Shown: positions 1-64,000 of the stretch, piece after piece | Layout: each line of letters starts with the position of its first letter | Numbering within the stretch: the stretch's first letter is position 1 | NCBI RefSeq assembly: GCF_026241095.1 | Contig: NZ_JAPFGB010000005.1 | Span: 186,001 to 250,000 of the forward strand | Source of the DNA: Saccharopolyspora sp. NFXS83 | Lineage (GTDB): Bacteria > Actinomycetota > Actinomycetes > Mycobacteriales > Pseudonocardiaceae | Direction of reading: 5' to 3' | Length of the DNA: 64,000 bases | Program-made: the position numbers and the translations under genes | The notes under the pieces: model-generated | Told to the model about the DNA's origin: nothing | The model's database searches: none | What the model saw: only the letters and a program-made list of their open reading frames with translations

Positions 1-1466
1 CCCGTGCCGATCTCGGCGGTGGAGCTGCGCACCACGGCGGCGCCGTCGGCGAGCACCGCCACCGACGCCTCGCACGGCAGCCCGAAGAACGGGAAGGACG
101 CGGTGGCGACACCGTAGCCGACGAGTTCGTCGCCCTCGCGCAGGGAACGCGGTTGCGCGGGGCGGCGGCTCCAGCCGAACAGCTCCGCGCCCCGCCGGTA
201 GCACTCGCGCAGCGCGTTGCTGGACCACGGCAGCCCGGATTCCTGGTCCGTCGCGGCGAAGTTCCGCATCCGCAGCTCGATCGGATCGATGCCGACCTGG
301 TAGGACAGCTCGTCGATGGCCGATTCCAGCGCGAAGTTGCCCTGCGCCTCCCCTGGAGCGCGCATCGAGCACGGGCCGGGGATGGTCAGGCGCACCTGCT
401 CGTCGCGGGTGGCGACGTTGGCGCACGCGTAGCGGACGGCCGTCCCGCTGGTGACGGGGTCGACGTTGTCGTCGTCCACGGCGGCCGTCTGCGTCGAGCG
501 GTGCTCGATCGCGCGCAGCGTCCCGTCCCGGTCCATGCCGATGCGCAGCCGCTGCACCGTGCCGGTGCGGTGCCCGACCCCGGTGAACATCTGCGGACGG
601 GTCAGCACCAGCCGCACCGGCAGGCCCACCTCGCGCGCCGCGAGCACGGCCAGCTGCACGTGCGGCCAGGTCCGCAGCGCCGAGCCGAAACCGCCGCCGA
701 CGAACGGCGCGAACACCGTGACGTCCGCCGCCGGCAGCTCGAACGCCGCCGCGAGGGACTCCCGCATCGCGCTGGGGCCTTGGCTGTTGCTGTGCACGGT
801 GAGCCGCGGCCCGTCCCAGACGGCGACCGCGCTGAACAGGCCCATCGGGTTGTGCGTGTTCGCGGGGGTGGTGAAGGTGGCGTCGTAGCGCACTTCGGAG
901 CGCGCCAGCGCGCCGGGCACGTCGCCGCGAGTGGTGCCGGTGCCCGCCGGAGCGCGCGGCGCCCGCGGATCGTCGATCGCCACCACCGGCGAGCGCACCT
1001 CGTAGTCCACCTCGATCAACGAGGCCGCCTCCACCGCCTGCTGCGGGGTTCGCGCGACGACCACGGCGAGGTGGTGCCCGTGGTGGTCGACGACGTCGCC
1101 CTGCAACGGCGCGGGCGGTTCGCCGGACGGCCGCTGGACCTTCGGCGCGTTCAGGTGGGTGAGCACCGCGAGCACGCCGGGCGCCGACTCGGCCCGGCTC
1201 ACCTCGATGGCGGTGATGCGCCCGGAGGCGATGGTGCTGCACGCGATGGCGGCGTGCGCCATGCCCGGTTCGGCCACGTCGTTCGGGTAGTCGGCGGTGC
1301 CGCTGACCTTGCGCCACCCGTCGACCCGGTTCAGCCCGGCGCCGACCAGCTCGGGCGCGGCGGGAGCGTGAGCGGCGGCGGTGCGGGCGGGGGCGGTCGC
1401 GGGCAGCAGTCCGGCTCCGGCGACGAGCACGCCCGCGCGCAGCGCGGAACGGCGGGAGAATTCCAT
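1..1466 (-). CDS. Molybdopterin-binding subunit of a xanthine dehydrogenase/aldehyde oxidase family enzyme (3' end outside window)
   Basis: This is the large catalytic subunit of a molybdenum hydroxylase, which would carry the Mo-cytosine dinucleotide cofactor. The ATG start at 1466 follows an AGAGAGGGA ribosome binding site. The protein opens with a twin-arginine signal (SRRSALRAG, then a hydrophobic Ala/Leu stretch), so the complex is probably exported folded by Tat. Downstream residues follow the family pattern, including a GWRKVSGTADYPNDV stretch typical of the N-terminal a/b hammerhead and, near the window edge, a DGAAVVRSSTAEIGTG stretch. About 488 codons are present and usual length is near 700, so the C-terminus and active-site Glu lie outside. 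It is the third gene of an operon with the FAD and iron-sulfur subunits. The family is clear; the substrate (aldehyde, purine or other) is unknown. Confidence 0.9.
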   Translation of the reverse strand, partial: MEFSRRSALRAGVLVAGAGLLPATAPARTAAAHAPAAPELVGAGLNRVDGWRKVSGTADYPNDVAEPGMAHAAIACSTIASGRITAIEVSRAESAPGVLAVLTHLNAPKVQRPSGEPPAPLQGDVVDHHGHHLAVVVARTPQQAVEAASLIEVDYEVRSPVVAIDDPRAPRAPAGTGTTRGDVPGALARSEVRYDATFTTPANTHNPMGLFSAVAVWDGPRLTVHSNSQGPSAMRESLAAAFELPAADVTVFAPFVGGGFGSALRTWPHVQLAVLAAREVGLPVRLVLTRPQMFTGVGHRTGTVQRLRIGMDRDGTLRAIEHRSTQTAAVDDDNVDPVTSGTAVRYACANVATRDEQVRLTIPGPCSMRAPGEAQGNFALESAIDELSYQVGIDPIELRMRNFAATDQESGLPWSSNALRECYRRGAELFGWSRRPAQPRSLREGDELVGYGVATASFPFFGLPCEASVAVLADGAAVVRSSTAEIGT

Positions 1467-1478
1467 CCGATTCCCTCT

Positions 1479-2459
1479 CTAGCTCGTCGTGTCGCGCAGC
1501 GCGCGGATCAGGGTGCGGCGCGCGAGTTCCACTTTGAACTCGGTGCCCTCCACGGTGAACGGGTCCTGGACGGCGAGTTCCGCCGCCGCCGCGAACGACT
1601 CCGCCGTGGACGGCTGGTCGAGCAGCGCCCGCTCCGCCTCGCCCGCGCGCCAGGGCACGGTGCCGACGCCGCCGAGCGCGATGCGCGCCTCCCGCACGAC
1701 GCCGTCCGCCACCCGCACGGCCACCGCGGCGGAGCTCAGCGCGAACTCGTAGGAAGCGCGATCGCGCACCTTCAGATATCCGGAGCGCACGCCGGGAGCG
1801 GGCAGCGGCACGTCCACACCGATGATCAGCTCGTCGTGACCGAGCACGTTCTCCACGTCCGGCGTCGACCCCGGGACCCGGTAGAACTCGGCGAGCGGCA
1901 CCGAGCGCGGTCCCGCCCCGCCCTGCACCCGCACCACGGCGTCCAGCGCGGTCAGCGCCACCGCCAGGTCCGAGCCGTGCACCGCGATGCAGTCCGCGCT
2001 CGCGCCGAGGATCGCGTGCATCCGCGCGCCACCGGTCACCGCGGCGCAGCCGCTGCCGGGCGCTCGCTTGTTGCAGGCCGTCACCGACGGGTCGCGGAAG
2101 TAGCGGCACCTGGTGCGCTGCAACAGGTTCCCGCCGATGGTCGCCATGTTCCGCAGCTGCGGAGACGCGCTGGCCAGCAACGCCTCGGACACCACCGGAG
2201 CCCGTTCGACGACGAGCGGGTCGGCGGCGAGCTCGGCCATGGTGGTCATCGCGCCGACGCGCAACACCTCGCCGTCCCGGCTGATCCCGCGCAGCGGCAG
2301 CCGGGTCACGTCGACGAGGGTGCGCGGGGCGAGCACCCCGTCCTTCATCAAGTCCAGCTGGGTGGTGCCGCCCGCGAGGTAGGACGCCTCCGGATCGGCG
2401 CCGACCGCGGCGACCGCTTCGGCGACGTCACCGGGGCGCAGGTACTGGAACTCACGCAT
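1479..2459 (-). CDS. FAD-binding subunit of molybdenum hydroxylase (YagS/PaoB type)
   Basis: The 326-residue protein is the middle electron-transfer subunit, moving electrons from the 2Fe-2S centres to FAD. The N-terminus (MREFQYLRP, then LAGGTTQLDLMKDGV) is the family's FAD-binding start, and the ATIGGNLLQRTRCRYFRD segment at about residues 105-125 is the second FAD loop. The Cys residues around RCRYFRD and CNKRAPGSGC match the extra iron-sulfur site reported for the E. coli PaoB branch; that is knowledge of the family applied here. Its start overlaps the preceding small-subunit gene by eight bases and the Mo-subunit gene begins 12 bases after its stop, so all three are co-translated. Confidence 0.92.
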   Translation of the reverse strand: MREFQYLRPGDVAEAVAAVGADPEASYLAGGTTQLDLMKDGVLAPRTLVDVTRLPLRGISRDGEVLRVGAMTTMAELAADPLVVERAPVVSEALLASASPQLRNMATIGGNLLQRTRCRYFRDPSVTACNKRAPGSGCAAVTGGARMHAILGASADCIAVHGSDLAVALTALDAVVRVQGGAGPRSVPLAEFYRVPGSTPDVENVLGHDELIIGVDVPLPAPGVRSGYLKVRDRASYEFALSSAAVAVRVADGVVREARIALGGVGTVPWRAGEAERALLDQPSTAESFAAAAELAVQDPFTVEGTEFKVELARRTLIRALRDTTS

Positions 2460-2934
2460 TCTCCGCGACCTCCCGGATGGCGGCCACGATGTTCGAGTAC
2501 GCGCCGCAGCGGCACAGGTTCCCGCTCATCTGCTCCCGGACCTCCTCGTCCGAACCGGTGCGCCCCTCGTCGAGCAAGCACACCGCGGACATGATCTGAC
2601 CTGGCGTGCAGTAGCCGCACTGGAAGGCGTCGTGGCGCACGAACGCCTGCTGCACCGGGTGCGGTTCGCCGTCGGCGCCGAGACCTTCGACGGTCGTGAT
2701 CTCGCGGTCGTCGCACTGCGCGGCCAGCGTCAGGCAGGACAGCCTGCGCGCCCCGTCCACCGCCACCGTGCACGCGCCGCACGCGCCCTGGTCGCAGCCC
2801 TTCTTGGTGCCGGTGAGGCCGAGTTCGTCGCGCAGCGCGTCGAGCAGCGTGACCCGCGCGTCGAGATCCAGTTCGTGGTCGGTGCCGTTGACGGTGAGCG
2901 AGACCGAAACCCGGTCGTCGGCCGTTGATGCCAT
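2452..2934 (-). CDS. 2Fe-2S iron-sulfur subunit of molybdenum hydroxylase (YagT/PaoA type)
   Basis: The 160-residue protein has the two expected iron-sulfur domains. A plant-ferredoxin-type domain carries KKGCDQGACGACTVAVDG and a C at RRLSCL, and a helical domain carries FQCGYCTPGQ and SGNLCRCGAY. All eight cysteines are visible. Unlike PaoA of E. coli it has no long Tat signal of its own; the large subunit carries one, so co-export of the assembled complex is an inference. It is the first gene of the operon, with its ATG at 2934 and its promoter probably in the gap towards 3170. Confidence 0.93.
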   Translation of the reverse strand: MASTADDRVSVSLTVNGTDHELDLDARVTLLDALRDELGLTGTKKGCDQGACGACTVAVDGARRLSCLTLAAQCDDREITTVEGLGADGEPHPVQQAFVRHDAFQCGYCTPGQIMSAVCLLDEGRTGSDEEVREQMSGNLCRCGAYSNIVAAIREVAENA

Positions 2935-3169
2935 GTGGCTCCATCCTCGTCGGTGCGATCACCGGCGGCTCCCGCACGACGGGCCGGGCCACCGCGACCG
3001 GCATTCCAGCGCGAGTCGAACACCCCGGTTCGCGGCCCAGGGCCGAAATGTCGCGACGCTCCCCCGTTATACATCGGTGATCTTCGATGACGCCAGCGCC
3101 CATTCGCGATTCGGCAACGGTTTTCCCGTTTTTCGACTCAGGCTGCGGCCCTTTCCGTCGCGCGCACCA

Positions 3170-3217
3170 GTGGCTCCCACCGTTGCGACGAGAAACGCCG
3201 CACGTGGTGGGAGCCAC
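3170..3217 (-). terminator. 12-bp perfect inverted repeat downstream of the small peptide gene
   Basis: GTGGCTCCCACC (3170-3181) pairs perfectly with GGTGGGAGCCAC (3206-3217) across a 24-base loop. On the reverse strand it lies about 100 bases after the stop of the 18-residue peptide gene and about 235 bases before the molybdenum hydroxylase operon. It fits a terminator for the peptide transcript, though no U-tract follows and an operator role is possible. Confidence 0.5.
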
Positions 3218-3313
3218 CTCGACAATGCGTATCACCTTCGGGCCGTCATGGCCGGAGTGCTCCGGGCACGTCGTGGCGCGCGCCGGAGCGGAGCCGTGGC
3301 GGACGGGTGCCGG

Positions 3314-3370
3314 TTACTTGCCCCAGCCCCAGCCGCCGCTGGAGTAGACGAAAACGCTCTTGATGCGCAT
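3314..3370 (-). CDS. Candidate 18-residue peptide ending GGWGWGK
   Basis: A reverse-strand ATG at 3370 opens an 18-codon frame, MRIKSVFVYSSGGWGWGK, ending with TAA at 3314. A purine-rich GAAGAAGGTG ribosome binding site sits six to eight bases before the ATG, which is better than many start sites in this window. The peptide has a basic N-terminus, a hydrophobic middle (VFVY) and a Ser/Gly/Trp-rich tail with a terminal Lys. I do not recognise a family. The aromatic-Gly-Lys tail recalls cores of ribosomally made, modified peptides, but no radical SAM, P450 or YcaO gene is adjacent, so that is only a suggestion. It stands alone between two reverse-strand transcription units with hairpins on both sides. 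It could also be a regulatory leader peptide. Confidence 0.5.
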   Translation of the reverse strand: MRIKSVFVYSSGGWGWGK

Positions 3371-3593
3371 GTCCGCACCTTCTTCCCAAGAACCCGGCAG
3401 GCGAAATCGCTCCGTCCACCGGTCGATCGACGATCGTTCTACGGAGTTCGCGGGGGTCGTGATCTTCGGCCCCGTACGCGCCGGGTGGTCGCCTTCAGGC
3501 CAGGCCCAGCACGATTGCCATCCACGGTAGGAGCGCGGCGAACGCGATCGAAACGGTCCTTCGACCCGCGTACGATATGTGTCGAACGCGCGG

Positions 3594-3627
3594 CCAGGGG
3601 CGTCCGCCGAACGGCGGACGCCCCTGG
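3594..3627 (-). terminator. Strong terminator hairpin of the phosphoesterase gene
   Basis: A perfect 15-bp stem (CCAGGGGCGTCCGCC at 3594-3608 with its complement at 3613-3627) closes on a GAAC tetraloop. It begins 32 bases after the phosphoesterase stop codon on the reverse strand. It has no clear U-tract, as is common in high-GC actinomycetes. Confidence 0.8.
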
Positions 3628-3658
3628 GGACGGTGAATCCGGTTACCGGATCAACGGG

Positions 3659-4597
3659 TCACTTCGTGGTGTTCAGGTCGACGTCGACGGTGAAGTCGTC
3701 CTCGCCGTCGAAGTAGTCCGAGTCGTCCTTCGACGGCGAGTAGGTGTCGACGATCATCTTGCCCGCGTCGATGTCGAACTGCAGCAGCCGCAGGTAGCCG
3801 AGCCCCCCTTCGGGGGCGCTCTGGTAGTCGGCGAGGATCTCCGGGACCTGGCGGCCGTCGCCGGTGTCCTTCACGTTGTGCGTGGCACCGTGGTTGTGCC
3901 CGCACAGCACGGCCTTCACGTTCTTGTGCGGCTTGACGATGCGGTCGAAGACGTCCTGCCCCTGCTGGTCGTAGGAACCGTCGGTGTTCAGGTACGCGTG
4001 CACGCTGATGATCACCGGGGTGTCCGGGTGCTCGGCGAGGGCCTGCTCCGCCCAGGCGAAGTCCTCCTCCTGCATGTCCCAGGTCAGCGACAGCATCATG
4101 ACCTGCTTGCCCGCGACGTCGACGAGGTCGTAGTGCTGGCGGTTGTTCTCGTAGGACTCGCCGTACACCGGGGAGTTCGCGAACCGCTGCTCGCCGAAGT
4201 AGTCGCCGTAGAGGCCCTTGACGTCGTGGTTGCCCTCGACGACGCCGTACGGGAACTTCGCGTCGTCCAGCGTCTTCATGCTGGCGTCGGCGTTCTTCCA
4301 CTGGTCCTCGTCGTCGGAGTCGTCGACGATGTCACCGGTGTGCGTCGCGTAACCGATCTTGCGCTCGGCGCCGTTGTCGACCACCCACTGCGTCTGGGCG
4401 TCGAAGTGCTCCGGGTGGCTCTCGGAGTAGTACTGGGTGTCCGGCAGCCAGGCGATCGCGGCATCGTAGGTGGCGGGGTCGGGCAGCTCGTTCGCGCGGG
4501 CCGCCGGTCCGGCGAGCGCGCTCGGCGCCGCGATCGCGGTCGCGGCGGTCAGGCTGGTGGCGGCCAGTGCGAACAGCAGGCGACGGTCAGGCTTCAC
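3659..4597 (-). CDS. Secreted metallophosphoesterase
   Basis: The GTG start at 4597 is chosen because GAGGAG lies just upstream and it begins a clean signal peptide (KPDRRLLFALAATS, hydrophobic, then Ala-rich to about residue 30); an in-frame ATG 24 codons upstream lacks both. The mature part carries the calcineurin-like metal-site motifs: LPDTQYY (in place of DxH), HTGDIVDD (GDxxD), VVEGNHDV (GNHD), SVHAYL (H) and LCGHNHGATH (GHxH). It therefore probably cleaves phosphate esters outside the cell. It is monocistronic, with a perfect terminator behind it. The substrate is unknown. Product length is 312 residues. Confidence 0.9.
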   Translation of the reverse strand: MKPDRRLLFALAATSLTAATAIAAPSALAGPAARANELPDPATYDAAIAWLPDTQYYSESHPEHFDAQTQWVVDNGAERKIGYATHTGDIVDDSDDEDQWKNADASMKTLDDAKFPYGVVEGNHDVKGLYGDYFGEQRFANSPVYGESYENNRQHYDLVDVAGKQVMMLSLTWDMQEEDFAWAEQALAEHPDTPVIISVHAYLNTDGSYDQQGQDVFDRIVKPHKNVKAVLCGHNHGATHNVKDTGDGRQVPEILADYQSAPEGGLGYLRLLQFDIDAGKMIVDTYSPSKDDSDYFDGEDDFTVDVDLNTTK

Positions 4598-5072
4598 TAC
4601 GGCTCCTCGATTCGACGTCCGACCGGCGACATCGTTTCCGCACGGCGTGGAGTCGACCCGAAACCCCACCGTCGAACCGGTGAACTGCCGTCGAACTCGG
4701 ATGAATTGCCGGATATCCGCCGTCCCACTGGCAATGCGACCGGGATCCGGGCCGCATTCGAATCGTCTCGCCGTTCGAGCCGAGCGATCAACCGCCCATC
4801 AAATTCGGTGGACGACCGAAAGGGCACACCGCCGGACCAGAAGGGCCGCGCTGACGCGGGTTCCTTGCGGGGAACCCCGCGCGACCGGTGCACTGTCGCC
4901 TGAGCTCGGTTCCTCGCCGGAACATCTGTGAGGGAAACCCCGCCGCCTCCCCGCCCCGAGCCACTTCCGCGCCGACCTCGCCGGAGACTCGGTGGTGCAC
5001 GTACGGATCCGTGCGGCGTTCAGCCGCGCGGATCCCGTCCACCACTCGCAGTTCAGGTTCGGAGGATGCGCG
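4598..5072. other. Divergent intergenic region, no gene recognised
   Basis: This gap of 475 bases lies between the phosphoesterase and the LuxR gene, which point away from each other, so both promoters must be here. No convincing reading frame, tRNA or extended inverted repeat was found. Confidence 0.5.
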
Positions 5073-5756
5073 ATGACCACACAGATGGAACGGGAAGCCC
5101 CGCCGGTCGGCGACCAGGCGGGCCGGTCCTCCCGGAAACCGGTGCGGATCGCGGTCCGCGCGGCCGACCCCATCACCCTCACCGGGTTGACCTGCACACT
5201 GATGGGCCAGCCGAAGCTGCAGGTGAGCTCGACGTCCCAGGCGGCAGAGGTGGACGTGCTGGTCTACGCCGCCGACGCCGTGACCGCCACGACGGTGGCC
5301 GGGCTCCACCGCGCCGCCACCGAGTTCGGCGTGCCCATCGTGCTCGTCACCGGGGAGTTCGACAGCTCCCAGCTGCTGAGCGCGACGGAGTGCCGCGTCG
5401 TGGCGATCATGCACCGCAACGTCGCCACCGCGGCCCGGCTGCAGGAGACCATCCTCGCCGCCGCGGACGGGGGCGCCGCCCTCCCGCCGAAGCTGCTCGG
5501 GGAGCTGCTGCGGCAGGTGCAGGCCCTGCAGCAGGACGTGCTGACACCGCGCGGCCTGAACACCTCGGGGCTCACCCCGCGCGAGATCGACGTGGTGCGG
5601 CTGATCGCCGAAGGCTGCGACACCGAGGAGATCGGCAACCGGCTGTGCTACTCGGAACGCACGGTCAAGAACATCATCTACACCATGACGAACCGGCTGC
5701 GGATGCGGAACCGCCCGCACCTCGTCGCCTACGCGGTCCGCACCGGGGTCATCTGA
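5073..5756 (+). CDS. Atypical LuxR/NarL-type regulator with degenerate receiver
   Basis: The ATG at 5073 is preceded by GGAGG at 5061-5065. The 227-residue product has a receiver-like N-terminal half (RIAVRAADPITLTGLTCTL, VDVLVYAADAV) and a C-terminal LuxR helix-turn-helix (LTPREIDVVRLIAEGCDTEEIGNRLCYSERTVKNIIYTM). The usual acidic pair and the phospho-acceptor Asp are not where expected: the strand-3 sequence reads VLVYAAD rather than a VLMD pattern. It may therefore act without phosphorylation, as known for atypical response regulators such as those of Streptomyces development; that comparison is an inference. It ends 117 bases before the convergent LuxR-ATPase gene. Targets are unknown. 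Confidence 0.85.
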   Translation: MTTQMEREAPPVGDQAGRSSRKPVRIAVRAADPITLTGLTCTLMGQPKLQVSSTSQAAEVDVLVYAADAVTATTVAGLHRAATEFGVPIVLVTGEFDSSQLLSATECRVVAIMHRNVATAARLQETILAAADGGAALPPKLLGELLRQVQALQQDVLTPRGLNTSGLTPREIDVVRLIAEGCDTEEIGNRLCYSERTVKNIIYTMTNRLRMRNRPHLVAYAVRTGVI

Positions 5757-5873
5757 CCGGCGGGCCCCGCCCCGCGCAGGGCGCCGCCGCGCGGACCGGG
5801 GGCCGCCGCGCGGACGCGTGCGCGGGATCCTCCCAGCCCAGCAGGTCGACGCCGGAGCCGCCGCGCGGGAGCC

Positions 5874-8510
5874 TCACATCGCGCCGGCACCGAAGAACTC
5901 GGCGTTGACGGTGGCGGTGGCGAACTCGGCCCGCGACCGGTAACCGGCGCGCTTGAAGCACCGGGACAGCCGCCCCTCCACGCTCTTCTCAGTGCCCGCC
6001 AGCACTGCCGCCAGCTGCTGGTTGCTCAGCCCTTCCGCGACCATCCGGGCCAGCAATCGTTCGTTCTCCTCGACCGTCGCCGCCTGTCCCTGCACCCCGA
6101 GTTCCCGCGCGGGCAGCAGCGCGCGCATCCGGGCGCGCGGGACGAGCGCGTCGAGCTCACCGAAGATCCGGTACGCCGCGCTCGCCGATTCCCGGTCCGC
6201 CAAGCCGTGTTCCGCGACGGCGAGCACCGTGCCGGCGTAGCCGAACGGGTCGCCGAGGTTAGCGGCGGTCGTGATCGCCGCGGTGGCCGCGGCCGGATCG
6301 GCGTCGGCGACGGCCCGCGCCAGCTCCCGCTCCCGGCGCGCGGACTCCGTCACCGGCTCGTCGTCACCGGCCCGGTCGGCGCAGCGCGACGCGGTGGACG
6401 GGCTGCCGTGGTGCGCTTCCCAGCAGGCCAACCGGCGCCACACCGGCGCGGTGGCGCCGAAGACACCGACGTCAGCGGCACGTCGCAACGCCTCCTCCAG
6501 CAAGCCCCGGGCCCGCTCGGGCTCACCGAGCAGCCCGGCGAGGTCGGCCTCGGCGAGCAGCAGCAGGTGCGGCATCGGCGCGTTCCTGGAACGCGCTTCG
6601 GCGAGCACCGCGCCGGCGCGGCTCAACCGGCCGCGGGCGCTGAGCATCGTGGCCATGTCCCGGTACAGCACCGTCAGGCCGGGCACCGCGCCGTGCACCG
6701 GTTCCGCGGCGAGCGTGGCGCGGCACCGGTCCAGCGCCTCGTCCCAGTTCCCGGCCCGCGCCGACTCGATCGCCCGCCGAGGCTCGCTCGTCGCGGGCGT
6801 CCCGTGCGCTCCGGTGTGCAAGGTGAGCGCGTCCAGCAGCAGCTCGGCGACCTCGCCGTCGGGCCGGGGCGGTTCCCCGCCCGCGCGGCCGAGCAGCGCC
6901 CCGGCCACCCCGCGCAGCACACGTCCTAAATGGACGGTCGTGGTGTCGCGCTCCCACGCCGGAGCGTTCCGGCTGAGCAGGTCGTGCGCGTCGGCCCAGC
7001 GGTCGAGCAGGCACAGCGCGGCGGCGCGCACGACGATCCCGGCCGTGCCGTCGTCGGCCAGGTCGCGCAGCGCGGCCAGCTCCCCTGCGCCCGCCAGACC
7101 CAGACCCCGGATGATCCGCAGCTCCTGCGCGGACGCGGCGGGCAGCGCCCCGGGTTCGGCGCCCAGCGCCGCGTCCGCGAGTTCGACGGCGCGGCGGAAA
7201 CGCCGATGGCGTGCGCAGATCACCGCGCGGCGGTGCAGGAGCACCGCACCCGCCACCGGGTCCGCGCACAGCTTCACCGCGGCCCGCGACCACCGCTCGG
7301 CGCGGTCCCCGTCGACGGCGGCGACCTCGTCGACCCGGCGCCGCAACTCGGCGACGGCGCGGTCCCGGTCGACGAGGTTGCCCGCTTCCGCCATCCGGTC
7401 GGCGAGGTAGTGCTCGTCCGGCGCGGTGGCGGCGCCCTCGATCAGCGCGGTGACCGCGAGCTGCGCGATGCGGCGGCGTTCGAACAACCCGAGCCGCCCG
7501 GTCAGCACCGCCGCCAGCATCGGAACGCGGAATCGGAGCCCGCCGCGCGGATCCGGCAGCAGCACTCCGCGCGCGCACCAGTCCCGCAGCAGCAGCCGGA
7601 CCTGCCCCTCGCCGCGCCCGAGGCTGCGCGCGATCAGCGCCGGTGCCGCCTCCCCCAACGGGTGCAGCACGGCCAGCGCCCGCAACACCTCCGGCGCGGC
7701 CCCGTCCGCATCGGCGCCACCACCCGGCAGCGCGGGCGCGGGCTCACCACCCGGCCGCACCGGGAACCGGTCGCTCACCAGGTGCGCGTGCTGGTCGACC
7801 ACGCGCAGCACGCCGCCGCGCAGGTAGCCGTCCACGGCGGCGTGCACCAGGGCGGGCGTACCGCGGCACCGGTCGCGCAGCGATTCGGCCAGTCCCCGGG
7901 CGGGTTTCGCGCCCAACCGGTCCACGAGGATCCCCCGCACCGCGGCGACCGGCAGCGGGCGCAACCGCTCCACCCGCGCCAGCCCGGCGGCGAGCAGCTC
8001 CGCCAGCGGAGCGGAGATGTCCGCCGGGGTGCGCACCGCGCAGACGAAGGTGATCGGAACGCGCGCCAGCCCCCGCACCGCCCCCAGCAGCCTGCTGGTC
8101 GAGCGGGCGTCGAGCCGCTGCACGTCGTCGAGGAAGACGACCGCGCGGGTCCGCTTGCCGGACAGCACGCGCTGCAAGGTCGCCCACGGCGATTCGCCGG
8201 GCTCCGGTTCGGCACCGAGCGCGCCAGGGATGCCGCCCGCGACCTCCCGCACGTCCAGTCCCGCGAACACGACCGGAACATCCACAGTGGACATCCCGAG
8301 TTCCTCGGCGCGGGCGCGCGCCTGGGCGAGCACGGCGCTGCGCCCGATCCCGGCGGGCCCGGTGATCAGGACCAGCGGCACCGCGTCGGACCCGGCGCAG
8401 GACTCGACGATCCGGGCGACGACCTCGGCCCGGCCGTGGATCCTGCCGTCCGCGCCCGCGGGCAGGGGCGGCTCCGGACGGCACGCGGACAGCGATCGAG
8501 GACTGCTCAT
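5874..8510 (-). CDS. Large ATP-binding LuxR-family (LAL) transcriptional regulator
   Basis: The 878-residue product has an N-terminal AAA/STAND-type ATPase, a long helical repeat region and a C-terminal LuxR helix-turn-helix (EGLSNQQLAAVLAGTEKSVEGRLSRCFKRAGYRSRAEF near residues 820-860). Walker A reads GPAGIGRSA at about residues 51-59, with Arg where Lys is normal; Walker B is VVFLDDVQRLD. ATG 8510, with GGGGG just upstream, is preferred to a GTG 15 codons earlier. LAL proteins usually act as ligand-sensing activators of secondary metabolism or sugar use. It is divergent from a second, smaller LuxR-ATPase with the same Walker substitution, so the pair may regulate each other. No target cluster is visible next to it. 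Confidence 0.87.
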   Translation of the reverse strand: MSSPRSLSACRPEPPLPAGADGRIHGRAEVVARIVESCAGSDAVPLVLITGPAGIGRSAVLAQARARAEELGMSTVDVPVVFAGLDVREVAGGIPGALGAEPEPGESPWATLQRVLSGKRTRAVVFLDDVQRLDARSTSRLLGAVRGLARVPITFVCAVRTPADISAPLAELLAAGLARVERLRPLPVAAVRGILVDRLGAKPARGLAESLRDRCRGTPALVHAAVDGYLRGGVLRVVDQHAHLVSDRFPVRPGGEPAPALPGGGADADGAAPEVLRALAVLHPLGEAAPALIARSLGRGEGQVRLLLRDWCARGVLLPDPRGGLRFRVPMLAAVLTGRLGLFERRRIAQLAVTALIEGAATAPDEHYLADRMAEAGNLVDRDRAVAELRRRVDEVAAVDGDRAERWSRAAVKLCADPVAGAVLLHRRAVICARHRRFRRAVELADAALGAEPGALPAASAQELRIIRGLGLAGAGELAALRDLADDGTAGIVVRAAALCLLDRWADAHDLLSRNAPAWERDTTTVHLGRVLRGVAGALLGRAGGEPPRPDGEVAELLLDALTLHTGAHGTPATSEPRRAIESARAGNWDEALDRCRATLAAEPVHGAVPGLTVLYRDMATMLSARGRLSRAGAVLAEARSRNAPMPHLLLLAEADLAGLLGEPERARGLLEEALRRAADVGVFGATAPVWRRLACWEAHHGSPSTASRCADRAGDDEPVTESARRERELARAVADADPAAATAAITTAANLGDPFGYAGTVLAVAEHGLADRESASAAYRIFGELDALVPRARMRALLPARELGVQGQAATVEENERLLARMVAEGLSNQQLAAVLAGTEKSVEGRLSRCFKRAGYRSRAEFATATVNAEFFGAGAM

Positions 8511-8579
8511 GCCCCCATTATCGCGGACGATCCCCGTCGCACTCCCGGTTTTCACGGGTAGTTCGCTTCTCGATCCATG

Positions 8580-8640
8580 AACGCCACCACCAGGGATTAT
8601 GCGATTGATTACGCAAATCTTAAATCATCCGTTCGGCATT
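8580..8640. promoter_or_regulatory. AT-rich divergent promoter of the two LuxR-ATPase genes
   Basis: This stretch is clearly richer in A+T than its surroundings (GATTATGCGATTGATTACG, then AAATCTTAAATC). It contains an inverted half-site pair, TGCG at 8600-8603 and CGCA at 8612-8615, eight bases apart. It lies between the two divergent regulator genes, so it probably holds their promoters. No experimental start site is known. Confidence 0.45.
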
Positions 8641-8726
8641 CTTTCCGGTCCGCACCATGCCCCCGATCGGTGCTAGACAGAAGATCAACGGCTGGTCATC
8701 GGGGGATGCGACGCGAGGGAGCGGAC

Positions 8727-10085
8727 GTGATTCGGGAGGACATGGCCTTCGAAGCCGGGGAGGGCTTCGAAGGCAGGGAGGGCGCGCTGGCCGCCCTGCG
8801 CGGCGCGTTGCGGGAGTCCGCGCCGCGCGGGCGGCTGGTCGTCGTGCGCGGAGCCGCGGGCAGCGGGCGCAGCACGGTGCTGCGGACGGCGGCACGGCGC
8901 TGGATCGCCGAAGGCGTGCGGGCGGCGCAGGTGCGGCCGGTGACCGGCACCCTCATCGACGGGTTCGACGCGGTGCTGCACACGCTGCGCGCGCACTTCG
9001 ACCGCTTCGCCGACCCCGGACTGATCGATCGGATCAGCAAGCTCTCGCGGCTGCGCGTCCGCGCGGCCGAGGACCCCGCGGAAGGACCGGCCGTGGTGGC
9101 CGAGCTGACCGAGGTGTTCGACCGGCTCGGCAGGCTCGGCAGGCTCGGCCCCACGGCGCTGCTGTTCGACGACGTCGACCGCATCGTCGACCCGGCGCTG
9201 CTGCTGATCACCGCCCGTCGCCCCGGTTGCCTGGTGGTCGCCGCCGTGCGCGACCCCGCCACCCCGGCGGGCGCGGAGCTGACCGCGCTGGCCGACGAGG
9301 TGGTCGGCCTCGGCCCGCTCGACGAGCAGCAGATCGCCGCCGCCGTCGGCGGCTCCGTGCACCCGGACCTGCTGCGCTCGTTGCGCACCGCGCTGGGGCC
9401 GCTGTACGGGAACCCGGGCACGGTGCTCGGCACCCTCGAACGGCTGCACCGCGACCGGCGGCTCACCACGAGTTCCGGCCGGACGCGGCTGCGCGACCCC
9501 GGCTCCCCCGTGCCGCTGCCCGAGGACCACGACCTGCTGCACCGCACCCGCGACCTGGGGGGCGTGGCGCCCCGGCTGCTGGCGGCCGTCGCCGCCGTGG
9601 TCGCGCTCGACATGGACGACCTGCCCGCGGTGGCCGACGCCCTCGGCACCGACCTCGCCACGTGCGGCCGGACCCTGGATCGGCTCGTCGACGCGGGCCT
9701 GCTCGTGGCCGACGCCGACGGGCGGCTCTCGTGCCTGTGCACGGCGCTCGCCGACTCCGCCGCCGCGGCCCACCCGGGCGCGGTGCGCGGGATCCGCGCG
9801 CTCGGTGCCGCCGCGCCCGTCGCACCGCTGCGCCCGGTCGTGGCGGCACCGCCGCCGAAATCCGGCGCGCGACCGTGGACCCCTGCCGAGCACCGCATCG
9901 TCGACCTGATCGGCGGCGGGCGCACCAACCGCCAGATCGCCACCGCACTCGGAGTGAGCGAGAAGACCGTGGAAAAGCACCTGACCCGGCTGTTCACCAA
10001 ATCGGGCTGCCGCTCCCGCGTCGAACTGGTGACGACGCGGCTGCGCGGAGCGGCACCGGAGGAAAAGCTGGGGCGCGCCTCATGA
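8727..10085 (+). CDS. Short LuxR-family regulator with AAA-type ATPase domain
   Basis: GTG at 8727 is chosen because GAGGGA lies seven bases upstream; ATG 8706 has its G-run directly adjacent and ATG 8742 is also possible. The 452-residue protein has Walker A RGAAGSGRST (about residues 41-50, Arg for Lys), Walker B TALLFDDVDRI, and a C-terminal LuxR helix-turn-helix (WTPAEHRIVDLIGGGRTNRQIATALGVSEKTVEKHLTRLF). It is about half the usual LAL length because the tetratricopeptide-like middle is short. The two-component system begins 36 bases after its stop, so the three genes may be co-transcribed. Confidence 0.84.
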   Translation: MIREDMAFEAGEGFEGREGALAALRGALRESAPRGRLVVVRGAAGSGRSTVLRTAARRWIAEGVRAAQVRPVTGTLIDGFDAVLHTLRAHFDRFADPGLIDRISKLSRLRVRAAEDPAEGPAVVAELTEVFDRLGRLGRLGPTALLFDDVDRIVDPALLLITARRPGCLVVAAVRDPATPAGAELTALADEVVGLGPLDEQQIAAAVGGSVHPDLLRSLRTALGPLYGNPGTVLGTLERLHRDRRLTTSSGRTRLRDPGSPVPLPEDHDLLHRTRDLGGVAPRLLAAVAAVVALDMDDLPAVADALGTDLATCGRTLDRLVDAGLLVADADGRLSCLCTALADSAAAAHPGAVRGIRALGAAAPVAPLRPVVAAPPPKSGARPWTPAEHRIVDLIGGGRTNRQIATALGVSEKTVEKHLTRLFTKSGCRSRVELVTTRLRGAAPEEKLGRAS

Positions 10086-10121
10086 TCACGCCCGTGCTCG
10101 GGGCGTCGATAGGCTGGCGCG

Positions 10122-10877
10122 GTGACGCCGCCGGACCTGCCAACCGCCCACGACGCCCCGACGGCGGCGCGCCGCTGCATCCTGCTGGTCGACGACGATC
10201 CCGACGTCGTCGAGGTGATCACCGGGTACCTGCACCGCGCGGACTACACCTCGATCGTCGCCTCCGACGGACCGACGGGCATGGCGCTGTTCCACCGGGC
10301 GCGACCGGACCTGATCGTCCTGGACGTCGGATTGCCCGGCCTGGACGGGATCCGGTTCTGCGAGCAGGTCCGCGCGGCGACCAGCACACCGGTGATCATG
10401 CTGACCGGCCGGGCCGAGGAGGAGGACCGGCTGCTCGGGCTCATCGCGGGCGCCGACGACTACCTGACCAAGCCGTTCAGCGGGCGCGAACTGGTGCTGC
10501 GCATCCGGGCCGTGCTGCGGCGCACCGAGGCGTCCTCGGCTCCGGCACCGGTGGCACCGGTGGCACCGGGGCTCACCGCGGGCGACCTGGTCGTCAACGA
10601 GTCCTCGCGGGTCGTGAGCAAGCACGGCCGACCGCTCACCTTGACCAACCGGGAATTCGACCTGCTGGTGTTCCTGCTGCGGAACCCGGGTCGGGTGCTC
10701 CGGAGGGACGAGCTGATGCGTGAGGTGTGGGACTACGACTTCGGCGACGCCTCCACCGTCACGGTGCACATGCGCCGGCTGCGGGAGAAGATCGAGAACG
10801 ATCCTTCCCACCCGGCCATGCTGATGACGGTGTGGGGCGTCGGCTACCGCTTCGACCCACCGGGCACCGCGCGGTGA
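10122..10877 (+). CDS. OmpR/PhoB-type response regulator
   Basis: The product (251 residues, GTG start) has a complete receiver: acidic Asp24/Asp25, phospho-acceptor Asp68 in LIVLDVGLPGLDG, Thr at MLTGRA and Lys117 in YLTKPF. The C-terminal winged helix is typical (LTNREFDLLVFLLRNPGRVLRRDELMREVWDYDF to VGYRFDPPG). A linker with the repeated unit APVAPVAP separates the domains. Its TGA overlaps the ATG of the histidine kinase gene (TGATG), which marks a cognate pair. The signal is unknown. Confidence 0.95.
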   Translation: MTPPDLPTAHDAPTAARRCILLVDDDPDVVEVITGYLHRADYTSIVASDGPTGMALFHRARPDLIVLDVGLPGLDGIRFCEQVRAATSTPVIMLTGRAEEEDRLLGLIAGADDYLTKPFSGRELVLRIRAVLRRTEASSAPAPVAPVAPGLTAGDLVVNESSRVVSKHGRPLTLTNREFDLLVFLLRNPGRVLRRDELMREVWDYDFGDASTVTVHMRRLREKIENDPSHPAMLMTVWGVGYRFDPPGTAR

Positions 10878-11791
10878 TGCAGGCGAACCCGCTGCTGATC
10901 ATCTTGGTCGCGATGTGCGAGGCGACCGGCATCGGACTGCTCGGGTCGGTGCTGCTGCGGCGCTTCCCACTGGCCCAACCCCTGCTCGGGGTCGTACTGA
11001 TCACGCTCGTCGCGATGATCACCAGCACCGGAGTGGTGGTCCTGCTGTTCGGGTTCTCCCCCGCGCAGGCCGCCGTCGAGCTGTCCGCGGCCTGCGTGGC
11101 GGCGCTGGTCTCGCTCAACGTCGGAGTCCACGGCGCCGACGGGACCCGCGTCACCGGCGGCGAACCGGGCCGCGACCTCGACCTGCCGCGCCGCGACATC
11201 GTGGCCCACGCCTCGCACGACCTGCGGGCGCCGCTGGCGAGGTTGCGCGCGACCGTCGAGTCCGCCCAGGCCGACGCGCCCCTCGATCAACGGGACCACC
11301 TGGGGCGGATCAGCTCCGACCTGGACCGGCTCGGCGACCGGCTCGACGACCTGCTGCGGTTGTCGAGGTTCCAGTCCGGCGGGTTGCACCCGCGTCCCGA
11401 CCACGTCGAGCTGGCGGACCTCGCCCGCGACGTCACCGCCGGATTCCGCGCCGCGCACCGCGGCACGAGCGTGCGGGTCGACGCCGGCCCCTGCGTGGTG
11501 CGTGCCGACCGGCCGCTGCTGGAGGAGGTCCTCACCACGCTCGTCGCCGACGCGATCCACCACTGCGGTCCCGGCGGCGCCGTCACGATCACCATCGGCG
11601 GCGACGCTGCCTGGGCGACCGCGTCCGTTGACGCCGAACGCCGCGCCGCCGATGAGGCCGATCCGCTCGGCAGGCGCGACGGCATCCGGTTCGCCCTCGC
11701 CGAGGAGATCGTGCACGCCCACCGCGGCGCGCTCACCACCCGCCAACTCCCGCACGGCCACCACTCCCACGTCCGCCTCCCCCGGACGTGA
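10877..11791 (+). CDS. Membrane sensor histidine kinase with degenerate ATPase domain
   Basis: The ATG at 10877 overlaps the stop of the response regulator gene. The 304-residue product has about three N-terminal membrane helices (residues 5-26, 33-58 and 64-84), little extracellular sequence, and a DHp helix with the phospho-acceptor His114 in HASHDLRAPLARLR. The ATP-binding half is unusual. The N-box Asn is replaced by Asp (LVADAIHHC where LLDNAIRYT is expected), the D-box DxGxG is absent (VDAERRAADEADP), and the glycine lid is RDGIRFALAEEIV rather than GxGLGLAIV. It may be a weak kinase, a phosphatase or a scaffold. The shape of the domain is retained, so it is not simply truncated. Confidence 0.87.
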   Translation: MQANPLLIILVAMCEATGIGLLGSVLLRRFPLAQPLLGVVLITLVAMITSTGVVVLLFGFSPAQAAVELSAACVAALVSLNVGVHGADGTRVTGGEPGRDLDLPRRDIVAHASHDLRAPLARLRATVESAQADAPLDQRDHLGRISSDLDRLGDRLDDLLRLSRFQSGGLHPRPDHVELADLARDVTAGFRAAHRGTSVRVDAGPCVVRADRPLLEEVLTTLVADAIHHCGPGGAVTITIGGDAAWATASVDAERRAADEADPLGRRDGIRFALAEEIVHAHRGALTTRQLPHGHHSHVRLPRT

Positions 11792-11878
11792 ACCTCCCAC
11801 CGGCAAGCGGCGGTGTCGCGCAGGCAGGACGACGAGGCTGGAAACGTTGCCGCGGCGAGGAAGTCGGGATTCCGCCGC

Positions 11879-12736
11879 TCACTCCCAGTCGTGGAAGCCG
11901 CGGCCGGTCTTGCGGCCCAGTTCACCGCGCGCGACCTTGTCCCGCAGCAGCTGGGGCGGGGCGAAGCGCTCGCCCAGCGTCGCGTGCAGGTGTTCGGCGA
12001 TCGCCAAGCGGACGTCGAGGCCGACCAGGTCGGTGGAGCGCAGCGGGCCCATCGGGTGCCGGTAGCCGAGCTCCATCGCGCTGTCCACGGACGCCGCGTC
12101 GGCGACGCCCTCCTCCATGATCCGGATCGCCTCCAGGCCCAGCAGGACGCCGAGGCGACTGGTGGCGAAGCCGGGCGAGTCCCGCACCATCACCTCCGCC
12201 TTGCCGAGCCCGCGCACCCAGTCGCGGGCCCTGCCGATGACGGCGTCGGTGGTGTCCGGCCCGGCCACCAGCTCCACCAGCTTCGAGGCGGGAACCGGGT
12301 TGAAGTAGTGCATCCCCAGGAACCGCTCCGGGCGCCGCAGCGCCGCGGAAAGACCGGCGACGGACAGCGAACTCGTGTTGCTGGCCAGCACGGCGTCGGC
12401 GCCGACGACCCGCTCGGCGCCGGAGAGCACCTCGACCTTGGTCTCAGCCAGTTCGGGCACCGCCTCCACGACCAGCTCGGTATCGCCGGGCAGCGCGGCG
12501 AGGTCGGTCAGCACCGCCACGCGGCCGAGCAGTTCCTCCGGGTCGGCCAGCTTCCCCCGCTGCGCGGCCCTGGCGAAAGCGGCCGAGATCTTGTCCCGCG
12601 CGACCGCCGCCGCATTCTCGCCGATTTCCACAATGGACACTTCTGCGCCACCGATGGCGAAGGTCTGCGCGATTCCCGAGCCCATTCGGCCACCACCGAT
12701 CACGGCGACCTTCGCCGGGATTGCTGACGTGGTCAT
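11879..12736 (-). CDS. 3-hydroxyacyl-CoA (3-hydroxybutyryl-CoA) dehydrogenase
   Basis: The 285-residue product oxidises 3-hydroxyacyl-CoA with NAD+ in fatty acid or butyrate metabolism. The Rossmann motif is AVIGGGRMGSGIAQTFA at residues 10-26. The family's catalytic region shows LASNTSSLSV, GMHYFNPVP (catalytic His) and VRDSPGFATSRL, and the C-terminal dimerisation domain contains ELGYRHPMGPLRSTDLVGLD. GGAGGA precedes the ATG at 12736. It is monocistronic. A possible operator lies upstream at 12894-12912. Confidence 0.94.
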   Translation of the reverse strand: MTTSAIPAKVAVIGGGRMGSGIAQTFAIGGAEVSIVEIGENAAAVARDKISAAFARAAQRGKLADPEELLGRVAVLTDLAALPGDTELVVEAVPELAETKVEVLSGAERVVGADAVLASNTSSLSVAGLSAALRRPERFLGMHYFNPVPASKLVELVAGPDTTDAVIGRARDWVRGLGKAEVMVRDSPGFATSRLGVLLGLEAIRIMEEGVADAASVDSAMELGYRHPMGPLRSTDLVGLDVRLAIAEHLHATLGERFAPPQLLRDKVARGELGRKTGRGFHDWE

Positions 12737-13229
12737 GACTTCCTCCGCTTCCAGGACCGGGAGTCCGCTCCCGGCGTCGGCACCGTCGAACCGCCGCCGC
12801 GGACCGAGGACGTAGCGGTTCTCCGGATCGCGCTCGCGATCCGGTGACCCTCTTGCCAGGCTCGCCCACTCGCGTCGGCAGGCACCCATTTTTAACCGTC
12901 CATTCGGTCGGCGATCAAGCAGGTACCCCTGAATGCACCTCGACCGCATGACCCGAATAGAGCAATGCGTTCGCCGCGAAGCGTTGATCTGCGACGACTG
13001 CACGGTCTAACGTCGTTGCGCAGAACTCCCAAGACCGGCTCAGCCGAAGGAACGACCAAGACTCCCCATTGAGCTCCCCAGCCCCGAACCGCCCGCGAAA
13101 CGTCCCATTCTGCTTGCCAACGGCGATTCCACCGCCGTCACCGCGCGCAGCACCGCCACGTTCCGAGTCGAAACCGAACGGCCGACTTCCAGGAATGGAC
13201 GAATCCACCTGGAAACGACGATCCGCGGC
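12737..13229. other. Intergenic region with candidate operator, no gene
   Basis: This stretch of 493 bases lies between the dehydrogenase start and the TerC stop. The only structure noticed is an imperfect inverted repeat, AACCGTCCATTCGGTCGGC at 12894-12912. On the reverse strand it reads CCGACCGAATGGACGGTT. It resembles the operators of TetR-type regulators of acyl-CoA metabolism such as PaaR; that is an inference. Reading frames here overlap each other and have no ribosome binding site. Confidence 0.45.
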
Positions 13230-14414
13230 TCAGCCGGAGGCTTCGCGGTGCTTGTCGTGCGCGCGGCGCAGCAGGTCCATCAGTCCCCGCTCGTCGCGGA
13301 TCGCGGCGCGATACCGGTGCGGGAGCTTCTTGATCTGCTCCTCTTCCGAGAGCAGTTTCCGGTAGGTCTGCTCCCGGATCGCCGGATCGGTCTCGTAGCC
13401 CTCGTCGAGGTAGGCCGTGGCGTGCCTGCGAGCACCGGAGACCGCGTTCTGCGCCCGCCCCTTCGGGCTCAGCAGCGAGGCGACGACCGTGATCACCAGC
13501 ACGCCGATGATCACGCCCAGCGAGAGGCCGGTGCTGATCTCGACGATGTGCAGCGGCTTGCCGTCGTTGATGAACGGCACGTTGTTCTCGTGCAGCGCGT
13601 GCAGCACGAGCTTCACGCCGATGAACCCGAGGATGACCGCGAGCCCGTAGGACAGGAAGATCAGCCGGTCCAGCAGCCCGTCGATGAGGAAGTACAGCTG
13701 CCGCAACCCCAGCAGCGAGAACGCGGTCGCGGTGATCACCAGGTACACGTTCTGCGTCAGCCCGAAGATGGCCGGGATCGAGTCCAGCGCGAACAGCACG
13801 TCGGTCCCGCCGATCGCCACCATCACCAGCAGCATCGGGGTGAGCACCCGTTTGCCGTCCACCTGGGTGGTGAGCTTGTCCCCGTCGTACTCGTCGGTGG
13901 TGTGGAAGAGGCGTTCGGCGATCCGGATGATGACGTTGTCCGGGTTGCGGTCCTCGGAACCGGCGGGCCGCAGCAGGTTCCCGGCGGTCACCAGCAGGAT
14001 GAACCCGAAGATGTAGAACACCCAGGCCAGCGAGTTGATCAGCGCGGCACCGAGGAAGATGAACCCGGTGCGGGCGATGAGCGAGAAGACGATGCCGAAC
14101 AGCAGCACCTTCTGCTGATCCGCGTGCGGCACCTTGAAGCTCGAAATGATGATCAGGAAGACGAACAGGTTGTCCACCGACAGGGCCTTCTCCGTCACGT
14201 ACCCGGCGAAGTACTCCGCGCCCATCGTGGTGCCGCCGAACACCCACACGCCGAGTCCGAACAGGACCGCGGCGCCGACGTACCCGGCAGACCAGACCGC
14301 GGCCTCCCGGATGCTCGGCGTGTGCGCCTTGCGCACGTGGAACAGGTAGTCGAACAGCAACAACCCGACGATCGCGATGATCGTCAGGATCCACACGTAC
14401 CCCGGTACGTTCAT
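13230..14414 (-). CDS. TerC family integral membrane protein
   Basis: The 394-residue protein has about nine hydrophobic segments and the TerC/Alx signature residues: EKALSVDNLFVF (residues about 75-87) and a second acidic motif GGTDVLFALDSIPAIF (about 205-220). Known members are linked to tellurite resistance, manganese efflux and metal loading of exported proteins. The charged C-terminal tail after residue 320 (KLLSEEEQIKKLPHRYR) is cytoplasmic by prediction. Only 40 bases separate it from the upstream M20 gene, so it may be co-transcribed; no manganese riboswitch fits in that gap. Confidence 0.93.
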   Translation of the reverse strand: MNVPGYVWILTIIAIVGLLLFDYLFHVRKAHTPSIREAAVWSAGYVGAAVLFGLGVWVFGGTTMGAEYFAGYVTEKALSVDNLFVFLIIISSFKVPHADQQKVLLFGIVFSLIARTGFIFLGAALINSLAWVFYIFGFILLVTAGNLLRPAGSEDRNPDNVIIRIAERLFHTTDEYDGDKLTTQVDGKRVLTPMLLVMVAIGGTDVLFALDSIPAIFGLTQNVYLVITATAFSLLGLRQLYFLIDGLLDRLIFLSYGLAVILGFIGVKLVLHALHENNVPFINDGKPLHIVEISTGLSLGVIIGVLVITVVASLLSPKGRAQNAVSGARRHATAYLDEGYETDPAIREQTYRKLLSEEEQIKKLPHRYRAAIRDERGLMDLLRRAHDKHREASG

Positions 14415-14454
14415 GATCGCTCCGCCCGGCCGACGACGAGTTCCGAATGGCTCC

Positions 14455-15720
14455 TCAGCGGTCCGCTCCCGCGCTCAGGCAGGCCAGCGCGGCCACCACC
14501 AGAGCCCGGGTGCCCGCGTCGAGAGTGGGTTGCGGTACCGGCGCGAACTTCGCCGAGTGGTTGCCGGGAACGTCCTGCGCGACCCGTCCCTCGCGGGCCG
14601 CCCGCTCGAACAGGTCCGGGTCGATCCCGCCGAGCGCCCAGAACGTGCTGGGCGCGTCGAACGCGGCGGGCAGCTCGCCGAAGTCCTCGCTCGCCGACCA
14701 CCGCCCCATGTCTCCCACCTGGTCCGCCCCGAAGTGCTCCCGCAGCGCGCCGGTGACCCGCTCGGTCACGTCGTGATCGTTCTCGGTCAGCGGGAAGCGC
14801 GCGAACATCTCGAACTCGGGCTCCTTCGGGCAGCGCGAGGCCGCGCACTCCGCGCGGACGATCCGGTCGATCGCGTCCAGCACCTGGGTGCGGATCTGCT
14901 CGCCGTAGGTGCGGATGTTGAGCTCGAGGACCGCGGTGTCCGGGATGACGTTGCTCTTCGTCCCCGCCTGCACGCTCCCCACCGTCAGCACCACCTGCTC
15001 ACCGGGCGGGACTTCGCGGGCCACCACGGTCTGCAACCGGACGACGATCATCGCGGCGACCACGACCGGGTCGATCGTGGTGTGCGGCATCGACCCGTGC
15101 CCACCGGAGCCGTGCACGGTGATCCGCACGCTGTCGGCCGCGGCCAGCACCGGGCCGCTGCCGGTCGCGAGCCGCCCGGCGGGCAGCGGCAGCACGTGCT
15201 GCGCCAGCGCCACGTCCGGCGCGGGGATCACCGACCGCAGCCCGTCCTCGACCATGCCGCGAGCGCCGTCCGCGGTCTCCTCGGCGGGCTGGAACAACGC
15301 GATCACCGTCCCGCTCCAGTGCCCGGTCCCCTCCGCGAGCAGCTGGGCCGCGCCGAGCAGGCAGGTCACGTGCACGTCGTGCCCGCAGGCGTGCATCACC
15401 GGCGTCGGCGGGTCCCCGCCGGTGGTCGCGGTGCTGGCGTACGGCAGGCCGGTCGCCTCCCGCACCGGCAGCGCGTCCATGTCGGCGCGCAGCAGCACCG
15501 TCGGTCCCGAACCGTTGCGCAGCAGGCCGATCACCCCGGTGCCGCCCACGCCGGTGTGCTTCTCGAAACCCCACTCGCCGAGGCGTTCGGCGACCTTCGA
15601 GGCGGTGCGGTGCTCCTGGTGGGACAGCTCCGGGTGGCGGTGCAGGTCCCGGTAGAACTCCTCCAGCCAGCCGGTGTCTCCGCCGTCCAGCACTGCCTGG
15701 GCAGGTGACTCGGTCGCCAC
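14455..15720 (-). CDS. M20 family metallopeptidase/amidohydrolase
   Basis: The 421-residue protein belongs to the aminoacylase/hippurate hydrolase branch (amidohydrolase, AmhX/IAA-amino acid hydrolase type). Visible features are HRHPELSHQEH near the start, RADMDALPV, the metal-binding HACGHDVH, the catalytic acid in PAEETADGARGM, and the dimerisation-domain segment GSGGHGSMPHTTIDP. There is no signal peptide. GTG at 15720 follows AGGAG by five bases. It probably removes an acyl group from an N-acyl amino acid; the exact substrate is not visible. Confidence 0.92.
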   Translation of the reverse strand: MATESPAQAVLDGGDTGWLEEFYRDLHRHPELSHQEHRTASKVAERLGEWGFEKHTGVGGTGVIGLLRNGSGPTVLLRADMDALPVREATGLPYASTATTGGDPPTPVMHACGHDVHVTCLLGAAQLLAEGTGHWSGTVIALFQPAEETADGARGMVEDGLRSVIPAPDVALAQHVLPLPAGRLATGSGPVLAAADSVRITVHGSGGHGSMPHTTIDPVVVAAMIVVRLQTVVAREVPPGEQVVLTVGSVQAGTKSNVIPDTAVLELNIRTYGEQIRTQVLDAIDRIVRAECAASRCPKEPEFEMFARFPLTENDHDVTERVTGALREHFGADQVGDMGRWSASEDFGELPAAFDAPSTFWALGGIDPDLFERAAREGRVAQDVPGNHSAKFAPVPQPTLDAGTRALVVAALACLSAGADR

Positions 15721-15802
15721 GAGCGCTCCTCTCGGGTCGGCGGTCGTACCGGAATTGTGCTGAGTCCGGCGTCCGCTCGCTCGGTCGAGGAGCCGCCCCC
15801 GG

Positions 15803-16465
15803 TCACCCCCCGCCCGGCTCCGAGCCGTCGTTCTCGGCGCGCCTCCGGCCCAGCGCGGACGGCACCTGGAGTTCGAACACCACGCCCAGCATCCGGATCG
15901 CGAAGCACGTCACCGACGCCAGCAGCACGCCCAGCAGCGAGCCGAGCCCGGCGTAGGAGGCGAGCACGACGATGGCCGCCCCCACCAGCGCCGGCACCGC
16001 GTACAGGTCGCTGACCAGCACCGCCGGGACCCGCCGGATGAGCACGTCGCGCAAGGTGCCGCCGCCGACCGCGGTGACCGCACCCAGCAGCACCGCCTGC
16101 ACCCCGCCGAGCCCGAACTCCAGCGCCTTCGTCGCGCCGGTCACGCAGAACACGCTCAGCCCGACCGCGTCGAACACGACGATGATCGTGGTGAACCGCT
16201 CCAGCGGCATGCTCAGGAAGAACGCCACCAGCGCACCCGCGGCGGCGGCGCCCAGGTACTTGAGGTCGCTGAACGTGGCGGGCGGCACCGAGCCGATCAG
16301 CACGTCGCGGACGATGCCGCCGCCGAGCGCCGTCGTCATGCCCAGCGTCAGCACCCCGACCAGGTCGACCCGCACGGCCCGCACCGCGGTCAGCGCCCCG
16401 TTGAGCCCGAACGCGAACGTCCCGACCAGGTCCAGCACGAGGAACAACGACGACGGCTCCGGCAT
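15803..16465 (-). CDS. Trimeric intracellular cation channel-like (UPF0126/YicG) membrane protein
   Basis: The 220-residue product shows the duplicated UPF0126 pattern, with two copies of a three-helix unit containing ALGGGIVRDVLIGSVPP and AVGGGTLRDVLIRRVPA about 85 residues apart. Prokaryotic TRIC proteins have this GGGxxRD motif and conduct potassium. ATG 16465 is the natural start (MPEPSSLFLVLDLVG), although its ribosome binding site is weak and upstream in-frame GTGs exist. It is divergent from the Beta-family gene. Confidence 0.9.
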   Translation of the reverse strand: MPEPSSLFLVLDLVGTFAFGLNGALTAVRAVRVDLVGVLTLGMTTALGGGIVRDVLIGSVPPATFSDLKYLGAAAAGALVAFFLSMPLERFTTIIVVFDAVGLSVFCVTGATKALEFGLGGVQAVLLGAVTAVGGGTLRDVLIRRVPAVLVSDLYAVPALVGAAIVVLASYAGLGSLLGVLLASVTCFAIRMLGVVFELQVPSALGRRRAENDGSEPGGG

Positions 16466-16685
16466 GCCAGCAGTGTGCAGCCCGCCCCATCCCGGCCACC
16501 GCCCGGCACGTCGCTTCCGCACTCGACCTGGCGCTCTCCCGCACTCGAACGGCCGATGAGCGAGGCCCGCCTCGGATGTGATCCTCGAGGAACCAGGTGG
16601 TGTTCCAGGGGCGCCCGGCTTCCACCAGGCCCACTGCTCCGGTGGGCGTGCGGTCGCGCCGGTCCGCGGAGCATCGGGAGGCTCG

Positions 16686-17789
16686 GTGTCATCGGACTGC
16701 TCGGAACGCACTCCGGTCCTCGCGCTCAAGAGCAAGGACGGCGAGATCGACGCGGTGCGCGCGACGGCGATCCCCGCCGCTCCCGTCACCGTCATGGTCG
16801 AACTCCTCGACGACGCGCTCACCAACGACTCCCGCCTCAAGCGGCTGGCCGGCATCGGCGCCGCCGCCGTCGTGGCCGGTCGGCCGTTGTGGGTCGACAT
16901 CGGATGGCTGAACCGGAACCTCTGGTTCGGCGCACGTGCCGAGCACCCGCTCGAACACCTGGACGCGCGGATCGAAAGGGTGCTCGAGGAACGCCGCGAG
17001 CGCGACCTCTGGAACGCGGGAACACCGGCTCTCGTTCCGGTCATCCCGACCGCCCCGACGGAACGAGACCTGTTCGCCGTCCGGATGCTCCTCGAACACA
17101 CCCGGAGGGAGGTCGTGCTGCGCAGCAGGGGCGATCGTGCGCACCTGCTCCGCGAGATCGACCGCGTCAAGAGCACCGCGAAACTCGACGACGGCGACCT
17201 GCACCTGCTGCTCGACGAGGGATACGTCTCGCAACTCGATCCGCGTCAGGCCCGCGGACTGGCCGACACGGTCACCGCGGTGGCCGCGCACCACCGCCTC
17301 GCCTCGATCGGCCTGCTCGCGGGGTCCACGCCGAGAGAGCGGAACAACTACGAGACCCACCTGCGAGAGCGGGTCGAAGTGAAACTGTGCGAGCTGGTCC
17401 GCCACCAGAGCGGATTTCGGCTCCGCTACGGGGATTACGGCGTGGTGCATCCCGTTCCGCGGGCTCCCGGAGGCCGGGGATCCCCGGCCAACCCGTACAT
17501 CCACTACACCGTGCCCGGCCGATCCCTGTTCATCGCTCGCAGGAACCTGGAGCGGCGCAAGAACGGGTCCGTGCCTCCCGGTTCGGCCCAGAAGTACTTC
17601 CTCGAAGTCGCCGACGAACTCGTCAGGCACGAGGAGTTCGCGGGCCCCGACTTCTCCTGGGGAGACCGGCAGCTCTTCCACTGCCGCTACCAGTCCTCGC
17701 CGACGATCGCGAGCTCACCCAAGTGGATCGCGCTGGGCACCTCGCACCACCTGGCGCACCTGTCCGAAGGTCGCGATGCGCGGCGGTGA
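16686..17789 (+). CDS. Beta family protein (phage-associated family), function unknown
   Basis: GTG 16686 follows GGGAGG at 16676-16681, giving 367 residues. The start TPVLALKSKDGEIDAV, the central LHLLLDEGYV, the GFRLRYGDYGVVHP and IHYTVPGRSLFIARR segments, and the end GPDFSWGDRQLF...WIALGTSHHLAHL match my memory of the Beta-protein family, first noted in phages and common as a lone gene in bacterial accessory regions. Biochemical function is not established. The gene stands alone between a TRIC-like and a MazG-like gene. Its codon use is somewhat less GC-biased than the neighbours to the eye, which would fit transfer. Confidence 0.72.
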   Translation: MSSDCSERTPVLALKSKDGEIDAVRATAIPAAPVTVMVELLDDALTNDSRLKRLAGIGAAAVVAGRPLWVDIGWLNRNLWFGARAEHPLEHLDARIERVLEERRERDLWNAGTPALVPVIPTAPTERDLFAVRMLLEHTRREVVLRSRGDRAHLLREIDRVKSTAKLDDGDLHLLLDEGYVSQLDPRQARGLADTVTAVAAHHRLASIGLLAGSTPRERNNYETHLRERVEVKLCELVRHQSGFRLRYGDYGVVHPVPRAPGGRGSPANPYIHYTVPGRSLFIARRNLERRKNGSVPPGSAQKYFLEVADELVRHEEFAGPDFSWGDRQLFHCRYQSSPTIASSPKWIALGTSHHLAHLSEGRDARR

Positions 17790-17830
17790 GCGCGTTCAGG
17801 GCTCGTCGCGGAACGGCCTGCGCAGCGGGT

Positions 17831-18202
17831 TCAGTCCCGAGGACCAGAGTGCAGGTCGGTTTGCTTCGCGGCGGTGCCGTAGGCGAGGTGCGCCGGGTAG
17901 CGGGACTCGTTGCGGTCGATCTTGGCGTGGGCGGCTTCGACCAGGTCGATGCCCGCGGCTTCGGTGAACTGGACCAGGTAGAGCAGCACGTCGGCGGCCT
18001 CGTCGGCCAGCCGCTCCTGCAGCGCGCCCTGCTCCAGACCGTCGGCGACGGAGGCGTCGTCGAGCCACTGCAACTCCGCGATCAGCTCGCCCGCCTCACC
18101 GCTGAGCGCCATCGCGAGGTTCTTCGGGCTGTGGAACCGCCCCCAGTCGCGCTCCTGCGCGAAGGTGCGCAACCGGGCCCGGAGCTCAGCGATGCTGTCC
18201 AT
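17831..18202 (-). CDS. MazG-like nucleotide pyrophosphohydrolase
   Basis: The product (123 residues) is a single all-alpha NTP-PPase domain of the MazG/dCTPase (RS21-C6) type. It carries the metal-binding EAGELIAELQW (ExxE) and ADEAADVLLYL (ExxD) motifs on paired helices, as expected for hydrolysis of non-canonical or excess (d)NTPs to NMP and pyrophosphate. It reads towards the Beta-family gene and stops 41 bases from it. Confidence 0.9.
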   Translation of the reverse strand: MDSIAELRARLRTFAQERDWGRFHSPKNLAMALSGEAGELIAELQWLDDASVADGLEQGALQERLADEAADVLLYLVQFTEAAGIDLVEAAHAKIDRNESRYPAHLAYGTAAKQTDLHSGPRD

Positions 18203-18262
18203 GGCCGGACACGGTAGCGGCGTGCGCGAGGACGCATTCCCCTGGGCGGGGCCCGGGTGGGC

Positions 18263-19132
18263 TCAGCCGAGTTCGGCGAGGCGCGGCACGACCGCTCCCG
18301 CGAACTCGCCGACCATCGCCGCCGGATCCGGGCCGGTGGGCACGATCTCGACCAGTTCGACGCCGAGGCGGGCGTACTCGTCCATCCGGGACAGGAAGTC
18401 GTCCGGGGTGCCGAGGTCGCCCGCGGCGATGATGGTCTTCTGGACCTCCGCGGGGTCGCGGCCCTCCGACTCGCAGTGCCGGGCGAGGACCTCCAGCTTG
18501 TGCCGGACGTCGTCCGGTCCGGTGGCGAACAGGTTGCAGGCATCGGCGTACCGCGCCACCAGGCGCAGCGTCTTGCGCTCCCCGCCACCGCCGACGAGCA
18601 CCCGCGGGCCGGGGCGCTGGATCGGGCGCGGACGGCAGATCGTCTCCGCCAGCTCGTAGTGCCTGCCGGTGAAGGGGCCTTCTTCGTCGCTCCACATCCG
18701 GCGGCAGATCTGCAGCGTCTCCTCCAGCCGTTCGAACCGTTCCGCCAGCGGCGGGAACGGGACGCCGAGCCCGCGGTGCTCGCGCTCGTACCAGGCCGCG
18801 CCGATTCCCAGCAGCGCGCGACCCCCGGACAGCACGTCCAGGGTGGTGACGATCTTCGCCAGCAGCCCGGGATGCCGGTAGGTCACGCCGGTCACCAGCA
18901 GCCCCAGGTCCATGCGGCTGGTCTTGCCCGCGAGGAACCCGAGCGAGGTGTAGCCCTCCAGCATCGGGTCCTGGGACGTCGCGAAGTGCTCCATCTGGAA
19001 CCAGTGGTCCATGAGGCTGAACCGGGTGCACCCGGCTCCTTCGGCGGCGACCGCGGTGGCGGACAGCGCTCCGGCGAGCGAGCCGGGCTCGCCGGGGAGG
19101 GTGAAGTTCACGAAGTGGATGCCGAGCTGCAC
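18263..19132 (-). CDS. LLM class (luciferase-like) F420-dependent oxidoreductase
   Basis: The 289-residue TIM-barrel protein shows features of the actinobacterial F420-binding group: GIHFVNFTLPG at strand 1, SLMDHWFQ, the non-prolyl cis-type region TGVTYRHPGLLAKIVTTLDVLSGGRALLGIGAAWYEREHRGLGV, and VLVGGGGERKTLRLVARYADACN. GTG 19132 is preferred to GTG 19147 because GAGGAG lies seven bases upstream of it. The substrate is unknown. Gene order does not suggest a pathway. Confidence 0.88.
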   Translation of the reverse strand: MQLGIHFVNFTLPGEPGSLAGALSATAVAAEGAGCTRFSLMDHWFQMEHFATSQDPMLEGYTSLGFLAGKTSRMDLGLLVTGVTYRHPGLLAKIVTTLDVLSGGRALLGIGAAWYEREHRGLGVPFPPLAERFERLEETLQICRRMWSDEEGPFTGRHYELAETICRPRPIQRPGPRVLVGGGGERKTLRLVARYADACNLFATGPDDVRHKLEVLARHCESEGRDPAEVQKTIIAAGDLGTPDDFLSRMDEYARLGVELVEIVPTGPDPAAMVGEFAGAVVPRLAELG

Positions 19133-19272
19133 GGCGGAACTCCTCACGGATGTCGGGTGAGCGGCGCGGTGGCCATCCGCGGACGGCCACCGCGCTCAGA
19201 ACACCACCCTGGTGGAAGCGTCGCCTTCCGAGCTGGCCCCGCCGATCCGAGGATCAGCGGTTTACCTGCCCG

Positions 19273-20265
19273 TCACGCGCCGGGTGCGGCTCCGGCGAAC
19301 TGCATCGCCTTGTACGGCCAGTCGTGCTCGGTGTTCCACTGGCTGACCACCAGGTGCAGGTCGTCGAGGGTGGAGCCGGGCACGATGTAGCCGCCGTAGA
19401 GCTGCGCCACGTGGCCTCGGGCGTGGTCCTCGCCGTTCCAGGCTGCGCCCTGCACCGCGGTCGCCCGCGGCACCTCGTACAGGTTCGCGGTGGGCACGTC
19501 CATGTTCAGCACGTCGATCCGGTAGTCCCCGGCGTTGAACAGCGCCAGCAGCCACCGCCCGCCGACGGGCCGCAGGCACAGCTCGCCGTAGGCACCGGTG
19601 AGCGCGATCGTGGGCGGATTGCCCCACGCCCACGCGCCGTCGCGGAACCCCCAGCCCTCCCACGCGCGGGGGTCGGCGAGCCGGTCCGCGGGCACCCGGT
19701 GCAGCAGCAGTCCCTGGTCGCGGCGGAAACCGGTGGTGAAGGCGTACACGTAGCCGTCGTCGCCGAGGCCCCAGGTCAGCATCTGGAACAGGCCGCCGTG
19801 CAGGTCTCCGGGCCACGTGGTGCCGGTGTGCTGCCAGCTCTCGCCGTTGTCGACGGAGCTGTGCAGCTCGGTCCAGTGCACGTTGCCGATGCCCTGGCAC
19901 ACCATGACGTGCAGGTACATCGTGTCCCCGACGGTGATCAGGTCGGTCGGGATGACGGTGCTGACGTGACGGCCGTGGATCACGGTGTCGTGCTCGTACG
20001 GCAACGCCTGCCCCGCGTAGGAGTCGGGGCCGATCGACCCGGTCCACCCGACGCCCGCGGTCGCGGTGGACGGGTCCGCGAACAGCACCACCGGTGACCG
20101 CCAGCCCGGCCCGCCGACACCGGCCCGTTCGAACGTGTCGCCGAACACCGACACGATCCGCCCGTCCGGCGCCGTGGCCATGACGCCCAGGTCGGTACCT
20201 CCGATGCCGAACCGGTCGGTCACTCCGGGGCCGGTCAGGTCCTTCACCTTGCGCACCAGCGTCAC
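19273..20265 (-). CDS. DUF4185 domain protein
   Basis: The 330-residue protein matches DUF4185, a five-bladed propeller fold related to glycoside hydrolases and lectins: DRFGIGGTDLGVMATAPDGRIVSVFGDTF near the start, HVSTVIPTDLI, then GIGNVHWTELHSSVDNGESW and the C-terminal YGGYIVPGSTLDDLHLVVSQWN. No signal peptide is visible with the GTG at 20265, which follows GAGAGGA; the upstream 25 codons also contain none. It could act on a carbohydrate, but no activity is assigned to the family. It is followed by 140 bases before the LLM gene. Confidence 0.83.
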   Translation of the reverse strand: MTLVRKVKDLTGPGVTDRFGIGGTDLGVMATAPDGRIVSVFGDTFERAGVGGPGWRSPVVLFADPSTATAGVGWTGSIGPDSYAGQALPYEHDTVIHGRHVSTVIPTDLITVGDTMYLHVMVCQGIGNVHWTELHSSVDNGESWQHTGTTWPGDLHGGLFQMLTWGLGDDGYVYAFTTGFRRDQGLLLHRVPADRLADPRAWEGWGFRDGAWAWGNPPTIALTGAYGELCLRPVGGRWLLALFNAGDYRIDVLNMDVPTANLYEVPRATAVQGAAWNGEDHARGHVAQLYGGYIVPGSTLDDLHLVVSQWNTEHDWPYKAMQFAGAAPGA

Positions 20266-20353
20266 GGTCCTCTCGCGTTCGCACCGGCCGTTCCGGTGCC
20301 GCGGGTCCGACTGTAAGTGCGCCCGCCCCAGTGATCGCACGCCGGGAGCGGGC

Positions 20354-21610
20354 TCACCCGTGCTCGTCGGCCACGGTCTCCTCGCCCGCGTCCTCGGGTT
20401 CGCCGGGCTCCGCCGAGGGGTCGATGAGCGCCCGGATCCCCGCGTTGAGCAGGGCGATCGCGGGCACCGCGAACACCGCGCCCGCCACCCCGGCGCCGAG
20501 GAAACCGGCGGTGATGCCGAGGACGACGGCCAGCGGGTGCAGCCGCACGGCGTGCCCGAGGATCAGCGGCTGCAGCACGTGCCCCTCCAGCTGCATCACC
20601 CCGACGACGATGGCGAGCACGATGAGCGCGGGCAGCGGACCGGTGGTGACCAGCGCCATCAGCACCGCGATCGAGCCGGCGATCATCGCTCCGACGTAGG
20701 GCACGAACGCGCCGATGAACACCAGCGCCGCCAGCGCCGCCGCCAGCGGCACACCGACGATGGCGCATCCGACGCCGACGCCCACCGCGTCCATCAACGC
20801 CACCGCCGCGCTCGCCCGGACGTAGGCGACCAGCGACTCGAACGCGCGCCGTCCGGCCAGGTCGACGCGGTCCCGGACGTGCCCGGGCACGGTGAGCTTG
20901 AGGACGAACCGCCAGATCGACCGGCCGTCGCGCAGGAAGAAGATCAGCGTGAACAGGGCGATCAGCAGCCCGCTGCCGACGCTGAGCACGGTGCTCGCCG
21001 TGTTCAGCGCCCCTGCCGTGAGGCTGTTCTGGCTGCCGCGCAGGTAGTCGGTGACGCGCTGCACCCCTTGGTCGAGCTGTCCCTGGCTGAGCCGAAGCGG
21101 ACCGGTCCGGAGCCACTGGTGGACGCTCTCCACGGTGTGCGCGGCCTGCTCCTGCAACCCCGGCAGCCCGTTGATCACGGTGAGCACGACGAGCGCCAGC
21201 ACCCCGCCCACCACGACGAGCCCGAGCAGCAGCGCCAGCACCGTCGCCAACGTTCGCGGCACCCCGACCCGGTCCAGCCGGTCCACCAGCGGCGCGAGCA
21301 ACGCGGCGAGCAGCATCGCGACGCCGAGCGAGATCACCAGCTCGGAGAGCACCAGCGCGATTCGGCCCAGCACCACGAGCAGCGCCGCCACCGCCAGCAG
21401 CCGCCAGCTCACGGCCCCGGCGACTCGCAGCCCCCGCGGCACGGCCGGTCCGTCCCTTTCCTTCAGCGCTTCCTCCACCAGCACGTGATCGGCCTGATCG
21501 AGCAGCTCTAAACATCCGCCGAGGCTCGATCGGGTGGGCCGGTCGGCGAGCGCACGCTCCGCGCGCGGCCGGTCGCGGAGCAATTCCCATCCCAACCGAC
21601 CGAACGCCAT
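20354..21610 (-). CDS. AI-2E family transporter (PerM/TqsA-like membrane protein)
   Basis: The 418-residue product has a long N-terminal cytoplasmic part (about 65 residues) and seven to eight membrane helices with the AI-2E family signature near the end: FIGAFVPYVGAMIAGSIAVLMAL and HVLQPLILGHAVRLHPLAVVLGITAGFLGAGVAGAVFAVPAIALL. The family includes autoinducer-2 exporters and Na+/H+ antiporter-like proteins. The ATG at 21610 follows GAAGGA closely; an internal GTG near residue 43 is possible. Confidence 0.9.
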   Translation of the reverse strand: MAFGRLGWELLRDRPRAERALADRPTRSSLGGCLELLDQADHVLVEEALKERDGPAVPRGLRVAGAVSWRLLAVAALLVVLGRIALVLSELVISLGVAMLLAALLAPLVDRLDRVGVPRTLATVLALLLGLVVVGGVLALVVLTVINGLPGLQEQAAHTVESVHQWLRTGPLRLSQGQLDQGVQRVTDYLRGSQNSLTAGALNTASTVLSVGSGLLIALFTLIFFLRDGRSIWRFVLKLTVPGHVRDRVDLAGRRAFESLVAYVRASAAVALMDAVGVGVGCAIVGVPLAAALAALVFIGAFVPYVGAMIAGSIAVLMALVTTGPLPALIVLAIVVGVMQLEGHVLQPLILGHAVRLHPLAVVLGITAGFLGAGVAGAVFAVPAIALLNAGIRALIDPSAEPGEPEDAGEETVADEHG

Positions 21611-22005
21611 ATTCCTTCAACGCGAATTGCGAACAAACCCGCCCAAGTTGAAACTTCCACCGTCAGGGGACAATCTCATTTTTCCAGATCGCGTCTCTCG
21701 TTGAATCGTGTCGCCGCGCAGTTCCCACCCCGAGCCAGGACGAATTCATCGCCATTCCACTCGAACGACCCCGACTGCACACCGCGACGCGATTCGCAGC
21801 GTTTTCGCAGGTCACCAAGCTTATGAATGCAAACCAGTCGCCCAATTCTCCGCGCGCGAACCGGGCATGATTGTCTGCCCCAACGTACTCGCGAACGTTT
21901 CCGCAATTGCCCGGCGACACCGCGAATGGCGATGCTCTTGAAGCGCGCCGCACCCAGCACGGCTGCGGAGCGATCATCGTTCAACATTCAACCCAAGGGG
22001 AACTC
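21611..22005. other. Divergent intergenic region of lower GC, no gene recognised
   Basis: These 395 bases lie between the transporter and the crystallin-like gene and contain several A/T-rich patches (around 21660-21690 and 21800-21830). They probably hold both promoters. Two overlapping reverse frames of about 100 codons exist but lack ribosome binding sites and any family resemblance. Confidence 0.5.
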
Positions 22006-22359
22006 GTGACCGCAACAACGAAGAAGACCGTCCGAGGCGGGGCCGCCGCAGTCATCGCCGCCGCCGCGTTCACCATGCTCGGGCCGGTCGGAACCGCGTT
22101 CGCCATCAACCAGGTCGCCTGCGCTCCGGGCGAGAACTTCCTGAAGATCTGGTCGCACGCGACCAACGGTCCCGAGCAGGTGACGTGCTACGCGAACGGC
22201 GGGAAGATGGACTTCCACGGCCGGTGGATCGACAAGGTCTCCACGGGGAACAACACCTTCGTCTACTACGACGCCAACGGCGACGTCCTGCAGATCGACA
22301 AGTGGAACAACGTCAGCTTCAACAACGAGCCGAAGGTCAACGCGATCGAGATCCGGTGA
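22006..22359 (+). CDS. Secreted beta/gamma-crystallin fold protein (Streptomyces killer toxin-like family)
   Basis: GTG 22006, five bases after AAGGGG, starts a 117-residue precursor. A signal peptide (TKKTVRGGAAAVIAAAAFTMLGPVGTAFA) is cleaved near residue 32. The mature chain of about 85 residues has two Cys (VACAPG and VTCYANGG), many aromatic residues and the pattern CYANGGKMDF, GRWIDKVSTGNNTFVYYDANGDVLQIDKW typical of the single-domain crystallins related to SKLP and the Streptomyces metalloproteinase inhibitor. Known relatives inhibit proteases or kill yeast; which role applies here is open. A perfect terminator follows. Confidence 0.82.
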   Translation: MTATTKKTVRGGAAAVIAAAAFTMLGPVGTAFAINQVACAPGENFLKIWSHATNGPEQVTCYANGGKMDFHGRWIDKVSTGNNTFVYYDANGDVLQIDKWNNVSFNNEPKVNAIEIR

Positions 22360-22462
22360 CGGATCAACGGGTCGACGGGCGTCACTGGCGCTTCGGCTGA
22401 TCGTCGATCGCGGCCACCATCCGGTTCGCGGGGGATCCGGATTCCCGCACCGCTCGCCGTCG

Positions 22463-22490
22463 CCGGCCACGTCTTCCGGGACGTGGCCGG
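22463..22490 (+). terminator. Terminator of the crystallin-like gene
   Basis: CCGGCCACGTC (22463-22473) and GACGTGGCCGG (22480-22490) form a perfect 11-bp stem with a six-base loop, 103 bases after the stop codon and before the recombinase gene. Confidence 0.72.
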
Positions 22491-22607
22491 CATCGCCGGT
22501 GCCGCACCCGCCACCCCGAGCGCGCGGAGACCCCGCCGAGGCGTGGTTGTCGGTGGTGTCTGGTTCCATCTGGGCGGGTGATCATTCTGCTCGATGGAGG
22601 TGCGGAC

Positions 22608-23597
22608 GTGCGGGAGGCGACCGGGGGTTCGGTGGCGCGCTGGATGGAGGTGTACCTGGAACACCTCCAGGCCAGGAAGCTCGCCGCGAACTCGTTGCGG
22701 GCCTACCGGCTCGACCTCGGCTCGGTGGGCGGAGCGCTCGCGGACGTCACCGGCGCGGGCGTCGGTGAGCTGCCGATGGCCGCGGTGACGGCGTCGCAGC
22801 TGCGGTCCGCGTTCGCGCGGCACGCCGCCGCCCGCTCGGCCTCCTCGGTGACGCGGGCCTGGTCGACGTGGAACGGGTTCTTCGGCTTCCTCGTCGTCGA
22901 AGGCGCCGTCGGGGGCAATCCGATGCAAGTCGTGCCGAAACCCCGCAGCGCGCCGTCGACGCCGAAACCGCTGCAGGGCGAGGACACCCCGGAACGGCTG
23001 CTGCGGCTCGTCGCCGAAGGCGGGCGCCGCGCCCGGAACCCGTGGCCGGAACGGGATCTGGCGGTGCTGGCCGTGCTGCTGTGCACGGGAGTCCGCTCGG
23101 CGGAACTGCTCGACCTCACCGTCGCGTCGCTGGCCGGGCGGCCCGGTGACCGGCGGCTGCACGTGCACGGCAAGGGCGGCAAGAACCGCTCCATCCCCAT
23201 CGAAGGCGCGCTCGACGAGGTCGTCGGCGCCTACCTGAGTTCGCGGCGCGTCCGGTTCGGCGAGCGGCTGCCGGGCGCCGAACCGCTGTTCGTCGACCAC
23301 CGGGGCGAGCCGTTGCGCCGCGGCGGTCTCCAGTACCTGGTGCGCCAGTCGCTGCGCGCCGCGGGCATCTCCGACCGGGTGCAGCGGGGCGCGATGGTGC
23401 ACGCGCTGCGGCACACCTTCGCGACGCGGCTGGCCGAAGACGGCGCGAACGCGGCGGAGATCGCGAAGCTGCTGGGCCACGCGTCGATCAACTCCAGCCA
23501 GACCTACATCGACGTCACGGCCCGCGAGCAACGCCTCTCGGTCCGGGCCAACCGCACCCACCAGGTGCTGGGCGAACTCGCACCGCGCGAAGGATGA
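22608..23597 (+). CDS. Tyrosine recombinase (XerC/D-like integrase)
   Basis: The GTG at 22608 is chosen because GGAGGT ends six bases upstream; a GTG ten codons earlier has a poor site. The 329-residue product has an N-terminal SAM-like core-binding domain (VARWMEVYLEHLQARKLAANSLRAYRLDL) and a catalytic domain with all five key residues: Arg163 (TGVRSAELL), Lys189 (HGKGGKNR), His265/Arg268 (HALRHTF), His291 (LGHASI) and nucleophile Tyr300 (TYIDVT). Length and motifs suit either chromosome-dimer resolution or a stand-alone integrase. No att repeat, excisionase or phage genes are adjacent. Confidence 0.92.
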   Translation: MREATGGSVARWMEVYLEHLQARKLAANSLRAYRLDLGSVGGALADVTGAGVGELPMAAVTASQLRSAFARHAAARSASSVTRAWSTWNGFFGFLVVEGAVGGNPMQVVPKPRSAPSTPKPLQGEDTPERLLRLVAEGGRRARNPWPERDLAVLAVLLCTGVRSAELLDLTVASLAGRPGDRRLHVHGKGGKNRSIPIEGALDEVVGAYLSSRRVRFGERLPGAEPLFVDHRGEPLRRGGLQYLVRQSLRAAGISDRVQRGAMVHALRHTFATRLAEDGANAAEIAKLLGHASINSSQTYIDVTAREQRLSVRANRTHQVLGELAPREG

Positions 23598-23687
23598 GGG
23601 GCCGAACGATCCGCGCAGGTGCCGGGCGGCGGAACCGCACTGCCCGTCTTCGAACTCGCGGGCTGCCCCCGTCGTCCGCCTCTTGCC

Positions 23688-23702
23688 AGCGGCGAAGCCG
23701 CT
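23688..23702. repeat. Short AGCGGC/GCCGCT hairpin, core of the dispersed repeat family
   Basis: AGCGGC (23688-23693), GAA, GCCGCT (23697-23702), followed by GAGG, matches on the reverse strand the CTCAGCGGCTTCGCCGCT core found in the repeats near 40.3, 43.0 and 51.5 kb. It lies between the recombinase and VOC genes, which converge, so it may also serve as a terminator. Confidence 0.5.
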
Positions 23703-23802
23703 GAGGCTGACCAGACCCCATCGCAACAGGAGTGGAAGGGCGGGCAGCCAGCGGCTCGGCCGCTGGCGGAACGCGGATCAACAGGTCAGTCCGCGAAGAT
23801 CC

Positions 23803-24558
23803 CTAGCGAGCGGAGCCTTCGGACGGGGAACCGCCCCAGCGGCCGGTGTCGGTCGCGAGGCCGTACACCGCGCCCTGCGGGTCGGCGATGACGACGACCT
23901 CGCCCAGCACGGGGTGGTGCAGTCCGTCCACCACTCGGCCGCCGCCTTGGACGGCGCGGTTCGCGGCGAGATCCACGTCCTCGGTGGCGAAGTGGCACAA
24001 CCAGTCCCAGCGGCCGTCGACGCCCCGCCCGGATCGCGCGGCGAGCAGGCGGCCACCGGTGAGGTAGCGCCCGTCGTGCACCGCCCAGCCCAGCGTCGGC
24101 GCCCAGAACGCGTCCGCCCGCTCGGGAGCCCCCGTGCGCAGATCCACCCAGCAGGGCTCGCCGCGGCGCGGGCCCGGCGCCCACGGGCCGTGCTGGGCGC
24201 GGCCGGTCACCATCCGCGCGGTGATCTCGTCGGGGCCGACCAGATCTCCGTCGTGGCGCGCGCCGGCGAACACCACGTACCAGCCGGGACGCACACCGTG
24301 CGTGGCGGGACGCATCGAGGCGCAGTGCCGCTCTCCGACCCAGCATTCGAAACCGCCCGCGACCGAGTCCCACACCCGCCAGCCCAGCAGGTTCTGGTGG
24401 AACAGCGCCGCACCATCCAGGTCGTTGGTGATCAGTTCAACGCGACGCAGACCGCGCACGGCGGTGGGCTGGGGCACAGCGGGGTCGTCCTTCGGGATCG
24501 GGCAAGAGCCGTTGAGGCTCCATCCTGTCCTCCGAACGTGGAACGGACAATGCTCCAT
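23803..24558 (-). CDS. Two-domain VOC (glyoxalase/bleomycin-resistance fold) protein
   Basis: The 251-residue protein has two tandem vicinal-oxygen-chelate modules: RRVELITNDLDGAALFHQNLLGWRVWD at about residue 40 and PCWVDLRTGAPERADAFWAPTLGWAVHD at about 137, ending VVVIADPQGAVYGLATDTGRWG. Proteins of this shape in actinomycetes include hydroxylases and resistance proteins, but metal ligands are not complete enough to choose. The start at 24558 follows TAGGG; a later in-frame start near residue 27 (PQPTAVRGLRR) is also possible. Confidence 0.8.
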   Translation of the reverse strand: MEHCPFHVRRTGWSLNGSCPIPKDDPAVPQPTAVRGLRRVELITNDLDGAALFHQNLLGWRVWDSVAGGFECWVGERHCASMRPATHGVRPGWYVVFAGARHDGDLVGPDEITARMVTGRAQHGPWAPGPRRGEPCWVDLRTGAPERADAFWAPTLGWAVHDGRYLTGGRLLAARSGRGVDGRWDWLCHFATEDVDLAANRAVQGGGRVVDGLHHPVLGEVVVIADPQGAVYGLATDTGRWGGSPSEGSAR

Positions 24559-24606
24559 TCGGCCCTATGGAACTGTGTGATCGGACGCTCCGGTCACGCT
24601 CCGGCG

Positions 24607-26394
24607 TCAACGGCCTACCGCGTACCCCTGCATGCCGCGCGGATTCGCCGCCGCGGAGAGGATGCCGGTCTCCGGGTCGCGGGCCACCGCGCTGAGCCTG
24701 CCCTCCGACCACGGCTCCCCCACCGTCACGTCGTGCCCGCGGCGCCGGAGCTCGGCGATGGCCGAGTAGCCGATGCGCGACTCCACGGTGACGGCGCCGG
24801 GGCGCATGGCCCGCGGGTAGAACGAGCCGGGGAAGCTCTCGGAGTGCCAGTTCGGCGCGTCGATGGCGCCCTGCAGGTCGTAGCCGCCGCGCACCCGCTC
24901 GCGCAGGGCGACGGCGAGGAAGAAGTGCGTGCTCCACTGGTCCTGCTGGTCGCCGCCGGGCGTGCCGAACGCGAGCACGGGTTCGCCGCCGCGCAGCGCC
25001 AGCGACGGGGTCAGGGTGGTGCGCGGCCGTTTGCCGGGGGCCAGCGAGTTCGGCAGGTCCGGGTCTAGCCACGCCATCTGGAGCCGGGTGCCCAGCGGGA
25101 AGCCGAGTTCGCCGATCACCGGGTTGGAGTGCAGCCAGCCGCCGCTGGGCGTCGCGGCGATCATGTTGCCCCACCGGTCCACGATGTCCAGGTGGCAGGT
25201 GTCGCCGCGGGTCTCACCGGTGCGCGCCACCGTGGGTTCGCCCGCCCCCGCGGGCGCCACCAGGTCCAGCGCCCCGTGCTGCACCCGCTGGGCGTGCGCG
25301 CTGAGCTTGGGGACGCGTCCGCCGGGGCTGCCGGGGCGGAGCTCGGTCGAGGCCCGTTCGCCGATCAGGGCGCGGCGCTGGTCGTTGTAGGCGGAGTCGA
25401 GCAGGTCGTCGACGGTGACGTCGGTGCTGTCGCCGTACCAGGCCTCCCGATCGGCCATCGCGAGCTTGGTGCCTTCGATGAGGGTGTGCAGGTAGTCCGG
25501 GGTGTCGAGGTCGAGCGGGTCGGGCAGCAGCGCGAGCTGCTGCAGCAGCACCGGACCTTGGCTCCACAACCCGGCTTTGCAGACGGTCCAGCCGTTCCAG
25601 TCGTAGGTGGCGGGTTCCTCGTAGGTGGCGGTGAATCCGGCGAGGTCGTCGCCGGTGAGGGTTGCGGCGTGCCGCTCCCCCGAGCTGTCCATCGTGGACC
25701 GGGCGGCGGCGTCGGCGAGGGCTTCGGCGATGAACCCCTCGCGCCACACCCGCCGGGCCGCGTCGAGCTGCGCCTCGCGGGACGCCCCGGCGGCCTCGGC
25801 CTCGGCGAGCACCCGCCGCCACGTCCGCGCCAGCGCCGGGTTGCGCAGCAGCGCACCGGGCGCGGGCGGCTCGCCGCCGGGCAGGTAGAGCTCGGCGGAG
25901 GTGGCCCACTCCGAGGTGAACAGCTCGCGCACCGTCCGCACGGTCTGCCCGATGCGTTCCACCGCCGGGTGCCCGTTCTCGGCGTAGCCGATGGCGTACT
26001 TGAGCACGTCCGCGAGGGTTTTGGTGCCGTGGTCGCGCAACAGCAGCAGCCACGCGTCGAACGCGCCGGGCACGGCCGCGGCCAGCGGTCCGGTGCCGGG
26101 CACCAGTTCCAGCCCCAGGTCGCGGTAGTGCTCGATGGTCGCCCCGGCGGGCGCCGGGCCCTGACCGCACAGCACGGTCGGCGCACCCCCGGCAGGGGCG
26201 AAGATGATGGGGACCTCGCCGGCCGGACCGTTCAGGTGCGGTTCCACGACGTGCAGGACGAACCCGGCCGCCACCGCCGCGTCGAAGGCGTTGCCGTCGT
26301 CCTCCAGCACCGCCATCGCGGCCGAGGACGCCAGCCAGTGCGTCGAGGACACCATGCCGTGCGTGCCCTGCAGGGTCGGTCGGGTGGTGAACAA
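24607..26394 (-). CDS. Gamma-glutamyltransferase
   Basis: The product (595 residues) is an N-terminal-nucleophile hydrolase that transfers or hydrolyses gamma-glutamyl groups. I place the start at TTG 26394, six bases after GGAAGGA, since LFTTRPTLQGTHGM then aligns with my memory of related actinobacterial starts. The autocatalytic Thr399 is in GDTCHLDIVDRWGNMIAATPSGGW, and the GGDQQDQW and Arg-containing HLNGPAGEV segments match the glutamate-binding region. There is no signal peptide, so it is cytoplasmic by prediction. It is the last gene of the large reverse operon, suggesting that the imported compound or an intermediate carries a gamma-glutamyl or similar amide. Confidence 0.88.
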   Translation of the reverse strand: MFTTRPTLQGTHGMVSSTHWLASSAAMAVLEDDGNAFDAAVAAGFVLHVVEPHLNGPAGEVPIIFAPAGGAPTVLCGQGPAPAGATIEHYRDLGLELVPGTGPLAAAVPGAFDAWLLLLRDHGTKTLADVLKYAIGYAENGHPAVERIGQTVRTVRELFTSEWATSAELYLPGGEPPAPGALLRNPALARTWRRVLAEAEAAGASREAQLDAARRVWREGFIAEALADAAARSTMDSSGERHAATLTGDDLAGFTATYEEPATYDWNGWTVCKAGLWSQGPVLLQQLALLPDPLDLDTPDYLHTLIEGTKLAMADREAWYGDSTDVTVDDLLDSAYNDQRRALIGERASTELRPGSPGGRVPKLSAHAQRVQHGALDLVAPAGAGEPTVARTGETRGDTCHLDIVDRWGNMIAATPSGGWLHSNPVIGELGFPLGTRLQMAWLDPDLPNSLAPGKRPRTTLTPSLALRGGEPVLAFGTPGGDQQDQWSTHFFLAVALRERVRGGYDLQGAIDAPNWHSESFPGSFYPRAMRPGAVTVESRIGYSAIAELRRRGHDVTVGEPWSEGRLSAVARDPETGILSAAANPRGMQGYAVGR

Positions 26395-26498
26395 CCTGGT
26401 CCTTCCGCCGGTCGGGTCCGGGACAGTCAACACCACGACCGGGCGGAGATCCAGGAACGGTGCGCCGACTTCCCCGCCTGCGGCGGCCTCCGCACCGG

Positions 26499-27914
26499 TC
26501 AGCCGCCCGGTGAGATGCCGAAGACCTCCAGCACGGTGTAGACGCCGAGCACCATGATCGCGGCGCTGCTGAGCATGAGCGCCGCGGTCAGCCACCGGTT
26601 CGCGCGGAACCTCCGGTCCACTTCGGTGCTGCGCAGGTGCCACACGGCGACGACCACGGCGAGCAGGAACACGCCGCTGCCGATGCCGCCGATCTGCACC
26701 ATCAGCACCGGTTCCTGCGCGAACAGGAACAGCACCGCCCACAGCGGCGGGAACGCGGTGGTGAGCAACCGCACGGTGCGCTGCCGGGCTCGGGCGTCGT
26801 GCCAGTCGATGACGCCCAGCAGCCCGAGCGTGTTGGTCCACAGCCGGGGGACGCTCGCGGAGGAACCGATGGCGGTGGAACCGAGCACGGCGATGGCGCC
26901 GAACAGGAACAGGTACTCGGCCCACGGCCCCATCGTGTCGGTGTAGACGCGGGACAACGTGGTGATCATGTCGTTGCCCTCGGGGACGAGCGCCTGCGGG
27001 TGCAGCACGGCGGCGCCGATGACGTAGAACGACAGCGTGCACAAGGTGCAGACCAGCCAGGACACCAGCACGTCCAACCGCATCACCTTGAGCCAGCCCT
27101 CGGCGCGGCGCGCCCTGGCCTCGGTGCCGTCGTCCGGGCCCGTCCAGCGCGCGTAGCCCTTCTCCAGGCACCAGTAGGTGTAGGTGGTCATCTCGTCGGC
27201 GCCGACACCGGTGAGCCCGAACATGGACACCGCGATGCCGATCGTCCCGGCGGGGATGAGGAAGCTGAGCCCCGCGCCCAGATCCGCGGGCCCGTAGCCG
27301 AACTCGGTGAGCGGCAGGCCGACCGCGAGCGACACGGTGGCGACGGTGAACACCACGACGGAGAACACCGCGGCGCGTTCGACGACGCTGTATCGCCCGC
27401 CGCGCAGCAGCAGCACCAGACCGGCGGTGACCAGCACCGTCCACGTCAGCAGTGACGGGAAGCTCAGCGCCTCCCCGACGATCGGCCACAGGATGGAGCA
27501 GGCCGCCGCGACGCCGCCGATGATGCCGCCGCGCTGCAGCATCTTGGTGAAGTCCATGCCGATCCACAGCCAGTTGATCCAGCCCACCCGCCCGATCTTC
27601 GGGCCGACCTGGGTGTAGCCGCGCAGCGCGGTCTTGCCGGTGAGGATGGTCCACCGGGCCAGTTCCATCTGCACCCACACCTTCACCGCCGCGCTGATGA
27701 TCACCAGCCAGAGCAGCGCGAACCCGGCGCGCGCGCCGAGCGAGGTGGTGACGATCAGCTCGCCGGAGCCGACGACGGCCGCCGAGAGCACCAGCCCCGG
27801 CCCCAGGTACCGCACGCGACCGAGGAAGGTGGTGGGCGCGTCGCGCACGTCCTCGGGACGTAACGCGTACGGATCGGTGCGGCCGTCACCGGCGGCGACT
27901 GCGTTGTCTGACAT
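26499..27914 (-). CDS. Nramp-type membrane transporter
   Basis: The 471-residue protein has about eleven membrane helices. The first shows the Nramp-like GPGLVLSAAVVGSGELIVTTSLGARAGFALLWLVI, but with GSGE where metal transporters have DPGN, and helix 6 reads FGLTGVGADEMTTYTYWCLEKG rather than MPHN. Both metal-ligand motifs are thus changed. This branch, often annotated Nramp family divalent metal transporter, may carry another substrate. Its place between a gamma-glutamyltransferase and a hydroxyacid dehydrogenase in a catabolic operon supports an organic-substrate role (inference). Confidence 0.85.
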   Translation of the reverse strand: MSDNAVAAGDGRTDPYALRPEDVRDAPTTFLGRVRYLGPGLVLSAAVVGSGELIVTTSLGARAGFALLWLVIISAAVKVWVQMELARWTILTGKTALRGYTQVGPKIGRVGWINWLWIGMDFTKMLQRGGIIGGVAAACSILWPIVGEALSFPSLLTWTVLVTAGLVLLLRGGRYSVVERAAVFSVVVFTVATVSLAVGLPLTEFGYGPADLGAGLSFLIPAGTIGIAVSMFGLTGVGADEMTTYTYWCLEKGYARWTGPDDGTEARARRAEGWLKVMRLDVLVSWLVCTLCTLSFYVIGAAVLHPQALVPEGNDMITTLSRVYTDTMGPWAEYLFLFGAIAVLGSTAIGSSASVPRLWTNTLGLLGVIDWHDARARQRTVRLLTTAFPPLWAVLFLFAQEPVLMVQIGGIGSGVFLLAVVVAVWHLRSTEVDRRFRANRWLTAALMLSSAAIMVLGVYTVLEVFGISPGG

Positions 27915-27987
27915 GGCGGGGTGTTCCTCTCCCCTGCGGCGGTGGCGGGGTCGACGTCGGAGGCCGGGTGCGAGCACGCGGCGGGGG

Positions 27988-28935
27988 TCAGGGCGCTTCG
28001 TTCGCCGGTTCCGAGCCGGTGAGCACGCGCACGACGTCTTCGGCGACCATGCGGCCCATCTGCTGGTTCGCTTCGTGGCTGCACGCCCCGAGGTGCGAGG
28101 TGAGCACCGCGTTCGGGGCGGACAGCAGCGGATTCCCGGCCGGTGGTTCGACGGAGAACGCGTCCACACCGGCGCCGCCGAGGTGCCCGGAGTGCAGCAG
28201 CTCGGCCAGCGCGGCCTCGTCGACGAGCCCGCCGCGGGCGGTGTTGACGAGGATCGCACCGCGCCGCATCGACTCCAGCGCCGCGCGGTCCAGCAGCGGC
28301 GGCGCGGCCGGGTCGCCGGGCAGGTGCAGGCTCAGGAAGTCCGATCCCGCGACGCAGCCGGCGAAGTCGACGGCTTCGGCGCCGTGCTCGGCGAAGACCT
28401 CGGCGGGCAAGTACGGGTCGTAGGCGCGCACGGTCATGCCGAACGCCCGCGCGTAGTCACCGAGGATGCGGCCGATCCGGCCGAAGCCGAGCACTCCCAG
28501 CGTGCGCCCGGCGAGTTCCGGCCCGAACAGCTTCGGCCAGCCGCCGCCGACCACGTCGGCGTGCGAGTGCCCGATTCCGCGCGCGGCGGCGAGCATCAGA
28601 CCGAACGCCAGCTCGGCGACGGCGCGCGAATTGCTGCCGGGTGCGCAGACGACGCGCACACCGCGTTCGCGGGCCGCGGCGACGTCGATGGTGTCGACGC
28701 CGACGCCGTGCTTGGCGACCACCCGCAGCCGCGGGGCCGCGTCGAGCACCTCGGCGTCGATGGAGTCCATGCCGACGATGAGCGCCTCGGCGTGCGGGGC
28801 GTGTTCGAGCAGTTCCTCGCGGGTCAGCGCGCGGCTCGGCTGCGGGCGCACCACTTCGGCCGCCGCGTCGAGGATCTCCTGCGGCTGCGCGGAGAACCGG
28901 CCGAAGGTGGGGGTGGTGATCAGGACGCGTGGCAT
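27988..28935 (-). CDS. D-2-hydroxyacid dehydrogenase (phosphoglycerate dehydrogenase-like)
   Basis: The 315-residue protein interconverts a D-2-hydroxyacid and a 2-oxoacid with NAD(P). It shows the catalytic Arg in APGSNSRAVAELAFGLMLAAAR, the Rossmann GVLGFGRIGRILGDYA, the Glu/Arg region MRRGAILVNTARGGLVDEAAL, and the terminal His in LTSHLGACSHEANQQMG. There is no ACT domain, so it is not a regulated SerA. It overlaps the 3' end of the sialidase-like gene by 16 bases. In this operon it probably reduces or oxidises a product of the aldolase or of the C4-acid pathway. Confidence 0.9.
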   Translation of the reverse strand: MPRVLITTPTFGRFSAQPQEILDAAAEVVRPQPSRALTREELLEHAPHAEALIVGMDSIDAEVLDAAPRLRVVAKHGVGVDTIDVAAARERGVRVVCAPGSNSRAVAELAFGLMLAAARGIGHSHADVVGGGWPKLFGPELAGRTLGVLGFGRIGRILGDYARAFGMTVRAYDPYLPAEVFAEHGAEAVDFAGCVAGSDFLSLHLPGDPAAPPLLDRAALESMRRGAILVNTARGGLVDEAALAELLHSGHLGGAGVDAFSVEPPAGNPLLSAPNAVLTSHLGACSHEANQQMGRMVAEDVVRVLTGSEPANEAP

Positions 28936-30050
28936 GACGGCTCCGAGTGGGCCCAGGTCCGGTCGACGACGACGTGCTTGATGACCCGGCGGTGGTAGGT
29001 GAACGCGATGTGCAGGGCGCCGTCGGCGGTCTGCGCGAGGGACGGGTAGGACAGCTCCCGGTTCAGGCCGTCCCGGGAGTTGTTGGTGAGGCAGTGGCCG
29101 TCGCCGGTCTCAACGTCGCGGCGCACCGGCCAGCTGCGCCCGCCGTCGGTGGAGACCGCGAGCGTGAGCGGGGCGCGCGGGGCTCCCCAGAACGCGAGAC
29201 CCGGGAGGTCCGAAGTGGACTCCTCGGGTCCGCCGTCGTCGATCTCGTCGTAGAGCGAGGCGCGGCGTTCGGTGGCCTGCTCGGCGCTGCTCGCGTTGTG
29301 CACCAGCGCCACCGCGCCGTCGGAGAGCACCACGGCCTGGATGGAGGAGTTGTTGTTGGGCAGCTCCGTCGGTTCCGGTTCGCTCCAGGTGATGCCGTCG
29401 GCGGACCTGCTCGAGTGGACGAAGTCGGCCTGGCGGCGGCGGAACAGCGCCAGCAGCTCGCCGTCTGCGAGGACCACGACGTTCATGTGCACGCAGCCGG
29501 TGCTGCCGGGCACCTCGTGCGACCGCCAGGTGCGGCCCTCGTCGTCGGAGACCAGGACGGCGCTGGTGTCGTGATCACCGCGCCACCGGCCGGTGGCGGG
29601 CCGGGGGCAGCGGAACACCGGCAGCAACCAGCGGCCCGAGTCGAGCACCACCACTGGCTGGCGCACGAACACGCCGCCGTCGGCGGACGCCGGGATCAGC
29701 GTGCGCGCCGGGCCCCAGGACCGGCCGTCGTCGGTGGAGGTCCGCACCCGCACCTCCGCGGTGTCCTGGTTCCCGGCTCGCTGCGCGGTGTAGAGCACCC
29801 AGAGCTCGCCGCCCGGGGTGGGGAACAGCACGGGGTTCTGCTCCGACCGGGTCGGATCGTCGGAGATCCGCACCGGCTCCGACCACGCGCCGCCGGCGCG
29901 GCGGGAGAACCACACGTCGATGTCCGACAGGCCCTCCTGCGTTCCGGAGAACCAGGCGCAGCCGAGGTCACCGCCGGGCAGCGGCATCAGGTTGGCCGCG
30001 TGCGACTGCACGTCCGGGGCGGGAAGGTACTCCTCGTGCGGTGCGGTCAT
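28920..30050 (-). CDS. Sialidase/BNR-repeat family protein, cytoplasmic
   Basis: The 376-residue protein has the six-bladed sialidase propeller signature with Asp-box-like repeats (STDDGRSWGPA, SDDEGRTWRS, STDGGRSWPV) and the family motif GELSYPSLAQTADGALHIAFTYHRRVIKHVVV near the C-terminus. An NLMPLPGGDLGCAWFSGTQEG start is typical of the plant-type/BNR_2 group. It lacks a signal peptide, so it would act on an imported compound. True sialidase activity is not shown; related proteins act on other sugar acids. Its start overlaps the aldolase gene by four bases. Confidence 0.85.
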   Translation of the reverse strand: MTAPHEEYLPAPDVQSHAANLMPLPGGDLGCAWFSGTQEGLSDIDVWFSRRAGGAWSEPVRISDDPTRSEQNPVLFPTPGGELWVLYTAQRAGNQDTAEVRVRTSTDDGRSWGPARTLIPASADGGVFVRQPVVVLDSGRWLLPVFRCPRPATGRWRGDHDTSAVLVSDDEGRTWRSHEVPGSTGCVHMNVVVLADGELLALFRRRQADFVHSSRSADGITWSEPEPTELPNNNSSIQAVVLSDGAVALVHNASSAEQATERRASLYDEIDDGGPEESTSDLPGLAFWGAPRAPLTLAVSTDGGRSWPVRRDVETGDGHCLTNNSRDGLNRELSYPSLAQTADGALHIAFTYHRRVIKHVVVDRTWAHSEPSCHAS

Positions 30051-30808
30051 GCGGTGGCCGCCTCGAGGTGGGCGGCGGCGACCTGCTCCAGGTGCACCAC
30101 GTCGGAGGCGACGCTGGCGAACGTGTAGCCCTCGGCGAGGCGCCGCGCGGCGACCTCGCCGTTCGGGGTGTGGATGCCTGCGGCGATGCCCGCCTTCGCC
30201 GCGGCCTCCCGCACGGTGGCGACGGCCTGCTCGAAGGCCTCGGCGACCGCGGGGTCGCCGGGGAACGCGCCGCCCACGGCCAGGCACAGGTCGGACGGTC
30301 CGACGTAGACGCCGTCCAATCCGGGGGTCGCGCAGATCTCGTCGACGTTCGCCAGGCCCTGCGGAGTTTCGATCATGGCCAGCACCACGGTCGCGGCGTT
30401 CGCCTCGGCGGGCTTCGGGCCGATGCGCAGGCCGGACCGCATCGGACCGTAGGACCGGCCGCCGTGCGGCGGGTAGCGCGTCGCGTGCACCGCCTTCGCG
30501 GCGTCCGCCGCGTCGTCGATGAGCGGCACGATGACCCCGGCCGCCCCGGCGTCCAGCGAGCGCCCGATGGCGGTGAGGTCGTTGGCCTCGACGCGCACCA
30601 GACCGGCGGCGCGGCCACCGGCGTCGATGGCCATCATCCCGTTGAGGATGCCGGAATAGCCGACCAGCCCGTGCTGGCCGTCGATGGCGACGTAGTCGTA
30701 GCCGAGGCGCGCGATGCGCTCGGTGGCGATGGGCGCGTCCAGCACGGCCCAATAGCCGACGATCTTGTCGCGGTTGCGCAGCTTCTCGGCGAACTCGGCG
30801 GCGACCAT
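30047..30808 (-). CDS. HpcH/HpaI (GarL-type) class II aldolase
   Basis: ATG 30808 is chosen for the AAGGAGAG nine bases upstream. The 253-residue TIM barrel carries the family residues: YDYVAIDGQHGLVGY (catalytic His), VRVEANDLTAIGRSLDAGAAGVIVPLIDDAADAAKAV, ATRYPPHGGRSYGPMR (Arg), VLAMIETPQGLANVDEI (metal Glu) and GVYVGPSDLCLAVG (metal Asp). These enzymes split 2-keto-3-deoxy sugar acids to pyruvate plus an aldehyde. Its operon partners (D-2-hydroxyacid dehydrogenase, aldo/keto reductase) could handle both products. Confidence 0.92.
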   Translation of the reverse strand: MVAAEFAEKLRNRDKIVGYWAVLDAPIATERIARLGYDYVAIDGQHGLVGYSGILNGMMAIDAGGRAAGLVRVEANDLTAIGRSLDAGAAGVIVPLIDDAADAAKAVHATRYPPHGGRSYGPMRSGLRIGPKPAEANAATVVLAMIETPQGLANVDEICATPGLDGVYVGPSDLCLAVGGAFPGDPAVAEAFEQAVATVREAAAKAGIAAGIHTPNGEVAARRLAEGYTFASVASDVVHLEQVAAAHLEAATA

Positions 30809-30848
30809 TCCTGTGCTCTCCTTAGTGGTCGGGTGCATTCCGGTGGGT

Positions 30849-31832
30849 TCACCGGTTGTAGGCGGGCATCGGCCCGTGCAGCGCGGCGCCGACGGCGTCG
30901 CAGGCGTCGACGACGTCGGCGGGCAGCGGTCCTGCTTCGGCGGCGGCGATGTTGGCGTGCAGGTGCTGCACCTTCGAGCCGCCGAGCAGCAGCGATCCGG
31001 TGGCGGGCTTGCCCAGCAGCCAGCGCAGCGACAGCTCGGTCAGCGCGAGTCCGGCCTCGTCGGCGATGGCCGAGAGCCGCTCGACCCCGTCGAACAGCGC
31101 GGCGTCCCAGTAGCGCTTCTTGTACATCTCCGCGAGCCGCGAATCGCCGAACCGGCCGCCTGCGGGGTCCTCGTCGAAGCGGTGCCTGCCGGTGAGCAGG
31201 CCGCCGCCGAGCGGGTTGTAGACCATCGTGTGCAGGCCGGTGACCTCGGCGAATTCGACGTACTCGGTTTCGATGCGGCGGGCCAGCAGGTTGTAGAGCT
31301 GCTGGGCCACCACCGGTCGCGGCGCGCCGACCTCGTCGGCGACGCGGGCGACCTCGGCGATCTGCCACGCGGCGAAGTTCGACACGCCCAGCGCACCGAT
31401 CTTGCCTTCGGCGACCAGTTCGGCGACGGTCCCGAGCGTCTCGGTCAGCGGCGCGGCCCGGTCCGGCTGGTGCAGGTAGAACAGGTCGACCCGGTCCACG
31501 CCGAGCCGCCGGAGGCTGCCTTCGACGCTCGCCCGCAGGCCCGCAGCCGACAGCGGCGAGTGCTTGCCCGCGTCGGGGTGCGGCATGCCCGCCTTGGTGG
31601 CGAGCACGATCCGGTCGCGGCGGGACGGCAGCAGGTCGCGCAGGATCTCCTCGGTGGCGCCGCCCGCGTAGCCGTTGGCGGTGTCGACACCGGTGATCCC
31701 GGCTTCGAGCGCGGCGTCGAGCATCCGCGCCGCGCCGTCGGCGTCCACCGTGTCCCCGAAGGTCATGGTGCCGAGCACCAGGCGCGAGGACGGAGTGCGG
31801 GTACCGGCCGGGTTTTCAGGCCGAGCGGTCAT
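30849..31832 (-). CDS. Aldo/keto reductase
   Basis: The product (327 residues) has the AKR barrel with catalytic Asp/Tyr/Lys in GVDTANGYAGGATEEIL and VLATKAG, a VDLFYLHQPD strand, GALGVSNFAAWQ, and an NADPH-binding C-terminus (LRWLLGKPATGSLLLGGSKVQHLHANIAAAE). It resembles the YajO/AKR11-12 type that reduces sugars or aldehydes. Its ATG overlaps the stop of the upstream ABC ATPase gene by four bases, tying metabolism to uptake. Confidence 0.92.
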   Translation of the reverse strand: MTARPENPAGTRTPSSRLVLGTMTFGDTVDADGAARMLDAALEAGITGVDTANGYAGGATEEILRDLLPSRRDRIVLATKAGMPHPDAGKHSPLSAAGLRASVEGSLRRLGVDRVDLFYLHQPDRAAPLTETLGTVAELVAEGKIGALGVSNFAAWQIAEVARVADEVGAPRPVVAQQLYNLLARRIETEYVEFAEVTGLHTMVYNPLGGGLLTGRHRFDEDPAGGRFGDSRLAEMYKKRYWDAALFDGVERLSAIADEAGLALTELSLRWLLGKPATGSLLLGGSKVQHLHANIAAAEAGPLPADVVDACDAVGAALHGPMPAYNR

Positions 31833-32677
31833 GAGGACGCTCCTTCGACGGGTTCGGATGCGGCGGCGACGAGGTGGCGCGGTTTGCGCCCTCGCATGGC
31901 CGAGGGGTCCAACGCGGCGCTGCGCAGGGCACGGGTGTAGGGGTGTTCGGGTGCGGTGAGCACCCGTTCGGCGGGGCCGCGCTCGACGACCCTGCCGCGG
32001 CGCAGCACCAGCACGTCGTCGCTGATCTCGCGCACCACGCCCAGGTTGTGCGAGATGATCAGGTAGGTGAGCCCGTGCTCCCGTTGCAGCTCCCGCAGCA
32101 GCGCGAGCACCTGCGCCTGCACGGACACGTCGAGCGCGCTGGTGGCCTCGTCGCACACCAGCACCTCCGGGCGGCTGGCCAGCGCCCGCGCGATGCCGAT
32201 GCGCTGGCGCTGCCCGCCGGAGAACTCCGCCGGGCGCCGTCGCAGCGCGGTCGCGGGCAGTCCGACCTGGTCGATCAGTTCCGCCGCGAGCCGCCTGCGC
32301 TCGGCCTTCGAGCGCACGCCGCGCAGCCGCAGCGGTTCGGCGACGATGTCGGCGGCGCTCAGGTGCGGGTCGAGCGACCCGTACGGATCTTGGAACACCA
32401 TCTGCACGCGAGGCCGCAGCGGGCGCAACGCCCGCTCGCCGAGGCGGGCGATGTCCGTGCCGCCCAACAGGATCCGACCGGAGGTCGGGGTGGTGAGCCG
32501 GACCAGCGCGCGGGCGATGGTGGACTTGCCGCAGCCGGACTCGCCGACGATGCCCAGCGTCCGGCCCGCGCGCACGTGGAAGTCCACGCCGTCCACGGCG
32601 CGGAACGCGCCGCCTCGCACGGGGAATTCCACGACGAGGTCCTGCACGTCGAGCAGCGGCCGGTCGGATTCGGTCAT
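31829..32677 (-). CDS. Oligopeptide/nickel-type ABC transporter ATPase (OppF/DppF-like)
   Basis: The product (282 residues) has Walker A GESGCGKST, Q-loop FQDPYGSLDP, signature FSGGQRQRIGIARALA, Walker B VLVCDEATSALD and switch His ISHNL, plus the C-terminal oligopeptide-transporter extension beginning PEHPYTRALRSAALDP. It is the second ATPase of a heterodimeric importer with four-base overlaps on both sides. Confidence 0.94.
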   Translation of the reverse strand: MTESDRPLLDVQDLVVEFPVRGGAFRAVDGVDFHVRAGRTLGIVGESGCGKSTIARALVRLTTPTSGRILLGGTDIARLGERALRPLRPRVQMVFQDPYGSLDPHLSAADIVAEPLRLRGVRSKAERRRLAAELIDQVGLPATALRRRPAEFSGGQRQRIGIARALASRPEVLVCDEATSALDVSVQAQVLALLRELQREHGLTYLIISHNLGVVREISDDVLVLRRGRVVERGPAERVLTAPEHPYTRALRSAALDPSAMRGRKPRHLVAAASEPVEGASS

Positions 32678-33473
32678 CGGTCCTCCCCGTCCCACGGTCC
32701 GAGCCGCGGCACCGCGGCCAGCAGACCCCGGGTGTAGTCCTCGGCGGGTTCCTCGACGACCCGCTCCACGTCGCCGCTCTCGACGAACCGGCCGCGGCGC
32801 ATCACGTGGATCCGGTCGGAGACCAGCCGCGCCACCCCCAGGTCGTGGGTGATCATCAAGATGCCCGCTCCGGTGCTCTCCTGGATCTCCATCAGCAGGT
32901 CCAGCACGCCCGCCTGCACGGTGACGTCCAGCGCGCTGGTCGGTTCGTCGGCCACCAGCAGCCGCGGCTCTCCGGCGAGCGCGATCGCGATCAGCACCCG
33001 CTGCAGCATGCCGCCGGAGAGCTGGTGCGGGTACTCGCGCAACCGCCGCGCGGGTTCCGGGATCCGCACCTGCTCCAGCAGTTCCGCGACGCGGCGTCGC
33101 GCCCCGGACCGGGAGGCGCCGCGCGCCCGCGCCGCCTCGCACAGCTGGGAACCGATGGTGTGCACCGGGCTCAGCGCGGTCATCGGATCCTGCGGGATCA
33201 GCGAGACGCCGCGTCCGCGCAGACCGGCCGCGGCACCGGGGTCGGTGATCACGTCGGCGCCGAGCAACCGGGCCGTCCCGGACAGCACCGCCAGGTCCGG
33301 CGGCAGCAGGCGCAGCAGGCCCATCGCGGTGGTGGACTTGCCGGAACCGGACTCACCGATGATCGTCACCGTTTCACCGGCGCCGATCCCGAACGACACC
33401 CCGTCCACCGCGCGCACCACGCCACGACCGGTGATCAGTTCGATCTGCAGGTCCTCGACGTCGAGCAGGTCGT

Positions 33474-33477
<4 letters not shown>
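32674..33477 (-). CDS. Oligopeptide/nickel-type ABC transporter ATPase (OppD/DppD-like)
   Basis: The product (267 residues) has Walker A GESGSGKST, LIPQDPMTALSPVHTIG, signature QLSGGMLQRVLIAIALA, Walker B LLVADEPTSALDV and ITHDLGVAR. It ends shortly after the switch His region (AEDYTRGLLAAVPRLG), a little shorter than usual OppD and without the Cys-rich iron-sulfur tail seen in some members. It partners the next ATPase. Confidence 0.94.
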
Positions 33478-34378
<901 letters not shown>

Positions 34379-34382
<4 letters not shown>

Positions 34383-35314
34383 CGGGTGGCCGCCTTTCCG
34401 AGTCGCACGCGCGGATCCAGCAGCGGATACGCCAGGTCGATCACCAGCTGCACCAGGATCGCCAGCGCCGAGGTGATCAGCACCGTCGCCTGGATCAACG
34501 GGTAGTCGCGGGTCTCCAAGGCGCGGACCACCAGGGAGCCCACACCCGGCCAGGCGAACACGACCTCCACCACGACCACGCCGTTGAGCATCGCGGCGAA
34601 CCGGGTGCCCAGCGCCGTGAGCACCGGGATCGAGGAGTTCGCCATCGCGTAGCGCCACACCAGCGCACGTTCCGGGACACCGCGCGACCGCGCCGCGGTG
34701 AGGTAGGGGGCGGCCAGGTTCCCGGCCATCTCGCGGCGCACCAGCCGCGAGATCAACGCGATCTGCAGGGCGGCGACCGTCAACGTCGGCAGCACCAGCC
34801 CGGACCAGGTGGCGAACCCGGACGCCGGGAGCACCGGGACGACCACGGCGAACACCGTGAGCAGCATGATGCCGCTCCAGAAGTCCGGCATCGACTGGCC
34901 AGCGATGCCGAGCACGTTCGCGCCCACCTCGCGGGCGGTGTCGGCGTGCCGGGCCATCCAGACGCCCAGCGGCACCGCGACGACCATCGTCACGAGGATC
35001 GCCGACAGCGCCAGCGTCACCGTGTACGGGACTCGGTCGAGGACCACGTCGAACGCGGGCGCCTGGAAGGAGTACGAGGTGCCGAGGTCGCCGGTGAGCA
35101 GGCCGCGCAGGAACGCGAGGTACTGGTGCGACACGGGATCGTCCAGGCCGAGCCGGGTGCGGACCTCGGCGAGCTCCGCCGGACCGGCCATCGGACCGGC
35201 GTAGGACGCGGCCGGATCTCCCGGAGCGAGGCGGATCAGCACGAACACCGTGGACACGGTGAGGAATACGGTCAGCAGGCTCTGGCTCACCCGGCGCAGC
35301 AGGTATCCGGTCAC
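34379..35314 (-). CDS. ABC transporter permease (OppB/DppB-like)
   Basis: The GTG at 35314 overlaps the stop of the binding-protein gene. The 311-residue product starts with the family sequence GYLLRRVSQSLLTVFLTVSTVFVLIRLAPGDPA and has six helices. It has the conserved loop YLTAARSRGVPERALVWRYAMANSSIPVLTALG and the end FAWPGVGSLVVRALETRDYPLIQATVLI. Confidence 0.94.
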
Positions 35315-36906
35315 GCGGCGCTCACCCCCGTCGTGGCGAGCTCGTAGGAGTTCGTCGGTTCGAGGCTCAGGCCGGCCACGCGCTGCCGGTGCGCGAGCAC
35401 GACCCGCGGCACGAACGCCCACAAGCACGGCCAGGTGTCCCACACCGCCTGCTGCGACCGCGCCAGCAGGTCCTGGCGCACCGCCGGGTCCACTTCGGAC
35501 GTCGCGCGGTCGATGAGGTCGGCGACCTGCGGGAACACGTAGCCCTGGTAGGTGTCGCGGGTCCGCTCGTCCTCGGGGGTGCCGCCGTACATGCCCTGCA
35601 GCGCGGAGACGGCCAGCGCGGTCGGCGTGCTCAGGCCGTTGCCGATCACGTCCCAGTCGCCACCGCGACCTTGGCGCCACTGCGCGATGTCCCCACCCGG
35701 TTCGAACTGCCGGAGCTCGGCCCGGACGCCGACCTGCCGCAGCATCTGCAGCACGGCTTCCATCACGGTGGTGTCGTTGGCGAACTCCCCCGATTCCCAG
35801 ATGATCCGGAGCTTCAGATCGCCGTCGCGAACACCGGCGGCGGCGAGCAGTTCTTGGGCGCGGCGCGGATCGTGCACGTATTCACCGGTGCGCACCGCGC
35901 CCGCCAGGGTGCCGGGCACCGGGCCGGTGGCGGGGGCGACGGAGCCGGTGAACACGTCGTCGATGAGGGTGCGCCCGTCGATGGCGAAGGTCAGCGCCCG
36001 CCGCACCCGCGGATCCGACAGCGGATGCCCGGCGGGCTTGCGGAAGTTGTAGAAGAGCTGGTTGATCCGGGTGCCCTCCGCGGTCTGCATGCGGACCTGC
36101 GGCACGCCGCGCAACTGGTCGGCGGAGTCCGGGGAGATCGTGTCGATCACGTCGACCTCCCCGCTGCGCAGCGCGACGACCCGGTTGGACTCCTCCGGCA
36201 GGAAGCGGACCTCGATGCGGCGCGCCCGCGGCTGCGGTCCCCAGTAGGCGGTGTTCGCGGCGAGCGAGTAGTCCCCGGTCCCCCGGTTGGAGGCGGTGAC
36301 GACGTACGGACCGCTGCCGACCCCGTCCTGCAGCTCCTCCGGGCGGTTCCGGGCGGCGGGGGTGATGAGGATGTTGGCCATCAGGAAGTCCAGCGTCGGA
36401 GCCGGATTCCTGGTGCGCAGCAGGAAGGTTCGCTCGTCGAGGGGCACGACCTGCGGCCATTCCGGGAAGAACGTGGCGAGGAACGACCCGCTCACGCCCC
36501 GGTACATCTCCAACGCGGTCGCGACGTCGTCGACGGCGACGGGCGTGCCGTCGGAGTAGCGCACGCCGGGGCGCAGGCGCACCGTCCACTCGGTGGGGGC
36601 GGTCATGTCGAAGCGTTCCGCGAGCACCGGCCGCGGCGTGAGATCCGGGCCGATGCGGGTCAGTGCCTGGCGCACGGCCCGCTGCACGGTGACGGCGGCT
36701 TCGAACTGGTTGAGCTTGTTGTCCAGCGACACGAGGGAGCGGTTGAGCGCCAGGACCAAGGTGTCCGGGCCGGGACTTCCGGTGGGGCCCGCGCAGGCAC
36801 CGAGCGGGCCCAACCCGGCCAGGCCGCCCGCGGCGATGCCGGCTCGCAGCAAGGTGCGGCGGGACAAGGCCCACCGATCCTGCCGCGCGTTCGCCGATGG
36901 GGTCAT
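35311..36906 (-). CDS. ABC transporter substrate-binding lipoprotein (family 5, oligopeptide/opine type)
   Basis: The product (531 residues) starts at ATG 36906 after GGAAAGG. A twin-arginine signal (LSRRTLLRAGIAAGGLAG) ends in a lipobox LGAC, giving a Tat-exported lipoprotein. The mature part has the SBP_bac_5 pattern: ALTRIGPDLTPRPVLAERF, WTVRLRPGVRYSDGTPVAVDDV, VGSGPYVV, and FYNFRKPAGHPLSDPRVRRALTFAID. Family 5 proteins bind peptides, nickel, opines and some oligosaccharides or acid sugars. As first gene of the operon it should be made in excess of the permease parts. Confidence 0.93.
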   Translation of the reverse strand: MTPSANARQDRWALSRRTLLRAGIAAGGLAGLGPLGACAGPTGSPGPDTLVLALNRSLVSLDNKLNQFEAAVTVQRAVRQALTRIGPDLTPRPVLAERFDMTAPTEWTVRLRPGVRYSDGTPVAVDDVATALEMYRGVSGSFLATFFPEWPQVVPLDERTFLLRTRNPAPTLDFLMANILITPAARNRPEELQDGVGSGPYVVTASNRGTGDYSLAANTAYWGPQPRARRIEVRFLPEESNRVVALRSGEVDVIDTISPDSADQLRGVPQVRMQTAEGTRINQLFYNFRKPAGHPLSDPRVRRALTFAIDGRTLIDDVFTGSVAPATGPVPGTLAGAVRTGEYVHDPRRAQELLAAAGVRDGDLKLRIIWESGEFANDTTVMEAVLQMLRQVGVRAELRQFEPGGDIAQWRQGRGGDWDVIGNGLSTPTALAVSALQGMYGGTPEDERTRDTYQGYVFPQVADLIDRATSEVDPAVRQDLLARSQQAVWDTWPCLWAFVPRVVLAHRQRVAGLSLEPTNSYELATTGVSAA

Positions 36907-36978
36907 CGTTGACCTTTCCTCACACTGCACCGGCCTGGACTCGCCGCGGCCGGTGTTACGTAGAGCACCCTGACACGA

Positions 36979-37016
36979 TTGCGCGTTGTGCGCAACTGTC
37001 GTAGCGTGATTCACGC
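36979..37016. promoter_or_regulatory. Paired palindromes in the divergent promoter of the catabolic locus
   Basis: TTGCGC (36979-36984), five bases, GCGCAA (36990-36995) is a perfect inverted repeat. Ten bases on, GCGTGA T TCACGC (37004-37016) is another. They lie in the 207-base gap between the binding-protein gene and the DUF1537 kinase gene, which diverge. They are plausible operators for the DeoR regulator encoded at 39457, controlling both operons (inference). Confidence 0.55.
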
Positions 37017-37113
37017 AAACAGCGATCCGCGGACGCACCGCGGCGGAAGGCGGCCCAGACCGCCGACCGGATCAGCGCACAGCCCCGGACGAGGCAGCAC
37101 GAAGGAGGAACGC

Positions 37114-38358
37114 ATGGGCGAGTTCGCCTACGACGAGCCCACTTCCCTTTCCCGCGTCCTCGCGCTCGCCGACGATCTCTCCGGCGCGGCCGAGACCGCG
37201 GCGGCGCTGCTCCCCGCATTCGGCACCGGCGAACTCCGGCTCTCCGGCACGCGGCCTGAGCACCGATATGCGCACACCGCGCAAGCGGTGGTCTCGAACC
37301 TGGTGGTCGTCGACCTCGACTCCCGGCACGGCCCCGCCGAGCCGACCGCCGCCGCCGTGGACCACGCGCTGCGGGACCGCGGCGCGCGTTCCGCGCACAC
37401 CTTCATCAAGATCGATTCGTTGTTGCGCGGGAACGTCGCCGCCACGCTGAGCGCCGCCGGTCCCGTGGTGTTCGCACCGGCGCTGCCCACCGCCGGGCGC
37501 ACCGTGCGCGGCGGCGTGCTGCACCTGCGCGGCGTCGCGCTGCACGAGACCGCCGCGTGGCGCGCCGAGCCCGCCGCACCGCCCACCGGCATCGCCGAAC
37601 TCCTCGCACCTGGGCCGTGCCGCCACGTCCCGCTGGACGCGGTCCGCTCACCGGACCTGCCCGCCGCGCTGCGCGCGAGCCTCGCGGCGGCCGAGATCCC
37701 GCTGTGCGACGGGGAAACCGACTCCGACCTCGACGCGGTGGTCGCCGCGACGCTGGCGCTCGGATCCGCGACCGCCGGAGTGCGGCTCGCCGGTTCGGGC
37801 GCGCTGGCCGCCGCGCTCGGCCGCGCGCTGCCACCGCACGCCTCCGCCACCGCGCCCGCACCGAACTCCGCGCACGGCCTGCTGTTCGTCGTCGGCACCG
37901 CGGAGCGCACCGCGCGGGAACAGGTGCGCAGGCTCGTCGCCGCCGGGGCCCGGCAGGTCCCGCTCGACGCCTCCGCGCTGCTCGGCGGCGAAGCGGACGC
38001 CGGCCGCATCACCGGCGCGCTCCGACGCGCACCGGTGGTGCTCACGGTGGACGCTCCGGACGGGGTCGACCCGGCGCAGTCCCGCGCCCTGGTCCAGGGC
38101 CTCGCCGACACCGCCCGCCGCGCCGTGGCCGCCGCCGACCGGCCGGTCGACCTGGTGCTGACCGGTGGCGAAACCGCGCGCCGCGTGCTCGACGCGCTCG
38201 GTGTGCCCGCGCTCGCCCCGCTCGCTCAGATCCACCACGGCGCCGTGCACAGCCGCGCCCCCGGCGGCACGTCCGTCGTGACCCGACCCGGCAGCTTCGG
38301 CGAGGCGGACAGCCTCGTCCGCATCGCCGAACACCTGCGTCCCCCAACGGAAGGCTGA
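37114..38358 (+). CDS. Four-carbon acid sugar kinase (DUF1537 family)
   Basis: The 414-residue protein has the two-domain DUF1537 architecture: an N-terminal domain starting VLALADDLSGAAETAAAL (substrate-binding DDLSGA) and HTFIKIDSLLRGN, and a C-terminal nucleotide domain with LLFVVGTAERTAREQV, DLVLTGGETARRVLDALGV and the GTSVVTRPGSFGEADSL end. Known members (DtnK, OtnK) phosphorylate D-threonate, D-erythronate or L-threonate ahead of a PdxA2 dehydrogenase, and that gene follows here by two bases. GAAGGAGG precedes the ATG. It may be a threonate or erythronate kinase; the exact stereoisomer cannot be read from sequence. Confidence 0.9.
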   Translation: MGEFAYDEPTSLSRVLALADDLSGAAETAAALLPAFGTGELRLSGTRPEHRYAHTAQAVVSNLVVVDLDSRHGPAEPTAAAVDHALRDRGARSAHTFIKIDSLLRGNVAATLSAAGPVVFAPALPTAGRTVRGGVLHLRGVALHETAAWRAEPAAPPTGIAELLAPGPCRHVPLDAVRSPDLPAALRASLAAAEIPLCDGETDSDLDAVVAATLALGSATAGVRLAGSGALAAALGRALPPHASATAPAPNSAHGLLFVVGTAERTAREQVRRLVAAGARQVPLDASALLGGEADAGRITGALRRAPVVLTVDAPDGVDPAQSRALVQGLADTARRAVAAADRPVDLVLTGGETARRVLDALGVPALAPLAQIHHGAVHSRAPGGTSVVTRPGSFGEADSLVRIAEHLRPPTEG

Positions 38359-38360
38359 AC

Positions 38361-39362
38361 ATGAGCACCCCTGCCACTCCCCTGATCGCCGTCACCATGG
38401 GCGACGGGGCAGGTGTCGGCCCGGAGGTCACCGTCGGCGCGCTGCTCGACCCGGCGACCCTCGCCCGCTGCCGCCCCGTGGTCATCGGCGACGCCGCGCG
38501 ACTGCGCCGAGCCGCGTCGATCACGGGACTGGACGCGGAGATCTCAGCCGTGGACTCCCCGTCCGACGCGGTGTTCGCGCCCGGCCGCATCAACGTCATC
38601 GACCTCGACCTGCTGCCCGACGAGCTGCCGTGGGGGGAGATCTCCCCGGTGGCCGGGGACGCCGCCTACCAGTACGTCCGGGTCGCCGCCGAACTGGCCA
38701 TGCGCCGCGAAGTGCAGGGGATCTGCACCGCGCCGCTGAACAAGGAGGCGCTGCACGCCGCCGGGCACCTGTACCCGGGCCACACCGAACTGCTCGCGCA
38801 CCTGACCGGAACCGAGGAGGTGTCGATGATGCTGTCCACGCCCAAGGTCAAGGTGGTGCACGTGACCACGCACATCGGGCTCGTCGACGCCGTCGCGAAG
38901 ATCGAACCCGGCCTGGTCGAACGCACCGTGCGACGCGGCGACCGGGCCATCCGCGGTTCCGGGGTCGCCGCACCGCGCATCGGGGTGTGCGGCATCAACC
39001 CGCACGCCGGGGAGAACGGACTGTTCGGCTACGGCGAAGAAGAGGAGAAGATCGTCCCGGCGATCGCGAAGCTGCGCGCCGACGGCATCGACGCGCGCGG
39101 GCCGCTGCCCGCCGACACCGCGTTCTTCCTCGCCGGACGGGGTGATTACGACCTGATCGTCGCCATGTACCACGACCAGGGCCACGGCCCGGTGAAGGTG
39201 CTCGGCATCGAAGCCGGGGTGAACATCACGGTGGGCCTGCCGGTGATCCGCACCTCCGTGGACCACGGCACCGCCTTCGACATCGCGGGCACCGGCACGG
39301 CGGGCGTGGGTAGCATGATCGAGGCCATGCGGCAGGCCGCCGAACTCTCGGTCGCCGCTTGA
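38361..39362 (+). CDS. PdxA2-like 4-phospho-threonate/erythronate dehydrogenase
   Basis: The product (333 residues) belongs to the PdxA family: MGDGAGVGPEVTVGAL at the start, CTAPLNKEALHAAGHLYPGHTELLA, VHVTTHIGLVDAVAKI, GINPHAGENGLFGYGEEE, the metal-binding MYHDQGHGPVKVLG and VIRTSVDHGTAFDIAGTG. Conserved His of HTELL and HDQGH and the Asp of the HGTAFD region form the metal site. With a DUF1537 kinase next to it, the usual reaction is NAD-dependent oxidation and decarboxylation of a 4-phospho acid sugar to dihydroxyacetone phosphate and CO2, rather than vitamin B6 synthesis. Confidence 0.92.
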   Translation: MSTPATPLIAVTMGDGAGVGPEVTVGALLDPATLARCRPVVIGDAARLRRAASITGLDAEISAVDSPSDAVFAPGRINVIDLDLLPDELPWGEISPVAGDAAYQYVRVAAELAMRREVQGICTAPLNKEALHAAGHLYPGHTELLAHLTGTEEVSMMLSTPKVKVVHVTTHIGLVDAVAKIEPGLVERTVRRGDRAIRGSGVAAPRIGVCGINPHAGENGLFGYGEEEEKIVPAIAKLRADGIDARGPLPADTAFFLAGRGDYDLIVAMYHDQGHGPVKVLGIEAGVNITVGLPVIRTSVDHGTAFDIAGTGTAGVGSMIEAMRQAAELSVAA

Positions 39363-39456
39363 GGTTCCGCGCGGCGATCCGCTCGCACCGAGCTCCCGGT
39401 CCACGGTGGACTCGGGGGTGAACCCGACCACGACCCGCTCCGATGGGAGGACGACG

Positions 39457-40236
39457 ATGTCCCGCGGATCACGAGACCGCCGCGCCGCCATCGTGCGGCT
39501 GGCCACCACTTCCGGGCTGGCCAGCGTGGACGAGCTCTCCGAACGGTTCGGGGTCACCGCCTCGACCATCCGCCGCGACCTGGCGCAGCTGGAATCGGCG
39601 GGGCGGCTCGCCCGCACCTACGGCGGGGCGATGGCGCTGGACCCGCACCAGGAGACCTCGCTGCGGCAGCGCAGCGGCGAGGCGCACGAGGCGAAGCACG
39701 CCATCGCGGCATGGGCGGCGCGGCAGGTCCGGCCCGGCGAGACGGTGCTGCTGGACGCCGGGACCACGACGGGCGCGCTCGCCCGCGCGTTGCGCGACGC
39801 GCGGGACCTGACGGTCGCCACCACCGGGCTCACCGTGCTGCAGGAGCTCACCAACGCGGAAGGCGTGCGCGTGGAATGCCTCGGCGGCACGCTGCGCCAC
39901 CTCAGCCAGGGCTTCGTCGGGCCGCTCACCGAGGCCGCCCTGAGCCGGATGACCTTCGACCGGGTCTTCCTCGGCGCCGACGGCGTCACCGCCGAGCAGG
40001 GGATCTGCGAGGCGGACCTGCAGCAGACCCGGCTCAAGGAGCTCATGGCGCAGCGCGCGGACCACGTGTACCTGCTGGTGCACTCGACGAAGCTGGGGCG
40101 CCGCCCGTTCCACGCGTGGGCGCCACTGCCCGAGCGGTGGACGCTGGTCACCGACGCGGACGCCGATCCGGCCGCCACCGCCCCGTTCCTGAGCCGCGGC
40201 GTCGACGTGGTCGTCGCGGACCGGCAGGAGCCGTGA
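39457..40236 (+). CDS. DeoR family transcriptional regulator
   Basis: ATG 39457 follows GGGAGG by six bases. The 259-residue protein has a DeoR helix-turn-helix (IVRLATTSGLASVDELSERFGVTASTIRRDLAQLESAGRLARTYGGAMAL) and the sugar-phosphate-sensing DeoRC domain (LLDAGTTTGALARAL, VFLGADGVTAEQGICEADLQQTRLKELM). These regulators usually repress a sugar operon until a phosphorylated intermediate binds. It follows the kinase and PdxA2 genes by 94 bases and is the best candidate regulator of both divergent operons. Confidence 0.93.
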   Translation: MSRGSRDRRAAIVRLATTSGLASVDELSERFGVTASTIRRDLAQLESAGRLARTYGGAMALDPHQETSLRQRSGEAHEAKHAIAAWAARQVRPGETVLLDAGTTTGALARALRDARDLTVATTGLTVLQELTNAEGVRVECLGGTLRHLSQGFVGPLTEAALSRMTFDRVFLGADGVTAEQGICEADLQQTRLKELMAQRADHVYLLVHSTKLGRRPFHAWAPLPERWTLVTDADADPAATAPFLSRGVDVVVADRQEP

Positions 40237-40283
40237 TCGGGCTCGGAGAGCCCCGCGCGGAACGGTCCTGCCGCCGGTGCGTC

Positions 40284-40320
40284 GTCAGCGGCGGAGCCGC
40301 TGAGGTTCCGCCCGCTGCGC
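40284..40320 (-). repeat. Partial copy of the dispersed palindromic repeat
   Basis: Read on the reverse strand this segment gives GCGCAGCGGGCGGAACCTCA followed by GCGGCTCCGCCGCTGAC. It matches the left arm and the hairpin core of the repeats at 42892 and 51396 with the middle missing. It lies between the DeoR and LysR stop codons, so it may act as a two-way terminator. Confidence 0.6.
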
Positions 40321-40338
40321 AGGTCGTGGAAGAGCCCC

Positions 40339-41259
40339 TCAGCGCCTCCCGCGCAGCGCGGCGCTGACACCGGGGCACTGCCTGCGGGTGGTGTCGAGGA
40401 ACGCGGCGAGCACCGGGGAACGGTCCCGCGCCCGGAACGACATGACCAGCTCCGGCAGGTCGACCCGCGGGCGCACCTCGCTGATCCAGGTGTCCGGTCG
40501 GGGGGCGGCGCGCACGCAGGCCGGGACGAGCCCCACACCGATGCCGCAGGCGGCGAGCCCGACGATGGTGTGCACGTCGCGGGCTTCGGTGGCGCGGCCC
40601 AGCGCGGGCGCGTCCTCGCCGAGCAGCCCGCGCAGAGCGGCTCGGATGCGGGGTTCCTCGTCGGCCGGGGCGATGATCAGCGCCTGCTCTCGCAGTTGTT
40701 CCGCTCGCACCGAGGCCTGCCCGGCGTAGGGGTGGGCGGCGCCGACGACGGCGACGAGCCGGTCGGTGCCGACGGTGACCGAGACGAGGTCCTCGGCTCC
40801 GGCGCCGCGAGCAGCGCCGCGCCCGATGGTGACGTCCAGGTCCCCGGCGAGCAGCGCGGCGGCGCTGCACGCGGTCGACATCTCCTGCAGCTGCAGCCGC
40901 ACGTCCGGGTGCTCGCGGCCGAAGCGGCCCAGCAGCGGCGGCAGCAGTTCCAGCAGCGCCGAGCCGATGAACCCCAGCCGCAGCCGCCCCGTTTCCCCGC
41001 GCGCGGCCCGTCCGGCGTCCCCTGCGGCGGCCGTCATCTCCGCGAGCGCCCGCCGCGCCCGGTCCAGGAACGCCTCCCCCGCCGCGGTGGGGAACACGCC
41101 GTGCGGTGTGCGGTCGAACAGCCGGGCGCCGACCTCCCGCTCCAGGGCCGCGATCTGCTTGGACAGCGGGGGTTGCGCGATGCCGATGGCGGTCGCCGCG
41201 CGGCCGAAGTGCTGGTGTTCGGCGAGGGCGAGCGCGTAGCGCAGGTGCCGGGCTTCCAC
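40339..41259 (-). CDS. LysR family transcriptional regulator
   Basis: The 306-residue protein has the LysR helix-turn-helix at its N-terminus (MEARHLRYALALAEHQHFGRAATAIGIAQPPLSKQIAALEREVGARLFDRTPHGVFPTAAGEAFL) and the periplasmic-binding-like effector domain (LRLGFIGSALLELLPPLLGRFGREHPDVRL). It resembles the BenM/CatM branch. It is divergent from an alpha/beta hydrolase gene and most probably controls it, with a perfect 12-bp palindrome in the gap. Confidence 0.93.
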   Translation of the reverse strand: MEARHLRYALALAEHQHFGRAATAIGIAQPPLSKQIAALEREVGARLFDRTPHGVFPTAAGEAFLDRARRALAEMTAAAGDAGRAARGETGRLRLGFIGSALLELLPPLLGRFGREHPDVRLQLQEMSTACSAAALLAGDLDVTIGRGAARGAGAEDLVSVTVGTDRLVAVVGAAHPYAGQASVRAEQLREQALIIAPADEEPRIRAALRGLLGEDAPALGRATEARDVHTIVGLAACGIGVGLVPACVRAAPRPDTWISEVRPRVDLPELVMSFRARDRSPVLAAFLDTTRRQCPGVSAALRGRR

Positions 41260-41315
41260 CCGTTGAGCCTACGCACGCGACTCGTCATGCCGTTGGGATA
41301 TCGCGGACGGGCTTG

Positions 41316-41327
41316 CGAGATATCTCG
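41316..41327. promoter_or_regulatory. Perfect 12-bp palindrome between LysR and hydrolase genes
   Basis: CGAGATATCTCG is a full palindrome containing the T-N11-A-type arrangement common to LysR sites together with the nearby GGGATATCGCGG at 41295-41306. It lies 56 bases from the LysR start and 81 bases from the hydrolase start. Confidence 0.55.
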
Positions 41328-41408
41328 GTGGATCAGCGGGTGATCGGCGGCTGAACTGGATCCGCGCTCGGGATCACGGGCGCGCACCCCAGCAGGAAGA
41401 GCCGCGCC

Positions 41409-42281
41409 ATGACCGCATCATCCGCAGTGGACACCCTGTTCGTGCTCGTGCACGGGGCCTGGCACTCCTCCGCGCAATGGGCGGCCACGCAGCGCGCCCT
41501 CACCGCGCGCGGCGCGGCGAGCGTCGCCGTCGACCTGCCCGGACACGGCTTCGACGCGCCGCTGCCGAGCGGTTACGCCGAGCCCGGCCAGCCCGGACTG
41601 GACACCGAGAAGTCCGCGCTGGCCGGCACGACGATGCACGAGGCGGCGGCGCCGATCGTCGCGGCACTGCGCACCGCGCGCCGATATCCGCAGGTGGTGC
41701 TCGTCTCGCACAGCGCGGGCGGCGGCCCGGCCTCGCTCGCGACGGAGCTCGCACCGGAGCTGGTGGACCTGCAGGTGCACCTGTCGTCGTTCGTCCCGGC
41801 CGGGCGGCCCCGGTTCGCCGACTACATCACCGCGCCGGAGAACGCCGACGCGCTCGGCGCGGGCCTGCACGTCGCCGACCCCGAGGTCGTCGGCGCGATG
41901 CGGATCAACCCGCTGTCCACCGATCCCTGCTACGTCGAGGAGCTGCGCCGCACCCACTACGGTGACACCCCTGCCGCCTCGTTCACCCGCTGGCGGCACG
42001 CGCTGAGCCCGGACCTGCCGATCGCGATCCCGACCAGCGCGGTCACCGTGACCGCCGAGCGCTGGGGCAGCGTGCCGCGCGCCTTCGTGCGCTGCGCCGC
42101 GGACCGCGCCCTCACCCCCGCCGTGCAGGACCTGATGATCGCCGAAGCCGACGCGGCCATGCCCGCGCGCCCGTTCGCCGTCCGCACGCTGCCGGGCGGG
42201 CACACCCCGTTCGCCGCCCGCCCGGACGACCTGGCGACCGCGCTGATGTCGGTGCTGCGCCGACCGCGAGCCGCCGGGTGA
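41409..42281 (+). CDS. Alpha/beta hydrolase (EstX/methylesterase-like)
   Basis: The product (290 residues) is a cytosolic serine hydrolase: the oxyanion-hole motif LVHGAWHSSAQW, DLPGHGFDAPLP, nucleophile Ser in VSHSAGGGPASL, and a late His in LPGGHTPFAARPDDLA with Asp in CAADRALTP. The HGAWH and D-R-ALT patterns match the group of plant-methylesterase-like hydrolases. A divergent LysR gene probably governs it. The substrate is unknown. Confidence 0.9.
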   Translation: MTASSAVDTLFVLVHGAWHSSAQWAATQRALTARGAASVAVDLPGHGFDAPLPSGYAEPGQPGLDTEKSALAGTTMHEAAAPIVAALRTARRYPQVVLVSHSAGGGPASLATELAPELVDLQVHLSSFVPAGRPRFADYITAPENADALGAGLHVADPEVVGAMRINPLSTDPCYVEELRRTHYGDTPAASFTRWRHALSPDLPIAIPTSAVTVTAERWGSVPRAFVRCAADRALTPAVQDLMIAEADAAMPARPFAVRTLPGGHTPFAARPDDLATALMSVLRRPRAAG

Positions 42282-42420
42282 TCTCGACCGGAGGAACCGG
42301 CGGTGTCCCGGTGCGCCGCGGGAATAGCACTGCGCCCGCGGCGTTGAACCGTTCAGGCCTTGATCCGGGAGCAGAACCGCGATCGAGGTCCCCGAACCGA
42401 CCGCAAGAGGAGCATGTTCA

Positions 42421-42858
42421 GTGGGCAACAGCAACGAGGCAGTGGAATTGAGCCCGACCGACTGGGTTCAGGACCAGACGAAGAAGATCCGCGAAACCGG
42501 GACCACCGAGGGCCTCGAGATCAAGGGGTCGCCGATCGTGCTGCTCACGTTGCGCGGCGCCCGGTCCGGCAAGCTGCGCCACACGCCCGTGATGCGGGTC
42601 GAGCACAACGGCAGCTATGCGGTCGTCGCCTCCAAGGGCGGTGCGCCGGAGCACCCGACCTGGTACTACAACATCAAGGCCCACCCCGAGTTCCCGCTCC
42701 AGGACGGTGCCACGACCAAGGAGTACGTCGCCCGCGAGGTCGAGGGCACCGAGCGCGCCGAGTGGTGGGAGCGCGCCGTCGCCGCGTTCCCGTCGTACGC
42801 CGAGTACCAGGAGAAGACCGACCGGCACATCCCGGTCTTCGTACTCGACCCCAAGTGA
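42421..42858 (+). CDS. Nitroreductase family deazaflavin (F420)-dependent oxidoreductase (Ddn-like)
   Basis: The 145-residue split-beta-barrel protein matches the Ddn/FDOR-A type: IVLLTLRGARSGKLRHTPVMRVEHNGSYAVVASKGGAPEHPTWYYNIKAHPEFPLQDG is the hallmark block, with the RSGK and HPTWYYN residues that contact F420 and the substrate. GTG 42421 follows AGAGGAG. Such enzymes reduce quinones or nitro compounds. It is monocistronic. Confidence 0.93.
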   Translation: MGNSNEAVELSPTDWVQDQTKKIRETGTTEGLEIKGSPIVLLTLRGARSGKLRHTPVMRVEHNGSYAVVASKGGAPEHPTWYYNIKAHPEFPLQDGATTKEYVAREVEGTERAEWWERAVAAFPSYAEYQEKTDRHIPVFVLDPK

Positions 42859-42891
42859 CGTCAACGCCCGTCCGGTCGGTCCATCCGGAGT

Positions 42892-43065
42892 GGTCCGCGT
42901 AGGGGGCGGGTGGCGGAACCTCAGCGGTTTCCTCGCCGCGGGATGGATTTCGCGTGTGGCTGCACGACACGCACGATCGCCGTCCTCGCGAGGAACCCGC
43001 TGAGAACCCGCCGGTGAACGCCTTGCTCGAGCTGGCCGCTGCTCAGCGGCTCCGCCGCGAGCAGA
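42892..43065 (+). repeat. Dispersed palindromic repeat, copy A (about 170 bp)
   Basis: This segment aligns along its length with 51396-51575 by eye at roughly 80 percent identity. It contains long arms CTCAGCGGTTTCCTCGC (42920-42936) and GCGAGGAACCCGCTGAG (42988-43004), 16 of 17 positions pairing, and a second hairpin core at 43041-43062. It lies between two convergent genes. No coding sequence or transposase is inside. Confidence 0.82.
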
Positions 43066-43102
43066 CGGCGCTGCAGGCACCTGGTCGAGGCTCCGAGCGA
43101 GC

Positions 43103-43903
43103 TCAGTCCTGGAGTGCGGCGATGCGGTCCTCCAGGTAGGCGTCCCAGTCCGCCGCGCGGCTGCGCAGGTGCGGGCGGACGTTGTCGTCGGTCTGCAGCA
43201 TGAAGCGGTTCGCGAGGATCGCCTCCGCGACCTGCTCGCCGACCTGTTCCGGTTGCAGCGCCTCGAATTCCGGGCCGGGCCCGCAAGTCGTGGTCTCCGG
43301 CCCGAACGACCGGATCGACCCGGCGATGCCGGTCACCACCGGTCCGGGGCACAGCACGGTGACGCCGATGCCCTGCGGACGCAGGTACAGCGCGAGCCCT
43401 TCGGAGAGCTGGATCAGCGCCGCCTTCGACGCCGCGTAGGGCAACCGGTCGTAGGAGTAGGTGAACAGCCCCGCGAACGACGCGGTGTTCACCAGGTGCC
43501 CCGATCCCTGCTCCACCAGCAGCGGCAGGAACGCGGAATTGCTGCGCACCACGGACATCAGGTTGATGTCGAGCACCCGCTGCCACTCGGCGACCGGGAT
43601 GTGCTCGGGCAGTCCCCGGGTCAGCACACCGGCGTTGTTCATCACCACGTCGACCCGGCCGAAACCGTCCAGTGCGGACCGCCGCAGCTCCTCGAACGCG
43701 CCCTCCGCCGCCACGTCGCAGGGCACCGCGAGCGCGGATCCGCCCGCCGCCGCGATCTCACCGGCGACCCGCTCGGCGCCGTCCGCGTCGATGTCGGCGA
43801 TCACGACCCGAGCGCCTCGGCGAACCAGCGACCACGCGGCGGCCCGGCCGATCCCGCTCGCCGCGCCGGTGATCACCGCGACCTTGTCCTGCAGCGTCTC
43901 CAC
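43103..43903 (-). CDS. SDR family NAD(P)-dependent oxidoreductase
   Basis: The product (266 residues, GTG start after GGAGGG) is a classical short-chain dehydrogenase: TGAASGIGRAAA cofactor loop, NNAGVL, catalytic Ser in NTASFAGLF, and Tyr/Lys in PYAASKAAL. The acidic ADIDADG after strand 2 suggests NAD preference. The substrate is unknown. Its neighbour upstream is a same-strand TetR gene 77 bases away. Confidence 0.92.
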   Translation of the reverse strand: METLQDKVAVITGAASGIGRAAAWSLVRRGARVVIADIDADGAERVAGEIAAAGGSALAVPCDVAAEGAFEELRRSALDGFGRVDVVMNNAGVLTRGLPEHIPVAEWQRVLDINLMSVVRSNSAFLPLLVEQGSGHLVNTASFAGLFTYSYDRLPYAASKAALIQLSEGLALYLRPQGIGVTVLCPGPVVTGIAGSIRSFGPETTTCGPGPEFEALQPEQVGEQVAEAILANRFMLQTDDNVRPHLRSRAADWDAYLEDRIAALQD

Positions 43904-43980
43904 GATCGCCCTCCTCGCGCCAGTCGATCAGCGTCGAACCTACGCGAGCGGACGGCGAGCACTCCCCGGAACCTCCGTCG

Positions 43981-44535
43981 TCACTCCAGCGCGCGCAGGG
44001 CGGTCGCGACGTCGGCCACGCAGTCGGCGAAGCCGGACCGGTCGTCCGATGTCCAGCGCGCGAACGCGACCTGGAAGACCGTCACCGCGCTGTGCGCGGC
44101 GAGGCTCGCGGTGGGTTCCTCGACGCCGCGCTCGTGCAGCGCCCGGATCGTCGAGTCGGCCATCGACGCGAGCTTGAGCAGTTCGCGCTCTTGCAGGCTC
44201 GGGTTCGCGGCGATGATCGCGGATCGCCGCACGGAGCGGTCCCGGCGGTCCCGCAGCAGCTCGCCGCCCGCGACCATCCCGGTCAACGCCGCGTCCAGCG
44301 GGGACAGGCCGTCCGGCGCGGCGAGGATCGCGTCGTGGGCGGTCCGCTGCATGGTCTCGGAGCCGTCGAAGAGGACTTCCCGCTTGTCGGCGAAGTGCCG
44401 GAAGAACGTGCGTTCGGTGACGCCGGCGCGGGCGGCGATGTCGCCCGCGGTGGTCTGCTCGAAGCCGCGCTCGGCGAAGAGCTCCAAGGCGGCGCGGATC
44501 ATGCGCCCTTGCGCGTCCGGTTCCCAGCGAGCCAT
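43981..44535 (-). CDS. TetR family transcriptional regulator
   Basis: The product (184 residues from ATG 44535) has the TetR helix-turn-helix ALELFAERGFEQTTAGDIAARAGVTERTFFRHFADKREVLFDGS and a variable ligand domain. An upstream ATG 11 codons earlier would lie inside the palindromic operator, so the shorter form is preferred. It is divergent from the NAD-dependent epimerase gene and probably represses both itself and that gene through the palindrome between them. Confidence 0.92.
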   Translation of the reverse strand: MARWEPDAQGRMIRAALELFAERGFEQTTAGDIAARAGVTERTFFRHFADKREVLFDGSETMQRTAHDAILAAPDGLSPLDAALTGMVAGGELLRDRRDRSVRRSAIIAANPSLQERELLKLASMADSTIRALHERGVEEPTASLAAHSAVTVFQVAFARWTSDDRSGFADCVADVATALRALE

Positions 44536-44561
44536 GCCGAGGAGTGTAGTGATGACAGTCG

Positions 44562-44599
44562 CTGACATCGACTGCTACTGTCGATGTCAGTCACTGACA
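44562..44599. promoter_or_regulatory. TetR operator: overlapping palindromes between regulator and epimerase genes
   Basis: CTGACATCGAC (44562-44572) and GTCGATGTCAG (44580-44590) form a perfect 11-bp inverted repeat with a seven-base spacer. A second one, TGTCAGT C ACTGACA (44585-44599), overlaps it. The pair fills the short divergent gap, as expected for an autoregulated TetR switch. Confidence 0.82.
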
Positions 44600-44622
44600 T
44601 GAACCAACAGGGGGAGATCGCC

Positions 44623-45519
44623 TTGCGCATCTTCATCACCGGTGCCTCCGGCTGGATCGGATCGGCCGTCACCGACGAACTGCTCGCCCACGGCTACGCG
44701 GTCGTCGGCCTCGCCCGCTCCGACGCCTCCGCCGCGGCCCTGGAAGCCAAGGGAGCCACCGCCCATCGCGGCGACCTCGACGCCCCGGACGGCTTGGCCG
44801 CTGCCGCCGCGCAGGCCGACGGCGTCATCCACCTCGCCTTCAAGCACGACTTCTCCGACTACGCCGGGGCGGGCCGCAGCGAGCGGGCCGCCGTCCAGCG
44901 GATGCTGGAGGCGATGGACGGCGACCGGCCGTTCCTGCTCGCCTCCGGACTGGCCAAAGGTGACCTGGACCGGCCGCTGACCGAGGACGACTCCGCACCG
45001 TTCCACGGCGCCGACTCCGCTCGCGGCGGCAGCGAGAACCTCGCGCTGTCCTACGCCCAACGCGGTGTGCGCGCGGTGGCGCTGCGCTTCTCCGCGACCG
45101 TGCACGGCACGGGCGACCCCGGATTCACCTCGGTCCTGACGAAGATCGCGAAGGAGCACGGCGCGGCCGGGTACATCGGCGACGGCTCGACCCGCTGGCC
45201 CGCCGTGCACCGCGCCGACGCCGCGCGGATGGTCCGGCTCGCGTTGGAGAAGGCCCCGGCGGGCTCGCGGCTGCACGCGGTGGCCGAGAGCGGAATCCCC
45301 TCCCGCGACATCGCCGCCGCCATCGGCGAACAGCTGGGCGTGCCCGTGATCTCGGTCGCCCCGGAGGACGCCGAGACCCACTTCGGCTGGATCGGCGGCT
45401 TCTTCGGCATGGACGCCGCCGCGACGAACGAGCGCACGCGAGAACTGCTCGGCTGGACCCCTACCGGCCCGACCCTCCTGGAGGACATCGCCGCCGGGGC
45501 CTACGCGCTGCCGGAGTGA
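44623..45519 (+). CDS. NAD-dependent epimerase/dehydratase (extended/atypical SDR)
   Basis: TTG 44623 follows GGGGGAG by six to seven bases and puts the Rossmann motif right at the start (RIFITGASGWIGSAVTDELL); an ATG eight codons earlier is possible. The 298-residue product shows HRGDLDAPDGL, VIHLAFKHDFSDY and the C-terminal RWPAVHRADAARMVRLALE and FGMDAAATNERTRELLGWTPTGPTLLEDI, typical of the YeeZ/3-beta-HSD-like group. The catalytic YxxxK is only loosely seen (LALSYAQRG), so activity may be limited to reductase-like roles. It is the target of the TetR operator. Confidence 0.9.
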   Translation: MRIFITGASGWIGSAVTDELLAHGYAVVGLARSDASAAALEAKGATAHRGDLDAPDGLAAAAAQADGVIHLAFKHDFSDYAGAGRSERAAVQRMLEAMDGDRPFLLASGLAKGDLDRPLTEDDSAPFHGADSARGGSENLALSYAQRGVRAVALRFSATVHGTGDPGFTSVLTKIAKEHGAAGYIGDGSTRWPAVHRADAARMVRLALEKAPAGSRLHAVAESGIPSRDIAAAIGEQLGVPVISVAPEDAETHFGWIGGFFGMDAAATNERTRELLGWTPTGPTLLEDIAAGAYALPE

Positions 45520-45579
45520 CCCGTCCCCGTGCTGCTCCGCTCGAACGCGGAGCGGCACAGGCGGTCGCGTCCCGATCCA

Positions 45580-47601
45580 TCACGGCGAGCCGGTGACCAC
45601 GACATCGTTGTGCACTCCTTGCACCACCAAGCGGTCGTCCTCGTCGGGCGTCACGGACCACAACACGTTCATGGGCTGATCCAGCTCGACGACCGAATCC
45701 TCTGGGCGCCCGAGGGACGCGTAGACCACGCGATCCGCCGGGTCCTTGACCCGGACGAACACAAGAACCTCGCCGGCCCCGTTCGTCGCCGACATCGGTT
45801 GTCCGGTGTGGACGCCCTTGAGCGCGGGGACCACCTCCCAGGCTCCGGGCCAGACGTTGGGAGCTCCGGGTAGCTCGCTGACCTGCCACAACAAGCCGAG
45901 TTCGTCCAATGCGAACAGATGCAGCAATCCGTCACCTCCCAGGGCCACCGTGGGCGGAGCCGCCAGCGGCTTATCGCCGAACGGGTGGTCCGGATGTTCC
46001 TCCCACTGGTCCTTGGCGCTTCCACGCTGCGCCCAGGTTCGAAGCCGCTTCGTCTCCAGGTCCAGTGCGAAGACCCGCAGGTATCCGTGTTGGTCGATGT
46101 GGACCTTCGGGTCTCCGGAGATCGACGGAACCCCATCCCCGGCACCGCGCATCGGTACCGCGTCGGACCACAGGTCCTTGCCGGGTTCCAGCTGGGTGAG
46201 CTGCCACAGCTTGTCGCTGTCGCCCCTGACGAACACTTCGAGGTTTCCGTCCGAGTCCTGGTGCGCCGTCGGCCGTCCTTTCACCTCGTCGACGCCCTCC
46301 ATCGTTCTCCAGGCGCTTTTCGTGGATCGCACGGCACCGCCGGCCGACAGGTTGTACCGCAACCCGCCGTCCTTGCCGGCCGCGAACGCGACCAGCCTTC
46401 CGTTGGCATCCGGCACGATGACGGGGTCGCCGCCGATTCCGCCCCCGATGTTCTCCGGCCCGGCCCACGAACCATCCGGCCGCTGCCGGTACCGGCGGAC
46501 ATCCGCCCCGGCCCGCTGCAAGGTGACGAGGCTTCCGGCAGCGGCCCGGGCGGTGGAGTGGGCGGGAAGTTCGCAGCCGGCGTCGTCCGTGCGCTCCCCG
46601 CAAGGCACGGGGCTCGACGTCGCATTTTCGGTCGGGGCGGGCGTTTCCGCGCCCGGTGGTTTCGCTGGCACGGGCGAGGAAAGGCTCGGAGCGGGCGCCG
46701 GGGCAGGTCGCGCTTGCGGATCGGACTCGCTCCCGGACCACAGCACCGGTGTCGCGACCGCCGCCACCAGCGCGGCCGTGGTCGCCGCCAGGGCGAGGAG
46801 CAACCGTTTCCTCCGGCGGATCACGACCCGCTCCTCCGGAGTCGCGGGCAGTAGCGCGGGGGCCGAGATTCGGGCCGCGTTGGGTGCGATCACCAGGTCG
46901 TCGATGCGTTCGCTGCCGCGCTGGCGGGGCCGGGGCAGTCCGCGGCGGTGCAGCTCCCGATCCAAACCCCGGTAGACGTCGCGCATGCTCAGTTCCGCCG
47001 GGCCGCTGGGATCGCCGCGGTCGAGCAACCGGATCAGTTCGCCGGTGAACGCGGTGTGCTGCGCCCCGGGCGGAGCGAGCGCGACCTGATCGCGGGCGGC
47101 CGAAGTCAAGATGTACCCGCCGTGCACGTCGGCCAGATCGATCGGATCCTGCGCGCTGAGCGTGCCGATCGCACGACCCGAGAAGCAGCAGTCCAGCACG
47201 ACGACGATCGCGCGGGCCCGGCTCTTGAGCAGGCTCCGCCGGATCGTCGTGAACGGAACGGAACTGTGCTCCAGCCTGTTCGCGTTCGGATCGGTCGCCT
47301 TCGTCGCCAAGTACAGCTCGCCATCGGCGCTGACGAACCCGTGCCCGACGTAGTGCACCAGCAGGACATCAGTGGCCTGATCGGCCGCTTCGGCGACGGC
47401 GAGCCCCATTCGCATCGGGTCGGCGGAGTCCAGGATTCGGATGATCTGCTCCGAACGCACGCCGCACCGGTTCCGCAGGACGTGGGCCAGATCTTCCATG
47501 GTGGACTCGACTGCGGGGACCGGCGGCGCGGCGGCGTCGTTGGCGCAGGCTTGCGTGCCGACCAGGACCACCCTGCTGCCCGGTGAGTTCAACTCAGCCA
47601 T
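45580..47601 (-). CDS. Membrane-anchored caspase-family protease with C-terminal lectin-like propeller
   Basis: ATG 47601 follows GGAGGGG by seven bases. The 673-residue protein has a C14 caspase domain (residues about 8-215) with catalytic His87 in HYVGHGF and Cys139 in LDCCFSG, one transmembrane helix at about 267-288 (RKRLLLALAATTAALVAAVATPVLW), a Pro/Ser/Ala-rich linker, and from about 370 a run of PLL/tectonin-like propeller repeats (HQDSDGNLEVFVRGDSDKLWQL, HIDQHGYLRVFALDLETKRL, ALGGDGLLHLFALDELGLLWQV). So the protease would be inside and the sugar-binding-like propeller outside. It overlaps the EACC1 gene by eight bases. Together they match the conflict-type effector/adaptor pairs described for multicellular bacteria. 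The trigger and substrate are unknown. Confidence 0.87.
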   Translation of the reverse strand: MAELNSPGSRVVLVGTQACANDAAAPPVPAVESTMEDLAHVLRNRCGVRSEQIIRILDSADPMRMGLAVAEAADQATDVLLVHYVGHGFVSADGELYLATKATDPNANRLEHSSVPFTTIRRSLLKSRARAIVVVLDCCFSGRAIGTLSAQDPIDLADVHGGYILTSAARDQVALAPPGAQHTAFTGELIRLLDRGDPSGPAELSMRDVYRGLDRELHRRGLPRPRQRGSERIDDLVIAPNAARISAPALLPATPEERVVIRRRKRLLLALAATTAALVAAVATPVLWSGSESDPQARPAPAPAPSLSSPVPAKPPGAETPAPTENATSSPVPCGERTDDAGCELPAHSTARAAAGSLVTLQRAGADVRRYRQRPDGSWAGPENIGGGIGGDPVIVPDANGRLVAFAAGKDGGLRYNLSAGGAVRSTKSAWRTMEGVDEVKGRPTAHQDSDGNLEVFVRGDSDKLWQLTQLEPGKDLWSDAVPMRGAGDGVPSISGDPKVHIDQHGYLRVFALDLETKRLRTWAQRGSAKDQWEEHPDHPFGDKPLAAPPTVALGGDGLLHLFALDELGLLWQVSELPGAPNVWPGAWEVVPALKGVHTGQPMSATNGAGEVLVFVRVKDPADRVVYASLGRPEDSVVELDQPMNVLWSVTPDEDDRLVVQGVHNDVVVTGSP

Positions 47602-48007
47602 CGACGCGCCCCTCCAGCCGCGGAGTGCCGGAATTCGCGCCGCCACCGGCGAGCGTCGCCGAGAGCTCGCGCGCGAGCCGACCACGAGTGGCCGCGTCCG
47701 CCCGCCGCAGCTGCCGGGCGGACATCGTGATGCCGGTGCCGTCGGCGATTCTGGTGACCGTGCAGGCGACGTCGACGGCCCGATGCTGCAGCCACGCGTT
47801 CACGGCGGTCGCGAATCCGGTCGTCGCGGATCCGGTGCCCAGCGTGACGAGGATCAGTTCCGGAACGGTCCCGAGATGACCGGGTTCGGGCGGCCGTTCG
47901 ACGAGTCGCACACGGCCTCGCAGCTCCGGTTCCTCCGCCAGCCAAGTCCGCAGTGTGCGCAGGTTCTCCGTCGAATCGACACCGGTGATGGAAACTTCCA
48001 ACTCCAC
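47594..48007 (-). CDS. Effector-associated constant component EACC1 adaptor
   Basis: GTG 48007 follows AGGGGGA by five bases and starts a 137-residue protein: VELEVSITGVDSTENLRTLRTWLAEEPELRGRVRLVERPPEPGHLGTVPELILVTLGTGSA, then GFATAVNAWLQHRAVDVACTVTRIADGTGITMSARQLRR. This is the pattern I know for EACC1, a small constant partner encoded next to variable effectors (caspase or trypsin-like) in actinobacterial conflict systems. Its role as an adaptor is proposed from comparative genomics. It is immediately upstream of, and overlaps, the caspase gene. Confidence 0.82.
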   Translation of the reverse strand: MELEVSITGVDSTENLRTLRTWLAEEPELRGRVRLVERPPEPGHLGTVPELILVTLGTGSATTGFATAVNAWLQHRAVDVACTVTRIADGTGITMSARQLRRADAATRGRLARELSATLAGGGANSGTPRLEGRVDG

Positions 48008-48138
48008 TGGGTCCCCCTGTTGTCGAGTTCGATGCGGCGATACGCGTGACGCCTTCTTCGAAAGCAGCGGAGGCCACGTTAGCGCGAGACGCGATTCTTG
48101 CGGAGGCGGCACGGGCTTTTCGGCCGATATTCTCAAGA

Positions 48139-48158
48139 ATTCCGCACGAATGCGGAAT
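48139..48158. promoter_or_regulatory. Palindrome upstream of the EACC1-caspase operon
   Basis: ATTCCGCA (48139-48146), CGAA, TGCGGAAT (48151-48158) is a perfect 8-bp inverted repeat in an A+T-richer stretch, about 130 bases before the EACC1 start. It could be an operator for the module or a terminator for the gene cluster on the other side; the operator reading is favoured because cobalamin-ATPase transcription ends at 48267, on the far side of 100 bases. Confidence 0.45.
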
Positions 48159-48266
48159 AGTGCGACCCAACGGCCATTTCAAGGTCGGGGAGATGACTCG
48201 AACCCGGAGATATGATCTCAATTCGACCATCGTGAGAATGGCCCGGACAACCGCGATCCGAGCCGG

Positions 48267-49025
48267 CTAATCGACCAAGAACCGCACGTGCGGACGACCA
48301 TCCACAGCGGACACCGAGCAGCGAACGCCGTACACGTCCGCCACGAGCTGCTCGGTCAGCACCTCGGCCGGGGTTCCGGTGGCCACCACCCGTCCGCCGG
48401 AGAGCACCGCGAGTTCGTCGCAGAACATCCCGGCCAGGTTCAGGTCGTGCAGCGCGATCACACTGGTCACCGGTAGTCGCCGCACCAGTGCGAGCAGTTC
48501 CAGCTGGTGGGCGATGTCGAGGTGGTTCGTCGGCTCGTCGAGGATCAGCTCCGCCGGTTCCTGGGCCAAGGCCCGCGCGATCTGCGCGCGTTGCCGTTCG
48601 CCGCCGGAAAGGCTGTGCCAGCGGCGGTCCGCCAGCCCGTCGAGCCCGGTCTGCGCCAGCACTCGCCGGATGATCTCCGCGTCGTCCGGGTTCGCGCCGC
48701 CCCATCCGTTCCGGTGCGGGGTGCGGCCGAGGGCGACCACCTCGGTCACGGTGAGGTCGACGTCGGTACCCACCTGCTGCTCCACGACCGCCACCCGACG
48801 CGCCAGGTCGCGCCGGGACCACTGCGGCGCTGCGCGCCCGCCGATCTCGATCGCCCCGGAGCTCGGCCGCCGCAGTCCGGCCAGCAGCCGAAGCAGCGAG
48901 GACTTCCCGGACCCGTTCGGCCCGAGCAGGCCCACCGTGCGGCCTTCGTCGACGCGCAGGCCCACCCCGTCGAGGATCAGCGTGCCGCCGGCGGACCAGG
49001 ACACGTCGTTCGCGGTCAGGCTCAC
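48267..49025 (-). CDS. btuD: Cobalamin-type ABC importer ATPase
   Basis: The product (252 residues) is a FecE/BtuD-type ATPase: Walker A GPNGSGKSS, VVEQQVGTDVDLTVTEVVALGRTPHRNGWGG (Q-loop region), signature HSLSGGERQRAQIARALA, Walker B ELILDEPTNHLD, switch ALHDLNLA. Its GTG overlaps the permease stop by four bases. The sequence alone fits siderophore or cobalamin import; the riboswitch at the head of the operon favours cobalamin or a related corrinoid. Confidence 0.87.
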   Translation of the reverse strand: MSLTANDVSWSAGGTLILDGVGLRVDEGRTVGLLGPNGSGKSSLLRLLAGLRRPSSGAIEIGGRAAPQWSRRDLARRVAVVEQQVGTDVDLTVTEVVALGRTPHRNGWGGANPDDAEIIRRVLAQTGLDGLADRRWHSLSGGERQRAQIARALAQEPAELILDEPTNHLDIAHQLELLALVRRLPVTSVIALHDLNLAGMFCDELAVLSGGRVVATGTPAEVLTEQLVADVYGVRCSVSAVDGRPHVRFLVD

Positions 49026-50068
49026 GACACCCTCCCCCGCTTGGCCAGCAGCACGGCGAACGCGGGCACCCCGACGAGCGCGGTGACGACGCCGACGGGC
49101 ACTTCCTGCGGTGCGGCGATGGTCGTGGCCAGCACGTCGACCCACACCAGCAGCACCGCGCCGAGCACGGCGGTCACCGGCAGCAGCGCGCGGTGGCGCG
49201 GTCCCACGAGCAGCCGCGCGGCCTGCGGCAGCACCAGCCCGACGAACCCGATCGCACCGGCGGCGGCGACCAACGTCGCGGCCAGCAGAGCGGTCGCCAC
49301 CAGCAGCACCGCCCGCAACCGCGCCACGCGGACGCCGAGGGAGGCGGCGGCGTCCTGCCCGAACGCGAACGCGTCCAGCGCCCCCGCCCGCGACAGACAC
49401 AGCACCAGGCACACCGCGCACACCACCGCGGAGATCGCGACGTCGTTCCACCGCGCGCCGGACAACGAACCCAGCAACCAGAACAGCACCCCGCGGGTCT
49501 GCTCCGCGTCCGCCGAGGTGATCACGATGTAGGAGGTGAGCGCGGAGAACAGCTGGGTGCCCGCCACCCCGGCGAGCACCGTGTGCCCGGCCGCGCCGCC
49601 CGCGACCGACGCGAGCAGCATCACCAGCGCGAACGCCACCAGCGCCCCGGCGAACGCACCCGCGGTGAGCCCGATCGCGCCGGCGCCGAACCCGAGCACG
49701 ACGACCGACACCGCGCCGGTGGACGCTCCGGCGGACACGCCGAGCAGGAAGGGGTCGGCGAGCGGGTTGCGCAGCAGCGATTGCAGCACCGCCCCGCACA
49801 CGCCGAGCCCGGCACCGCAGATCGCGGCCAGCAGCGCCCTCGGCAGCCGCAGCTGCCACACGATGCCCTGCCCGATGCGGGACACGTCGGTGTCGAGCAG
49901 GCCGAGCCGATCCCCGACCACGCTGCCGACGTCGCCGACGGTGAGGTGCGCCGGTCCGAGCGTGACCGCGACCGCGATCGACAGCAGCAGCGCGGGAATC
50001 CCGGCGAGCACGATCGCGACCGGTGGCAGTCGTCCGGCGGACAGCCCGGCGGACGGCGCAGCCGTCAC
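49022..50068 (-). CDS. btuC: Cobalamin-type ABC importer permease (FecCD/BtuC family)
   Basis: The 348-residue protein has about ten membrane helices with family motifs RLPRALLAAICGAGLGVCGAVLQSLLRNPLADPFLLGVSAGAS, WLLGSLSGARW, and GAIGFVGLVLPQAARLLVGPRHRALLPVTAVLGA. Its GTG at 50068 overlaps the end of the binding-protein gene. It should form a dimer with two copies of the ATPase. Confidence 0.88.
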   Translation of the reverse strand: MTAAPSAGLSAGRLPPVAIVLAGIPALLLSIAVAVTLGPAHLTVGDVGSVVGDRLGLLDTDVSRIGQGIVWQLRLPRALLAAICGAGLGVCGAVLQSLLRNPLADPFLLGVSAGASTGAVSVVVLGFGAGAIGLTAGAFAGALVAFALVMLLASVAGGAAGHTVLAGVAGTQLFSALTSYIVITSADAEQTRGVLFWLLGSLSGARWNDVAISAVVCAVCLVLCLSRAGALDAFAFGQDAAASLGVRVARLRAVLLVATALLAATLVAAAGAIGFVGLVLPQAARLLVGPRHRALLPVTAVLGAVLLVWVDVLATTIAAPQEVPVGVVTALVGVPAFAVLLAKRGRVS

Positions 50069-51087
50069 CGCTGCCGGTCCATCTCGACGAGCCGGTCCGC
50101 GAGCCGTTCGATGCCCTGCACGGTGCGCATGCTGACGTTGAGCTCGGTGCCCGTCATGCCCATGAGGTGCTCGTCGCGCACCGCCGCGAGCCGGGACACC
50201 GCCGGATCCTCGTGCAGGAACCGGGTTTTCGCCTCGATCCCGTCGCCTTCGCCGTCGCGGGTGAGGTCGCCGAGCACCAGCAGGTCCGGGTCGCGCGCGA
50301 GGACGTCCTCCCAGGACACCTGCGGCCACATCGAGCTGATGTCCTCGTAGGCGTTGCGCACGCCCAGCACGCGGGTCATGACCGCGGGTGATCCGGTGGA
50401 GCCCGCCATGTACGGGGATTCGGTGCGGGCGAACCAGAACAGCACCGAGGTGTCGGCGCGGGAATCGAGCGCGGCGACCTTCCGCTGCGCCGCAGCGACC
50501 CGGCCGCGCAGCTGCTCGGTGAGCGCGTGCCCGCGTTCGGGGACGCCGAACAGGTCGGCGATCTCCTGCACCTCGCGGTAGATGTCGTCGAGCTCCACCG
50601 GTTTCGACAGCGGCGCCTCCTCCGGGAGGCAGTTGCTCGGCGACAGGTACGTCGGCACGCCCAGCTCACCGAACCGCTCGCGGTCGGCGACTCCTTCGTC
50701 GGTGAACACGGCCTTGTAGGCGCCCAGCACGAAATCCGGTTCGGTGCCCAGCACGGACTCGAACGACGGGTTGTTGTCCGCGAGTCGCGGCACCCGCGAG
50801 TTCGCCTCGGCCAGCGCCGGATCCACCGGGTCCGTCCAGGTCGCGGTGCCCACCATCCGGTCCGCCAGACCCAGCGAGAGCATGATCTCCGTCGTGGACT
50901 GGTTCAGCGACACCGCGCGCTGCGGTGGCGCTTCGACGGTGACGTCGGTGTCGCAGTTGCGCACCGTCGTCGCGGCCCCGGTGCGGGCGGTGTCGTCGTC
51001 GGCGGCGGGCGCGGCGCACGAGGTCAGCAGGGCGGCGGCCAGCGCCACCAGCCCGAGACGTAACGAGCGGGCGTGCGAGAACGGCAT
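50065..51087 (-). CDS. btuF: Cobalamin-type ABC importer substrate-binding lipoprotein
   Basis: The product (340 residues) has a lipoprotein signal ending LLTSCAAP and a class III binding-protein fold: RAVSLNQSTTEIMLSLGLADRMVGTATWTDPVDPAL, EPDFVLGAYKAVF, SVLFWFART, ARDPDLLVLGDLT. The first gene of the operon, it begins 19 bases after a hairpin that ends the cobalamin riboswitch. This subfamily is often annotated as an F420-0 or iron-siderophore importer; the riboswitch argues for a corrinoid. GAGGAA at 51097-51102 is its ribosome binding site. Confidence 0.87.
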   Translation of the reverse strand: MPFSHARSLRLGLVALAAALLTSCAAPAADDDTARTGAATTVRNCDTDVTVEAPPQRAVSLNQSTTEIMLSLGLADRMVGTATWTDPVDPALAEANSRVPRLADNNPSFESVLGTEPDFVLGAYKAVFTDEGVADRERFGELGVPTYLSPSNCLPEEAPLSKPVELDDIYREVQEIADLFGVPERGHALTEQLRGRVAAAQRKVAALDSRADTSVLFWFARTESPYMAGSTGSPAVMTRVLGVRNAYEDISSMWPQVSWEDVLARDPDLLVLGDLTRDGEGDGIEAKTRFLHEDPAVSRLAAVRDEHLMGMTGTELNVSMRTVQGIERLADRLVEMDRQR

Positions 51088-51105
51088 GTCACGAAGTTCC
51101 TCACC

Positions 51106-51335
51106 CCGGACTCAGGCGCGGAGTCCGGCAGGCTGCGACCCGGCACCGCCTGCGGTCCGGGGAGCCGGCCAGGTCTTCGGGCTCGGGTTCACCGGGCGAG
51201 GTCCCTTCCCGGACCGGGAGGTCCAGTGGTTCCGGCCGTGGCCGTCCTCGCCCATCGCCCCTACCGCTGCGCGTCAGCTCCGGCTTCCGACCGGATTCCC
51301 TGCCCTCACGGGCGCGACAGGCTCCCGAGCACCCT
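51106..51335 (-). promoter_or_regulatory. Cobalamin (adenosylcobalamin) riboswitch
   Basis: On the reverse strand the leader shows the ordered core of a cobalamin riboswitch: a GGTGCTCGGGAGCCTG P1/P2 start (about 51333), GGGAATCCGGTCGGAAGCCGG with CGCAGCGGTAG, an ACCACTGG element at about 51220, GGGAAGG, and the B12 box GAGCCCGAAGACCTGGCC at 51167-51184. A perfect 8-bp hairpin (51106-51113 with 51121-51128) lies directly upstream of the GAGGAA ribosome binding site. The likely control is therefore on translation of the binding-protein gene and its operon. Confidence 0.9.
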
Positions 51336-51395
51336 AACCGGGCACACCACTACGCCATCAAGGTGATGTTCCTCGCCGTAGGACTTCGGAAGCGG

Positions 51396-51575
51396 AGTGG
51401 CCCGCGCAGCGGGTCGGGTGGCCGAACCTCAGCGGCTTCCTCGCTGCGGGATCGATTTCACGAGTGGTTCCGCCACACGCGAAATCGCGCCTCGCGAGGA
51501 AGCCGCTGAGAATCCGCCGGTGGTCACCTTGCTCAAGCCGGTCACGGCTCAGCGACTTCGCCGCTGAGCAGCACG
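51396..51575 (+). repeat. Dispersed palindromic repeat, copy B (about 170 bp)
   Basis: Aligns with copy A at 42892-43065. The main arms, CTCAGCGGCTTCCTCGC (51428-51444) and GCGAGGAAGCCGCTGAG (51494-51510), are perfectly complementary over 17 bp. A second hairpin, GCTCAGCG / CGCTGAGC, is at 51547-51569. It lies between the riboswitch and the 3' end of the decayed P450 gene. Confidence 0.85.
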
Positions 51576-51604
51576 CGGAACGAAGGCCGCTGGGAGCGGA
51601 TTCC

Positions 51605-52781
51605 TCACCACGTGGCGGGGAGTCGGACGATGCCGTTGCCCATTTGTTCGTCGTCGTCTTCGGTGCCGACGGGCATTCCCACCTTTTCGATCGGGACGGC
51701 GAGGCTGAGGTTCGGCAGGCGGCGCAGGAGTGCGCCGTAGAACTCCTGGAGTTCGATGCGCGCCAGCGGGGCGCCGTGCGACAGGCCGTGGCTGAACGCC
51801 AGGTGCGGGTTGGGGCTGCGGCCGACGTCGAAGGTCTCCGGGTCGTCGAAGACGCGGTCGTCGAACTACGGCGAGTAGTGGCCGCACAGCACCAGGTCAC
51901 CGGCCTTGATGACGATGCCGCCGATCTCGATGTCCTCGCCGGCGTAGCGGGGCTGGAAGGACTCGTCGACCTTGCTCAGCCGCAGCACCTCTTCGACGGC
52001 GGTCTCCAGCAGGCCGGGATCGCGCACGACGCGTTCGCGCTGCTCGGGGTGCGAGGCGAACAGCGCGATCCCCGCGCTGAGGTTCGTCGGCGTCACCAGG
52101 TACGAGAAGCTGATCGTGGAGATCAGCTCGCACACCGTGCCGTCGTCGATCTCCGCCTCGCGCAGCGCGGAGATCAGGTGCTCGTCCGGTTCGCGGCGTT
52201 TGGTCGTGACCAGTTCTCCCAGGTAGGCGAACAACTCCTGGGCGCCGACGGCCACCTCCTCCGACTCGTCGAGCCGTCCGGACCCGGCCAGCATCGCCAT
52301 GAACCGGTCGTACTCGGCGACTCCGAGCAGGTCGCAGAGCACTTCGAACGGCAGCGGCAGCGACAGCTCCGCGTGCAGGTCCACCGGTGGCGCGGACGCC
52401 GTGAGGCGGTCAAGGTGCTCGGCGACGCGCTCGGCGACCCGCGCCCGCAGCGCGACCATCCGCTTCGCGGAGAAGCGCGGGGTGAGCGCGGCGCGGGTCT
52501 TCACGTGGATCTCGCGGATCGTCGCTGCGCACCGGGGTGTCCAGCAGCGGGCTGTCGAGGTAGTGGGGCCGGTTCTCCGGGTCGAGGTGGGAGCGGCCGA
52601 TGCGGCGGTCCTTGAGCAGTTGCTTGAGCTCGGCGAGCCGGGTCACCAGCCAGGCCTCGTCGCCGGAGCGGGTGCGCATCTTGACGACGGGGCCGCGTTC
52701 GCGCAGCTGCCGCATCAGCGGGCTCAGCCTGCCGACCACGGCCCCTTCTGATCTCAGCAGCGGCAGCTCGTCGACGGTCAT
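51605..52781 (-). pseudogene. Decayed cytochrome P450 gene
   Basis: The total length (about 391 codons) and order of features match a bacterial P450. The start TVDELPLLRSEGAVVGRL, QLLKDRRIGRSHLDPENRP, the helix-C-like TRAALTPRFSAKRM, LVTPTNLSAGIALFASHPEQRERV, and EEVLRLSKVDESFQPRYAGEDIEIGGIVIKAGDLV (ExxR region) are all seen. Three lesions exist: a one-base frameshift near 52514-52518 that separates the first 90 codons from the rest, an in-frame TAG at 51866-51868, and loss of the haem ligand, since the loop reads HLAFSHGLSHGAPLAR where FGHGxHxCxGAPLAR is normal. It is therefore inactive as a P450 unless the sequence contains errors, and even then it lacks the Cys. Confidence 0.85.
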
Positions 52782-52933
52782 GGATGTGTCCTCCGCGGCG
52801 GGGCAGCGATCATGGTCGTGCCGCCGACGTTGGGCCCGATTCGCTGGGGAAAAGACCACACCGCGGGGTGCGCGGACACCACCCGCGCGCCGGGACCGCG
52901 GCAGGCGGTGTCGCTCCGAGCGCGGAGGTTCGT

Positions 52934-53866
52934 TCAGCTCGCGTCGTGTTTCGCGACGGCCCGGTCGATGTCGTCGGCCAGGAGGTGGTGGTTGAGCGCG
53001 ATCGCGGCCTTCGACCCGGCGGCTGCCGCGTTGACGAGCTGGGCGGGGCTGTCCGAGACGTTGCCCGCCGCCCACACGCCCGGGACGCTGGTCTGCCCGG
53101 ACGGGTCGACGCGCACCCAGCCGTTGTCGTCGGCAGCGCACCCCAAGGAGGTCAGCAACTCGTCCTGAGGCACGAACCGGGGGCCGACGAAGACCGCCGC
53201 CCGCGGAACGATCCGGCCGTCGGCGAGCTCCACGGCGGAAACGGCATCGTCCTCGGCCACCACGCGCGCGACCTCCCCTTCGACGATCCGCACCCCGCGT
53301 GCGACGAGCCGGTGGCGTTCGTCGTCGGTCAGCGTGATGTGGTGCGGGAAGAACACGACGTCGTCGGACCACTGCCGAACCAGTTGCGCTTGGTGCAGGG
53401 TGAAGGGCCGGTTGTCGCCGCCGATCACCGCCAGCGCGGTGTCGCGCGCTTCGTAGCCGTGGCAGTACGGGCAGTGCAGCACGTCGTGTCCCCAGCGCTC
53501 GCGCAGTCCGGGGATCTCCGGCAGTTCGTCGCGCAAGCCGGTGGCGACCACCACGGCACGCGCGGTCAGCGCGCCGCCGTCGTCGAGGTGGACGGCGAAT
53601 CCGCCGCCGTCCGCGTGTTCCAGCCCGGACACCCGCACCTCGCGGATCTCCGCGCCGTAGGCCCGGGCCTCCTCCTTTCCGATCTTGACCAGCTCCGCCG
53701 GGTCCGCCCCGTCCCTGGACGGAAATCCGTGCAGGTGCGCGGAAGGCGCGTTCCGCGGCTCGCCCGCGTCGAGCAAGGTGACCTGCCGCCGGGACCGCCC
53801 CAGCATCATCGCGGCGGCCAAGCCGGCGGCTCCGCCGCCGACGATCACAACGTCCATTTCCAGCAT
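52934..53866 (-). CDS. NAD(P)/FAD-dependent oxidoreductase (thioredoxin reductase-like)
   Basis: ATG 53866 is chosen because GGAG lies seven bases before it, while ATG 53872 has it adjacent. The 310-residue protein has the FAD site VVIVGGGAAGLAAAMMLGRSRR, the VVATGLRDELPEIPG strand, a CPYC redox motif in HCPYCHGYE, a second GG-containing loop LAVIGGDNRPF (GGDN rather than GxGxxA, so NADPH binding may differ), and the end VPGVWAAGNVSDSPAQLVNAAAAGSKAAIALNHHL. It lies between the MarR gene (divergent) and the P450 pseudogene. Confidence 0.9.
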   Translation of the reverse strand: MLEMDVVIVGGGAAGLAAAMMLGRSRRQVTLLDAGEPRNAPSAHLHGFPSRDGADPAELVKIGKEEARAYGAEIREVRVSGLEHADGGGFAVHLDDGGALTARAVVVATGLRDELPEIPGLRERWGHDVLHCPYCHGYEARDTALAVIGGDNRPFTLHQAQLVRQWSDDVVFFPHHITLTDDERHRLVARGVRIVEGEVARVVAEDDAVSAVELADGRIVPRAAVFVGPRFVPQDELLTSLGCAADDNGWVRVDPSGQTSVPGVWAAGNVSDSPAQLVNAAAAGSKAAIALNHHLLADDIDRAVAKHDAS

Positions 53867-54027
53867 GCTCATCTCCACGATCTCGGTTTCCTTCGGACTC
53901 CGGGGCACGCACGCCGGAATTCGCCGTGAGCGGCGAGCGGACCGCGACCCCGCCCGGCGTTCGCCGCCTGGAGGACGGATATCCTCGTACTGTAACGAGT
54001 AGTTCGCTGGTTAACGAAAAGGTGGCG

Positions 54028-54528
54028 ATGTCCTTTCTGCAGGCTCGGACGATCGAACTCTGGGACGTCAACAACCCGGACCTCGACACATCCCCGATGG
54101 CGGTCGTCGCGCTGGTCAACCGCATCGCGGCCGTGCTCGAACAGGCCACGGAGCAGCTCTACGACAGCGCCGCGCTGACCCCTGCAGAGGTCAAGCTGCT
54201 CGTCCCGCTCCGCTACCTGGAAGAACCCGTGACCGCGGCGTACTTGGCCGCACAGCTCGGGATGTCCCGGGCAGGGGTGAGCAAAACCCTGGCCAAGCTC
54301 GAAAAGCGGGGCTTCATCGCTCGTTCGGCGAAACCAGCCGACCGCCGCGCCACCCTCATCAGCATCACGCCGGAAGCCGAGCGCGCCATCGGCGACGTCT
54401 TCCCCCGCGAGCTCGAAGCCCACGCGCGCCTGCTGGCGGGCCTCGGCCGAGAGCGCGACACCGTCCTCACCTCCCTGCACCGACTCGCCGACACGATGGA
54501 ATCCCGCATGGCGGGGGGAAATGCTTGA
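54028..54528 (+). CDS. MarR family transcriptional regulator
   Basis: ATG 54028 follows AAAAGG by about six bases; upstream in-frame starts lack one. The 166-residue protein has a winged helix: LTPAEVKLLVPLRYLEEPVTAAYLAAQLGMSRAGVSKTLAKLEKRGFIARSAKPADRRATLISITPEAERAI. It is divergent from the thioredoxin reductase-like gene and probably regulates it and itself. TCGT and ACGA half-sites 14 bases end to end lie at about 53983-53996, upstream of its start. Confidence 0.92.
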   Translation: MSFLQARTIELWDVNNPDLDTSPMAVVALVNRIAAVLEQATEQLYDSAALTPAEVKLLVPLRYLEEPVTAAYLAAQLGMSRAGVSKTLAKLEKRGFIARSAKPADRRATLISITPEAERAIGDVFPRELEAHARLLAGLGRERDTVLTSLHRLADTMESRMAGGNA

Positions 54529-54707
54529 GCTTCCCCGGCGACGCGCGTCCGACACGCCGAGCCCCGCGCCGATGACCGTCGATCATCCGGCAAGCTGTCC
54601 GGACTGATCCGGCGAACGGCGCCCAAGACGATCACCCGTCCGGTGGATGTTCGCGGGTGGCGCGACCGGTATCGGTGACGGGCGCGGGAACTCCGGGGAG
54701 GCGACGC

Positions 54708-56912
54708 ATGCGACCAACGGGCTCCGATGAGCGTGCCGTGCCGGACGAGTCGAAGATCGGGCGGGCGGCGGCAGCGGTGCTGCACACCGCGCGGTCGTTC
54801 CGCGCGGCGGCGACGGGATTGCTCGCGGAGCCGGATCGGCTGCGGGCGCTGGCTCGGAAGCAGTACGCCGACTCCCACCGTCGGGAGGTGCACGAGCGGC
54901 TGCGGGAGATGCCGGTGAGCAGGCTCCGCGAGGCGGCGGACGGGCGGCTCCGGCTGGGTGAGCTGGAGCGGTCCGCGTTCCGCACCGTCGCGGACGTGGC
55001 CGCCGCCGGACCTGATCGGCTGCAGACCGTCCCGGGAGTCGGCCCTGCGACCGCTCGGGACGCCGTGGCCGCCGCCGAGCGGCTCGCGCAGGCGACCGCG
55101 CTGGACACCGTGGTCCGCATCGACCCGGATCGGCGCGGTCCCGCGGACACCGGGCTGCTGGCGACGCTGCGGGCGCTGGAGATCGCCGGGCGGCAGGTGT
55201 CAGCGCGGCAGGACGAGGCGCGGCGCGGGGTCGGCGCGATCGACGAGCTCGAACCGGTCGCGCGCCGGGCCGCCAGCCGGTTCCGGATGTTCTTCACCGG
55301 CCGCCGCAGCAAGAACGCGGCACTGGAAGCGTTGGGGCGACTGGAGAATCTGCTCCACGACTCGAGCGTCGGGCGGGTGAGCACCGCCGCGAACGAGGTC
55401 GCCGGGGCCGAAGAGGGACTCTCCCCCGACGAGCTGTGGCGGGACTACCAGCGGCGCGCCGCCACGTACAACACGCTGCTCAGCGAGCTGACCGGCCGCG
55501 CGAGCACCGATGCGAACTCGGCGACCGGGCACCTGCCGCCGGAGCAGGAGCGGCGGGTCACCGCGACCTCGCTGGACAGCCGGCTGATGCGGGTCGCGTT
55601 GCGCGGGTACCAGGCGTTCGGGGCGAAGTTCGCGCTCGCCCGGCGGCGCTGCATCCTCGGCGACGAGATGGGGCTGGGCAAGACCGTGGAGGCGCTCGCC
55701 GCGATGGCGCACCTCGCGGCCGGGGGCGCGAAGCACTTCCTCGTGGTGTGCCCGGCCAGCGTGCTGATCAACTGGGTGGAGGAGACGTCCCGGCACAGCG
55801 CGCTCGTCCCGCACCCGCTGCACGGCCCCACCCGGGACGCGGACGCGCGCGAGTGGCTGCGCGACGGCGGTGTCGCAGTCACCACCTTCGACACCCTGCA
55901 GCGGCTGCGGCTGGACTCGGCACCGCTGGCGATGGTCGTCGTGGACGAAGCGCACTACATCAAGAACCCGCAGGCGAAGCGGTCCCGGGCCGTCGTGTCC
56001 CTCGTGTCCGGAGCCGAACGCGCGCTGCTGCTCACCGGCACGCCCATGGAGAACCGGGTCGAGGAGTTCCGCACCCTCGTCGGCTACCTGCAACCGGAGG
56101 TGGCGCGGAAGCTCGACGCGCGGGACGCGCTGTCCCCCACCACGTTCCGCAAGGCCGTGTCGCCCGCGTACCTGCGGCGCAACCAGGAGGACGTGCTCAC
56201 CGAACTCCCCGAGCTGATCGAGCTGGAGGACTGGGTGGAGCTCGGCGGGGCCGCCGAGTCCCGCGCCTACCTGGCCGGGGTGCGCGACGGGAACATGATG
56301 GCGATGCGCCGCGCCGCGTACGCGTCGAGCCGTTCCGCGAAGCTGGAGCGGTTGCGCGAGATCGTCGAGGAAGCCGCCGCCGAGCAGTGGAAGGTCGTGG
56401 TGTTCACCAACTTCCTCGACGTCATCGACACCGTGCGCGCCGCCCTCGGACCGGCTGTGATGCCGCTGGCGTTGACCGGCGGCCTGTCCGCCCGGGGCAA
56501 GCAGGACCTGATCGACGAGTTCACCGAACGCGAGGGCCACGCCGTGCTGCTCGCCCAGATCCTCGCCGGTGGCACGGGGCTCAACATCCAGGCCGCGAAC
56601 GTCGTGATCCTCGCCGAGCCGCAGCTCAAACCCAGCACGGAGGACCAGGCCATCGCCCGGTGCCACCGCATGGGCCAGACGCGCAAGGTCCACGTGCACC
56701 GCATCCTCGCCAAGGACAGCGTGGACGAGCGCCTCACCGAGACCTTGGAGGCGAAGTCCGGCCTGTTCGACGCCTACGCCCGCGAGAGCACCGCCAAGCT
56801 CGCCGACCCGGAGGCTCTGAACACCTCCCCGCTCGCCGAACAGCGACACGACGGCACGGCCGCCGAACAGCGCATCGTCGCGGCCGAACGCCACCGCCTC
56901 GGCCTCGGCTGA
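54708..56912 (+). CDS. SNF2-family DNA-dependent ATPase/helicase with N-terminal HhH motif
   Basis: ATG 54708 follows GGGGAGG. The 734-residue protein begins with a helical region containing a helix-hairpin-helix (LQTVPGVGPATARDAVAAAERL, about residues 105-126) that should bind DNA. It is followed by the SNF2 motor: Q/ALRGYQAFGAKFAL, Walker A GDEMGLGKTVEAL, VVDEAHYIKNPQAKRS (DEAH), LLTGTPMENRVEEF, and the helicase C half with VVFTNFLDVIDTV, LLAQILAGGTGLNIQAANVVI and QAIARCHRMGQTRKVHVHRIL. All motor motifs are present, so it is probably active in chromatin or repair tasks. It is longer than a bare SNF2 by the N-terminal part and is not part of an obvious defence cluster. Confidence 0.92.
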   Translation: MRPTGSDERAVPDESKIGRAAAAVLHTARSFRAAATGLLAEPDRLRALARKQYADSHRREVHERLREMPVSRLREAADGRLRLGELERSAFRTVADVAAAGPDRLQTVPGVGPATARDAVAAAERLAQATALDTVVRIDPDRRGPADTGLLATLRALEIAGRQVSARQDEARRGVGAIDELEPVARRAASRFRMFFTGRRSKNAALEALGRLENLLHDSSVGRVSTAANEVAGAEEGLSPDELWRDYQRRAATYNTLLSELTGRASTDANSATGHLPPEQERRVTATSLDSRLMRVALRGYQAFGAKFALARRRCILGDEMGLGKTVEALAAMAHLAAGGAKHFLVVCPASVLINWVEETSRHSALVPHPLHGPTRDADAREWLRDGGVAVTTFDTLQRLRLDSAPLAMVVVDEAHYIKNPQAKRSRAVVSLVSGAERALLLTGTPMENRVEEFRTLVGYLQPEVARKLDARDALSPTTFRKAVSPAYLRRNQEDVLTELPELIELEDWVELGGAAESRAYLAGVRDGNMMAMRRAAYASSRSAKLERLREIVEEAAAEQWKVVVFTNFLDVIDTVRAALGPAVMPLALTGGLSARGKQDLIDEFTEREGHAVLLAQILAGGTGLNIQAANVVILAEPQLKPSTEDQAIARCHRMGQTRKVHVHRILAKDSVDERLTETLEAKSGLFDAYARESTAKLADPEALNTSPLAEQRHDGTAAEQRIVAAERHRLGLG

Positions 56913-57083
56913 GCCCGGAACGGCTCGCGCGCGCCGCACGGGCGCGTTACCGACTCGCGCGAAGAGGAGTCGTTAGCGCACCGCTCCGTGCCCTTCGGTC
57001 CCGCCTCGGCACCCCCGGACAACCACGGGTGCACTGATCGCGTCGCTTGGCTGACCCGATGGACGAGCTGGGAGCGACAGCAG

Positions 57084-58148
57084 ATGAGACGAACAGCAGC
57101 GACCTTGGTCGCCACCGCCGGACTGCTCGCGGGATCGGTCGGGCAGGCCGCGGCGGTCGGGAGCTGGGCGGAGGAACCGGTGCCGACGACGGCCGAGACC
57201 GCCAAGTTGACCGCCGCGGGCAGCGCCCGGGGCGAGTCCTGGGCCTTCGGCTACAACGGCGGGAACCCCAAGATCCAGACCAGTGCGGTCTACCGCAAAG
57301 GCGAGCAGGGCTGGCAGGAGGTGCCGCTCGACAGCATCGGGCCGTTGGGGGACGGCGCGGTCCTCGCGCCGAACGACGTCTGGACGATCGGAATGTCGGC
57401 CAAGACCGGGTCCGGCAGCTCGGCGCACTGGGACGGCCAGAAGTGGACGCGGATCGGCCTCGATCCGCTGCCCGGCAAGTACGTGCGGCCACTGGCGCTG
57501 AAGGCCTTCGCCTCCGACGACGTGTGGACGGTCGGCCAGACCTATTCCACGCGCGGCCTGGCGCAGCACTGGGACGGCGCGGCGTGGACCGACGTCCCCG
57601 TCCCGGTGCTGGAGAACGGGGGCTACTCGCTGGTGGACGTCGACGGCGTGGCCACGGACGACCTGTGGTCCGTCGGCAGCGTCCCCTCGACCTCGCGCAG
57701 CGTCGCCCTGCACTGGGACGGCGCGACGTGGGCGGAGGTGCCCGCCCCGGACTTCGATCCGAACCCCGACGTGCCGGAGGCGCTCACCAACGTGCTCGCC
57801 CTCGCGGCGGACGACGTGTGGGTCGGCGGCCACACCGGCGAGTCGCAGCAGAAGGTGCCGTACACCGCGCACTGGGACGGCACCGGGTGGGAGGTGTTCA
57901 ACCTCCACGAATCGGGCCACGTCACCGACCTGATCCAGGTCGGCGACCAGGTCCAGCTCTTCGCGATCGGCCCGAACCTCGAACCCCTGTGGCGGATCTG
58001 GGAAGGCAGTAGCTGGCAAGGTGCGCTGGCACCGCCCAGCGTCCGGGTGGAGGGCGCGGCCGTCCAAGACGACGGTGCCGTTCTCGGCGTCGGCTACACC
58101 GGCTCGGGCGACGCGCTGGAGCCGTACACCGCTACCTACCACGAGTGA
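57084..58148 (+). CDS. Secreted repeat (propeller-like) protein of unknown function
   Basis: ATG 57084 begins a signal peptide (MRRTAATLVATAGLLAGSVGQAAAVGSW, cleaved near residue 24). The remaining 330 residues contain about six repeats of a unit with DDVWTVG or DDLWSVG and HWDG..W pairs (APNDVWTIGMS...AHWDGQKWT; SDDVWTVGQT...QHWDGAAWT; TDDLWSVGSV...LHWDGATWA; ADDVWVGGHT...AHWDGTGWE). This forms a beta-propeller of the kind seen in many secreted actinobacterial proteins. No catalytic motif is visible. A perfect terminator follows. Confidence 0.85.
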   Translation: MRRTAATLVATAGLLAGSVGQAAAVGSWAEEPVPTTAETAKLTAAGSARGESWAFGYNGGNPKIQTSAVYRKGEQGWQEVPLDSIGPLGDGAVLAPNDVWTIGMSAKTGSGSSAHWDGQKWTRIGLDPLPGKYVRPLALKAFASDDVWTVGQTYSTRGLAQHWDGAAWTDVPVPVLENGGYSLVDVDGVATDDLWSVGSVPSTSRSVALHWDGATWAEVPAPDFDPNPDVPEALTNVLALAADDVWVGGHTGESQQKVPYTAHWDGTGWEVFNLHESGHVTDLIQVGDQVQLFAIGPNLEPLWRIWEGSSWQGALAPPSVRVEGAAVQDDGAVLGVGYTGSGDALEPYTATYHE

Positions 58149-58168
58149 CCGGAAGCTCAAGCACCTGA

Positions 58169-58212
58169 CGAGCCCGGTCCAGCGTCCGCCTCCGAACACT
58201 GGACCGGGCTCG
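58169..58212. terminator. Strong terminator downstream of the propeller gene
   Basis: CGAGCCCGGTCCAG (58169-58182) and CTGGACCGGGCTCG (58199-58212) form a perfect 14-bp stem with a 16-base loop. It serves the propeller gene on the forward strand and may also serve the P450 fragment that ends at 58218 on the reverse strand. Confidence 0.82.
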
Positions 58213-58217
58213 CGCGG

Positions 58218-58490
58218 CTACCAGGTCACCGGCAGGGCGTGGAGGCCGAAGAGGGCGGCGGCGTTCTTCAGCGGGATCTCGTCGAGGGACGCTGCCGGGC
58301 GCAGGTCGGGGACCTCGCGGACCAGAGCGTTGTAGAGATCGAGTGGCCGCTTTCGGCGGGATCGCGGTGGATCCTCGGGAGAGGACGAAGACAGGAGTCG
58401 GGCGCGCGTCGCCCCGGCCCGCGAAGTAGGCGTCCACGCTCCGGCGGTGAACATCTCCACGAATGCGGAATCAGGCATCGGGGAAATCAT
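58218..58490 (-). pseudogene. Remnant of a cytochrome P450 gene (C-terminal part)
   Basis: The last 37 codons read YNALVREVPDLRPAASLDEIPLK then NAAALFGLHALPVTW, which is the C-terminal end of an actinobacterial P450 (after the haem region, ending in the typical LPVTW). The start overlaps the previous fragment by TGATG, as in an operon, but only 90 codons lie between start and stop, so most of the enzyme, including the haem loop, is missing. The middle part resembles nothing. An internal deletion is the simplest explanation. Confidence 0.68.
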
Positions 58491-58780
58491 TGGTCCTCGC
58501 TTTCCGCATCGGCTCGATCGGCGATCTTGATGAGGGTTCTCCCGGTGTTCGCGCCGCTCAACATGTCCAGGAAGCCCCGCGGGAGTCGTCGACGCCCTTC
58601 ACCGCGGTCTCCCGGCAGGACGCTTCGCCGCGAGCGAGCCAGCCGCCCATCTCGACGAGGAACCGGTCCTCCACGTTCTCGTAGCGGCCCACCAGGAAAC
58701 CGCGCGTGGTGATTACTCCGCCGATGGCCTGCACCAGGTTCCGCGGACCTAGCACCTCGCCCACCGGACGGCCCGATTCC
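58487..58780 (-). pseudogene. Remnant of a zinc-type/quinone oxidoreductase (MDR, CurA-like) gene
   Basis: From about 58780 the reverse strand reads GPRNLVQAIGGVITTRGFLVGRYENVEDRFLVEMGGWLARGEASCRETAVKGVDD, the C-terminal third of an NADP-dependent MDR oxidoreductase. A frameshift near 58590 then moves into another frame that reads GFLDMLSGANTGRTLIKI and stops at 58487. The N-terminal two thirds are absent. It is a decayed gene next to a decayed P450. Confidence 0.72.
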
Positions 58781-59487
58781 ACCCCCATCAGGAGCAAGAA
58801 TTCCCAGTACGCACCCCGCACGGCGTCCGCGGCGCCGCCATCACCGGAACCCTCCCCCTGGAACGCGCGCACCAGCCCCGCACCTTGGACGAGTTCACCC
58901 ACCGCACCATCGGTGCGGCCCTCCGCGGCTGAGCCGACCGACCCCGTCGACCGACCTGTTCGGCCCACGAGGCATCGCCCGGGCCGCTCGCACGATCCCC
59001 GCCTCGCGCAGCGCCCGGTCTCGCACCACCTCGGCAGCGGCGACGCATCCACCCCGCAGCGCGGACACCGCCGAGGTCTTGACCCACCACGCGGGCCATC
59101 CGACAGGACTTCTCACCGCACCCCGCCGTTGGAGGCGCGAGTCTGGAATTCGTGTGGCAGCAGGGGGATACGCACTCCTCACCCGCGATGGCGCGGATGC
59201 GCGCGTGCCGCTTCGCGGCCCCTCTGCCGCATCCGCGAACGCCCCGAGCTCAGCGGCACCGGGAGTTCTGCGGCGAGCGGGACGTCGTCGTAGCCGCCGA
59301 CGGGCGATGCCCGTGCGGCCGGGAGGCGCGTTCGCCTTCCCGCCGTGCGGCGGCGGACCGGGTGTTCCGGGGCCGCAGCGGGGTTTTCGGGTGCCGCTTC
59401 GCTCGGCTCGGTTCCGGTTCGGAGCACGTCTCGCACCGGAACGTCTTCTCGCGGCATCCGCCGAACTCGACCACCTGGAGCGTTCGA
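58781..59487. other. Eroded region without a recognised gene
   Basis: About 700 bases upstream of the two remnants. Long frames exist on both strands because of the high GC, but none has a ribosome binding site or a family-like sequence. It probably holds further debris of the same broken operon. Confidence 0.5.
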
Positions 59488-59517
59488 CGAGGCCCCGTTC
59501 CCATCGAAGGGGCCTCG
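59488..59517 (-). terminator. Terminator of the small secreted Cys protein gene
   Basis: CGAGGCCCC (59488-59496) and GGGGCCTCG (59509-59517) pair perfectly over 9 bp with a 12-base loop. It begins 29 bases after the stop of the reverse-strand gene at 59546. Confidence 0.7.
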
Positions 59518-59545
59518 CCGAATCAGCCGGTCGCTGCCGGATCGA

Positions 59546-59767
59546 TCAGAGCTGGTAGACCCACAGCTCGTACACGCCGACGGCGTTGCGGCGGCACTCG
59601 TGGCCGGGGCTCATGCCGCCACCGTGCCAGTCGTCCCACGCCGGCTCGCAGGCGGCAGCGGTGTTGTACCAGTTGCCGGTGCAGACGTAGCCCTCCGCCG
59701 CCGCGGGCGCCGCCGTGGCCGGCAGCATTCCGATCCCGAGCGCGGCGCCGGTCGCAAGCTTCTTCAC
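59546..59767 (-). CDS. Small secreted protein with three cysteines
   Basis: A GTG start at 59767 after a GGGGGG run opens a 73-residue precursor. The signal peptide (KKLATGAALGIGMLPATAAPAAA) is cleaved near residue 24. The mature part of about 49 residues is rich in Trp, Tyr and Gly and has Cys at VCTGNW, ACEPAW and HECRRN. I do not recognise the family. A terminator follows, supporting a real transcript. It may be an enzyme inhibitor or an envelope peptide, but that is not established. Confidence 0.72.
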   Translation of the reverse strand: MKKLATGAALGIGMLPATAAPAAAEGYVCTGNWYNTAAACEPAWDDWHGGGMSPGHECRRNAVGVYELWVYQL

Positions 59768-60027
59768 ATCGCCCCCCGTTGACCGCCAGGACTGCGCGCC
59801 GGCCGGATCCGAGCGTTCTCCTCGGCCGGCATCGCCTCAGCGCGGGCGGGGATGCGACGGGGTCTCCTTCACCGCGCGGCGCACTCACCGCTCGGCGAGC
59901 TGATGGCCGGATCCGTCCCCGCACCACTGGGTCGAGCGGAACACCGGTCGGCCGGTCGCGCGGACCGCGGCCGGGCTCGATTAACCAGGGAACACTTCCC
60001 GAACTCCGCACTCGGCCGCGTCCGCCG

Positions 60028-60663
60028 TCAGTGCTGCCGGGAAGGGCCTCCCGTCAGGTACCGGGTCAGCATGGCGACCAGTTCGTTCTCGAAGCTCGGG
60101 ATGTCGACCGGGTCCGATGCGGCGATGAGCCGGTGCACGACGAGTTCGACCGTGGAGACGACTAGGCGGGCAGCGGTGTGCGGATCGTCGACCCGGACCG
60201 CGGGGTGCTGCTCGATCAGGTCGCGGGCGTAGGTGATGTGGATCCGCTCGACTCGCGCGATCTTGTCCAGCAAGGCCTGCGAGCGGGGCGCCTCTTCGAG
60301 CATGATGCGCAGCAGCTTCGGGTCGTCGAGGTGGTTGTCGATGGCGGCGCGGACGAAGAGCCGGATCGTCTCCTCGACGGAGTCGGGCAGCTCCTCGGGC
60401 AACCGTTCGCGGGTGTTGCGCAGGCCGTCGTCGAGGTGGCGGGTCAGCAGCTCGACGAGGATCGCGTCCTTGTTCGGGAAGTACTGGTACAGCGAGCCGA
60501 TCGAGATCCGCGCCCGCTCCGCGATGCGGTTGGTGGTGCCCGCGGCGTAGCCGTGCTCGGTGAAAACGTGAGCAGCCGCGGTGAGGATGCGCTGCCGGGT
60601 CAGTTCGGCCCGGACTTGGCGCGGTTGCTTGCGTGGTCGCAGTCGACGCTCACCCGAGTTCAC
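60028..60663 (-). CDS. TetR family transcriptional regulator
   Basis: GTG 60663 follows AGGAGG by four to five bases; a start 19 codons upstream is less likely. The 211-residue protein has the helix-turn-helix RQRILTAAAHVFTEHGYAAGTTNRIAERARISIGSLYQYFPNKDAILVELL and a TetR_C-like ligand domain. It is divergent from the pyridoxamine-oxidase-like gene. Confidence 0.92.
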   Translation of the reverse strand: MNSGERRLRPRKQPRQVRAELTRQRILTAAAHVFTEHGYAAGTTNRIAERARISIGSLYQYFPNKDAILVELLTRHLDDGLRNTRERLPEELPDSVEETIRLFVRAAIDNHLDDPKLLRIMLEEAPRSQALLDKIARVERIHITYARDLIEQHPAVRVDDPHTAARLVVSTVELVVHRLIAASDPVDIPSFENELVAMLTRYLTGGPSRQH

Positions 60664-60706
60664 GGCACCTCCTGGAGTGCGCCCGAAAGCGAGTAGCGCA
60701 CGAAGC

Positions 60707-60723
60707 GAACAATTGCTCATAAT
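60707..60723 (+). promoter_or_regulatory. Candidate promoter and operator between TetR and oxidase-like genes
   Basis: GAACAATTGCTC (60707-60718) is a near-perfect palindrome around AATT (10 of 12 positions). It runs into CATAAT (60718-60723), a good -10-like sequence about 75 bases before the oxidase-like gene. Binding of the divergent TetR here would block both promoters. Confidence 0.45.
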
Positions 60724-60797
60724 AGTGCCACGGCCTGCAGTGATGCGGCCAGCACCAGCGCGGCGCCGGCCCGCCCCCTCCCTGGAAGGAACCGCCC

Positions 60798-61430
60798 ATG
60801 CCCCACGCCCGCACCCGCCCCCGGCGGGTGCCGATGGAGGAGCTGCGCGCTCGCCTCGGCCACCCCGACGACGTGCTCAAGGCCCTCAAGTCCGGGGATC
60901 GCGTCGACGAGCACGTGCACCGCTTCATCGCGCACTCCCCGTACCTGTCGATGGCCACCTCCGACGCGGCGGGCCGAGCCGACTGCTCGCCTCGCGGTGA
61001 TCACCCCGGGTTCGTGAAGGTGCTCGACGAACGCACGCTCGCTATCCCGGACCGGCCGGGCAACAAGATGGCCGACTCGTTCCGCAACCTCGCCGAGAAC
61101 GACGGGATCGGGCTGCTGTTCCTCGTGCCCGGCGTGGCGGAAGTGCTGCGGGTCAACGGAAGCGCTTACGCCACCGACGAACCCGACGTGCTCGCCCGGA
61201 TGCGGGTCAACGGCAAGGACGCGCAGTTCGCGCTGATCGTCGAGGTGGAGCAGGTCTTCTTCCACTGCGGACGGGCGCTGCTGCGGTCCCGGCTGTGGGA
61301 TCCGGACGGCCAGGCCCTCGCCGCCGAAGTCCCGTCACCGGGCGAGATCGCCGCCTCGCAGGCGGGGCTGGACATCGACCCGGCGGTGCTGGAACGCGAG
61401 CTGAAAGCCGGGTACCGCAAGCTGTACTGA
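60798..61430 (+). CDS. Pyridoxamine 5'-phosphate oxidase-like FMN-binding protein
   Basis: The 210-residue protein has a split-barrel fold with VDEHVHRFIAHSPYLSMATSDAAGRADCSPRGDHPGFVKVLDERTLAIPDRPGNKMADSFRNLAENDGIGLLFLVPG, the hallmark of the MSMEG_1061-type family. The Arg-Pro-Gly-Asn-Lys region is where flavin or F420 binds in such proteins. GGAAGGA precedes the ATG. It lacks the C-terminal substrate-binding residues of true PdxH, so B6 metabolism is not implied. The divergent TetR probably controls it. Confidence 0.88.
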   Translation: MPHARTRPRRVPMEELRARLGHPDDVLKALKSGDRVDEHVHRFIAHSPYLSMATSDAAGRADCSPRGDHPGFVKVLDERTLAIPDRPGNKMADSFRNLAENDGIGLLFLVPGVAEVLRVNGSAYATDEPDVLARMRVNGKDAQFALIVEVEQVFFHCGRALLRSRLWDPDGQALAAEVPSPGEIAASQAGLDIDPAVLERELKAGYRKLY

Positions 61431-61542
61431 CGCCGCACCTGCTCGTCGGGAAAACCGTTTTCGCCGCGGTGAGGTCGGCTGTTACGGTGCCGTACGAGCG
61501 CAGGACGAGGTTCTGCGGTCCCGCTGAGCAGGGAGTTCCGAC

Positions 61543-61572
61543 GTGGTGAGCGACGACGACATCTCCGGGTGA
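61543..61572 (+). CDS. Candidate leader peptide upstream of the ABC-F gene
   Basis: GTG-GTG at 61543-61548, seven bases after GGGAG, opens a nine-codon frame reading M/V-V-S-D-D-D-I-S-G and ends with TGA at 61570. A short hairpin (CTCCGG at 61563-61568 with CCGGAG at 61575-61580) covers its last codons and stop. A second, larger GC hairpin (about 61589-61620) follows. This layout resembles ribosome-mediated attenuation, which controls many ABC-F resistance genes in actinomycetes. Confidence 0.45.
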   Translation: MVSDDDISG

Positions 61573-61698
61573 TTCCGGAGCCCGAGCACCTCCGCACCCA
61601 CCTCCGGGTGGCGCGGGAGGTCATGTCGTCGTACCTGTTCCCCCGTCCGCTCGCCGGGCCGCTGCCGCGTGCCCGCCTGGCGTTGGAAGGCACCCTCC

Positions 61699-63333
61699 AT
61701 GCCCGACGCACTGATCGTCTGCTCCGACCTCACCTTCTCCTGGCCCGATGACACCCCCGTGTTCGACGAGCTGTCGTTCACCGTGGGCGGTGGCCGCACC
61801 GGGCTCGTCGCGCCCAACGGCGCGGGCAAGAGCACGCTGCTCAAGCTCATCGCCGGGCAGCACCGGCCGCAGTCCGGTTCCGTCACCGTCCACGGCGTCG
61901 TCGGCCATCTGCCGCAGAGCCTGCCGCTGGCCGGGGAGCTCACCGTGGCCGAGGTGCTGGAGATCGCCCCGGTGCTGTCGGCGTTGCGCGCCATCGAAGC
62001 CGGTGACGTCGAGGAGCACCACTTCGCCGCAGTCGGCAACGACTGGGACATCGAGGAACGGGCCCGCGCCGAGCTGGATCGGCTCGGGCTGGGCGACGTG
62101 GCGCTGGACCGGCCGTTGGGCACGCTCAGCGGCGGCCAGGTCGTGTCCCTCGGGCTCGCCGCGCAACTGCTCAAACGACCCGACGTGCTGCTGCTGGACG
62201 AACCCACCAACAACCTCGACCGCGACGCGCGCCACCGCCTCCACTCCGTGCTGGAGGAGTGGAACGGCTGCCTGCTGCTGGTGGGCCACGACCGGGAGCT
62301 GCTCGACCGGATGGACCGCATCGCCGAGCTCGACCGGGGCGAGATGCGCTGGTACGGCGGCAACTTCACCGACTACGAAGCAGCGCTGCGCGCCGAGCAG
62401 GAGGCCGCCGAGCGCAACGTCCGCAACGCCGAGCAAGAGGTCAAGCGGGAGAAGCGGGAACGCCAGCAGGCTCGGGAACGCGCCGACCGCCGCGCGAGCA
62501 ACGCCGCCCGCAACGTCAAGTCCGCCGGGCTGCCGAAGATCCTCGCCGGAGCCCGCAAGCGCCGCGCGCAGGAATCCGCCGGCCGGGCCGACGGGACGCA
62601 CGCGCAGCGGGTCGAGGAGGCCAAGGCCAAGCTCGACGAGGCCGGGCGGGCGCTGCGCGACGAGGAGAAGATCTCCTTGGCACTGCCCGGAACCCGCATG
62701 CCCGCCGGGCGCACCGCGTTCCTCGGCGAAGGGCTGCGGGTCGGCCACGCGGGGCGGCCCGTGTTCGCCGAGCCCGGGGTGGACCTGGCGATCCGGGGGC
62801 CGGAGCGCGTCGCGCTCACCGGGGCCAACGGGTCCGGGAAGTCCACGCTGCTGCGCCTGATCACCGGTGAGCTCGTCCCGGAGCACGGGGAGATCACCCG
62901 AGCCGAGGGGCGCATCGCCTACCTCTCGCAGCGGCTGGACCTGCTCGACACCGGCCGCACCGTCGCCGAGAACCTGCGCGCCTTCGCGCCGGAACTGCCC
63001 CAGTCGCAGTTCATGCACGTGCTGGCCCGGTTCCTGTTCAAGGGCGATCGCATCCACCTGCCCGTCGAGGTGCTCTCCGGTGGTGAACGGCTGCGCGCGA
63101 CGCTGGCCTGCGTGCTGTGCGCGGAACCCGCACCGCAGCTGCTGCTGCTCGACGAGCCGACCAACAACCTCGACCTGGTGAGCGTCGGCCAGCTGGAGGG
63201 CGCGCTGCACGCCTACGAAGGCGCCCTCGTCGTGGTCAGCCACGACGACCGGTTCCTCACCGAGATCGGCGTGACCCGGCGGCTGCACCTGTCCGGCGGG
63301 ACGCTGCGCGAAGCGGGCGGCGCGCCGCGTTGA
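61699..63333 (+). CDS. ABC-F family ATPase (ribosome-protection type)
   Basis: ATG 61699 follows GGAAGG by eight bases. The 544-residue cytoplasmic protein has two ABC domains without membrane helices: Walker A APNGAGKST and GANGSGKST, signatures TLSGGQVVSLGLA and VLSGGERLRATLA, Walker B VLLLDEPTNNLD and LLLLDEPTNNLD. A charged linker (EQEAAERNVRNAEQEVKREKRERQQARERADRRASN) lies between them and should reach into the ribosomal E/P site. This matches translation factors and antibiotic-resistance ABC-F proteins. A leader peptide and hairpins upstream suggest drug-induced expression (inference). The antibiotic, if any, is unknown. Confidence 0.9.
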   Translation: MPDALIVCSDLTFSWPDDTPVFDELSFTVGGGRTGLVAPNGAGKSTLLKLIAGQHRPQSGSVTVHGVVGHLPQSLPLAGELTVAEVLEIAPVLSALRAIEAGDVEEHHFAAVGNDWDIEERARAELDRLGLGDVALDRPLGTLSGGQVVSLGLAAQLLKRPDVLLLDEPTNNLDRDARHRLHSVLEEWNGCLLLVGHDRELLDRMDRIAELDRGEMRWYGGNFTDYEAALRAEQEAAERNVRNAEQEVKREKRERQQARERADRRASNAARNVKSAGLPKILAGARKRRAQESAGRADGTHAQRVEEAKAKLDEAGRALRDEEKISLALPGTRMPAGRTAFLGEGLRVGHAGRPVFAEPGVDLAIRGPERVALTGANGSGKSTLLRLITGELVPEHGEITRAEGRIAYLSQRLDLLDTGRTVAENLRAFAPELPQSQFMHVLARFLFKGDRIHLPVEVLSGGERLRATLACVLCAEPAPQLLLLDEPTNNLDLVSVGQLEGALHAYEGALVVVSHDDRFLTEIGVTRRLHLSGGTLREAGGAPR

Positions 63334-63823
63334 CCGGTTCGCGCTCCCCGGCACCGGCGAGGAATCGACTGAGACGATCGCGACCGGACTGAACAATCAG
63401 CGCGGCGTCCGTTCAACCGGAATTTCCGAGCGGCATGCGGAACAACAGCATCGGCAATGGGAAACCGGAGATATACCAGGCGAACACCCGAGCGCACGAG
63501 CGTGACACCCGAAGGGACGTATGCGATTACCGCCCACTTCCAGTAACTTGGAAGAACTGGGAAGGTGATCGACCCGATTGGCCGGCGGCATCGGTTCCGA
63601 TCAGACGTGGTGTGCTCCGACCCGATGCCGCGCGGCCCGCGGCTGCCAGGCGCCGGGCCGGACGACGTCGGGAAATACGCCTGCTGACGTGGGGCGACTA
63701 CTGCGACGCGCGCGAATCGACCTCTATTCGCTTCCGCACGCATCGGGCAGCCGGACATCTGCCATTGCACCGAACACTTGCACCGCGCGCGCTCGATGAG
63801 CAAAACGATTCGGAGGAGGAACA
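63334..63823. other. Intergenic region, no gene recognised
   Basis: These 490 bases separate the ABC-F gene from the next regulator. Reading frames here overlap on both strands with no ribosome binding site or family resemblance. The stretch includes somewhat lower GC patches (63430-63560) and probably holds the promoter of the gene starting at 63824. Confidence 0.5.
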
Positions 63824-64000
63824 GTGGGGGGAAGCATTTCCGGTGACGGGCCCACACGGAATGCGGTCATCCTCATCGCGCACGGCATTCCCGCTTACCG
63901 CTACGGACTCGCGCTGGGACTGGAGAAATCGGAATTCGCGGTGCAGGAGTCGGCTCCGGCGGATGCGTCGAACACCGGCGAGTGGGACGCGTGCCTCGTC
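63824..64000 (+). CDS. Atypical response regulator (N-terminal receiver part, cut by window end)
   Basis: GTG 63824 follows a strong GGAGGAGGA site. The first 59 codons read GGSISGDGPTRNAVILIAHG then IPAYRYGLALGLEKSEFAV, the strand-1/helix-1 part of a LuxR/NarL-type receiver (compare IRVLIADDHPLYRRGLRALLE). The acidic pair is replaced by Ala-His, as in the degenerate receiver at 5073. The output domain lies outside the window, so the LuxR assignment is an inference. Confidence 0.6.
   Translation, partial: MGGSISGDGPTRNAVILIAHGIPAYRYGLALGLEKSEFAVQESAPADASNTGEWDACLV

Follow-up and report, generated by a model that had tools for sequence, protein, structure and literature searches.

A short open reading frame (ORF) of 18 codons in Saccharopolyspora sp. 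NFXS83 is, judged from sequence comparison, a real gene and a shortened copy of a peptide family built from Trp-Gly repeats. It lies in a stretch of 64,000 nucleotides (hereafter the window; contig NZ_JAPFGB010000005.1, positions 186,001 to 250,000) taken from a 6.9-Mb draft assembly of 70 contigs. The odds lean slightly, in our estimation, towards the 18-mer being an intact but contracted member of a group of short Gly/Trp-repeat peptides of the Pseudonocardiaceae, which would be exported and oxidised on tryptophan (Trp) by machinery in trans. Comparison with related genomes reveals homologous peptides, an in-frame loss of 30 codons relative to a sister species, a conserved 3' hairpin, and linkage of family members to an ABC exporter and a flavin monooxygenase (FMO). 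Members of the family are probably exported short repeat peptides carrying oxidised Trp. Features of the window locus are collected in Table 1; G000 denotes the window's own genome.

Table 1. Positions of the peptide gene, its signals and its neighbours in the window
Feature	Position	Strand	Basis
18-codon peptide gene MRIKSVFVYSSGGWGWGK, contracted group-A Gly/Trp-repeat peptide	3314..3370	minus	ORF translation, tblastn, DNA alignment
Ribosome binding site GGGAAGAAGG	3378..3387	minus	sequence; kept in G001, nearly so in G003
3' hairpin	3170..3217 (arms 3170-3181 and 3206-3217)	minus	perfect 12-bp inverted repeat; two-sided changes at five pairs
Conserved 3' element GCATTGTCGAGGTGGCTCCCACC, includes hairpin 5' arm	3206..3228	minus	alignments
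Inverted repeat with 16-bp arms, after the phosphoesterase gene	3594..3627	minus	sequence
Calcineurin-like phosphoesterase, upstream neighbour	3659..4597	minus	adjoins the peptide gene in G001 and G003 too; adjoins the empty site in G002
2Fe-2S subunit of molybdenum hydroxylase, downstream neighbour (molybdenum-hydroxylase operon)	2452..2934	minus	same order only in G001 and G002

Gene structure and group-A homologues

A preliminary description of this locus had proposed an 18-residue ORF with a ribosome binding site (RBS) and a perfect 12-bp inverted repeat behind it, and each of these is present. The ORF is genuine, with homologues in genus genomes; the RBS is of the AGAAGG type and stands 7 nt ahead of the ATG (3370-3368), the sequence 5' of which on the minus strand is GGGAAGAAGGTGCGGAC; and the inverted repeat begins 96 nt past the peptide stop, with 24 nt between its arms. 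As regards the RiPP-precursor trait of ribosomal translation from a gene, what is seen at sequence level is an ORF, an RBS and a frame conserved in relatives.

A tblastn search of 60 genomes with the 18-mer gave matches in four of the six genus genomes, its own included (E 1.1e-7 to 2.8e-4), and a longer query added a fifth (G003); weak matches in G027, G033 and G047 (E 0.7-1.4) were regarded as chance and set aside. The window gene and its homologues in G001, G003, G004 and G005 are referred to here as group A. The homologues in these four of the five other genus genomes are longer Gly/Trp-repeat peptides of 48 (MRIKSIFVYSGGGWGWGHGWGHGWGSGWGWGNGWGWGWGHWGGWGWGR, G001), 49, 50 and 44 amino acids (aa), respectively, with 9-12 Trp residues against two in the window copy. 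DNA alignment shows that G000 is without 90 bp (30 codons, in frame) that lie in G001 between the first GGWGWG-coding copy and the last one, and that upstream sequence, RBS, start, stop and hairpin are all conserved among G000, G001 and G003. The contraction is the derived state, because the other four group-A peptides are long. On this alignment the WGWGK end of the 18-mer is the remainder after repeat loss, and it is not conserved in relatives, whose variable repeats are followed by a terminal R, K, H, W or C. Conservation is seen in an N-terminal block of the M-x-[IV]-K-x-x-F type ahead of a repetitive core. The peptide gene is absent from G002, in which the same phosphoesterase and iron-sulphur genes flank the interval, and the full-length, 18-codon and empty forms together suggest that the locus ranges from full length through 18 codons to nothing. 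Repeat-built peptide genes can, on this reading, shrink in frame to 18 codons and then vanish, which makes them a trap for small-ORF annotation.

The short form might also be a collapsed repeat in the draft, as contig break-up marks such an assembly and both Trp/Gly genes read in it are short (18 and 30 aa). We regard this as very improbable, given that the lost repeat region is only 90 bp and that the 30-aa peptide also has substitutions at both repeat ends.

Codon-level conservation and state of the window copy

Within the first 17 codons, 1 of 51 nt differs between G004 and G005, as against 26 mismatches and 20 gap columns in 200 nt upstream, and 2 of 51 nt differ between G000 and G001, as against 26 mismatches and 6 gap columns in the upstream flank. 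Pooled over 15 pairs, 16 codon differences are synonymous and 11 non-synonymous, and the differences fall 12, 6 and 15 times on the respective codon positions, suggesting a modest signal of purifying selection. The preliminary description had looked to relatives for conservation of the frame with variation at third positions; the N-terminal block is indeed kept, with a third-position excess that is only modest.

Repeat loss may instead have removed the functional core of the window copy and left its frame to drift as a pseudogene, a reading to which we give somewhat less than an even chance. The gene is absent from G002, and several properties of the window copy count against function: its three codon differences from G001 (V/I, S/G, and K/R in the last codon) are all non-synonymous, it has two Trp left of the 9-12 found in its homologues, and it has no shared upstream motif. 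RBS, start, stop and hairpin are nevertheless intact, and short forms occur elsewhere in the family (29 aa in L284, 34 aa in L282, and the 30-aa peptide of the window's own genome, which sits beside an exporter and an FMO). Function and decay thus appear to have similar odds for the window copy, which, with one repeat left, may be a minimal member or may be heading for loss as in G002. The pseudogene reading concerns this copy alone and is compatible with the family being one of exported, Trp-oxidised peptides.

Genomic setting of the window gene

The inverted repeat after the upstream phosphoesterase gene is probably the terminator of that gene, which suggests that the peptide gene probably forms a unit by itself. 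A leader peptide, one of the options raised at the outset, is unlikely here. According to a crude gene caller, the nearest gene downstream is convergent in two of the five group-A loci (G003 and G004), the sole co-oriented downstream call in G005 is a doubtful 64-aa ORF, and a co-oriented downstream gene is common only to the close pair G000/G001. A cis leader peptide was rejected for the window gene since no conserved downstream gene was found across the five group-A loci; a conserved co-oriented gene directly downstream is found in the exporter-linked members of the family.

Paralogues linked to an exporter and a flavin monooxygenase

All six genus genomes contain a second peptide group (group B, such as MSSIKSVFVYVNNRRRKHGWGWGWGHGWGWGH...HKK), in each case just upstream of genes for an MsbA-like ABC exporter and a VioD-related FMO. 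The group-B peptide of the window's own genome (MSSIKSVFVYVNNRRRRHGWGWGHHRWGRK, 30 aa) is encoded on contig 6, a different contig from the window, where a hairpin, the MsbA-like ABC exporter and the FAD monooxygenase come after the peptide gene. The exporter comprises ABC_membrane and ABC_tran domains and scores 473 bits with TIGR02203, below the MsbA cut-off of 602; no Pfam peptidase domain was found in it. For the FMO, the best solved relative is VioD (E 7e-44), and in NCBIfam it reaches 207 bits with VioD (cut-off 620) and 381 bits with salicylyl-CoA 5-hydroxylase (cut-off 1078), a higher score with the latter which suggests that its substrate may be a small molecule. Other members of the family stand alone (L062, L065, L358 and L359).

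No maturation enzyme had been noticed near the window gene, and this holds for the seven flanking proteins scanned; with respect to the RiPP trait of a modifying enzyme nearby or in trans, the FMO lies beside the paralogue on another contig. Among the options put forward for the 18-mer, a RiPP precursor served in trans fits best, with paralogues adjoining the ABC exporter and the VioD-related FMO, recognition, oxidation, export and action in trans being the parts that we infer. PADLOC returned generic ATPase and kinase matches only. A gene for a pyridoxal-dependent aromatic-type decarboxylase (L059, 7670-9076, minus strand) is divergent from the exporter-linked peptide gene and recurs in the five remaining genus genomes and in L322 (genera g1 and g13).

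Distribution of peptide types and FMO in the exporter clade

With the cut-offs used, the exporter search gave matches in 43 of 297 family genomes and 18 of 396 phylum genomes. We examined 67 exporter loci, leaving out L296, which duplicates the own-genome locus. In 61 of the 67, a biased short peptide gene precedes the exporter, and these were labelled by eye from the peptide just upstream (L361 and L363, cut by contig edges, from a partial ORF); the others had no clear peptide type and were left unlabelled (L297, L302, L309, L311, L376 and L379). The labelled loci comprise 31 Trp/Gly (6 genera), 7 Tyr-rich, 4 Asp/Arg-rich, 6 Phe/Gly/Arg/Cys, 10 Arg-rich and 3 Pro/Lys-rich types. An FMO gene, in either orientation, is present in the fetched flank of 30 of the 31 Trp/Gly loci versus none of the 30 loci of other types, among which L289 ends 324 bp past the exporter and is uninformative for absence and the other 29 extend 1.1-2.5 kb downstream. 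The 31st Trp/Gly locus (L295) has its FMO ~1.6 kb from the exporter, visible in a wider stretch, and inspection of ten longer stretches with Tyr, Arg and Pro/Lys loci revealed no FMO. Asp/Arg-type peptides contain 1-5 Trp, yet their loci have no FMO.

A quick tree of the exporters, with the Pro/Lys rows as root, places the Tyr-type rows, which have no FMO, inside the Trp/Gly rows, with three label changes for Trp/Gly and two for Tyr. This nesting suggests that the change from Trp to Tyr and the loss of the FMO coincide; as they did so only once or twice, replication of the linkage is weak. The clade is a natural experiment, with a Trp type that has the FMO and a Tyr type nested inside it that does not, making the FMO substrate directly testable. 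The FMO itself was matched in 40 of 297 family genomes. A Trp/Gly peptide lies beside the FMO with no exporter seen in L336, L337 and L353, and none was found in the flank of five of the eight exporter-free FMO loci fetched.

Several of the other types have distinctive surroundings. Tyr/Gly-rich peptides (MRVSDVFT...) occur with same-clade exporter paralogues in L314, L315, L316 and L325 (genus g3), where a MoeA gene flanks the locus on each side, within a formate-dehydrogenase-like cluster. Short ORFs rich in Arg (poly-Arg) or in Pro/Lys precede same-clade exporters in L298-L308 (another class of the phylum), L310, L312 and L313, and a protein kinase gene follows in L318 and L319, near Arg types. 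A second exporter paralogue (L371-L375 and L377; Saccharopolyspora group g26) is preceded by a Phe/Gly/Arg/Cys-rich peptide, MAVFTGLAPAWGGF.... With MoeA genes by the Tyr-type and a kinase gene by the Arg-type exporters, the types other than Trp show no evident general tailoring enzyme.

The same surroundings bear on an unlikely alternative, in which the Trp/Gly repeats would act by themselves as metal-binding or structural surface peptides and the FMO would make an unrelated small molecule. The other exporter-linked types are likewise of low complexity and share no common tailoring enzyme (kinase near Arg, MoeA near Tyr), and His-Gly-Trp spacing is regular in some members (L065 and L010), all of which would suit such a role; that FMO presence tracks the Trp/Gly type argues against it. 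A broader proposal, which we hold to be doubtful, is that an Actinomycetota exporter clade serves fast-changing low-complexity peptides that switch among Trp/Gly, Tyr/Gly, Phe/Cys, Asp/Arg, Arg and Pro/Lys types. The Trp type would then be oxidised by a flavoenzyme at many indoles per peptide and secreted as redox-active or cross-linkable material, forming an undescribed class of which the 18-mer would be the smallest unit seen.

Hairpin, 3' element and upstream motif

The hairpin stem has 12 of 12 pairs in all five group-A loci, of which three share one genomic site and two lie elsewhere in the genome; in these hand-picked stems, five pairs show changes on both sides. Across the family, the longest perfect inverted repeat downstream exceeds that of all 60 shuffles for 27 of 30 genes, the exceptions being A_G005 (9 of 60 shuffles reach it), S_G248 (11) and S_G005c (1). 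The hairpin is probably the transcript end.

Biased leaders ahead of a terminator are known for amino-acid attenuators. The exporter-linked loci, in which a strong hairpin separates a biased short ORF from the exporter gene downstream, resemble such attenuators in layout, and the ORFs could be leaders in which slow or stalled translation controls the exporter via the hairpin, the window copy being a detached relic. We consider this improbable overall. Stand-alone members have no conserved downstream gene, one member is divergent from its FMO, and N-terminal blocks and C-terminal ends are conserved; moreover, in a simple test, pairing of the hairpin 5' arm with the last 100 nt of the ORF was 2 s.d. 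above shuffles in none of 20 exporter-linked loci, so that here, unlike in attenuators, no competing structure rises above shuffles. For the exporter-linked members attenuation is a fair rival; for the group of the window gene it is not.

The G002 interval that is without the peptide gene retains a remnant of the 3' element (GCATTGCCGAGATGGCTC). The element (GCATTGYCGAGRTGGCTC in the window; L410) thus persists in G002 despite gene loss, and may have a role of its own or may merely be slow to decay.

The motif AGTCCTCTGGGCRC has six exact sites in the six genus genomes, all upstream of Trp/Gly peptide genes: group B in G001, G004 and G005, one stand-alone gene in G004 and two in G005. As the pattern was derived from these same sites, what counts is that no further exact site occurs. 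Upstream of group B, a one-mismatch form is present in G000 and G002 and none in G003; since 22 sites with at most one mismatch compare with 30 for a reversed control, only the exact sites speak. The motif is absent upstream of group A, the window gene included. Two of 15 pairs of upstream sequences exceeded shuffles, each of them pairing either two stand-alone genes or group B with a stand-alone gene from another genome, and no pair tried of the window group with other groups did.

Proposed mechanism and relation to known systems

In the mechanism that we envisage for exported, Trp-oxidised peptides, the N-terminal block would guide the peptide to the exporter, the FMO or both, the FMO would oxidise indole side chains of the Trp core, and the exporter would release the oxidised product. 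Stand-alone genes, that of the window among them, would use the same exporter and FMO in trans. If so, unannotated short ORFs of the Pseudonocardiaceae would make up a secreted-peptide system with its own exporter and Trp-directed oxidase.

RiPPs with a dedicated ABC exporter likewise have a short peptide gene, a conserved N-terminal block, a variable core and a linked exporter and, in common with the Trp/Gly type only, a linked oxidising enzyme. The present peptides differ in that they belong to no known precursor family, no protease was found, the modification is putative, and the core is hugely repetitive with a composition that shifts between types. The FMO has VioD of violacein biosynthesis as its best solved relative and yet falls below the NCBIfam VioD cut-off, and the exporter shares the domains of MsbA-like exporters, whereas it scores below the MsbA cut-off and is preceded by a biased peptide gene. 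Leader-peptide attenuators share the biased short ORF, the hairpin and the operon gene of exporter-linked members, unlike the stand-alone and divergent members seen here.

Darobactin, to which the preliminary description likened the peptide end, is made by the radical SAM enzyme DarE (PMC9055067). The likeness is confined to the 18-mer, whose C-terminus spells Trp-X-Trp-X-Lys. It does not extend to the enzyme or to the relatives: Pfam models for radical SAM or P450 matched none of the 27 neighbourhood proteins scanned, seven of them around the window gene, and the Trp and Lys positions of this leftover of repeat loss are not kept. A darobactin-like core was therefore rejected. A possible likeness between the N-terminal block and the ErmC leader, which responds to erythromycin, was dropped as well, since the Saccharopolyspora members do not share it.

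The family is without a name, and the set of peptide, exporter and FMO looks like an undescribed secreted-peptide system. Pfam and NCBIfam gave no family at cut-off for 13 peptides (3 of group A and 10 of other groups or types); the best Pfam match, KRTAP (keratin-associated; E 0.014, 16.4 bits versus a cut-off of 21.1), was set aside as a composition match. Listings and abstract openings in the open-access literature yielded no publication on such peptides. A repeat-DNA scan of genome contigs gave at least 119 stretches and was swamped by (GGGGCT)n tracts; among the matches listed, only a Saccharopolyspora hirsuta peptide was recognised as of similar kind. The same pattern gave 80 stretches in viral sequences. 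At Rfam gathering thresholds there was no match near the peptide in the window, L008, L059 or L060, and a cobalamin riboswitch (RF00174, 59 bits) was found at window positions 51171-51301 on the minus strand.
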